The notes beneath the pieces were generated by a model. It did no database searches, was not told the DNA's origin, and saw only the letters and a program-made list of their open reading frames with translations. A DNA stretch of 33,800 nt from an uncultured Fibrobacter sp. (lineage in GTDB: Bacteria > Fibrobacterota > Fibrobacteria > Fibrobacterales > Fibrobacteraceae): positions 1 to 33,800 of the forward strand of contig NZ_CAMVDO010000029.1 of assembly GCF_947166265.1 (NCBI RefSeq). Reading direction: 5' to 3'. This document shows positions 1-33,800 of this stretch, in pieces; positions within the stretch are counted from its first letter, which is position 1, and every line of letters starts with the position of its first letter. Made by a program: the position numbers and the translations under genes.

Positions 1-414
1 AAAAAGACCAGACTTTAGCTTTTCTTAGAAGGAAAAGGGTTTGACGTCTCGCCAGAACCCGCTACGCGGCTGGCTCGCCGCCCTCCGGGCTTATCGCTAC
101 GCTCAAAGTCCAAAATCCTTTTCACGGGCTTACGCCCACAAAAGAATTTTGTCGAACCCTCTTCTCGGGTTCTCAACCCATTTGCCATACTGGTAAAACA
201 AAAGGACCAGACTTTAGCTTTTCTTAGAAGGAAAAGGGTTTGACGTCTCGCCAGAACCCGCTACGCGGCTGGCTCGCCGCCCTCCGGGCTTATCGCTGCG
301 CTCAAAGTCCAAAATCCTTTTCACGGGCTTACGCCCACAAAAGAATTTTGTCGAACCCTCTTCTCGGGTTCTCAACCCATTTGCCATACTGGTAAAACAA
401 AAGGACCAGACTTT
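1..414. repeat. 199-bp tandem duplication (about two copies, runs off the left edge)
   Basis: Base n matches base n+199 from the window start to 414, with only two differences seen (5/204 and 99/298). The unit therefore occurs about twice, and a 15-base start of a third copy merges into the tRNA-Gly terminator at 399-414. Each unit carries the left arm of that terminator and several small palindromes. I see no credible gene in it. The array may continue beyond the window. Confidence 0.93.
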
Positions 415-432
415 GTCTGGTCCTTTTGTTTT
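394..432 (-). terminator. Perfect 18-bp hairpin terminator of tRNA-Gly
   Basis: Arms 394-411 and 415-432 are perfectly complementary around a TTT loop. The hairpin starts two bases after the tRNA 3' end on the minus strand and has a T-rich flank, so it should act as an intrinsic terminator. It could work in both directions. Confidence 0.8.
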
Positions 433-434
433 AG

Positions 435-507
435 AGCGGGAAAAGGGTTTCGAACCCTCGACATCGACCTTGGGAAGGTCGCGCTCTACCAACTGAGCTA
501 CTCCCGC
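435..507 (-). tRNA. tRNA-Gly (anticodon CCC)
   Basis: On the minus strand a 73-nt cloverleaf can be drawn. The acceptor stem pairs GCGGGAG with TTCCCGC (one wobble). The D arm is AGCTCAGTTGGTAGAGC. The anticodon stem CGACC/GGTCG encloses loop TTCCCAA, giving anticodon CCC. The T arm is GAGGG-TTCGAAA-CCCTT. The discriminator base is U, as usual for bacterial tRNA-Gly, and CCA is not encoded. Transcription runs leftwards into the 394-432 hairpin. Confidence 0.93.
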
Positions 508-517
508 GTTGGGTGTT

Positions 518-545
518 AATTTAGAAAAAAAGAGGCTTTTGTAAA
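518..545 (-). promoter_or_regulatory. Probable promoter of tRNA-Gly
   Basis: On the minus strand TTTACA (540-545) and TAAATT (518-523) are separated by 16 bases and lie just upstream of the tRNA 5' end at 507. This fits a sigma-70 type -35/-10 pair. It is sequence inference only. Confidence 0.5.
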
Positions 546-598
546 GGGGATGTCTATGATAATCACGCAGATTTGTACGTTTTTTCTATCATTGGAAT

Positions 599-1237
599 AT
601 GTTTAGAGTTTTTTTTCCGAAGGCTTGTCGCGGGTTTGTCGCGCTGGTTTCTCTTGCTTGCTTGGTCTCGGTCGCCCATGCCGAAGATAAGTCCATGTGG
701 CAAAAGTTTGTCGACTTTTTCTCCCCGACTTCGGAAGTGGAAGGCGATGGGCCGTTGTACGACGAACTGCGGGAACTGGATAGAAAAATTCACCGGATCG
801 AGGGTAAGTACGCTCGCGAACGTCGTCCGATGAACAAGGATCGCTACAAGAAGGAACTAGCCCAGTTGAAAAATGACCGCGAGGAACTTCTCAAAAAAAT
901 AGAAGCGCAAAAGGCGAACGGTTCTTCTGCGCAAACGGCTTCCAGCAGTTCGATGCCTGCAAGTAGCTCCGCTAAGGTTGTTTCCTCTAGTTCCATGCCG
1001 CTCAGCAGTTCTGAAATGCTTTCGTCAAGTTCCCAGATGGAGTCGTCTTCTTCGGAAAGCGTTCCTGTAGCCGATTCGACGACGGTCCTTGCCTCTGCTG
1101 CGGATTCATCGGTTGCGTGTAGGCCCGATACGGTCTATATCCGCGATACCGTTGTGGTGCATGACACCTTGTATGTGATGCTTGCTCCAAAGCCGGAACC
1201 TGCCGCTGAAAAGGCCCCGGCCGCTTCTGCGAAGTAA
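599..1237 (+). CDS. Secreted Ser-rich protein of unknown function
   Basis: A 212-residue protein starting MFRVFFPKAC with a clear signal peptide (about residues 1-28, ending VAHA). Next comes a charged, probably helical or coiled-coil segment (about 50-105). A low-complexity serine linker (about 107-150) is built of SSSS/SSS blocks with Met, Ala and Glu between them. The tail at about 176-195 alternates DTV/RDTVVV units, a pattern also present in the lipoprotein at 18618-19823. No lipobox Cys is seen, so it is probably periplasmic or secreted. The start was chosen because it begins the signal peptide; no good Shine-Dalgarno sequence precedes it. It is divergent from tRNA-Gly and convergent with nudC. 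I recognise no catalytic domain. Confidence 0.8.
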   Translation: MFRVFFPKACRGFVALVSLACLVSVAHAEDKSMWQKFVDFFSPTSEVEGDGPLYDELRELDRKIHRIEGKYARERRPMNKDRYKKELAQLKNDREELLKKIEAQKANGSSAQTASSSSMPASSSAKVVSSSSMPLSSSEMLSSSSQMESSSSESVPVADSTTVLASAADSSVACRPDTVYIRDTVVVHDTLYVMLAPKPEPAAEKAPAASAK

Positions 1238-1322
1238 AGCGTCCGCTCTCGTACATCGCTTCTGGATCCCCTCCCTCGTTAGGCTCGGTCGAGGATGACT
1301 TCTACGAACCACTAGTCACTGT

Positions 1323-2198
1323 TTATTGAATCGTAAATCCTCGGCGGAAATTCTCGATAAGGCAGCAGCTGATGCTTACGTCGGTTTCGTATTCGGGAAT
1401 GTCTTCGCGTTTTACCCACATTGCTTCAGAAAGTTCCGCTTCCTGCATGTGGATGGTGTCGTCGCCGTCGAGTTCGGCGGTGAATCCTGCAATCAGCGAA
1501 TCGCTGAACGGCCACGGCTGCGAACCGAAATAGCGGATGTTCTTTACGTGGAGTCCCGCTTCTTCCAGGACTTCGCGCTTGACCGCCTGTTCCAGGCTTT
1601 CGCCGATTTCCACGAATCCCGAAATCAAGAAAAGGCGTGGATTCGGGTTGTCGATGTTGTGCGCCATCAGCAGCTTGTCTCCGTTGCGTACGGCAACGAT
1701 GACGACGGGTGAAATGCGTGGGTAGACGGTGTTTCCGCACTTAGGACAAATGATAGAACGTTCGTGGTCGCCCCGGATAGTGACGTTTCCGCAGCGTCCG
1801 CAGAACTTGTTCAGGCATTCCCAGTGGGCAATGTGGGCGCAGGTGGCGCCTCCCATGCGTTCGACCGGGTTCATGCTGCGGAAGGTGCGAGATCCCATGA
1901 ATTCATAACCTTCGGGAGTGGCGTTTTCTGCCGAGTCCGGTTCGGTTGCGGCCTTGCTAGTGTCCAAAAAGAATGCGGTGTCGTCGATGCTGAAAAGATA
2001 GTGCCCTTCGAATTGTTCGAGCGACTTGCCTTCGGAGTCGAGCAACTCCTTGACGCGGGGAATGGCGTAGTTTGCCGCCCCGTCCATTTTTTTTAGGAGA
2101 GTTTTTGTGCCGTTGTAGCGGATAATATAGTCGCTTGGCTTAGGGTCGCAAATTCGGAATTCGTTGTCGAGCTTGTGTGGGGCGATTTCGTGAATCAT
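1323..2198 (-). CDS. nudC: NAD(+)/NADH pyrophosphatase NudC (Nudix family)
   Basis: A 291-residue NudC-type Nudix hydrolase. The family hydrolyses NAD(H) to NMN(H) and AMP and can remove NAD caps from RNA. The middle holds a four-Cys zinc ribbon (CGRCG and CPKCG, about residues 133-160). The Nudix box follows, running from GFVEIGE to REVLEEAGL with the expected GX5EX7REUXEEXGU spacing. After it comes SQPWPFSDS, the signature separating NudC from other Nudix enzymes. The N-terminal third is the poorly conserved NudC N-domain. Length matches the family (about 260-300 aa). It is convergent with the secreted protein at 599-1237 and divergent from the gene at 2364. Confidence 0.95.
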   Translation of the reverse strand: MIHEIAPHKLDNEFRICDPKPSDYIIRYNGTKTLLKKMDGAANYAIPRVKELLDSEGKSLEQFEGHYLFSIDDTAFFLDTSKAATEPDSAENATPEGYEFMGSRTFRSMNPVERMGGATCAHIAHWECLNKFCGRCGNVTIRGDHERSIICPKCGNTVYPRISPVVIVAVRNGDKLLMAHNIDNPNPRLFLISGFVEIGESLEQAVKREVLEEAGLHVKNIRYFGSQPWPFSDSLIAGFTAELDGDDTIHMQEAELSEAMWVKREDIPEYETDVSISCCLIENFRRGFTIQ

Positions 2199-2363
2199 GG
2201 TTATTGCCGTAGGTTTGAAGTAAACAGTACGTTACGAAATGTAAAGTTAGAAAAATGCTTGCGTGCCGTTTGAGGTCGTTTTGGATAGGGGAACATGGTT
2301 AGTTATGGGGCTACTTTTTTTATTTTTGTACGGTTGAATTTTTAATGATTTGGAAAAAGAAAG

Positions 2364-3848
2364 ATGTTTAAAGTTGGTTTTGATAACGCGGCGTACCTCA
2401 AGACGCAGTCCGAAAAAATTGCCGAACGCATTGCGAAGTTTGGCGGTAAACTTTATCTTGAATTTGGCGGAAAACTGTTCGACGACCATCACGCATCCCG
2501 CGTGTTGCCTGGCTTTGCGCCCGATAGTAAAATCCGCATGCTCGAAAAGCTCAAGGACAAGGCCGAGGTCATTATCGCCATTAATGCCGGTGACATCGAG
2601 AAAAACAAGGTCCGTGGTGACTTGGGCATTACCTACGATCAAGATGTCTTGCGCCTGATTGATGCCTTCCGTGGTTACGGCCTGTACGTGAGTTCTGTTG
2701 TGCTGACCCGCTGGCAGGAACAGCCGAGTGCCGTTGCTTACCAGAAAAAACTCGAAGGTTTAGGCCTCAAGGTTTATCGTCATTATCCGATTGCGGGTTA
2801 CCCGAGCAACATTCCGCTCGTGGTGAGCGATGATGGCTACGGCAAGAATGAATTTGTTGAAACTTCTCGCGAACTTGTGGTGGTGACGGCTCCGGGCCCC
2901 GGAAGTGGAAAGATGGCTGTGTGCCTTTCGCAGATTTACCACGAAAACAAGCGTGGTGTAAAGGCTGGCTATGCCAAGTTCGAAACCTTCCCGATTTGGA
3001 ACATCCCGCTCAAGCACCCGGTGAACCTCGCATACGAAGCGGCCACTGCCGACTTGAACGACGTGAATATGATCGACCCGTTCCACCTGGAAGCCTACGG
3101 CCAGACGACCATCAACTACAACCGCGACGTCGAAATCTTCCCGGTGCTTAACGCCCTGTTTACCCGCATTCTCGGTGAATCTCCGTACAAGAGCCCCACG
3201 GATATGGGCGTGAACATGGCCGGCAACTGCATTGTCGATGACGATGCAGTTTGCGAAGCCGCCCGTCAGGAAATTATTCGCCGTTACTACAACACGCTTT
3301 GCGACGTGCGTAAGGGCAACGCCGACAAGGATCAAGTTTACAAGCAGGAACTGATTATGGAACAGGCCCAGATCAGTACTGCAAACCGCCCCGTGATTGC
3401 GGCTGCCGTCAAGAAGGCCGAAGAATCCGAAGGCCCGGCTGTAGCAATTCAGCTGAACGATGGCGCTATCATTACGGGTAAGACGTCGTCTTTGCTTGGC
3501 GCCTCTTCTGCAATGCTTTTGGATTCGCTGAAGCACTTGGCTGGTATTCCTGATGAAGTGCGTCTGCTTTCGCCGATGGTGATTGAACCGATTCAGAGTC
3601 TGAAAACCAAGCAGCTCGGCCACAAGAACCCGCGCCTGCATATGGATGAAGTTCTGGTTGCGCTCTCTGTTTGCGCCCTCACGGATTATAACGCCAAGAT
3701 TGCTATGGAAAAACTCCCGGAACTTCGCCACTGCGAAGTGCATTCCAGCGTGATTCTTTCTCAGGTGGATGTGGGCGTGTTCCGCCGCCTCGGTGTGAAC
3801 CTCACCACTGAACCGACATATCAGACCAGCAAACTCTACCATGGGTAA
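2364..3848 (+). CDS. UPF0371/DUF1846 family protein
   Basis: A 494-residue protein with the typical N-terminus of the UPF0371 (DUF1846) family: FKVGFDNAAYL, then LYLEFGGKLFDDHHASRVLPG. That family is widespread in gut Firmicutes and Bacteroidota and lacks a well-established function. The segment VVVTAPGPGSGKMAVCLSQIYHE (about residues 171-193) looks like a nucleotide-binding loop (GPGSGKM), suggesting phosphate or nucleotide binding; that is inference. Length equals the family norm. A purine-rich GGAAAAAGAAAG precedes the ATG. It appears monocistronic, with a long hairpin downstream at 3983-4026. Confidence 0.9.
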   Translation: MFKVGFDNAAYLKTQSEKIAERIAKFGGKLYLEFGGKLFDDHHASRVLPGFAPDSKIRMLEKLKDKAEVIIAINAGDIEKNKVRGDLGITYDQDVLRLIDAFRGYGLYVSSVVLTRWQEQPSAVAYQKKLEGLGLKVYRHYPIAGYPSNIPLVVSDDGYGKNEFVETSRELVVVTAPGPGSGKMAVCLSQIYHENKRGVKAGYAKFETFPIWNIPLKHPVNLAYEAATADLNDVNMIDPFHLEAYGQTTINYNRDVEIFPVLNALFTRILGESPYKSPTDMGVNMAGNCIVDDDAVCEAARQEIIRRYYNTLCDVRKGNADKDQVYKQELIMEQAQISTANRPVIAAAVKKAEESEGPAVAIQLNDGAIITGKTSSLLGASSAMLLDSLKHLAGIPDEVRLLSPMVIEPIQSLKTKQLGHKNPRLHMDEVLVALSVCALTDYNAKIAMEKLPELRHCEVHSSVILSQVDVGVFRRLGVNLTTEPTYQTSKLYHG

Positions 3849-3982
3849 TTAAGAATGTTGTTCTGGTCTCGTCCGTGAAGGTCCCTGAGCCTAAGCCTGT
3901 GCTGAGCGAAGCCGAAGCAAAGGGCCGAACCGTCATCCTGAGCGAAGCCGATTTTTGTAAAAAATGAAAACCACCTACTAGT
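3849..3982. repeat. Interspersed GTCCCTGAGC / CCTGAGCGAAGCCGA repeat
   Basis: No gene is visible. The stretch at about 3879-3953 contains AAGGTCCCTGAGC, then two copies of CTGAGCGAAGCCGA. It is a degenerate form of the interspersed repeat seen at 32866-32887 and 33451-33472. Confidence 0.6.
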
Positions 3983-4026
3983 GATGTGAACCCCGAAAGT
4001 TGTGTCCAACTTTCGGGGTTCACATC
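3983..4026 (+). terminator. 20-bp perfect hairpin downstream of the DUF1846 gene
   Basis: Arms 3983-4002 and 4007-4026 are perfect 20-bp inverted repeats around loop TGTC. There is no T-run on the plus strand, so it may be a transcript-stabilising or repeat-derived hairpin rather than a classical intrinsic terminator. Confidence 0.55.
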
Positions 4027-4133
4027 ATTATGCCGGAGGGTTGCTTTTTGTTAATATGCGTCATTAACTTATGTAAAAATTTCTAAATTTGCGTTTGATT
4101 TTGTATGACGTGAACAAAAGAACCTTTTATAAC

Positions 4134-4139
4134 AGGAGG
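4134..4139 (+). promoter_or_regulatory. Shine-Dalgarno AGGAGG fixing the start at 4149
   Basis: AGGAGG lies 9 bases before ATG 4149. The reading frame extends 20 codons further upstream to 4089, but that part lacks a ribosome site and would bury the signal peptide. The remaining 4027-4133 stretch is AT-rich leader with no clear feature. Confidence 0.8.
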
Positions 4140-4148
4140 AAAGTGTCC

Positions 4149-7100
4149 ATGTTCTCCAATCAAAAACTCTCTTTACACTCGCTCCGTTTGGGGTTTGTGC
4201 TCATCTTTACCCTGCTTATGGCAGCAACCTCGTGGGCTGCGGATCTTGAAGCAGTTTCGTACATCGATGAAAATGGCGCTGAAAAGTTCCTTGAACCGGG
4301 CTCTTACACCTTGCTCGATACCTTGCTTGGCGGTGAATATGGCAAACCCGACGAGAACGATGTCATCCACATCCCCGGTGGCTGGTATGTGGTGCAGAAC
4401 TCCAATCCAAATGGCGAGAATTTGAATATTGCCTTTAGAACGCTCTCCTTCGATGGCGAAACCCATATCGTCATTGAAGACGGCGCAGAAATGCATCTTG
4501 AATCAACTGATATAAAATTAATCCAAGGCGACTTGTCAATCTACGGACAGACGCTTGGTACGGGTACGCTGACTGTTTATGATTCGTCTAATACGATTTG
4601 TCCCGTTGTTGTCAATGGGAACTTGAGCATTAACGGAGGGAATATCACCATAAGAAAAGGTGATGGACTCAAGGCTATAGAAGCATCTGGAGAAGTCCAT
4701 ATCAACAGCGGAACCGTCAATATTTCCTCTAACATCGACAAAGATGATCCAGAAGCAGAAGCAACAATCCAAGCTGATGATGGAGTTATCTTGGACTGGC
4801 ACAATGCAAATGACCGCTATACATTAGGTCGTGGAAACAGCATTTCTTTTGCTAAAGATAAGGGTTTTAAAGATGAAGACGGCAATGTTTATAGCAAGTT
4901 TGATGAAAGCCTGATTGATAAAACCATCTTGCCATGTTATGTCGTGACCCTTAACCTCCAGGACGGCCGCACACCAAATACGGTCGCTACAACCTTTGAC
5001 GAAAATGACGTGGCACACGTTGCAAAGCCCGAAGATCCGAGTCGATTCGAAATGAAGTTTCTCGGCTGGTTCACTACTGAAAATGGCGATACTGAATTTG
5101 ACTTCTTCGCACCCGTAACCGCAAACACTACCGTCTATGCCAAGTGGGCTAAAAAACTCCCAGAAATAGAAATTGACAAAATTCCCGACCAAATCTACAT
5201 TGGCGACTCTATTTGTCCTACCCCCGATATAGAAAAGCCCGACAGCATTCTCGTAAATGATGACTACAAAGTTTATTGCGAAAACAACTTAAATGTCGGT
5301 AAGGCATCATTTGTCATTGAGGGAATCGGAAGATATTATGACAAAACTATAAAGGAATTTAACATCACAAAGGCCCCGCTCACTGTTGTAGCAAAGAATA
5401 AGACGATTTCTTACGGTGACGAACCTGCAAACGACAGTGTCGAATGTATTGGCTTTGTCGGTGTCGATACGTTAAAGGAAATATCCGAAATTCTTAATGG
5501 TACGATATCTTATGAGTATAGTTATAAGGCTGGAGATAAAGCAGCTTCTGGCTATACAATCACGCCGGGGAATGTGACTGCCAACAACTATGAAATTCAA
5601 TTTAAGGAAGGTGAACTGACTGTTGTGCCGAAGGAAGTTTCCATCGCCTGGGACAAGCAGAATACGTTCACATACGATGGAACCGAACATATCCCAGCAG
5701 TAACGTTTGAAGGTGTTTTGGAAGACGACAAGTGTAGTTTCACGGTGACGGGAGCCGCTACAAATGCTGGCAAATACACGGCTACGGTAACAGAGTTGAG
5801 CAATCCCAACTACAAGTTGCCGGAAACAGGCTTCGAACAGGCCTTCGAAATTACAAAGGCTCCGCTCACGGTTACGGCCTTGAACGATACGATTGTCTAT
5901 GGCGACGATCTTTCCTTTGCTGGCGTTGTATATAGCGGCTTTGTCGGCGAAGAAGATGAGTCGGTCTTGAACGGAACTCTAGCTTACGAATGCAAGTACG
6001 ATAGGGGTGGTGCTGCAGGCAAATATGATATTACGCCGAGTGGCTTGACAGCCGAAAATTACGACATTGAATTTGTTGCAGGCGAATTGACGGTTGGACC
6101 GAAGAATGTTACCATTACATGGGGCAACACGTTGTTCTTCTACGATGGCAAAGAACATGTTCCGACTGCTACGGTAGAAGGTGTTTTGGAAGGCGACAAG
6201 TGCGTCGCTACAGTGACAGGTGCCGCAGAAGAGGTCGGAAACCACATTGCCACGGTGACGGAAATCTGCAACAGCAACTACAAGTTGAATAAGACTGCAA
6301 GCACATCTTTCTCCATCAGGGAATTGACTGATATTGCCTACATCGACGCAAACGGCAGCGAACAAACCTTGACAAAATACAATGTCCTGACCGGCAACGA
6401 AACTGCTCTTGATGCGGGTTGGTATGTAGTGCTGAACGACATTACTTATACAAACTCCCTCCAAATTAGTGGCGACGTGCATATCGTTTTGACCGATGAT
6501 TACACGATGAGCATCGGAACAACGGAGAATAGCATTAATAGCTATGGCATCACCAAGGACTACAATGGCAAGGCCAGCCTGACCATTTATGGACAGTCCA
6601 CTGGCACCGGCAAACTTGATATTTATGCTTGGGATAAGGCCATTTATGCAGACAACGTGACCCTCAACGGAGGCTTTATCAATGCAGAATCTTCAGATCT
6701 CGCAATTTATTCCGAGGGCGAAGTAACGATCAATGACGGTACAGTCATTACCAAAAGTAGTGGAAGCGCAATCTTCGCAAACGAAAAGATTAACATTAAC
6801 GGAGGTATCATAACCGTTGAAGCTCAGTCTACCTGTAGCAGTAGCATGGAATCATGGAATCCTGTCACAGGAGCTCCTGGAGAAATCAACTTCAGTTGGA
6901 AAAATGAAACCGACTCGATTATGTTTAAGAGTCCGTTCTACGGGATGATTTCCTTTGCAAACGGAAAGTTCTTCAAGGATGAAGACAACAACATTTATGC
7001 GGGACACCAGTATGTATACTTTGGTAATGAAAGGACTTTCACTCCTTATTACGCTCCGTTCGTGGTTTATACAGATTATTTAGATGACAAGACCTATGTC

Positions 7101-8024
7101 GCGATTGACGGAAACTTTAACGGCACAGACGCCATCAAGATCGAAACGGATATCGCTGTTGACAAAATTATCCTGAACCGCACCTTTAAGCAGAGCGGCT
7201 TTGCAACGATCATGCTTCCGTTTGACTACGACGCCAGCAATCTCCAGGGTGTAAAATCCATCGTCGAGTTCAATGGCGTTCAGCAATCTAACGGAAAATC
7301 AAGTGTGGGTATGCAGTACGTATGGTGCAACAAGGACGTCCAGGATTCTCTCCAAAAAGACGCTATCGCAAAATGCAATGCAAACGGTGACACGGACTGC
7401 GAAAAAACTGCCAAGTACGAACGATGCAACGAATCCGACTATTTCGACAATGCTGGCAAGATATTCGCCTACACCCCGTACATGGTGCAGGTGGATGCAG
7501 ATGTCATCACGTTCACGATAGGAGCGACGCTCAAGCCGACCCCCGCCAAGACCGAAACTCGCGGCGAAGTCGATGGAGATTGGATTTTCCGCGGTACGCT
7601 GCAAAAGCATACTTGGACCGAGGATGAAACAAAGGATGGACTCATCCGCGCATTTGCCGCAAAGGTTCAGGATGGAGCCAAGCAAATCGGCCAGTTCGTA
7701 AAGCTCGGTGCCGGAGCCTACTCCCCGGCATTGCGTGCCTATATGATCAAGGAACCGAAGGTGCAGATGAACGCTCCTCTTCCGAGAGGTGTCGAGTACG
7801 CTCCTGCAATTATGCCTAGTGCCGAAAACAATCTTCCTGAGACCATGGATGTGGTCATCGTTAGCCGCAGCACCACAGGCGGCAACGAGCAAACCACCGT
7901 CATTGGCTCACTCAACCCGCGCACGGGCGAATTCCACCTGAACAACGTGGGCAAGCGCACCTTCGACCTCAAGGGCCGCAGCGTAAGCAAGCCGAGAGCC
8001 AAGGGAATCTATTTGAAGAAGTAA
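4149..8024 (+). CDS. Large exported MBG/InlB-repeat surface protein
   Basis: A 1291-residue protein with a signal peptide (about 1-31, ending SWAA). Two modules open alike (YIDENGAEKFL at about 35 and YIDANGSEQTL at about 730) and continue into GG-turn, beta-helix-like repeats such as SLTIYGQSTGTGKLDIY and INGGIITV. Between them lies an InlB-type (Listeria-Bacteroides) repeat at about 262-334, with FLGWFTTENGD and TVYAKWAKK. It is followed by a duplicated MBG pair (about 406-570 and 571-724), each copy with APLTV, YGD, NYxIxFxxGELTV, YDG and NYKL motifs. The last 350 residues match nothing I know and end FDLKGRSVSKPRAKGIYLKK, which resembles short C-terminal sorting tails of Bacteroidota-type secreted proteins. 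It is probably a surface adhesin or scaffold; that role is inferred from domain types. A 45-aa peptide gene follows 28 bp downstream. Confidence 0.88.
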   Translation: MFSNQKLSLHSLRLGFVLIFTLLMAATSWAADLEAVSYIDENGAEKFLEPGSYTLLDTLLGGEYGKPDENDVIHIPGGWYVVQNSNPNGENLNIAFRTLSFDGETHIVIEDGAEMHLESTDIKLIQGDLSIYGQTLGTGTLTVYDSSNTICPVVVNGNLSINGGNITIRKGDGLKAIEASGEVHINSGTVNISSNIDKDDPEAEATIQADDGVILDWHNANDRYTLGRGNSISFAKDKGFKDEDGNVYSKFDESLIDKTILPCYVVTLNLQDGRTPNTVATTFDENDVAHVAKPEDPSRFEMKFLGWFTTENGDTEFDFFAPVTANTTVYAKWAKKLPEIEIDKIPDQIYIGDSICPTPDIEKPDSILVNDDYKVYCENNLNVGKASFVIEGIGRYYDKTIKEFNITKAPLTVVAKNKTISYGDEPANDSVECIGFVGVDTLKEISEILNGTISYEYSYKAGDKAASGYTITPGNVTANNYEIQFKEGELTVVPKEVSIAWDKQNTFTYDGTEHIPAVTFEGVLEDDKCSFTVTGAATNAGKYTATVTELSNPNYKLPETGFEQAFEITKAPLTVTALNDTIVYGDDLSFAGVVYSGFVGEEDESVLNGTLAYECKYDRGGAAGKYDITPSGLTAENYDIEFVAGELTVGPKNVTITWGNTLFFYDGKEHVPTATVEGVLEGDKCVATVTGAAEEVGNHIATVTEICNSNYKLNKTASTSFSIRELTDIAYIDANGSEQTLTKYNVLTGNETALDAGWYVVLNDITYTNSLQISGDVHIVLTDDYTMSIGTTENSINSYGITKDYNGKASLTIYGQSTGTGKLDIYAWDKAIYADNVTLNGGFINAESSDLAIYSEGEVTINDGTVITKSSGSAIFANEKININGGIITVEAQSTCSSSMESWNPVTGAPGEINFSWKNETDSIMFKSPFYGMISFANGKFFKDEDNNIYAGHQYVYFGNERTFTPYYAPFVVYTDYLDDKTYVAIDGNFNGTDAIKIETDIAVDKIILNRTFKQSGFATIMLPFDYDASNLQGVKSIVEFNGVQQSNGKSSVGMQYVWCNKDVQDSLQKDAIAKCNANGDTDCEKTAKYERCNESDYFDNAGKIFAYTPYMVQVDADVITFTIGATLKPTPAKTETRGEVDGDWIFRGTLQKHTWTEDETKDGLIRAFAAKVQDGAKQIGQFVKLGAGAYSPALRAYMIKEPKVQMNAPLPRGVEYAPAIMPSAENNLPETMDVVIVSRSTTGGNEQTTVIGSLNPRTGEFHLNNVGKRTFDLKGRSVSKPRAKGIYLKK

Positions 8025-8052
8025 TTAAACCACTAACCAGGTCCAAACGATT

Positions 8053-8190
8053 ATGAAAAACGAAACTCAGACTGAACTGAAAAAATCCTACACCGCACCG
8101 ACGATGGAAGTGGTGAAAATCAACAACCAAACGAATCTGCTGTGCAGCAGCGACCCCAGCGATCCAACTTATTGCGGTGAGATATACTAG
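8053..8190 (+). CDS. 45-residue peptide of unknown function
   Basis: A short frame running ATG 8053 to TAG 8188-8190. It encodes a hydrophilic N-terminus, then KKSYTAPTMEVVKI, NLLCSS, and a C-terminal tail with two Cys in total (CSSD and CGEIY). AGGT sits about ten bases upstream, and only 28 bp separate it from the preceding surface-protein gene, so co-transcription is likely. The K-x-Y-x-x-P-x-x-x-V then LL..S arrangement resembles small orphan peptides I remember from Bacteroidota genomes, often near surface proteins; their role is not established to my knowledge. No signal peptide or membrane segment is visible. A terminator follows at 8278-8304. Coding evidence is the conserved-looking motif and position, not length. 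Confidence 0.65.
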   Translation: MKNETQTELKKSYTAPTMEVVKINNQTNLLCSSDPSDPTYCGEIY

Positions 8191-8277
8191 TCTTCACCCG
8201 CAGAAATAAACGCGCAAAGGCGACCGCAAAGTCTAAAAACAAGTAGTTCAATACGATTGGATTTTGCTCTCGCAACC

Positions 8278-8304
8278 GCCCCTGTTTAATGACAGGGGCT
8301 TTTT
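8278..8304 (+). terminator. Intrinsic terminator of the surface protein/peptide operon
   Basis: GCCCCTGT (8278-8285) pairs with ACAGGGGC (8292-8299) around a six-base loop, followed by TTTTT. This is a textbook intrinsic terminator ending the 4149-8190 unit. Confidence 0.88.
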
Positions 8305-8331
8305 GTATGAAGAATTAGGCTTGAGATAAAA

Positions 8332-8362
8332 CGGAGGCCCCGCAACAAGTGCGGGGTGACAG
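8332..8362. repeat. Small GC-rich palindromic intergenic repeat
   Basis: GGCCCCGC and GTGCGGGG form a short hairpin around AACAA. The wording (gccccgc...gcggggtgacag) is that of dispersed palindromic intergenic repeats. No other function is seen. Confidence 0.4.
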
Positions 8363-8377
8363 GCTTGCGCTTGTAAC

Positions 8378-8404
8378 AAAAGTCGCGACATTGTCGCGAC
8401 TTTT
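8378..8404 (-). terminator. Bidirectional hairpin terminator
   Basis: Arms 8378-8390 and 8392-8404 (AAAAGTCGCGACA and its complement) form a 13-bp stem with T-tracts on both strands. It lies 37 bases beyond the stop of the minus-strand gene at 8441-9142 and probably terminates it. Confidence 0.75.
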
Positions 8405-8440
8405 TAGCTTGTATGCAATTACTTTCGTTGCTTTGAAGAA

Positions 8441-9142
8441 TTACTTCTTCTTGGATGCCTTCTTGGCGCCCTTCGGAGGATGGACGGCGATCTTCTTCAC
8501 GCTTTTGTCTTCTTCCTTGGCGAGTTCAGCTTCTTCGGTTTCGAAGATTGCCTGAGCCTGACGGAGTGCGTCGGTCGGGTCGACTTCGATTGCTTCGGAG
8601 GCTTCGTCTACGAGTTCGGCAAAGTCGTCATACCAGTCGGCAAAAATTTCCACTTCGAGGTGGTCGACACCCGGAACGGTGAGGCGTGCGCCACAGGCTT
8701 CGCCCACGCGGTCGAGGTACTTTGCCATCTGCGGCTTCAAAAGCGTAAGGTCGAGGCCGTCGAGGTCTTCGGGTTCAAAGTAAACGCCATCGACATCGGA
8801 ATCGTCGTCATCCTTGGCCTTCTTCTTAGACTTCTTGTCTGCGCACTTGCCGCACTTGCACTGTCCGTCGCAGCATTCTTCGTTTCCGTACAGGGCCATG
8901 TATTCTTCGTCGTCCATGCCGCTGTCGTAGTAGAATTCATCTTCTTCGAGGTACAGGGTTTCGACAAAGATTCCCTTAGCGCCGAGCGTCTTTGCTGCGG
9001 CAATGAATTCCTTGAGGTCGCCGCCGAAGTAGCGGGTGGTTTCCATGTCTTCGTTCAGGGTCTGAACGGGAATGGGGGAGAGCTTCTGCTTCTTGAGGTA
9101 GTCGCAGATTTCGTCACTGATGGATTTCTGAATCTTAGCCAT
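8441..9142 (-). CDS. Cytoplasmic acidic protein with a Cys cluster, function unknown
   Basis: A 233-residue protein I do not recognise. There is no signal peptide. Residues 1-85 look like a compact alpha/beta domain (SISDEICDYLKKQ, ETTRYFGGDLKEF, TLGAKGIFVETLYLEEDEF). A cysteine knot follows at about 88-99 (ECCDGQCKCGKC), then a Lys-rich and Asp-rich spacer (KKSKKKAKDDDDSD). A second acidic domain (about 117-205) follows, and a basic tail ends AKKASKKK. The five clustered Cys could bind a metal; that is inference. The start is supported by AGGAGA nine bases upstream. It is downstream of dapA on the same strand, but a 155-bp gap with hairpin repeats separates them, so co-transcription is uncertain. 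Confidence 0.85.
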   Translation of the reverse strand: MAKIQKSISDEICDYLKKQKLSPIPVQTLNEDMETTRYFGGDLKEFIAAAKTLGAKGIFVETLYLEEDEFYYDSGMDDEEYMALYGNEECCDGQCKCGKCADKKSKKKAKDDDDSDVDGVYFEPEDLDGLDLTLLKPQMAKYLDRVGEACGARLTVPGVDHLEVEIFADWYDDFAELVDEASEAIEVDPTDALRQAQAIFETEEAELAKEEDKSVKKIAVHPPKGAKKASKKK

Positions 9143-9166
9143 GGGATTCTCCTAGGTAAAATAGAC

Positions 9167-9218
9167 TAGAGGCGAGAGAACGCTTCGCAACTGCGTTGCT
9201 TTGCTACAGACGAGAGAA
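9167..9218 (+). repeat. GACGAGAGAAC hairpin repeat, copy C (plus orientation)
   Basis: TAGAGGCGAGAGAAC is followed by a stem-loop with core GCAAC-TGC-GTTGC (9187-9199), then TACAGACGAGAGA. It is the same element as copies at 9255-9300 and 24001-24042, but in the opposite orientation and with a different stem sequence. Confidence 0.7.
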
Positions 9219-9254
9219 ATTTTTTTGAAAAGATTAAAATGATTTATTTAGCAA

Positions 9255-9300
9255 TCTCTCGTCTTTCGTCTGTAGCCGCGTAGCGGCGTTCTTTCGTCTA
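9255..9300 (-). repeat. GACGAAAGAAC hairpin repeat, copy A, starting at the dapA stop codon
   Basis: On the minus strand: TAGACGAAAGAAC, then stem GCCGC-TAC-GCGGC (9275-9287), then TACAGACGAAAGACGAGAGA. The first three bases are the dapA stop codon. Stem sequence differs from the other copies while pairing is kept. Confidence 0.75.
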
Positions 9301-10254
9301 AACGTGGTACTTCTTGAGGCTCGGGGCCTTTTCGTTGATAAGCTTCATAATGCGTTCGACCGCTTCGACGCCGTGGGCGGTATCCTTCACGCTTACGAGC
9401 GGCTGGAACAGCGGGCTGTTGAACAGCGTGCCGAGCGGAATCGGGTTCTTGCGGCAGAACGTGATGTCGATGTAGTCGCGGGCTGCAATCTGCAGGTCGT
9501 GCGCCTTGATCTTGTCGCCGGCCTGGTGTGCCTTGTACAGGTCCACGAAAATCTTTGTCGCCTCAGGAATGTTTCCGGTTGCGCTCACGATACCCGTGCC
9601 GCCCATTTCGAGCAGGTCTGCGAAGAGTCCGTCTTCACCGCTCATCACGGCGAAGTCCTTGCCCTTCGTTTCCTTGATCACGCGCATCGTGTCTTCGTGG
9701 TACTTTTCGCCAAAGCCGAATTCAACGGCCTGCTTGAGGCCGATGATGTTCTTGTCTTCGGCAAGTTCAATCAGGGTGTCGGGGTGTACGTAGCTGGAGG
9801 TACGGCCCGGAACGTTGTAAATCACGATCTTTGCGCCCGTTTCGCTGCTCAGCGTACGGTAGTGCTTCAAAAGGCCTTCCTGCGGCGGGTTGTTGTAGTA
9901 GCCAGTGACGCAGAGGACTGCCACCGGGGCAATCTTCTGAACGTTTTCGATCATTTCGATAGATTCGCGGGTGCAGTTGGAACCGGCGCCGGCAATCACG
10001 GGCACACGGCCGTCCACATAGTCGAGCGTAAACTTGATGATATCCAGGTGCTGCTGCGGAGAAACCGTTGCACTCTGACCCGTGGTCACGGCAGGGAGCA
10101 CGCCACTTGCGCCGTTAGCGATCACGTCGTCGATCATCTGGCCCATCTTCTTGTAGTCGATGGAGTTGCGAAGGTTCTTGGGATCGTCGTTCTTGAGCGG
10201 GGTGAACAACGCGGGGAAAACACCAGTAAGTTGAGAAGCGTTAGTAATCTGCAT
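9298..10254 (-). CDS. dapA: 4-hydroxy-tetrahydrodipicolinate synthase (DapA family)
   Basis: A 318-residue class I aldolase-type TIM barrel. DapA condenses pyruvate with aspartate semialdehyde in lysine and diaminopimelate synthesis. Visible family residues: TTG in the loop GVLPAVTTGQ (about residues 54-63), the Tyr of GYYNNPPQEG, YNVPGRT (catalytic Tyr and substrate-binding Arg), and the Schiff-base Lys in NIIGLKQA. The usual TTGE reads TTGQ here. Length is slightly above the usual 290-300 aa. Because the family also includes N-acetylneuraminate lyases and sugar-acid aldolases, the substrate is inferred; the Arg of GRT favours DapA. Its stop codon is the first codon of a hairpin repeat. Confidence 0.85.
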   Translation of the reverse strand: MQITNASQLTGVFPALFTPLKNDDPKNLRNSIDYKKMGQMIDDVIANGASGVLPAVTTGQSATVSPQQHLDIIKFTLDYVDGRVPVIAGAGSNCTRESIEMIENVQKIAPVAVLCVTGYYNNPPQEGLLKHYRTLSSETGAKIVIYNVPGRTSSYVHPDTLIELAEDKNIIGLKQAVEFGFGEKYHEDTMRVIKETKGKDFAVMSGEDGLFADLLEMGGTGIVSATGNIPEATKIFVDLYKAHQAGDKIKAHDLQIAARDYIDITFCRKNPIPLGTLFNSPLFQPLVSVKDTAHGVEAVERIMKLINEKAPSLKKYHV

Positions 10255-10309
10255 AGTGATTATAATATAGTATTAGACGGAAGGTGAAATTTTGGGGATA
10301 GGGAAAATA

Positions 10310-11092
10310 TTACTCTTTTCGGGGACATTCGATGGTGTTGGTGGTCATGAAACAACGTCCTTCGTCTGTCGTTTCCACGCAAAGCTCTTCGCCGTAGTCG
10401 CAGTTGACGGCGAAATCGTATCCTAACGAAGGCTTGTCCTCTAGGGTGTCGGGAACGCTTTTCCCAGCCTTTTTACGGTCGTAGGCACCATCCCTAAGAT
10501 AGGTGACTCCGTTGTCGCAATTGATGACTTTGAGCGAGTCCCCGTCTTCCAGAACAATTTCGTTGTTGTAGCAGTAAACCTGACAGTAGCCGCCTTCGCA
10601 AGTTTCGAGGGTGTATCTCTTGCTGAACTTTTCTTCGTCTATGTTCGATCCGTCTGAGCAGGTGTACATGATGATACTCGTACATTCTGTTAAGGTACAG
10701 GCGGAGACGTAATGCTTGGCGCAGGAGTTCCCGTCTTCACAGTGGTAAGACTCTAGGTAGATGGTGTTTTGAATCGTGAGGTTAGAATAGATGCCTTTGC
10801 ATACGATCAGCTCTCCGCTTGGATTATCAAAATTGGCGTTATCCGAGGAACTGTTCGGTTGGTTCGGTTGTGTTGCCGCCGAAGAACCGGCAATGTCTGA
10901 ATGGTTAGTTTGTTCTGAACCTGAGCTTTCGGTCTTTAAGGAGGGCGAAGACGATGTGTTAGAGGCGGATTCCTGTCCGGAGCTGTAGTTTTGGTCTTCG
11001 GAGTTGCTTGGGGAGCTAGAATTGTCGCCGCATGCGCTAAAGTTCACTGCTAAGGGAATCAGGAATAAGGGGAATAGGGTGTTTTTGAACAT
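10310..11092 (-). CDS. Cys-rich, Ser-rich lipoprotein of unknown function
   Basis: A 260-residue protein with a lipoprotein signal (MFKNTLFPLFLIPLAVNFSAC, lipobox Cys at 21). A Ser/Asn-rich linker (about 24-90) leads to a C-terminal domain with about fourteen cysteines, many in acidic loops of the form C-x-D/G (HCEDGNSC, YTCSDGS, NCDNG, NCDYGEELC). These suggest disulphides or a repeated small fold in the periplasm or on the outer surface. No catalytic motif is seen. The layout resembles the other Fibrobacter lipoproteins in this window. It is divergent from the phosphohexomutase gene at 11181. Confidence 0.82.
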   Translation of the reverse strand: MFKNTLFPLFLIPLAVNFSACGDNSSSPSNSEDQNYSSGQESASNTSSSPSLKTESSGSEQTNHSDIAGSSAATQPNQPNSSSDNANFDNPSGELIVCKGIYSNLTIQNTIYLESYHCEDGNSCAKHYVSACTLTECTSIIMYTCSDGSNIDEEKFSKRYTLETCEGGYCQVYCYNNEIVLEDGDSLKVINCDNGVTYLRDGAYDRKKAGKSVPDTLEDKPSLGYDFAVNCDYGEELCVETTDEGRCFMTTNTIECPRKE

Positions 11093-11180
11093 AAGACGCC
11101 ATCGTAAGGGTTTTCTTTGCCGATAGAAAATAGATTTTTTTTCTAAATTTTATCCGTAAAACTTTAATATAGGAACCCCT

Positions 11181-12794
11181 ATGGAAAACATTACGCAGAT
11201 TTGGAAAAAGATTCAGTCCCCCGAATTTAACCCGGCTACCGATATGGGCCTGGTTGAACAGGTTAAGCAGGTTGCCCTGACCTCGCAGGAAAGTGCCAAG
11301 GTGAGCTTTGGTACGTCCGGCTGGCGCGGCGAAATTGGTTCCGAATTTACGCTCCGCAACCTCCAGGTGGTGGGCGCTGCCATTGTGCGTCTCTATAAGG
11401 AAGCTACTCCTGAATTGTTCGCCTCTCTCGGCGTGAAGGATTTTGCCGAACTCCAGAAGCGTGGCGTGGTCGTGGGTCACGACAACCGCTTGCTCGGTCA
11501 CGAATTCTGCGAAGCCGTGGCTGACCAGTTTGCAAAGGCCGGCGTTAAGGTCTACTACGGTGGCGAAATGCCGACTCCGGAATTTTCCGCCTGTATCGAA
11601 ATGCTCGGTGCCGCCTGCTCCATCAACATGACTCCGAGCCACAATCCGAGCCACTACAACGGCATCAAGTTCAACCCGGCCGACGGCGGTCCTGCCGGTC
11701 CGGAAATCACGAACGTCATCACCAAGCTTTCTAACGAAATGATGGCCACCTGGAAGTTTGAACCGGTGGGCAAGGTTGACTGGGAAATCATCGACTCCCT
11801 CAAGATCTACAAGGAATTCCTTGTGAAGCAGGGAACCATCAAGTTCGACCGCATCAAGGACTTTATCAAGAAGGGCCGCCTCACTCTCGTTTGCGACCAC
11901 GTGCACGGTTCTACCCGTCGCCGTCCGGCCGCACTCCTCGACAATCCGGAATGCCTCATCACGCTCCGCAACGAAGACGATTCCCTGTTCGGCGGTATCG
12001 CTCCGGAACCGTCCAGCAAGAACCTCGAAAAGGTCCGCAAGGTTCTCGACGAAAGCAAGTCCTGGTTCCGCCTGGGCGCCATCTTCGACCCGGATGGTGA
12101 CCGTATCCGTTTCTACGACGGTACTCGCGAAATCGATATGAACCAGTTCGGTGCTATCGCTTTCCACTACATGGCTACCTGGCGCAAGGAACAGGGCTGT
12201 GTCGCTAAGTCCGTCGCTACTTCTAACTTTGTGAACATCATCGCCGAAAAGCTCGGCGTACCCGTGATGGAAACTCCGGTGGGCTTCAAGAACTTCCGCC
12301 CCTGGCTTTCCCGCAACGCCAAGCAGAAGGCTCTCGTCGCTTTCGAAGAATCCGACGGTATTTCTGGCCTCAACAACACTCTCGAAAAGGATGCCCAGTT
12401 CGGCCTCCTCATCGCTCTTGAAATCATGGCGGTGACCGGCAAGAACCTCGGCGAATACCTCGACGCTTTGTACGAAGAATATGGCCGCTTCTACCCGACA
12501 CGTTCCGGTTTCGAAGTGGATAAGTCCCTCGTGGGTGAACCCCTGAAGGCTAAGGTGAACGCTATTGCCGATATCGCGAAGCCGGGTGCTAAGGTCATGG
12601 TCGGTAACAACGAAAAGACCGTGAAGCAGCTCCTCACGCTCGACGGCGTGAAGGTCATCTTCGACGACGATTCCTGGATGCTCGTGCGTCCGTCCGGTAC
12701 GGAACCCAAGGTCCGCATCTACACGGAATGCCGCAACCCGGATGAAAAGGATCCGATGTTCGAGGCAGCGAAGGCTCTGTTCTTCAAAAATTAA
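11181..12794 (+). CDS. Phosphoglucomutase/phosphomannomutase family enzyme
   Basis: A 537-residue alpha-D-phosphohexomutase, which interconverts hexose-1- and hexose-6-phosphates through a phosphoserine. The four signature loops are present: TPSHNP with the catalytic Ser (about residue 153), DPDGDR for the metal (about 297), EESDGIS for sugar recognition (about 392) and RPSGTEPKVRIY for phosphate binding (about 505-516). The N-terminus carries FGTSGWRG, also typical. Glucose versus mannose specificity cannot be told by eye; EESDGIS leans towards glucose. It would feed glycogen, exopolysaccharide or nucleotide-sugar synthesis. It heads an apparent operon with the genes at 12819 and 13656. Confidence 0.92.
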   Translation: MENITQIWKKIQSPEFNPATDMGLVEQVKQVALTSQESAKVSFGTSGWRGEIGSEFTLRNLQVVGAAIVRLYKEATPELFASLGVKDFAELQKRGVVVGHDNRLLGHEFCEAVADQFAKAGVKVYYGGEMPTPEFSACIEMLGAACSINMTPSHNPSHYNGIKFNPADGGPAGPEITNVITKLSNEMMATWKFEPVGKVDWEIIDSLKIYKEFLVKQGTIKFDRIKDFIKKGRLTLVCDHVHGSTRRRPAALLDNPECLITLRNEDDSLFGGIAPEPSSKNLEKVRKVLDESKSWFRLGAIFDPDGDRIRFYDGTREIDMNQFGAIAFHYMATWRKEQGCVAKSVATSNFVNIIAEKLGVPVMETPVGFKNFRPWLSRNAKQKALVAFEESDGISGLNNTLEKDAQFGLLIALEIMAVTGKNLGEYLDALYEEYGRFYPTRSGFEVDKSLVGEPLKAKVNAIADIAKPGAKVMVGNNEKTVKQLLTLDGVKVIFDDDSWMLVRPSGTEPKVRIYTECRNPDEKDPMFEAAKALFFKN

Positions 12795-12804
12795 TAAGTG
12801 ATTC

Positions 12805-12812
12805 AAGGAAGG
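12805..12812 (+). promoter_or_regulatory. Ribosome site AAGGAAGG selecting start 12819
   Basis: AAGGAAGG lies 6 bases before ATG 12819. A GTG in frame at 12798 would put this site inside the coding region and spoil the signal peptide, so 12819 is preferred. Confidence 0.75.
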
Positions 12813-12818
12813 TTCCTG

Positions 12819-13625
12819 ATGAAAAAACTTATCGCAGTTCTCTTTCTCGTTTTTGCGGTTGTTTGTCCTGCGCAGTCGCTTAAGCCTGAATTCCAGGCTT
12901 TTTCGGGTGCGCTCCTCAAGCTCAAGAAAGCGGAGAAAGGTTATCACAAGTTCCGTTTGACGGTGGATGTGAATCCGTGGGCTTTCCAGGCCGATGGTGA
13001 AGTCCAGGCTCCGGGCGGTGATGGCGATGCCCTGATTACGGGCCTTTTCGATGGCGATGTCTACGCAGTGCTCGCTTATGTTCCTTCTACGGCGGCTGGT
13101 TCCGACGGCAAGGAATATCAGGTGGGTCTGTTTGACATCATGCTCTATTTCGACGAGGAACCGACCAGAATTCGTAACCTGCGCTTTAAGCTTTTGCCTC
13201 CTGCAAACGACGAATGGGCGATGGGTATCTTGAAGGATGCTCTGGAATCCGGTTCGCTCCTAGGTAATGTGTGGGGCGGCAAGTACGACAAGGCGATCAC
13301 CAAGGCGTCTGCCGATCCGATGGACAAGGCGAAACTTCGCGCCCTTCAAAAGAAGAATTCCAAGAGAATGGATGACGACGGTACGATTTCGACTCGCAAG
13401 CGCCGTGTTGAGGCTAGCGATGACGAAGAAGTCACCCCGAAGAAGAAAAGGAAGGCGGCGATGGAAGATGACTCTTCGATTAACAAGCGCAAGCGCCGCG
13501 TCGAAGCCGAAGAGGAACCTGCTCCGACCAAGAAGAAAAAGAAGAAAAAAGTTTCTGGTGACGAATGCGACGATCCGAGTCTCTCTGTCAAGGAAAAGCG
13601 TCGTTGCCAGCTGAAGAACAAGTAA
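12819..13625 (+). CDS. Exported protein with a highly basic repeated tail
   Basis: A 268-residue protein with signal peptide MKKLIAVLFLVFAVVCPAQS, then a folded domain (about 22-175) rich in beta-strand patterns, for example KFRLTVDVNPWAFQADGEV. The tail (about 180-268) contains two KRRVEA units followed by acidic patches and Lys runs (PKKKRK, KKKKKKK). It is a real coding region: the signal peptide is intact and the site at 12805-12812 fits. It lies 24 bp after the mutase stop and 30 bp before yebC, so the three are probably co-transcribed. Function is unknown; the basic tail could bind polyanions such as cell-wall polymers or nucleic acid. Confidence 0.82.
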   Translation: MKKLIAVLFLVFAVVCPAQSLKPEFQAFSGALLKLKKAEKGYHKFRLTVDVNPWAFQADGEVQAPGGDGDALITGLFDGDVYAVLAYVPSTAAGSDGKEYQVGLFDIMLYFDEEPTRIRNLRFKLLPPANDEWAMGILKDALESGSLLGNVWGGKYDKAITKASADPMDKAKLRALQKKNSKRMDDDGTISTRKRRVEASDDEEVTPKKKRKAAMEDDSSINKRKRRVEAEEEPAPTKKKKKKKVSGDECDDPSLSVKEKRRCQLKNK

Positions 13626-13655
13626 TTTTTAACTAAAACCAATTAGAGGTAATCT

Positions 13656-14399
13656 ATGTCCGGTCACTCCAAATGGGCCACCACCAAACGCAAGAAAGCC
13701 AAGACTGACGTTGCTCGCGCCAAGGCTTGGAACAAGTTGATCAAGGAAATTTCCATTGCTGCTAAGCTCGGCGGCGGCAACCCCGACGCAAACCCGCGTC
13801 TCCGCGCTGCTATTCTTAAGTCCAAGAGCCAGAGCTTGCCGACCAAGAACATCGAAAGCGCCATTGCCAAGGGAACGGGTGCAAACTCCGGTACCGAAAT
13901 GACGGAACCGCTGTACGAAGGACGCGGCCCGGCCGGCATCGCCATCATGGTGCAGTGCCTCACCGACAACAAGGTCCGTACCGTTGCCGAAATCCGCAAC
14001 ATCTTCAACAAGAACAATGGTGCCATGGGTGAATCCGGTTCCGTTTCTTGGGCCTTCACCTACAAGGGCGTGATTATTGTTGACGCTGAAAAGTATCCGG
14101 AAGACCAGGTCATGGACCTCGTTCTCGAAGCCGGTGCCGAAGACATGTCCACCGAAGACGGCGTGCATGAAATCTCCACCAGCCCCGAAGCTTTCGACGC
14201 CGTTTCCAAGGCTCTCGAAGCTGCCGGTATCGAAATGATGAGCGCAGAAATCACCTACGTCGCTAACGACCCGGTGAAGCTCGGCCATGACGATGCCCAG
14301 AAGCTCCTCAAGCTTATCGACAAGTTCGAAGACCACGACGACGTTCAGGACGTTTACCACAACGCCGAAATCGACGAAGCCGACATGGACGTTGAGTAG
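13656..14399 (+). CDS. YebC/PmpR-family regulatory protein
   Basis: A 247-residue member of the YebC/TACO1 family, opening with the signature MSGHSKWATTKRKKAKTD and keeping the GGNPDANPRLR segment and the PLYEGRGPAGIAIMV block. Family members act as DNA-binding regulators in some bacteria and as translation factors that relieve ribosome stalling in others; which applies here cannot be read from sequence. Length matches the family. An AGAGGT site precedes the ATG. It is the last gene of the 11181-14399 unit and is followed by a strong terminator. Confidence 0.95.
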   Translation: MSGHSKWATTKRKKAKTDVARAKAWNKLIKEISIAAKLGGGNPDANPRLRAAILKSKSQSLPTKNIESAIAKGTGANSGTEMTEPLYEGRGPAGIAIMVQCLTDNKVRTVAEIRNIFNKNNGAMGESGSVSWAFTYKGVIIVDAEKYPEDQVMDLVLEAGAEDMSTEDGVHEISTSPEAFDAVSKALEAAGIEMMSAEITYVANDPVKLGHDDAQKLLKLIDKFEDHDDVQDVYHNAEIDEADMDVE

Positions 14400-14505
14400 T
14401 CCGTAAGGCGAGTGATGCGGGATTGCTTGCAATCCCATATCCGAGCCGAAGGACAGACGCTGAAGCCGAAGGCGTAAGCGTCAATAGTCCGAAAGGCGAA
14501 AAATC
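14400..14505. repeat. Stem-loop-rich intergenic repeat after yebC
   Basis: Contains GGGATTGC-TT-GCAATCCC (14419-14436) and a GACGCT/AAGCGTC pair with GAAGCCGAAGGCG between the arms. The stuttered GCCGAAGG wording suggests a dispersed palindromic repeat. No gene is visible. Confidence 0.45.
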
Positions 14506-14507
14506 TA

Positions 14508-14552
14508 AAAATGTAAAAACCGGATGCTTTAGGCATCCGGTTTTTACATTTT
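14508..14552 (+). terminator. Intrinsic terminator after yebC
   Basis: Arms 14508-14527 and 14533-14552 are perfectly complementary over 20 bp. The GC core CCGGATGC is flanked by A/T tracts, giving a bidirectional intrinsic terminator. Confidence 0.88.
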
Positions 14553-14567
14553 ATCCATAAAATTTTA

Positions 14568-14595
14568 TTGACAAATTATCTTTTGCTGATAAAAG
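14568..14595 (+). promoter_or_regulatory. Possible promoter of the lipoprotein gene at 14638
   Basis: A perfect TTGACA (14568-14573) is followed after 16 bases by TAAAAG, a four-of-six match to a -10 box. A strong AAAGGAGG ribosome site sits just before ATG 14638. Confidence 0.4.
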
Positions 14596-14637
14596 TGTCT
14601 ATATTAAGGGAGAAGGTGTTAAGGAAAAGGAGGAAAC

Positions 14638-15741
14638 ATGAATATTCGTAGGTTTGTTCGTCTGGGCAGTTTGTCTGTCGCATCCTTGTTTTGGGCAAGT
14701 TGCGGTAGTGATTCGAGTTCGCAGGTTTCTGCATCGTTAGCTCCTGAGCCAGACTCTTCGGCCGATGCCGTTAAGAGTAGCTCGAGTGAAGAGGAGTCGG
14801 CTAATTCATCTGCAACGTCGGCGGAGGAATCGAGTTCATCCGAACAGCCCACTTCCTCAAGTGCCGAAATCGCATCTTCGGCAGACGAGGAGTCTAGTTC
14901 TTCTGACGAGGAGATTTCTTCCAGTTCCGAAGCGACAAGTTCGTCGAGTGAGGAACTGCTTCGGTTGGCTAGAGACACTTCTGTAACTTGCTCAACGTTC
15001 CAGAAAGTGGAAGAATTCTGCCCTACATCTTCAGAACCTTACTATTCCTGTACAGATTTGCAGGAGTTCCTGAAAAAAGACACTACGGTTTCGGAAAAGA
15101 TCCTGGATGCCTGGGAAGAAAAGCTTATGTCGTGCGATGCCTATCCTAGAGATGAGCCACTTTATGGAATCATCTCCCGCGTCTGCCCCCATTATGCAGT
15201 AGCTTATCTTAAATGCTCCGATGGTAAGACATACAAACTGTACAAGAACGAAGATGGACTTGCCTATACCACCGAAAAGGAGTATTACGCGACTCACAGC
15301 TCAAGCTCCGTTGCCGAAAGCTCTAGTTCCAGCGCAGAGCCGGAGGATCTAGTCACGAATTGCCCGCAAGATTCTTTCGCAGTGTTTGCGGATATTCTTG
15401 CCGATGTACAGAAGGAACTGTACGAAATTTTTGCGAAGGAATTAGACGAAAATGATGCCTTGCCCGAAGCAAAAAAGGCATACCTGGCTAGCATCCTAGA
15501 TCGAGAAAAAAAGACGATGAACGGGAATCTGTTTCCCTACTATTCTGCAGGTGAAAATTATAACATAGAACATACGCAAGTGTATAATTCGGAATATTGG
15601 TTCGAGGGCTATATCGCGAAACTCAAAACCTGTGCAGGGGGAGAGCCCGAAACGACTGCTCTCTACCGTGAAACATACGATGAGATTCTCCAGGAATGTC
15701 TCGGTTTGATTCGTGATGAATTGAACAAGATTACGGAATAA
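14638..15741 (+). CDS. Ser-rich lipoprotein of unknown function
   Basis: A 367-residue lipoprotein with signal MNIRRFVRLGSLSVASLFWASC (lipobox Cys 22). A long linker of SSS blocks mixed with Glu/Asp follows (about 25-110). The C-terminal region (about 115-365) is Cys-containing (SCTD, SCDAY, VCPHY, KCSDG) and is interrupted by a second Ser stretch (about 221-235, SSSSVAESSSSSAEPED). The two halves share patterns such as TC/NC-x-x-x-F and short helical blocks, suggesting a duplicated small domain. No enzyme motif is seen. It has its own promoter-like sequence and a very good ribosome site. It is convergent with the amidase gene, with only 23 bp between stops and no terminator seen. Confidence 0.82.
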   Translation: MNIRRFVRLGSLSVASLFWASCGSDSSSQVSASLAPEPDSSADAVKSSSSEEESANSSATSAEESSSSEQPTSSSAEIASSADEESSSSDEEISSSSEATSSSSEELLRLARDTSVTCSTFQKVEEFCPTSSEPYYSCTDLQEFLKKDTTVSEKILDAWEEKLMSCDAYPRDEPLYGIISRVCPHYAVAYLKCSDGKTYKLYKNEDGLAYTTEKEYYATHSSSSVAESSSSSAEPEDLVTNCPQDSFAVFADILADVQKELYEIFAKELDENDALPEAKKAYLASILDREKKTMNGNLFPYYSAGENYNIEHTQVYNSEYWFEGYIAKLKTCAGGEPETTALYRETYDEILQECLGLIRDELNKITE

Positions 15742-15764
15742 TAGACTCAGGCTTCTCGCGAAAT

Positions 15765-16910
15765 CTATCTGCCTAAAGTTTCACGGTAATTGTGGACGGC
15801 GGCCTTGTAGGTGCTGACCGCCTTTGCGACGCGGGCTGCGATGTCTTCTTGCGCCTTGGTCGTTGTCATGTAGGTTTCTTCTTCGGGGTTGCTGATAAAG
15901 CCGATTTCGAAGAGGACTGCGGGCATGAGCGCACCGACGAGCACCATGAATCCTGCACCGCCGACGCCTCCGCCCTGGCGCTTGATTTTGCCACCGTCGA
16001 ATGCCTTGAGCATTTCTTCGGTGAACATGTAGCTGTTCTGCTTGTACTTTTCGAGGCGAGCTTCCAGCTTGAACCATTCGAGGGGGGAGAGTTCTTCCTT
16101 GGCGTTCTTTTCGCCGTAGAGCGTGGCCACCTTGTTTTCGCGGCGGGCAATCGCCTTGTCTTCTTCGCTTTCGGGGGCACGTAGCACGTACACGTGATAG
16201 CCCTTGATTTGTTTTTTGCGTTCGGGCGTGGCGTCAATCGCGTTGCAGTGCAGGCTGATAAACAGATCGCCGTCCCATTGGTTGGCCAGGTTCGCGCGTT
16301 CGCCGAGTTCGATGAACACGTCCTTGTCGCGGGTCATCTTGACGTTGAAACCTTCTTTTTCGAGAGCCTTTTTCAGGAGTTTGCCGACGGCGAGTACGAT
16401 ATCCTTTTCGTTGGAATTCTTGCCCTGGGCGCCGGTGTCCTTGCCGCCGTGGCCGGGGTCAATCACGATGGTCTTGACTTCGCGGGTTCCTGCGGTTTCG
16501 TTCTTGGGTTTTGCTGCCGTGGTGGCGGGAGTTGCTGGGACTGCGGCGACTTTAGCCGAAGACGAAGAAACTTTTGCGGCGGAGCTGCTGCTTGCTGGGG
16601 CGACCGGTGCTGTTTTGTCGGTCTTGTATAGGCTAGCGACATCTGCCGAATCGAGCAGAATGTGCCCGTCCGTAATTTCGGGGGCGTGCTTGAGTTCTAT
16701 GGAGTTGCCGTGGCTACTGACGTAGGGGAGCCCGATGGCGAACTTGAGTGTGTCGCCTTCGCCTGCGAGTAGGAATGTCTTTTGGACGGGGAACCAGTGG
16801 AAACTAGCCTTGTGTTCCTTGGCGACTTGTTCGGCGTCAACCTTGTTGCTTGCCCAGGCAGAAGCTGCGAGAGCGACGCAAAGGAAAATGAGCCAAACAA
16901 GGTTTCTCAT
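15765..16910 (-). CDS. N-acetylmuramoyl-L-alanine amidase (Amidase_3, AmiC type)
   Basis: A 381-residue exported cell-wall hydrolase that cuts the lactyl-amide bond between muramic acid and the stem peptide. It has a signal peptide (about 1-20, ending ASA) and an N-terminal region of unclear fold (about 25-110). A Ser/Ala/Pro-rich linker (about 100-140) leads to a C-terminal Amidase_3 domain. The zinc ligands are visible: DPGHGG (His), NEKDIVL (Glu) and SLHCNA (His), and the catalytic Glu lies in VLFEIGFISN near the C-terminus. Between the third ligand and that Glu sits a long Lys/Glu-rich helical insertion. Such insertions are autoinhibitory in AmiA/B/C-type daughter-cell-separation amidases, so control by an activator is plausible. 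Its ATG overlaps the smpB stop. Confidence 0.93.
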   Translation of the reverse strand: MRNLVWLIFLCVALAASAWASNKVDAEQVAKEHKASFHWFPVQKTFLLAGEGDTLKFAIGLPYVSSHGNSIELKHAPEITDGHILLDSADVASLYKTDKTAPVAPASSSSAAKVSSSSAKVAAVPATPATTAAKPKNETAGTREVKTIVIDPGHGGKDTGAQGKNSNEKDIVLAVGKLLKKALEKEGFNVKMTRDKDVFIELGERANLANQWDGDLFISLHCNAIDATPERKKQIKGYHVYVLRAPESEEDKAIARRENKVATLYGEKNAKEELSPLEWFKLEARLEKYKQNSYMFTEEMLKAFDGGKIKRQGGGVGGAGFMVLVGALMPAVLFEIGFISNPEEETYMTTTKAQEDIAARVAKAVSTYKAAVHNYRETLGR

Positions 16911-17380
16911 TATTTGTGCGCCTTTGCCGCACGGGCCATTTCGAGTTTTGCGTCGCGGTTGATGATGTCTTGACGCTTGTCGCGCTGATCCTTACCACGG
17001 CAGATTCCCATTTCGAGCTTGGCGTGGCGGTTCTTGAAGTAGAGCTTCAAGGGAATGAGCGTACAGCCCTTCTGCTCCTTGGCCTTGCGCATCTTGGCGA
17101 TTTCGTGCACGTGGGCCAGGAGCTTGCGGCGCCTTGCTGGGAAATGGTTGAAACGGTTAGCGAAAAGGTATTCGTCGATGTGTGCACCCACGAGCCAGAT
17201 TTCGTTCTTGGATTCATCGATGTCGATCCACGCTTCGCCCAAGGTGCACTTGCCGTCACGGATGGACTTGACTTCCGAACCGATGAGCATAATACCCACC
17301 TCGAATGTCTCGTCGACGAAGTAGAGGTGGTTCGCCTTGCGGTTTACGATGACCGGAGTGCTCTGTTCCTTTTTCGCCAT
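16910..17380 (-). CDS. smpB: SsrA-binding protein SmpB
   Basis: A 156-residue SmpB, the partner of tmRNA in rescuing ribosomes stalled on broken messages. Signature segments are present: the N-terminal NRKANHLYFVDETFEVG, GSEVKSIRDGKCTLGEAW, HFPARRRKLL, and the basic C-terminal tail (KDQRDKRQDI) that mimics mRNA in the decoding channel. Length is normal (150-160 aa). It lies 3 bp after the obg stop, and its own stop overlaps the start of the amidase gene, so obg-smpB-amidase is a tight operon. No tmRNA gene was seen in the window. Confidence 0.96.
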   Translation of the reverse strand: MAKKEQSTPVIVNRKANHLYFVDETFEVGIMLIGSEVKSIRDGKCTLGEAWIDIDESKNEIWLVGAHIDEYLFANRFNHFPARRRKLLAHVHEIAKMRKAKEQKGCTLIPLKLYFKNRHAKLEMGICRGKDQRDKRQDIINRDAKLEMARAAKAHK

Positions 17381-17383
17381 TCG

Positions 17384-18535
17384 TTAAGCCTTCTTCTTGC
17401 TCCAGCCGGATTTTGTGCCGGCGCTTTTTGAAGCGGTAGCCTTCTTGGCAGCTCCCGTCTTGGTGGAGGCGCTCTTCTTGGCTGCTGTTTTGGTGCCGTT
17501 CTTGCCGCTTGTCTTGCTGTTGAAGCTGGTTTCGACCTTCTTGCTTTCCCAGCCGACTTTTTTCTTCTGGGCGTGCGGAACGGCTTCGTCCAGTGCTTGC
17601 ATCAGTTCCTTGCAACCGTCGCCGTTCATGGCCGAGGTCACGATGACCTTTTCCTTGTGCGCCTTGAACTGGCTGATCGCTTCGTCGATGCCGAGGTCGC
17701 TCTTGTTGAGGGCGATTACGTAAGGCTTCTTTGCGAGCTTCGGGTGGAATGCCTTGAGTTCTTCCTTAAGAACGGTAAACTGCTCGTAGGCGTTTTCTGC
17801 AAAACCGTCGATCACGAACAACAGCGTGTGCGTACGTTCGATGTGCTTTAAAAACTGGTGGCCGAGGCCCTTGCCTTCGCTAGCGCCTTCGAGCAAACCA
17901 GGGATGTCTGCGACCACGAAGCTGTGGCCGTTCATCTGCACAATGCCGAGTACCGGTTCGAGGGTGGTAAACGGATAGTCGCCGACTTTCGGGCGGCCAC
18001 TCGAAATCTTGTTCACGAGGCTAGACTTGCCTGCGTTCGGGAAACCGACGAGGCCTACGTCTGCCATAAGCTTGAGTTCCAAGAAAAGTTCGCGCTTTTC
18101 GCCTTTTTCGCCGGGGGTGCACTTGCGCGGAGCCTGGTTGGCAGGCGTTGCAAAATGCTGGTTGCCCATGCCGCCCTTGCCGCCGCGAGCCGCAATCCAC
18201 TTTTGGCCGGGTTCGGTAAGGTCTGCGAGAATGCGACCTTCGGCATCCTTCACGATGGTGCCGCGCGGAACGTCCACAATCAGGTCTTCGGCGCTACGAC
18301 CGGTACAACGCTTGGCGCCACCGGGCTGTCCGCTTTGAGCCTTGTACAGGCGAGCGTTACCCATGTCGAGCAGGGTAGAGAACTGTTCGTTCACCTGCAG
18401 AATCACATGACCGCCGCGACCGCCGTCACCGCCATCAGGACCGCCGAGGGGAACGAACTTTTCGCGGTGGAAACTGCAAATGCCATCGCCGCCCTTACCG
18501 GAGCGAACTTCAATTGATTTTTCGTCTAGGAACAT
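17384..18535 (-). CDS. obg: Obg/CgtA GTPase with a basic tail
   Basis: A 383-residue Obg-family GTPase involved in late 50S subunit assembly. The N-terminal Obg fold shows its Gly-rich loops (GGPDGGDGGRGGHV, about residues 32-45). The G domain has all motifs: GFPNAGKSSL (G1), YPFTTLEP (switch I), DIPGL (G3), NKSD (G4) and TSA (G5). The C-terminus is not the folded OCT domain of many homologues but a Lys/Ala/Thr/Ser-rich tail of about 50 residues (KKSAST, AAKKATASK), like histone-H1-type tails. The start MFLDEKSIEV was chosen because it begins the conserved fold; upstream codons are hydrophobic and unrelated. No clear Shine-Dalgarno sequence is seen. It is first gene of the obg-smpB-amidase operon. 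Confidence 0.95.
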   Translation of the reverse strand: MFLDEKSIEVRSGKGGDGICSFHREKFVPLGGPDGGDGGRGGHVILQVNEQFSTLLDMGNARLYKAQSGQPGGAKRCTGRSAEDLIVDVPRGTIVKDAEGRILADLTEPGQKWIAARGGKGGMGNQHFATPANQAPRKCTPGEKGEKRELFLELKLMADVGLVGFPNAGKSSLVNKISSGRPKVGDYPFTTLEPVLGIVQMNGHSFVVADIPGLLEGASEGKGLGHQFLKHIERTHTLLFVIDGFAENAYEQFTVLKEELKAFHPKLAKKPYVIALNKSDLGIDEAISQFKAHKEKVIVTSAMNGDGCKELMQALDEAVPHAQKKKVGWESKKVETSFNSKTSGKNGTKTAAKKSASTKTGAAKKATASKSAGTKSGWSKKKA

Positions 18536-18617
18536 GATGCAAATGTAGAAAAAGAACAGGGCTTGGTGTATTTGGATTCTATATTTGGTATGATAAAACA
18601 ATGGTCAAAGGGAAAAA

Positions 18618-19823
18618 ATGAAGACAAGACAAATTAACCTGATTGTAGCGGGGGCGTTGGCTGTTTTTGGCCTGTGCGCTTGCGATGACGAAACGACTGC
18701 TGCGTCCGAATCTCCTGCAATGTCCGTGCTTGAGTCGGGCAAAAAATTGGGCGATTGCACCAAGAACAATGTGGGCGAAATGGTTTATGTGTCTGATTTC
18801 TCAGCTGTGTTCTACTGTGCTGATGGTAAGTGGCAGATGCTGAACGGCAAGGACGGTGCCGATGGAAAAGATGGGGCCGATGGTAAAAATGGTGCTGATG
18901 GAAAGAACGGAACCGATGGCAAGAATGGTACCGATGGTAAAAACGGAACGGATGGCAAGGATGGTGAAAATGGAGCCGATGGGCAGGGAGGCTCGTCTGG
19001 CCGCGATACCGTTGTTGTGAACCAAAAGGATACAGTTGTCGTTCGCGATACGGTCGTGGTGGTTAACCGTGATACCGTGGTGATTAAGGAAACGAGTGGT
19101 TCAGGAAGCTCTGAAAGCTCGGGTAGCGGAACATCGCTGACGGGAAAAACGAATTGGGTGTATTTGAACCCTGCAATTAGTTATGGCGAAATAGCCGATG
19201 AACGCGATGGCCAAGTGTACAAGACCGTGAAGATTGGTGACCAGGTGTGGATGGCTGAAAACTTGAATTTTGAATACAAAGTTGTTGACGAAAGTACAGG
19301 TAAAGAAAAATCAATCGGCAATTATTGCAATAAAGACGGTTGCTTGAAGTTTGGTCGTTATTATTCATGGGCTGCGGCTATGGACAGCGCCGGAGTTTAT
19401 TCAGAAAGCGGAAAGGGCTGTGGTTATGGTCTGACTTGCACACCAGTTTATCCTGTTCGTGGCATTTGCCCCGAAGGCTGGCATCTGCCGGATTCGACGG
19501 AATGGGAAGCCTTGTATAAGGCGGTGGGCAGTTCCCCCTATGCCATGCAGGCGATTGAATTTGAAAAATGGCTGTATGCGACTAATGCCTACGGGTTCTC
19601 CGCGCTCCCTGCTGGCAACTGCGACTTTCGTTCTAGTTGTTCTTCCTCCTTCGAGAATGTCGGTTCTTATGCCAACTTCTGGAGTTCCTCTGATCTCGGT
19701 GGTAGCACGTTCGCCTACTACTGGAACATGGGAGCGACCTATGCAAGCATCGAGCGCTACTACGACTTCCGCGGCGCCAAGTACGACGGCTTCGCAGTTC
19801 GTTGCCTTAAGGACTCCGAATAA
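18618..19823 (+). CDS. FISUMP-domain lipoprotein with a collagen-like repeat
   Basis: A 401-residue lipoprotein (lipobox LAVFGLCAC). A Cys module with the pattern C-T-K...Y-C-A-D-G-K-W (about 41-76) is followed by a Gly-x-y collagen-like tract of 15 or so triplets (about 75-127, built of GKDGAD/GKNGTD units). Next is a DTVVV-repeat stretch (about 133-155) and a Ser/Gly linker. The C-terminal FISUMP domain (about 190-400) shows VYKTVKIGDQVWMAENL, CPEGWHLPDSTEWEALY, FWSSSD and FAVRCLKD. This family was named for F. succinogenes and belongs to the broader fibrobacter paralogous set of presumed carbohydrate-binding or surface proteins, though its role is not established. It is divergent from obg; AAAGGGAAA precedes the ATG. 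Confidence 0.9.
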   Translation: MKTRQINLIVAGALAVFGLCACDDETTAASESPAMSVLESGKKLGDCTKNNVGEMVYVSDFSAVFYCADGKWQMLNGKDGADGKDGADGKNGADGKNGTDGKNGTDGKNGTDGKDGENGADGQGGSSGRDTVVVNQKDTVVVRDTVVVVNRDTVVIKETSGSGSSESSGSGTSLTGKTNWVYLNPAISYGEIADERDGQVYKTVKIGDQVWMAENLNFEYKVVDESTGKEKSIGNYCNKDGCLKFGRYYSWAAAMDSAGVYSESGKGCGYGLTCTPVYPVRGICPEGWHLPDSTEWEALYKAVGSSPYAMQAIEFEKWLYATNAYGFSALPAGNCDFRSSCSSSFENVGSYANFWSSSDLGGSTFAYYWNMGATYASIERYYDFRGAKYDGFAVRCLKDSE

Positions 19824-20146
19824 TTTATCCCGTATAATTTGAAAAAATGCCAGTTCCTATTCCTTGGGGCTGGCTTTTGCTTTTCAGCGAATAATCGTTG
19901 CGTTGACCCCATTCTGGAATTTCTTGGACTTGAATATCTGTATGGCAGATGTCAAAAACTCGTCTGGATTCCGGATTTGTACCCAAAGGCGGAGACGATG
20001 ACCGCGCCATCCACCGTGCGGGAATCCTTGATTATGAGACCGACAAGCCGATTGTCGATAGTGTCAATTTTACGGTGGGAATTTTGACTCAGATCTGTTT
20101 GTTTTTTACATTTGAAGAAGTAATGTCTGAACATTAGAGGCTTACA
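19824..20146. other. 323-bp gap between the two FISUMP genes
   Basis: Apart from the terminator at 19849-19878, I see nothing functional. A 62-codon frame at 19949-20137 has no ribosome site, signal peptide or recognisable motif. The AT-rich last 60 bases could hold the promoter of the gene at 20147. Confidence 0.5.
19849..19878 (+). terminator. Intrinsic terminator of the first FISUMP gene
   Basis: GCCAGTTCC (19849-19857) pairs with GGGGCTGGC (19866-19874), using two G-U wobbles, and is followed by TTTTGCTTTT. It lies 26 bp after the stop codon. Confidence 0.75.
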
Positions 20147-22285
20147 ATGAAATCTTTCGAAAAATTATTGATGGCATCGGCCTGTGCTGCGATTTTTGTG
20201 GCGTGTGGAGACGATTCCGGTAGCAACGGTAAGTCCGATGCAGGTGATGAAATCTTGCAGGCTGAAACTTTCGATGACTTGCCCAATTGCAGCAAGAACC
20301 GTGATGGCGATATCATGGAAGTTTTGGATGAACGTGTCGCCTACATTTGCGATGACGGTCGCTGGGAATACGATCATGATATCCTTGATTCCGTAAAGAC
20401 CGAAGACAAACTCCCGAATTGTACGAAAAAACGCGAAGGGGATAAGGCTTACGTCATCAAGGATGAAACTGTTGTTCACTGCTCTGATGGAAAGTGGCAA
20501 GAGACGGACTTGGAAGAGGAAAATTCCAAAACGAAGTCTTCCAGCTCCAAGAAAAATTCCGAAGGCAAGTCAAGCGGAAAATTCAGTGATGACGATAGCT
20601 CCGATAGTGGAAACGGAAAGTCATCTGCAAATAGCTCTAGCAGCAATGGCGGCGAAAAGTCCAAGGAAAGTTCTTCGGACAGTAAGGAAAGTGGAAACAC
20701 TGAAAAAAGTTCCGATAGCAGGGACGCCGTCGAGTCGACAGGTACCGAACGCGATTCTCGCGATGACCAGGTTTATAAGACCGTGAAGATCGGAAACCAG
20801 TGGTGGTTTGCTGAAAACTTGAACTATGACGACGGCTATGGTGTGTGTCCGATGAAGGAAGAATCGAACTGCAAAAAGTATGGACGTTTGTATACATTCC
20901 AGAGGGCTAGTGAAAACGCCTCTGATGCTGTTTCGGTATGTCCGAGTGGATGGCATGTTCCGGATTCTTTAGATTGGGTCGAATTGATTGCGTATGTGTC
21001 TAAAAATAATGGGGGTGAACCTGTCGGAGTAAGCCTGAAGGCCAAGAAGGGCTGGTTCGTGGAAGGCGATACGGTGCTTATCGAAGCGGGGGATCCGTTT
21101 GCTCGGGATTCAACGCGAGTTGCTGCTGCTCCGGGTACGGACCGGTTCGGTTTTAAGGCCCTGCCCGCGGGAAGCTGTTGGGAAAGGGGCGGATGCTATA
21201 TAGGGGATGACACCCGCTTTGCCGCATCGTCCTTTACTGAATTTGGCGGAGGCTATAAGCTCGCTTTTGACAAGGATGATTTTTTGTTTGATGAGGATGC
21301 CTCTTATGGATTTATTTCGGTACGTTGTCTGAAAAATCCTGTGCTGAAGGTTGATCCGATAAAGTCTGTTGCTGTGTTCGGTTCTCGATTGTGGATGGCA
21401 GAAGATTTGACGAAAAATGGTTCCGAAGTATTTTCTACCCGTGAGGCGTATATTGCGTGTCCCCAAGGCTGGAGATTACCGAGCAAGGATGAATTTGACG
21501 AACTGATGGCAAGTAAGAATTTAGATAAGATATTTAAGACGGGGGAATCTGTGTTTTTTACGAGTGATAGATATTCCTACATCATCGATTTTCGCGAATG
21601 TTTGCCCTCGGGGACTTGCACCGGTTCTCATGGGTGGGGAAAGATTCAATCTAAAGGGCTGGTCCGCTGTGTTAGGGAACAGGAAGTTGATGAAGTTGAA
21701 GAAAGTTCTGTTACGAAAGCTTCTTGCAGTGCTTCAGAATTCAATGAGTCAGATAGTTCCGTGGTTTGGTCGGTTTCTGGGTGTGGCTCGGATTGTGAAT
21801 ATATTTGGGATTTCGGAAAGGACTCTGCTGGGGTTAAGATTTCGGGCAAGACTGCGAAAAAGAAATTTTCTAATGTGGGTAGCGCCACTCCAACAGTAAA
21901 GATACGTGTCAAGAACGGTTTTGTTGTTGACGGGGAAAAGTATGATGCTTCCCGCTATGTGACTTGTCCCTCGGCTTTTGCTTCGATGGGGTCTTTGGTT
22001 TTCCCCCCGAATTCTATGGAGAGGATTCCCTTGATTGGAGGTGTGAGTTATAAGGCCGTTTTGGAAACAACTTGTAACGAATATGGCCGCTATGCGTATT
22101 TAAGTTGCGAAATGCAATATGATGGCATGGGGGATAAGGAGCTTCTGATTGAAGGTGAGAATTTTGAAGAAAAGTATAAGGGAGAATTTGTTATAAATGA
22201 AGATGTTGGTCGTAAAGTCTGTGATGGGAAGGTGTTCACCTTGAAACCTTCTGCTGATATGGAATGTTACATCAGCTACAATTAA
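20147..22285 (+). CDS. Lipoprotein with two FISUMP-like domains and a PKD-like domain
   Basis: A 712-residue lipoprotein (lipobox AIFVAC, Cys about 20). Two tandem small modules (about 44-80 and 87-124) share LPNC(S/T)K, G-D, and a closing (I/H)C-(D/S)DG-(R/K)W pattern. The same module precedes the FISUMP domain in the neighbouring gene. A Ser/Lys-rich linker follows (about 125-200). FISUMP domain 1 (about 205-400) shows VYKTVKIGNQWWFAENL, CPSGWHVPDSLDW and FISVRCLKN. A shorter second copy (about 405-515) shows SRLWMAEDL, CPQGWRLPSKDEFDEL and GLVRCVRE. Then comes a PKD-like Ig domain (about 525-605, with the typical DFGKD of the WDFG motif) and a C-terminal Cys-rich segment. It appears to be a paralogue of the upstream gene, expanded by domain addition. 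Confidence 0.88.
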   Translation: MKSFEKLLMASACAAIFVACGDDSGSNGKSDAGDEILQAETFDDLPNCSKNRDGDIMEVLDERVAYICDDGRWEYDHDILDSVKTEDKLPNCTKKREGDKAYVIKDETVVHCSDGKWQETDLEEENSKTKSSSSKKNSEGKSSGKFSDDDSSDSGNGKSSANSSSSNGGEKSKESSSDSKESGNTEKSSDSRDAVESTGTERDSRDDQVYKTVKIGNQWWFAENLNYDDGYGVCPMKEESNCKKYGRLYTFQRASENASDAVSVCPSGWHVPDSLDWVELIAYVSKNNGGEPVGVSLKAKKGWFVEGDTVLIEAGDPFARDSTRVAAAPGTDRFGFKALPAGSCWERGGCYIGDDTRFAASSFTEFGGGYKLAFDKDDFLFDEDASYGFISVRCLKNPVLKVDPIKSVAVFGSRLWMAEDLTKNGSEVFSTREAYIACPQGWRLPSKDEFDELMASKNLDKIFKTGESVFFTSDRYSYIIDFRECLPSGTCTGSHGWGKIQSKGLVRCVREQEVDEVEESSVTKASCSASEFNESDSSVVWSVSGCGSDCEYIWDFGKDSAGVKISGKTAKKKFSNVGSATPTVKIRVKNGFVVDGEKYDASRYVTCPSAFASMGSLVFPPNSMERIPLIGGVSYKAVLETTCNEYGRYAYLSCEMQYDGMGDKELLIEGENFEEKYKGEFVINEDVGRKVCDGKVFTLKPSADMECYISYN

Positions 22286-22314
22286 TTGAGCTTTGCAAGA
22301 TTTAGAAAAAAAGG

Positions 22315-22339
22315 GACCCGCCGGCGAAGCCGGCGGGTC
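22315..22339 (+). terminator. GC-rich hairpin after the second FISUMP gene
   Basis: GACCCGCCGGC and GCCGGCGGGTC form an 11-bp perfect stem around GAA, 30 bp downstream of the stop codon. The T-tract is weak (TTCAT), so strength is uncertain; it may belong to the IS end instead. Confidence 0.6.
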
Positions 22340-22440
22340 TTCATATACGGGCGTAGCCCTACAATACTAGCGGCGTGCAAGGGCACGCACGTCAATCCGC
22401 CATCTGCAAGAGTCCATACTAGGACGCCCGTAAACGGGCA

Positions 22441-22708
22441 CTACTTGCCAAACATGGATATTTGTTCGACCATTTTATCCTCCTCTAATTGTTGTTGGAT
22501 ATACGCCTTGATTCGGTCTGCGTTTTTACCAGCCGTGTCAACATAGTAGCCCCGGCACCCAAAGACCCGGTTCCTGTACTTGTTTTTCAGTTCTGGAATT
22601 GTGTCAAACAACTCCAGACTGCTCTTTCCCTTCAGGTATCCCATAAAACTTGATGTGGTACTTGCAGTTCCATGTGGTATGAGCTGTCGATTTATTTCTA
22701 TCATTCAT
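22441..22708 (-). pseudogene. tnpA: IS200/IS605 transposase TnpA with internal deletion and frameshift
   Basis: The C-terminal half is intact: FMGYLKGKSSLELFD, then CRGYYVDTAGKN with the catalytic-region tyrosines, ending MVEQISMFGK. Just upstream, in another frame from ATG 22708, is the canonical N-terminus (STAHTTWNCKYHI). The two pieces meet at about 22650. Roughly 65 residues including the His-x-His (HUH) metal site are missing, and the frame shifts at the junction. A normal Y1 transposase is about 150 aa. A fragment of 87 codons remains open from ATG 22704. This should be inactive; mobilisation in trans is not excluded. Confidence 0.85.
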
Positions 22709-22802
22709 TTTAAATCCTTTGAAATTGTTGTTATGCAGTTGGCAGACCGCATCTCAATATTAGTCAAAGGATTTTTTCATGACCGCCAGAAGGCTTTTAT
22801 GG

Positions 22803-22825
22803 AACTACCGGCGTAGCCGGTAGTT
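22803..22825. repeat. Hairpin at the tnpA-proximal end of the IS remnant
   Basis: AACTACCGGC and GCCGGTAGTT are perfect 10-bp arms around GTA, followed by TTTTCTT. It could be an IS end structure or a terminator. Confidence 0.55.
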
Positions 22826-22839
22826 TTCTTATATACAAC

Positions 22840-22867
22840 AAAGCCAGTCCAAACAGGACTGGCTTTT
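22840..22867 (-). terminator. Bidirectional terminator near argC
   Basis: AAAGCCAGTCC (22840-22850) pairs with GGACTGGCTTT (22856-22866). T-tracts flank it on both strands. It lies 50 bp beyond the argC stop and probably ends that transcript. Confidence 0.75.
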
Positions 22868-22916
22868 CTAATTTGTAGGGTGGTGCGGGCGTGTTTACCG
22901 CGAAACTCTGTTTTGT

Positions 22917-23882
22917 TTATACCAGGCTGATGCTTTCGTCCAGGCCGAGGGCAATATTCATGTTCTGAATGGCAGCACCGCTTGCGCCCTTGCCGAGGTT
23001 GTCGATAATCGTCGTCACCTGCATCACGGTTTCGTTGCCGAACACCTGAATGCGGGCGTTGTTCGTATCGTTCTCGACGGTGGCGTCAAGGCGGCCGTTG
23101 AACAGCACGGGGGCTGCTTCGTACGGCATCACCTTCACAAAGCGAGATCCTTCGTAATGTTTCGCCAAGATTTCGGTGAGGCCTTCGGGACCGACCTTCT
23201 TGGTGAGTTCATTTGCAAAGATGGCGACAGTGACCGCCATGCCCTTGTAATAAGGGCCAAGCACCGGGTTGAAGAACGGCGTATTTTCAAGTTCGCAGTA
23301 CTTCTTCATTTCGGGGAGGTGCTTGTGAGCAAGCGCTAAAGCGTACGGGGCGGGTGCCATGATAGCCTTCGATTCGCCTGCAGCGTGTGCAAGTGCCGCA
23401 GCTTCTTCGTATTCGGCAATCAGCTTCTTGCCGCCGCCGGAATAACCGGTGATGCTGTAGGCGGCAAGGTTTGCGTTTTTCGGCAAAATGCCTGCGGCAA
23501 CCAGCGGGTGTACACCGAGAATGAAGCCCGAGGCATGGCAGCCGGGGTTCGCGATGCGCTTGCTTTTGGCAATGGCTTCGCGTTGTGCAGCCGAGAGTTC
23601 CGGCATCCCGTAGGTCCAGTCGGGGTTGACGCGGTGGGCGGTCGATGCGTCAATCACGCGCGTGTTCGGATTTTCGCAGAGGGCTGCACTTTCGATAGCC
23701 GCAGCATCGGGCAGGCATAGGAACGTCACATCGGACTCGTTGATGAGTCGCTTGCGTTCGTTAATGTCTTTGCGGAGTTCGGGAGAAATGCGCAACACTT
23801 CGATGTCGTTACGCTTTGCGAGTCTCTCATAAATCTGCAGGCCAGTGGTACCTGCTTCACCATCTACGAAAACTTTGAACAT
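22917..23882 (-). CDS. argC: N-acetyl-gamma-glutamyl-phosphate reductase (type 2)
   Basis: A 321-residue ArgC, which reduces N-acetylglutamyl phosphate to the semialdehyde in arginine synthesis using NADPH. The N-terminal Rossmann loop reads DGEAGTTGLQIYERL. The active-site segment is IANPGCHASGFILGVHPL, with Cys as the catalytic nucleophile (about residue 114-118). Total length and sequence type fit the shorter, type 2 ArgC class rather than the 340-350 aa type 1 enzymes. The C-terminal residues form the dimer interface of the family. No arg operon partner is adjacent here, so regulation is probably on its own promoter, which I could not define. Confidence 0.94.
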   Translation of the reverse strand: MFKVFVDGEAGTTGLQIYERLAKRNDIEVLRISPELRKDINERKRLINESDVTFLCLPDAAAIESAALCENPNTRVIDASTAHRVNPDWTYGMPELSAAQREAIAKSKRIANPGCHASGFILGVHPLVAAGILPKNANLAAYSITGYSGGGKKLIAEYEEAAALAHAAGESKAIMAPAPYALALAHKHLPEMKKYCELENTPFFNPVLGPYYKGMAVTVAIFANELTKKVGPEGLTEILAKHYEGSRFVKVMPYEAAPVLFNGRLDATVENDTNNARIQVFGNETVMQVTTIIDNLGKGASGAAIQNMNIALGLDESISLV

Positions 23883-24000
23883 GGTTAATAGTGGTTAGTG
23901 GTTAGATTTGGGGTTTTAGGGGCGGAGCCCCTAGGCGAAGGGGTGACGAGCAACGAAGTTCTCGGAGTGCGAGTCAGGGGAAGGCTTTCCCCTTGTCCTT
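23883..24000. repeat. GC-palindrome-rich intergenic repeat between argC and the SEC-C gene
   Basis: Two hairpins are seen: AGGGGC-GGA-GCCCCT at about 23920-23935 and GGGGAA/TTCCCC at about 23978-23994, with a GACGAGCAACGAAG stretch between. Wording suggests a dispersed palindromic repeat. No gene. Confidence 0.5.
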
Positions 24001-24042
24001 TCGTCTCTCGTCTGTAGGCTCGGAGAGCCGTTCTTTCGTCTA
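24001..24042 (-). repeat. GACGAAAGAAC hairpin repeat, copy B, starting at the SEC-C gene stop codon
   Basis: On the minus strand: TAGACGAAAGAAC, then stem GGCTC-TCC-GAGCC (24017-24029), then TACAGACGAGAGACGA. The TAG is the stop codon of the SEC-C gene. Same element as at 9255-9300. Confidence 0.75.
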
Positions 24043-24537
24043 CTTGTTAGCGCCGCAGCACTTCTTGTACTTCTTGCCAGAACCGCACGGGCACGGATCG
24101 TTACGGCCAACGACCGGACCTTCGTGACGGACGGTTTCCTGCTTCACGGCACGACCGTCGTAGAAATACCATGCGCCGCCCACCTTGTGGAACTCGCCGA
24201 GTTCGTGGTGGTTACGGGTGATGTTGCCCTGCTTGAAGCGTGCGACGAATTCGACCCAGCCGATATTCTTTTCTTCTTCGGTCTTGGTCTGCTTGATTTC
24301 GATGCCGAGCCATTCGGATTCCTTGCTCCAGGCGGTCACGCTCGGTTCGTCGAAGTCGCTACGCTGGGTGGCTTCGAGGGATTCCTTGAGCCAGCCGATT
24401 TCCTGCTTCACGTAGGCGGTGTAGCGGGAACGCATCAGGGCTTCGGGGCTTGCCGCGAGGGCCTTCTGCTTGATAATCGGTTCACAACATTCGCAGTATT
24501 CCTTACCGGAACCGCAGGGGCATAAATCTTTTGCCAT
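24040..24537 (-). CDS. YchJ-family SEC-C zinc-motif protein
   Basis: A 165-residue protein with SEC-C motifs at both ends: [13 protein letters not shown] (about 6-18) and [13 protein letters not shown] (about 148-160). The middle is a YchJ-type domain with [22 protein letters not shown] and [13 protein letters not shown], an NTF2-like fold. SEC-C motifs bind zinc and in SecA contact SecB and ribosomes; YchJ itself has no settled function. A protein-interaction or quality-control role is inference. It is separated from the upstream methyltransferase gene by a terminator at 24611-24631. Its stop codon doubles as the first codon of a hairpin repeat. Confidence 0.93.
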
Positions 24538-24610
24538 AACTTAATCCTTGTGTCTTCGTTGAAGCGGCTTGGCCGCCGTTAAAAATTTGGTAAAAAAGGT
24601 AGAAAAAAAA

Positions 24611-24631
24611 CGAGCGGTTGAATTCCGCTCG
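24611..24631 (-). terminator. Intrinsic terminator of the rlmN-methyltransferase unit
   Basis: CGAGCGG and CCGCTCG pair around TTGAATT. On the minus strand the stem is followed by eight T residues (A-tract 24603-24610), 30 bp past the methyltransferase stop. Confidence 0.88.
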
Positions 24632-24661
24632 CCTTTAAATTAGTGCGTTCTCTCGTCTCGC

Positions 24662-25282
24662 TTACAGGCACTTCTTGAGAAGCCAAATTTCTTCCTTGCC
24701 TTCGCGGTTCGGGAGGCTGTTTACGGGCTTGATGCGTTCGACAACGTCGAAAACGCCGCCGAGGCGGGCCATGAGTTCGCCTTCGCTAGTGGCGTGCGGC
24801 GGACCCTGCAAGGTCTTTCCGTTCATGAGCGGATAGAGGAAGAGGATCAGGAGGCCGTCATCCTTCATCATCTTGTAGCAGACTTCGAAGAATTCGTCGC
24901 GGCGGCCCGGATGGATCGCCGTGAAGGCGCAGTAGTCATAGACGATGTCGAAAAGCTGACCGCCGCGCTTGTCGTCTTTCGGCGAGAGCGAGAACAGGTC
25001 TAGGTCCAAAGAACGCAGATTCTTGTGCTTGCGGCTCAGGTGGTCGAGTTCATCGACAGCGGTGGGGGCGAAATCGACTGCCAGCACGTCATGGCCACGG
25101 AGTGCCCAGGCTTCGGCGTCATAGCCAAATCCTGCGCCAGGAACCAAGACGGAGCCTGTTGCGGGGCAAGAGGGGTGCTTGAAAAATTCCGTCAAGGCGG
25201 GCGTCACCTTCTTGAGATTCCAGTAGTCCTTGCCGTCGGCATAGAGGTTGTCCCAGAAATCCGGGAGGTTCTGCGTTAACAT
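24662..25282 (-). CDS. SAM-dependent methyltransferase, thiopurine S-methyltransferase family
   Basis: A 206-residue class I methyltransferase of the TPMT-like family. Family features are the N-terminal FWDNLYADGKDYWNL, the SAM-binding VLVPGAGFGYDAEAWALRG, the acidic VDFAP that binds the ribose, and the YDYCAFTAIHPGRRDEF stretch after motif III. Members methylate small thiols, halides, tellurite or thiopurines; the substrate is not predictable here. Its ATG lies inside the 3' end of rlmN (7-bp overlap), so the two are translationally coupled. Confidence 0.88.
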   Translation of the reverse strand: MLTQNLPDFWDNLYADGKDYWNLKKVTPALTEFFKHPSCPATGSVLVPGAGFGYDAEAWALRGHDVLAVDFAPTAVDELDHLSRKHKNLRSLDLDLFSLSPKDDKRGGQLFDIVYDYCAFTAIHPGRRDEFFEVCYKMMKDDGLLILFLYPLMNGKTLQGPPHATSEGELMARLGGVFDVVERIKPVNSLPNREGKEEIWLLKKCL

Positions 25283-26349
25283 ACTTTACCTTCCTTTTTG
25301 TACGCAAGTTGCCCGCAGGCGGCAAGAATGTCGCGGCCACGCGGGTTGCGGATCGTGATTTGTATTTCGGCTGCTCTAACCATCGCCAAAAAGTCTTCGA
25401 CCTGCTCCGGCGTAGGGGCGTGGAGCGTTGGGTCGTCACCATCGTTCAGCACAATGGCGTTCACCTTCACGCGGCGGGGGGCGCAAATGCGGATGAGTTC
25501 CTTGGCGGCCTTGGGCGTGCAGGTGATGTCCTGGATCAGGACGAATTCAAAGGTTACATAATTATCGGTTCTACGAATGTATTCGTCAACCGCTTCCAAA
25601 AGTTTTTCGATGGGCCAGGTCTTGTTTACCGGCATTACGGACGAACGGTATTCGTTGTTCGTGCTATTGAGGCTTACCGCGAGGCAGCAGGGGGTGTTCC
25701 TGTCTACGAGTTCCTTGATTTTCGGAACCACGCCGCTCGTACTCACCGTCATGCGCTTGGAACCCATGTTGAATAGGCTCTGGTTATGCAGCGTGCAGCA
25801 GACGCGGTGAACGTTTTCGAGGTTGTTGAGCGGCTCTCCCATGCCCATGAAGATGATGTTTGTGACCTGGGCGGTTTTGCCTTCTTCGTTCAGGAGGCCG
25901 GAATCCTTCAGGTACCAGTTCACGTTGATGATTTCTTCGAGGATTTCGCCAGCTTCGAGGTTTCTTGTAAAGCCCATTTTCGCGGTGCGGCAGAAGGCGC
26001 AGTTCATGGCGCAGCCCACCTGGGTTGAAACGCATACGGAATAGCGACCGTTTGCAGGGATCATCACCGTTTCGATATGGTGACCGTCGTGGGTTCTAAA
26101 AAGCCACTTGACGGTTCCGTCGACCGAGACCATGCGGGTTTCTTCGGTGAGAGCTCGGAGACTGAACTGGGCTGCCAGTTTTTCGCGGAGGGCGGGGGAG
26201 ATGTTCCCCATTTCGTCGTAGCTTTTAACTTGCTGGCAGAAAAGCCATTTTTGAATCTGGCTAGCACGGAACGGCTTTTCGTCCTGCTCGCGGAGCCAAG
26301 CCTTGAGCTCGTCCTCCGTCAGCGTTTTTATGTTCTTCGGCCATTCCAT
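25276..26349 (-). CDS. rlmN: 23S rRNA (adenine-2503-C2)/tRNA methyltransferase RlmN
   Basis: A 357-residue radical SAM methyltransferase that makes 2-methyladenosine at A2503 of 23S rRNA and A37 of some tRNAs. The Fe4S4-binding motif is CAMNCAFC (about residues 118-125), followed by KMGFTRNL. GMGEPLNN is the SAM-contacting loop, and the C-terminal RGRDILAACGQL carries the second catalytic Cys. The longer frame starts at 26436, but residues before MEWPKNIKTL are hydrophobic and lie outside the family fold, so 26349 was chosen although no Shine-Dalgarno sequence is evident. It is followed by the TPMT-like gene with an overlap. Confidence 0.94.
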   Translation of the reverse strand: MEWPKNIKTLTEDELKAWLREQDEKPFRASQIQKWLFCQQVKSYDEMGNISPALREKLAAQFSLRALTEETRMVSVDGTVKWLFRTHDGHHIETVMIPANGRYSVCVSTQVGCAMNCAFCRTAKMGFTRNLEAGEILEEIINVNWYLKDSGLLNEEGKTAQVTNIIFMGMGEPLNNLENVHRVCCTLHNQSLFNMGSKRMTVSTSGVVPKIKELVDRNTPCCLAVSLNSTNNEYRSSVMPVNKTWPIEKLLEAVDEYIRRTDNYVTFEFVLIQDITCTPKAAKELIRICAPRRVKVNAIVLNDGDDPTLHAPTPEQVEDFLAMVRAAEIQITIRNPRGRDILAACGQLAYKKEGKVC

Positions 26350-26435
26350 CGGGGGGTAAAGATAGCAAAAAAATACATTTTTGTTAAGGGGCAAACAAGA
26401 ACAAAAATGGGGCGGAAAGACTATGATTCTAGGCA

Positions 26436-26783
26436 CTAATGCGCTGGTTTTCGCTTGATATTGTGGAGGTATGCAAGGGCTTTTTTGTTATTTTCGGCGG
26501 CTAAAACAGGGTCGGTGTTTATGACAAAGTTTCCTGTTTCGATAAGGGGATACAGTCGGTCTACTTCTTTGAAAATATCGGATAGGGATTTGTGGTAGAC
26601 GTTTGCCAAAGTGCTTAAGGAGTTGATGGAAAGCTGTCTTTTGCCTCCTTCGACCTGCGATATGAATTGCCTAGTGATGTTGGATAGGCACGACAACCCG
26701 TTTTGTGTGAGTCCCTGTCGGCGACGGCAATCTAAAAAGATTCGCCGAAGGGCTTCGTGAAGAATGTGGTCTTTGTATTCCAT
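26436..26783 (-). CDS. XRE-family helix-turn-helix regulator
   Basis: A 115-residue protein with an N-terminal Cro/C1-type HTH (about 13-72): RRRQGLTQNGLSCLSNITRQFISQVEGGKRQLSINSLSTLANVY. The classical Q-x-x-L helix-2 pattern and the IS-x-x-E-x-G-K-R recognition-helix pattern are both clear. The remaining 40 residues form a small C-terminal extension. It is probably a DNA-binding repressor. AGGA lies about seven bases before the ATG. A palindrome at 26863-26880 could be its operator. It is 86 bp upstream of rlmN on the same strand and might regulate it. Confidence 0.88.
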   Translation of the reverse strand: MEYKDHILHEALRRIFLDCRRRQGLTQNGLSCLSNITRQFISQVEGGKRQLSINSLSTLANVYHKSLSDIFKEVDRLYPLIETGNFVINTDPVLAAENNKKALAYLHNIKRKPAH

Positions 26784-27030
26784 TAGATCCTGGTGAGTTT
26801 TATTAGGTCAACACTCCTTTGCGTCCCCTGTAACAATTTTAGAATATGTGCTATTTGCGGAGTGCAAACAACTGTTTGCAAAATGTGCAAAAATTTATTA
26901 ACGTAGTAGGGGCCAATCGCGCTGGAACCCGCATAGAATAAGGGATTGAGCGAATGTCCGAAAATTATATTTAAAATAAAAGTTTGTCTTTTTCTTGTTA
27001 AATTGGAAGGCTTGGTGGAAAATTGCGGGT
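26784..27030. other. Intergenic region upstream of the XRE gene
   Basis: About 250 bp without a gene. It holds the palindrome at 26863-26880 and possible minus-strand promoter boxes. The part from 26900 to 27030 shows nothing recognisable. Confidence 0.5.
26863..26880. promoter_or_regulatory. Perfect palindrome TGCAAACA-AC-TGTTTGCA, candidate operator
   Basis: Two 8-bp arms around AC sit about 80 bp upstream of the XRE start. A partial TTGCAC (-35-like) and TATTCT (-10-like) lie close by on the minus strand, so a bound dimer would overlap the promoter. Size and symmetry fit an XRE dimer site. Confidence 0.45.
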
Positions 27031-27100
27031 TTACGGCGGCTCCAGTTTCTCGCCCGTTTGTATAAAGATGAGATTTGTTATTTGATGGTGCTTTGTATAG

Positions 27101-27137
27101 AAATAAGAAAGGCGTCTCACTTGCCGTGAAACGCCTT
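27101..27137 (-). terminator. Terminator of the broken tRNA-Arg copy
   Basis: AAGGCGTCTCAC (27109-27120) pairs with GTGAAACGCCTT (27126-27137); the single mismatch on the plus strand becomes a G-U pair in the minus-strand RNA. A T-rich tail follows on the minus strand. Confidence 0.7.
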
Positions 27138-27143
27138 CCTTTC

Positions 27144-27171
27144 TGCGGGTGCTAGGACTCGAACCTGGAGC
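27144..27171 (-). pseudogene. Truncated 3' end of a tRNA (tRNA-Arg-like)
   Basis: Twenty-eight bases match the T arm, acceptor 3' strand and discriminator of tRNA-Arg at 27331-27404, with one substitution that breaks a T-stem pair. The rest of the tRNA is absent upstream. It is either a decayed gene copy or a tRNA-derived attachment-site remnant. Confidence 0.8.
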
Positions 27172-27289
27172 GGTATATAGACCGGATGTGCCGAATTCAT
27201 ATAAAAAAGCCAGTTGTGGCACATCCTCTCGCAAATGGGCTTGCCCATTTGCTCACAAAGGCTCCAGTTTCTCGCCTGCAATCAACATG

Positions 27290-27324
27290 AACAAAGAAAA
27301 GGCCGATCTTATCGATCGACCTTT
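27290..27324 (-). terminator. Terminator of tRNA-Arg
   Basis: AAAGGCCGATC (27298-27308) pairs with GATCGACCTTT (27314-27324) with one C/A mismatch that is a G-U pair in minus-strand RNA. The minus-strand tail is TTTTCTTTG. It starts seven bases after the tRNA end. Confidence 0.75.
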
Positions 27325-27330
27325 CCTTTC

Positions 27331-27404
<74 letters not shown>

Positions 27405-27419
27405 TTGATTGATGGCCCA

Positions 27420-27447
27420 AATATAGCTTAATGAGTTTTTTTGTCAA
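27420..27447 (-). promoter_or_regulatory. Promoter of tRNA-Arg
   Basis: On the minus strand a perfect TTGACA (27442-27447) is followed after 16 bases by TATATT (27420-27425), about 15 bases upstream of the tRNA 5' end. Confidence 0.75.
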
Positions 27448-27590
27448 GGGTTTTTGTTGAAATTTTTGAAGTTTTTTTTCGGAGGCTCCAAACGGTTGCG
27501 TTTTGGCGGGGGATAAACGCTTGGTGGTTAAGGGTTTTGCTTTCAAATAGCTATCTTTTCTGCCAAATTTTTTTCTAACGGTGATGGACC

Positions 27591-29897
27591 ATGAATAAAG
27601 TCAAATCCGTATTGTTTTCGGTTCTGAATGTTTTGAAGGGCTGGCTTGTTGACCGTAGGGTGATCAAGTGGTTGATTATTTTTGCGGTGCCCGTGGTGGC
27701 GGCCTTTATTGCCGTCGTTGCGGTCTATAATCATTATGCGCCGGAGCTGCCTTCGCTTTCGCAGCTGGAGCAAATCAACCCGAAGTTGGTCACGAACATT
27801 TACGACATGAACGGAAAGATTGCCCACGAATATTTTGTGGAGCGTCGTGAGTGGACAAGTTTCGACTCGATTCCCGAAAATGCGATTCATGCCGTGATGG
27901 CGACCGAAGACCGTGCTTTCTACAGCCACTGGGGAATGAACGTGTGGGCGATTCCACCTGCAATTATCCAGAGCAAGCTGAGCGGCAAGCAACTCCGCGG
28001 TGCATCTTCCCTGACACAGCAGTTGACCAAGCTCTTGTTCCTGACTCCGGAACGTACGATTTCGCGTAAGATCAAGGAAATGATGACGGCTATCCGTATC
28101 GAGCAGACTTACACGAAGCAGGAAATTCTTGAATTCTACATGAATGAAGTCTACCTGGGTGGTGGTAACTATGGATTCCAGGCAGCGGGTAAGTTCTATT
28201 TCGGACGTCCGCTCGATAGCCTTACGATTCCTGAATATGCGGTTCTCGCCGGTATGCTCAAGGCTCCCGAATCATACCGCCCCGACCGTCATCCGAAGGC
28301 TTCCTTGGAACGCCGCAATACGGTGCTCTATGCCATGCGCGATGCGGGCTACATCAATGATGACGAATACCACGAATATATCAAGACTCCGATTGAACTT
28401 GCCAAAAAAGAAGTTTCCAATGAATCGGGCTTGTACTTCTACGAAGAAATCCGTAAGTACATGGAAAAGAAGTACGGCGAAAATTCTCTGTATGCCGACG
28501 GTATTTCCATCAACTCGACAATCGACCCCGATATTCAGGCCTTTGCCGATAGTGTTGCCCGTGTGCAGGTGGAAAAGGTCCGCCGTCGCGTGAAGTACCG
28601 TGCGACCCGCCGCCTTTACCTGACTAAGAAATACAATATGCCCGAAGACAGTGTGGTTGCGCACTTCGATAGCGTGTACACGCTTTTCAAGAAGGAATAC
28701 TTGGCCGAAGATTTGAAGCGCCCTGCTGACAAGCGCCGTTTCCCGGATAGCATTGTTTACCATCATCCTGAAATTGCGGCGATCTTGATCGAAAACGAGA
28801 CGGGGGCAATCCGTGCGATGGTGGGTGGCTCCGACTTCAACCAGTCCCGTTGGAACCGTGCGGTGCAGTCGCTGCGTCAGCCGGGGTCTTCGTTCAAGCC
28901 GATCGTGTATTCTACGGCAATGGACAACGGTGCAAGTCCCTGCGACTCCGTGAACGACCAGCCGGTGAGCATTCCCGATCCAGACGATAAGGACAAGAAC
29001 AAGGTCTGGCGCCCGGCGAACTTTGAACACGACTTCGAAGGCATGATGACGCTCCGTCGCGCCCTTTACCGCTCCAAGAACCTGCCTGCCATTCTTACCG
29101 GCATGAAATACGGCCTTAACAACGTGGTGAACTACGCCCGCAAGTTCGGTATTGTACGTGCTCCGTTAATGGCTGTTCCGAGTCTTGCGCTGGGTTCCGT
29201 AGGTGCGACCCTTATGGAAATGACTTCTGCCTATACGGTGTTCCCGAATGGCGGTAACCGAATCGAACCTTACATGATCGAATCGATTGTCGACCGCAAT
29301 GGCGAAGTGATTGAAAAGAATTCCAAGGTCGAACACGAAGTGCTGCGCCCGGCATCGGCCTACCTGATGGTGGACATGCTCAAGGACGTGAACGTCCGTG
29401 GTACGGCGGCCCGCGTGTGGGCGAGTGGCTTTACGCATCCGAGCGGTGGCAAGACCGGTACGACGAACGACTACACCGACTGCTGGTACATCGGCTTTAC
29501 CAAGCAGTATACGATGGGCGTGTGGGTCGGCTCCGACAGCCCGGGTACCTTGGGTGCCGGTCACACGGGTACCGAAGATGCGCTCCCGGTCTGGATGGCT
29601 GTGATGAAGGAGCTTCATAAGGATCTGCCGCGCAAGCCCTTCCCGGTTCCCTCGGGAGTCGTAAGCAAGGGCGTCTGCAACCATACGGGTAAGCTCGCCG
29701 GTGAGTTCTGCTCCGAAAAGACCTACTGCCTGTACACGGCGGGGTACGCTCCGACCGAGACTTGCGACGGTAACCATTTCGAAGTCAAGACAAAATCTGC
29801 TGACGATGCAACGCTCTTCAGCAACAAGGGTGCCAGTTCCGCTCCCAAGGCCTCTAGCAGTGGCCCTGCGAAAAAGAGCACCCGTAAGATGTTCTAG
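27591..29897 (+). CDS. Class A penicillin-binding protein (PBP1A type)
   Basis: A 768-residue bifunctional peptidoglycan synthase of the inner membrane. It has a short cytoplasmic N-terminus and one membrane segment (about 26-46). The glycosyltransferase (GT51) domain spans about 70-250: ATEDRAFYSHWG with the catalytic Glu, GASSLTQQLTK, RKIKEM, and EYAVLAGMLKAPESY. The transpeptidase domain has SSFK with Ser 433 as the nucleophile, SKN at about 495, and KTGT at about 621. The C-terminal 60 residues form a Cys-containing segment and a Ser/Lys-rich tail. Length fits the family. The stop codon overlaps the stop of the convergent lipoprotein gene by 4 bp. Confidence 0.95.
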   Translation: MNKVKSVLFSVLNVLKGWLVDRRVIKWLIIFAVPVVAAFIAVVAVYNHYAPELPSLSQLEQINPKLVTNIYDMNGKIAHEYFVERREWTSFDSIPENAIHAVMATEDRAFYSHWGMNVWAIPPAIIQSKLSGKQLRGASSLTQQLTKLLFLTPERTISRKIKEMMTAIRIEQTYTKQEILEFYMNEVYLGGGNYGFQAAGKFYFGRPLDSLTIPEYAVLAGMLKAPESYRPDRHPKASLERRNTVLYAMRDAGYINDDEYHEYIKTPIELAKKEVSNESGLYFYEEIRKYMEKKYGENSLYADGISINSTIDPDIQAFADSVARVQVEKVRRRVKYRATRRLYLTKKYNMPEDSVVAHFDSVYTLFKKEYLAEDLKRPADKRRFPDSIVYHHPEIAAILIENETGAIRAMVGGSDFNQSRWNRAVQSLRQPGSSFKPIVYSTAMDNGASPCDSVNDQPVSIPDPDDKDKNKVWRPANFEHDFEGMMTLRRALYRSKNLPAILTGMKYGLNNVVNYARKFGIVRAPLMAVPSLALGSVGATLMEMTSAYTVFPNGGNRIEPYMIESIVDRNGEVIEKNSKVEHEVLRPASAYLMVDMLKDVNVRGTAARVWASGFTHPSGGKTGTTNDYTDCWYIGFTKQYTMGVWVGSDSPGTLGAGHTGTEDALPVWMAVMKELHKDLPRKPFPVPSGVVSKGVCNHTGKLAGEFCSEKTYCLYTAGYAPTETCDGNHFEVKTKSADDATLFSNKGASSAPKASSSGPAKKSTRKMF

Positions 29898-30385
29898 TAG
29901 AGATACGGAAAATCGTAAAAGTAGAAGGTGACTGTCCCGTCATCGTTTTTCCACCAGGCCATTTCGCTCCCGTCCTTGTAGAGCGTGAGTTCGTCGCTGT
30001 CCTGGTAGAAATTGAAGTAGCTGCCAAGTTCCGAGTCGTAGCCTTCGTCGTATTCCGATTCAAGGTAATAGTAGCGGTCGCCGTCCAGGTTTAGGTTGGC
30101 GAGTCCGTCGCTGTCTACGCGGAGCGATACAAACATCGAGGTGGAATGGATTTTGCCACAGTCGTAAGCTCCGAATGAATCGAAACGGCAATCTTGTACG
30201 TAGTAGAAATTAAAACGTTTGTTGTATCTGGCGCCGTCGGCTTTCGGATCTGGGCCGAGATCGCCGCAGGCGGTCAGGAGCGTGCCGCAAGAAAGGGCAA
30301 GGCCAAGAACGGCCGAGAACGGTGCTGAAAAAAACGACGCTTTTTTCAGCGCCGTTCTTGAAAGATTTTTGAAGAGTGGATTCAT
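29894..30385 (-). CDS. Small lipoprotein of unknown function
   Basis: A 163-residue protein with a long n-region and lipoprotein signal ending GTLLTAC (Cys about 40). The mature part is rich in Tyr, Asp and Gly (NFYYVQDC, DRYYYLESEYDEGYDSELGSYFNF, DFPYLY) and predicted beta-rich. It lies 20 bp after the gene at 30406 and is probably co-transcribed with it. The coding region for residues 9-24 contains a 20-bp inverted repeat (30314-30360). No other in-frame ATG lies before the lipobox, so this start is the most reasonable. Function unknown; the tail ends in the stop of the convergent PBP gene. Confidence 0.75.
   Translation of the reverse strand: MNPLFKNLSRTALKKASFFSAPFSAVLGLALSCGTLLTACGDLGPDPKADGARYNKRFNFYYVQDCRFDSFGAYDCGKIHSTSMFVSLRVDSDGLANLNLDGDRYYYLESEYDEGYDSELGSYFNFYQDSDELTLYKDGSEMAWWKNDDGTVTFYFYDFPYLY
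30314..30360 (-). promoter_or_regulatory. 20-bp hairpin inside the lipoprotein signal-peptide codons
   Basis: Arms 30314-30333 and 30341-30360 pair over 20 positions with two mismatches. On the minus strand a GC-rich base (GAACGGCGCTG) is topped by A/T runs. Located between the upstream lipoprotein gene and the bulk of this one, it could act as an attenuator or control translation. The effect is inferred. Confidence 0.45.
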
Positions 30386-30405
30386 TGCTTTATCGAAGTT
30401 CTTCT

Positions 30406-31017
30406 TTACGGGTTCTCGTAGTCGCCGCCATAAAGTTCTTCTTCGGCTTCTTGAGTGTTTTCATCCTGGTAGGCTTCGGGGGCCTGCAGGTCGCGGGTGC
30501 TGCCGTACTTGCGCTTTTCTTCGTCGGTCAGCTTGTTGGAGTAGACGATTTCTTCCTGGCTCTGGGAAGCTTCTTCCTCTTCTTCCTGCAGAATCTTTTG
30601 ACCCTGTTCGATGCGGCGCTTGATGCGTTCGTCTTCCATCTGCTTCAGGTTCGTGCCGACCTTGGCCTGTTCTTCGGACATCACGTAGCGTTCGTTGGCT
30701 TCGTCCATGGCGCCCTTGATGCCGACCAGACGACCCTTGCTGTCGACCTGAAGACCAGCCCTACGGAGAGTCGAAAGCGGAAGGCGACGGGCAGCGGTCT
30801 TGTATTCGTCCTTGAATTCGTAGCCGTCGGAGGAGGCGATTGCGTCGGCTTCGTCAGCGGTTACGTATTCCAGAGCTTCTTGCCAGCGGGAACCCTGTAC
30901 GCAGGAAGTAAAGCCAACGAGGGCATTGTCCAATGCTTCCGGATCGTCGGAGCGCGTACCGCCACAGGCGGTCAAGGCGAGTGCTGCCAAAGAAAGACCT
31001 AATAAAAGCTTTTTCAT
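30406..31017 (-). CDS. Lipoprotein of unknown function with acidic coiled-coil tail
   Basis: A 203-residue lipoprotein with signal MKKLLLGLSLAALALTAC (Cys 18). The first domain (about 25-95) reads like a small helical fold (NALVGFTSCVQGSRWQEALEYVTADEADAI). The second half is a highly charged helix (about 115-160: EEQAKVGTNLKQMEDERIKRRIEQ and a Glu run), likely a coiled coil. GGAGG 10 bases upstream supports the start. It is divergent from the TraB-family gene and followed 20 bp later by another lipoprotein gene. No known family recognised. Confidence 0.82.
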   Translation of the reverse strand: MKKLLLGLSLAALALTACGGTRSDDPEALDNALVGFTSCVQGSRWQEALEYVTADEADAIASSDGYEFKDEYKTAARRLPLSTLRRAGLQVDSKGRLVGIKGAMDEANERYVMSEEQAKVGTNLKQMEDERIKRRIEQGQKILQEEEEEASQSQEEIVYSNKLTDEEKRKYGSTRDLQAPEAYQDENTQEAEEELYGGDYENP

Positions 31018-31134
31018 AGGTTAAACCTCCGAAAAAATAAATTCGCTATAAATATATTCATTTTTAGCGAAAGTCAATGAAGAACGTCTTTTTTTTTCGT
31101 TCAAAAGGTCATTTTCTTGCTATCATTTACGTCC

Positions 31135-32304
31135 ATGAACGAAAACGCAGATATTTACCGCATCCGTAAAGACGACCGTGAAATTATTCTTATCGGTACT
31201 GCCCATATTTCCCAGGCCTCCAAGGAGCTGGTTCGCGAAACGATAGAGGCTGAAACTCCGGATACGGTCTGCGTTGAACTGGATGAAGGCCGCCTGAATT
31301 CCATCAAGGATCCGGACCGCTGGAAAAAGATGGACCTGAAGCAGGTTATCAAGAAAAAGCAGTTGGCGACGCTGATTGCAAACCTCGTACTCGGGTCGTA
31401 CCAGAAACGAATGGGTGCCCAGACGGGTGTAAAGCCCGGTTCCGAATTGAAGGAAGCGGTCGAAGTCGCCGAAAGACAAAACAGCAATTTGGTTCTTGCG
31501 GACCGCGATATCAAGATTACTCTGAAACGCACCTGGGCCTGTACTCCGTGGTACCGCAAGCTGAACCTGCTGGCGGGGCTTTTTGCAAGCATTTTCGACA
31601 AGACCGAAGTGAGCGAAGAAGAACTCGCCAAAATCAAGGAACAGGATGCGCTGAGTTCCATGATGCAGGATTTCGGGAAATCTTTCCCCGAAGTAAAGCA
31701 GGTGCTGATCGATGAACGCGACCAGTTCCTGGCGAGTAAGATCAAGAATGCCCCTGGCAAGAAAATCATTGCGGTCGTGGGGGCCGGCCACATGAGAGGT
31801 ATTGCGCAGATTATCGAGCAGGACAAGGAACTGCCGAGCGAAGAATCCATTAGCGTTATTCCGAAAAGCGCTCCGATCTGGAAAATTATCGGCTGGGCGA
31901 TTCCTGTTGCCATTGTTGCAAGTATCATTGCGGTCGGTATTCATACCGGTGCCGAAAAGGCCGGCGAACTCAGCCTTCAGTGGGCGATGCTTACGGGCGG
32001 TGGTGCGATGCTTGGAACCATCATTGCTGGCGGACATCCGCTGACGGTCTTGGTTGCCTTGGTGGCGGCTCCGTTTACGGGACTTACTCCGCTTATTGGT
32101 GTCGGTTTCTTTACGGCGCTGACGCAGGTTTACATGAGACCTCCGCGAGTGTCTGAAATGGAAACGCTGACGGACGATATCTGGCAGGTGAGACGCTGGT
32201 GGAAAAACCGCGTGACCCGAGTCATCCTTTGTTTCCTTTGTCCGGGAATCCCTGCGATTATTGGAAAGATTCTTGCGATATTCAAAATTTACCAGGCGAT
32301 GTAG
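31135..32304 (+). CDS. TraB-family membrane protein
   Basis: A 389-residue TraB/PrgY-family protein. The N-terminal catalytic-like domain has IGTAHISQAS (about 15-24), VCVELDEGRL (about 45-54), LADRDI (about 122) and AVVGAGHMRGI (about 213-223), each typical of the family, which has a suggested metalloprotease or peptide-inactivating role in conjugative pheromone control. The C-terminal part holds three hydrophobic blocks (about 247-270, 282-332, 358-387), so the protein is membrane-anchored. The open frame can begin at TTG 31117, but ATG 31135 starts the conserved fold. Substrate unknown. Confidence 0.9.
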   Translation: MNENADIYRIRKDDREIILIGTAHISQASKELVRETIEAETPDTVCVELDEGRLNSIKDPDRWKKMDLKQVIKKKQLATLIANLVLGSYQKRMGAQTGVKPGSELKEAVEVAERQNSNLVLADRDIKITLKRTWACTPWYRKLNLLAGLFASIFDKTEVSEEELAKIKEQDALSSMMQDFGKSFPEVKQVLIDERDQFLASKIKNAPGKKIIAVVGAGHMRGIAQIIEQDKELPSEESISVIPKSAPIWKIIGWAIPVAIVASIIAVGIHTGAEKAGELSLQWAMLTGGGAMLGTIIAGGHPLTVLVALVAAPFTGLTPLIGVGFFTALTQVYMRPPRVSEMETLTDDIWQVRRWWKNRVTRVILCFLCPGIPAIIGKILAIFKIYQAM

Positions 32305-32321
32305 TCGCTTGAATTTAGGAT

Positions 32322-32472
32322 GGTCGCGAGAGTGCGGGCCAATGGGAAGGCTTCACTTATTTGCAGACCGAGCGGTCTTTGTGAGCGACAAAGCCCCAGG
32401 CGTTAAGCTGGGGCGGTCGCGAGAGCACGGGCCAATGGGTTTGCTTCACTTATTTGCAGACCGTGCGGTCTT
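32322..32472. repeat. Direct 58-bp repeat (32322-32379 and 32415-32472)
   Basis: Two 58-bp copies differ at about six positions. Each contains CTTCACTTATTTGCAGACCG followed by CGGTC, forming the hairpin GACCG..CGGTC. Between them lies the hairpin GCCCCAG/CTGGGGC. The second copy supplies the last codons of prmC (stop at 32446). Confidence 0.8.
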
Positions 32473-33414
32473 ATAGCTTACAAATCGAATATTGCCACAG
32501 TAATCCTTGTGGATTCCGGTAAATTCTAGCCACGGGTAGTTGTCGGCTTCGCTCTTCAGGACTTCTGCCTGTTCCGAGCCGATTTCCAGAAGAATCGAGG
32601 CCTTTGCGTTCAGCTTGCCTTCGGTCTGCTGCAGTAACTTGCGCACGAGCGTAAGTCCGTCGGGTCCGCCGTAGAGGGCGAGTGCCGGGTCGAACTTATC
32701 GACTTCGGGCTGGAGCTTTCCCTTTTCGCCATCGGGAATGTAGGGGAGGTTTGCGATGAGGCAGTCGATTTTTGGTAAGGTCGCTGTGCTTGCCGAAGCG
32801 CCGACAACATTTGCAATAACGTCGTCGGTGACAGCATCGAGCAAGTCGCCTTGTGCAAAGACCAAGGTCCCTGAGCTTGTCGAAGGGACTGATGAGCTTG
32901 TTGAAGCGGAACTGTCGCCGAGGGCGTTGGCTTCGGCGTTTTCGCGGGCGAGCGAAAGTGCATCTTCAGAGATGTCTGTCGCAAGCACTTTCGCACCGGC
33001 GATTTCTTTCGCGCAGGCGATAGAAATCGCGGCTGTTCCCGTGCCCACTTCCACGATGAACGGCGATTCGATCCCCTTGAGGCGTTCTTTTGCCATGTCG
33101 ACAAGCATCTCTGTCTCGGGGCGCGGGATCAGCGCCCGCTTGTCGCATTTGATGATAAATCCGCGGAAACTCGTGTCGCCGATAATATGCTGCAGCGGTT
33201 CGCGGCTTGCGCGGCGTGCCACCATCTGGCGGAGAACATCGAGTTCCGCGTCGGTCAGCGGCTTTTCGAAGTTCAGGTAAATGTCCATGCGGGACTTCAT
33301 CTGAAGCCCGTGGCTGATGATGTATTCGGCATCCAAGCGCGCGTCAGGAATACCCTTCTTTTCGAAGAAGACCTTGGTGCGGTTCAGAATTTCAAGTACA
33401 GTCATCTGCGGCAT
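32446..33414 (-). CDS. prmC: Release factor glutamine methyltransferase PrmC
   Basis: A 322-residue PrmC (HemK), which methylates the Gln of the GGQ motif in release factors RF1 and RF2. It shows the N-terminal helical domain, RALIPRPETEMLV, the SAM site VEVGTGTAAISIACA, and the catalytic IANLPYIP loop (NLPY in place of the more common NPPY). Length is about 35-45 aa above the usual 280: a Ser/Thr-rich insertion (about residues 165-190) is encoded by an interspersed repeat. Three ATGs start the frame; AGGA lies nine bases before 33414, favouring it over 33423. It lies downstream of prfA on the same strand, its natural substrate. Confidence 0.9.
   Translation of the reverse strand: MPQMTVLEILNRTKVFFEKKGIPDARLDAEYIISHGLQMKSRMDIYLNFEKPLTDAELDVLRQMVARRASREPLQHIIGDTSFRGFIIKCDKRALIPRPETEMLVDMAKERLKGIESPFIVEVGTGTAAISIACAKEIAGAKVLATDISEDALSLARENAEANALGDSSASTSSSVPSTSSGTLVFAQGDLLDAVTDDVIANVVGASASTATLPKIDCLIANLPYIPDGEKGKLQPEVDKFDPALALYGGPDGLTLVRKLLQQTEGKLNAKASILLEIGSEQAEVLKSEADNYPWLEFTGIHKDYCGNIRFVSYKTARSANK
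32866..32906. repeat. Interspersed repeat inside prmC
   Basis: GGTCCCTGAGCTTGTCGAAGG (plus strand, within 32866-32887) is followed by a diverged half-copy TGAGCTTGTTGAAG (32893-32906). The same unit is intergenic at 33451-33472 and, degenerate, at 3879-3953. The minus-strand frame stays open through it. Confidence 0.8.
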
Positions 33415-33439
33415 TATAGACATTCCTATCGTGCGTCAT

Positions 33440-33489
33440 TGTGAGCCCCAGGTCCTTGAGCTTGCCGAAGGGAGGGGCGTGGCAATCCA
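33440..33489. repeat. Interspersed repeat between prfA and prmC
   Basis: GTCATTGTGAGCCCC, GGTCCTTGAGCTTGCCGAAG and GGGGCGTGGCAATCCA make up a dispersed repeat unit filling the 75-bp gap. No promoter is evident. Confidence 0.6.
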
Positions 33490-33800
33490 TTAAGCGTTGA
33501 ACTTTCCGAGTTTTTCCTGGGCGTTAGCCATCTGGAGTCCGTTGATGATTTCATCGAGGTCGCCGGTGATGACTTTGTCTAGATTGTACAGCGTCAGGCC
33601 GATACGGTGGTCGGTCACGCGGTTTTGCGGGAAGTTGTAAGTGCGGATCTTGGCGCTACGGTCGCCGGTACCCACCAGGGCCTTGCGGCTTGCGGCTTCT
33701 TCCTGTTCCTTTTTCGCAATCACGGCGTCAAGAATCTTGGAACGAAGCATTTCCATGGCGTGCAAGCGGTTCTGCAGCTGGCTACGTTCGGTCTGGCAGC
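33490..33800 (-). CDS. prfA: Peptide chain release factor 1, 3' part (cut by window end)
   Basis: The final 103 or so residues of RF1, which ends translation at UAA and UAG. The segment runs from [10 protein letters not shown], through [35 protein letters not shown], to the C-terminal EKLGKFNA. These match the domain after the GGQ loop; the GGQ itself and the PxT stop-recognition motif lie upstream, beyond the window. It stays open to base 33800. Placed before prmC, the usual prfA-prmC order. Confidence 0.95.

Follow-up and report, generated by a model that had tools for sequence, protein, structure and literature searches.

What does a 45-codon reading frame encode when it follows directly on the gene for a giant exported protein, and does it encode anything at all? 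The question arises in a 33,800-nt stretch of DNA (the window) from an uncultured Fibrobacter sp., in which the frame starts with ATG 28 nt past the stop of the exported-protein gene and translates as MKNETQTELKKSYTAPTMEVVKINNQTNLLCSSDPSDPTYCGEIY*. The ORF coordinates and a downstream hairpin bear out the original prediction of a short frame placed between a 1291-aa exported protein and a terminator (Table 1). The peptide has no signal peptide, and on its own it had no match in Pfam, NCBIfam or plasmid searches. Since a 45-codon ORF is uninformative by itself, the evidence that it is real comes from homology.

Table 1. Features of the peptide gene and its surroundings in the window.
Feature	Position	Strand	Basis
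1291-aa exported protein: signal peptide, MBG_2, List_Bact_rpt, Cthe_2159	4149..8024	+	ATG at 4149
C-terminal tag of exported protein (..NPRTGEFHLNNVGKRTFDLKGRSVSKPRAKGIYLKK)	7842..8021	+	Profile A5, E 2.3e-21; tag recurs upstream of peptides
Recurrent block, protein gene plus peptide gene	4062..8209	+	blastn, 86% identity to L061:5874-10027, other Fibrobacter species
45-aa peptide gene, proposed LPP-like RiPP precursor	8053..8190	+	13 own-genome family copies; pN/pS < 1
Conserved N-terminal part, residues 1-30, proposed leader, ending Leu29-Leu30	8053..8142	+	Residue counts, 89 distinct Fibrobacter peptides; analogy with LppA
YxxP motif, codons Tyr13-Thr-Ala-Pro16	8089..8100	+	Tyr and Pro invariant (89/89); motif role from PMC13381572
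Variable tail CSSDPSDPTYCGEIY, proposed core peptide	8143..8187	+	Tail pN/pS above leader; family median net charge -3
Ser33 codon (Tyr+20), proposed phosphorylated residue; core position 3 if cut after Leu30	8149..8151	+	Ser in 84/89, Thr in 1
Intrinsic-terminator-like GC-rich hairpin and T run, end of unit	8278..8299	+	

A large peptide family with a strict register

At loose thresholds, the peptide has ten further matches in its own genome, all ten with the motif, and a family profile finds 13 copies there (E<=0.01). Applied to about 1 Mb of Fibrobacter DNA, the family profile matches 91 of 18,885 real short ORFs, and none of 23,680 ORFs once that DNA is reversed. When built from the own-genome copies, the profile detects the family in 34 of the 37 genomes searched within the genus Fibrobacter and in none of 23 genomes from other genera of the phylum; relatives are also present in Prevotella-type Bacteroidota.

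The members follow a strict pattern: KK-x-Y-x-x-P-x-[MVIL], then L-L at +16/+17 and Ser at +20 counted from the Tyr, then a variable, mostly acidic tail. Among 89 distinct Fibrobacter peptides, the Tyr and Pro of YxxP are invariant, the two Lys ahead of the Tyr occur in 87 and 86, and position +5 is always hydrophobic. Of the 89, 86 have Leu at +16 and 85 have Leu or Met at +17; 84 carry Ser at +20, and one has Thr at that position. The 8-30 residues past the conserved Ser are variable and mostly acidic, with a median net charge of -3 over the family. The window peptide fits this register exactly (Tyr13, Pro16, Leu29-Leu30, Ser33). The informative residues are Tyr-Pro and the conserved Ser, which the original prediction had not stressed. 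The two Cys that it mentioned are no family trait, as 47 of the 89 tails contain any Cys; since about half of the tails lack it, a Cys-based reading (sactipeptide or disulfide) was rejected.

The closest orthologue of the window peptide (locus L061) is 89% identical (pN 0.055, pS 0.152). Over 33 peptide pairs, the pooled pN/pS is 0.29 (leader 0.25 vs. tail 0.38), from pairs picked at >=55% identity, which biases the ratio toward low values. A lack of motif-bearing homologues and a dN/dS near 1 had been named beforehand as outcomes that would count against the peptide, and neither was found. The 45-aa ORF is thus a real gene and a member of a large peptide family whose coding sequence is under purifying selection.

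Pairing with exported proteins that share a C-terminal tag

The protein in front of the window peptide contains four MBG_2 stretches, one Listeria-Bacteroides repeat, and one Cthe_2159 match, and it has an alternative TTG start at 4089 that would extend it to 1311 aa. Pairing of the peptide with a large exported protein proved real and recurrent: of the 74 peptides in ten near-complete Fibrobacter genomes, 66 follow a tag-ending gene on the same strand at a distance of <=450 nt (chance 0.04), a count that is partly in-sample, as the tag profile was made from proteins in front of peptides. The count was 15 of 17 in three peptide-bearing genomes left out of profile building. Seen from the other side, a peptide comes after 50 of 66 tag genes, and 16 of these have two (13 genomes, three of them peptide-free). 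These profile counts replace an earlier regular-expression tag count (60/91), which was too strict.

The class of partner turned out differently from what had been supposed. MBG or InlB repeats had been expected to define it; however, proteins ahead of peptides differ greatly in size and domains, and such domains were therefore rejected as the shared feature. What the partners have in common is the C-terminal tag alone, with the consensus ..NTxTGEIxxxxRWFDLKGRxLNxKPxAKGxYYxx.. or, in short form, ..TGE..[FY]DLKGRxxxKPxxKGxYxxK. About 20 of 46 inspected Bacteroidota peptides stand behind a similar tail, e.g., WYSLDGVRLNGKPTQRGMYINKGKKILIK. The tag shares with type IX secretion C-terminal signals (TIGR04183) its basic character and its C-terminal position on exported proteins in the same phyla, and F. 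succinogenes S85 has been proposed to use T9SS (PMC6851124). In a comparison of 25 partner tags with TIGR04183 and Pfam tails, there was no match at E<=1, and the tag was rejected as a known T9SS tail; a divergent type is possible.

The block that holds both genes in the window recurs in another Fibrobacter species (L061), where the flanks on both sides are unrelated to those of the window. Because this 86%-identical block recurs without its flanks, the protein and peptide genes are inherited as one unit. Beside a glutamate-dehydrogenase-like gene (L061, L069) and beside an ispF-like gene (L065, L070, L086), different Fibrobacter species carry different cassettes of tag protein and peptide, as if cassettes were exchanged at fixed chromosomal sites across species.

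Two peptides of the own genome are preceded by genes without the tag. The gene ahead of L012:8370-8504 (G000:C9) is HisH-like, and that ahead of L017:7599-7748 (G000:C17) encodes an exported protein with another C-terminus.

A single RRE operon away from most peptides

Six of 58 family members weakly match a lasso-precursor model, a result that drew attention to YxxP as a motif bound by RREs; YxxP has this role in lasso, PQQ, and LPP leaders (PMC13381572). A stand-alone PqqD-type RRE is encoded in 72 of 80 Fibrobacter genomes, in a single copy each, and in the own genome it lies at G000:C50:6930-7199, away from the window peptide. Around it is an operon for an NTP transferase (PF14907), an HprK-like kinase, an S24/S26-type protease, the RRE, and an ABC exporter. 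Over 58 loci, the ABC gene is found near the RRE at 53, the protease at 49, the HprK-like gene at 48, and the NTP transferase at at least 28. Rumen Prevotella, Segatella, and other Bacteroidales share this operon, and their RREs are about 60-69% identical to the query.

The genes of the own-genome operon (L119) overlap or are nearly contiguous, and at its 5' side are a tag-protein gene and a peptide. This tag protein (L119:9766-11858, minus strand) carries a GLUG-type motif, and few peptides in the genome are as divergent as the one beside it. In about ten Fibrobacter genomes, the RRE and the ABC exporter are present with no protease or kinase found nearby. At 12 loci (L133, L136, L137, L138, L173, L178, L182, L185, L186, L192, L205, L218), the RRE is directly followed by the ABC exporter, with no HprK-like kinase or protease near.

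The operon proteins could be assigned by sequence and predicted fold. The RRE matches PqqD (PF05402, E 2.7e-12), and its predicted model aligns with the lasso B1 protein TbiB1 with bound leader (Z 12.1, rmsd 2.5, 82 aligned). Its Asn35 and Asp74 are invariant and, by count along the sequence, are the likely counterparts of LppB N33 and D70; LppB was not among the matches at E<=1 when solved structures were searched by sequence with the RRE. The NTP transferase matches PF14907 (NTP_transf_5) at E 3.6e-45, and the exporter (ABC_tran and ABC_membrane) is MsbA-like (TIGR02203, E 5.1e-63). The protease is closest to archaeal-type signal peptidase I (TIGR02228, E 1.3e-8, below the curated cut-off), with Ser34, His77, and Asp92 invariant in 18 sequences. 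The putative HprK-like kinase has an invariant Walker A (GKSGTGKST), and its predicted model has the fold of the HprK/PEPCK superfamily. It also matches ScmC of the SynChlorMet cassette (TIGR04249, E 4.3e-6), a likeness confined to that one component. Sequence searches of solved structures with the kinase and the protease returned nothing useful.

Resemblance to linear polyphosphorylated peptides

The closest described system is that of the Linear Polyphosphorylated Peptides (LPPs; lppAKBSDN), reported in May 2026 and restricted, as described, to Bacillota (Popov et al., Nat Commun 2026; PMC13381572). The LPP core set consists of an RRE, a signal-peptidase-like protease, an HprK-like kinase, an NTP transferase, and an MsbA-like exporter; the protease cuts the leader in an RRE-dependent manner, and the kinase phosphorylates only core Ser3, acting on Ser and not on Thr or Tyr (PMC13381572). 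All five enzyme features are found by sequence or fold in the Fibrobacter operon: a stand-alone RRE with a lasso-B1-like fold, an archaeal-type signal-peptidase-like protease with Ser/His/Asp, an HprK-like kinase (by sequence and predicted fold), and, in the same cluster, an NTP transferase and an MsbA-like exporter. Both systems are also alike in having no lasso cyclase.

The precursors agree in a YxxP leader, a conserved N-terminus and variable C-terminus, and a conserved Ser shortly past the presumed cleavage site. The LPP consensus is YxxPxVLxHQxIxFETxxS (PMC13381572); Fibrobacter peptides have YxxPx[MVIL] and ..xxS, frequently HQ, and LL in place of the absent FET, and the spacing from Tyr to Ser is 20 compared with 18 in LPPs. 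Modelled on LppA cleavage (PMC13381572), the leader of the window peptide would be cut after Leu30. A cut behind Leu+17 would make the conserved Ser core residue 3, the same place as in LPPs.

Like the Tyr-to-Ser spacing and the LL in place of FET, two further features count against this reading. Leu at -1 would be unusual for a signal-peptidase-like enzyme. Most precursors lie outside the operon: the own genome and several others have one copy at the operon and most copies elsewhere. Another difference from LPPs lies in number and placement: a Fibrobacter genome encodes about ten precursors, of which almost none lie in the operon and which as a rule follow exported tag proteins. The hosts also differ, being Fibrobacterota and Bacteroidota rather than Bacillota. 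Altogether, we consider it likely that the 45-aa peptide is an LPP-like RiPP precursor, linear, Ser-phosphorylated, and possibly further modified, that is matured in trans by the RRE operon. The Fibrobacter system would thereby work like that of LPPs, of which it is a candidate member. The suggestion of a precursor peptide, one of several offered for this frame at the outset, is well supported; a secretion partner and a regulator of the large protein, offered alongside it, are conceivable roles too.

Alternative explanations

The peptide could instead remain unprocessed and serve the tag-bearing exported protein as a small cytoplasmic partner (a pilot, chaperone, or translation-coupled regulator). 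The tight pairing, the movement of both genes as one block, and the missing signal peptide would all suit such a role. However, a pilot should be conserved where it contacts its client, and it is the tail that varies, while the conserved part contains the YxxP motif known from RRE-bound leaders and a Ser at an invariant spacing; moreover, some peptides stand behind unrelated genes. The peptides also track the RRE. Among the first 37 Fibrobacter genomes, peptides occur in 33/33 with the RRE and in 1/4 without a close copy (Fisher 5e-4), and in 121 Bacteroidaceae genomes the RRE is present in 48 of the 49 with peptides (Fisher 1.4e-4), values that are optimistic in that related genomes overstate independence. 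The four Fibrobacter exceptions are G001, G014, G018, and G031, the last with a distant match only; a fifth RRE-less genome, G081, also has no peptides. G001 and G014 kept tag proteins with neither RRE nor peptide, which argues against a partner of the tag protein as such. Peptides without a detected RRE were found in G018, which has 7% contamination, and in one Bacteroidaceae genome (G170). About half of the RRE-bearing Bacteroidaceae genomes have no peptide at E<=0.001, perhaps due to poor sensitivity. Peptides are thus mostly absent where the RRE is absent, and we regard an unprocessed partner as unlikely.

Alternatively, the operon may export and cut the peptides while leaving them unmodified or modified by other enzymes, with the kinase and NTP transferase acting on other substrates. 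The approximately ten Fibrobacter genomes with RRE and ABC exporter but no kinase or protease nearby would be explained in this way. The near-invariance of Ser at +20, with Thr in a single peptide, fits a Ser-specific modification instead, and the presence of the kinase in the operon at 48 of 58 loci makes this alternative quite improbable.

The peptide and its operon share several features with the systems of paeninodin-like and pseudomycoidin lasso peptides: a YxxP/WxxP leader (YxxP in 89/89 Fibrobacter peptides), a PqqD-type B1, an HprK-like kinase that acts (here putatively) on Ser, and an NTP transferase; PqqD, kinase, and NTP transferase are common to paeninodin clusters, and the weak matches of 6/58 members are to the paeninodin precursor model NF033524 (best E 6.7e-4). 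The genus differs in having neither B2 protease nor lactam cyclase over threshold. The transglutaminase-like B2 leader peptidase (PF13471) had no match in 24 Fibrobacter genomes, and the cyclase model NF033535 reached only E ~1e-4 and ~20 bits (cut-off 525 bits) in 23 genomes of the genus, on a frame of about 470 aa that probably encodes a glutamine amidotransferase such as PurF. Fibrobacter peptides also lack the penultimate Thr of lasso leaders and the Gly1...Asp ring pattern. With neither B2 protease nor cyclase in the genomes searched, a lasso precursor of the paeninodin kind was rejected as very improbable.

Elsewhere in the same class, a PqqD gene beside a Transglut_core3 protein in another family (L101, L111; G042:C146:3893-4579, minus strand) is likely a true lasso-type locus. 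In G045, G047, and others of family f3 (L278-L281), there are up to 13 lasso-cyclase-model matches per genome, all below the cut-off, which are probably asparagine-synthetase-like proteins of another kind.

A chance ORF or functionless selfish repeat, to which the shortness of the frame and the absence of Pfam and NCBIfam hits to the window peptide might point, has a negligible probability beside a family in two phyla with a pN/pS of 0.29, a strict register, and a pairing far above chance.

Proposed maturation and role of the peptide

From the computed family, motif, pairing, operon, co-occurrence, and RRE and kinase folds, we infer the following route for the window peptide as an LPP-like precursor. 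The KKxYxxPx[MVIL] N-terminal part would be bound by the stand-alone RRE encoded elsewhere in the genome, which would present the peptide to the HprK-like kinase for phosphorylation of Ser33 and to the signal-peptidase-like protease for the cut after Leu29-Leu30. The ABC exporter of the RRE operon would then move the tail out of the cell. In this LPP-like reading, Tyr-Pro would be invariant because of RRE binding and the Ser near-invariant because of the kinase. One operon would serve about ten dispersed precursors, and all precursors of the family are probably processed by this one shared enzyme set.

Co-transcription of each precursor with the gene for an exported, tag-bearing protein is probable, so that the two products probably function jointly outside the cell. 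The pairing suggests that the mature peptide probably acts with the tag-bearing surface protein or is needed in making it. We tentatively raise a more specific possibility, that across Fibrobacterota and Bacteroidota the matured phospho- or glycophospho-peptide is dedicated to the co-encoded tag protein as its anchor, ligand, adaptor, or attached modification, with one in-trans RRE operon for many such pairs.

The original prediction of an undescribed system is thus correct in part: the enzyme set has a recently described relative in the LPPs of Bacillota (PMC13381572), while the new element is the dispersed, protein-paired precursors. In the literature searched, with most subscription journals outside the search, no paper links such peptides with exported proteins. 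A single maturation operon for about ten scattered precursors is an unusual layout for RiPPs. The finding offers an explanation for orphan KxYxxP peptides of two dominant gut and rumen phyla and carries the LPP gene set past Bacillota. Because nearly every precursor here is linked to an identifiable exported protein of its own, the role of LPPs becomes testable.
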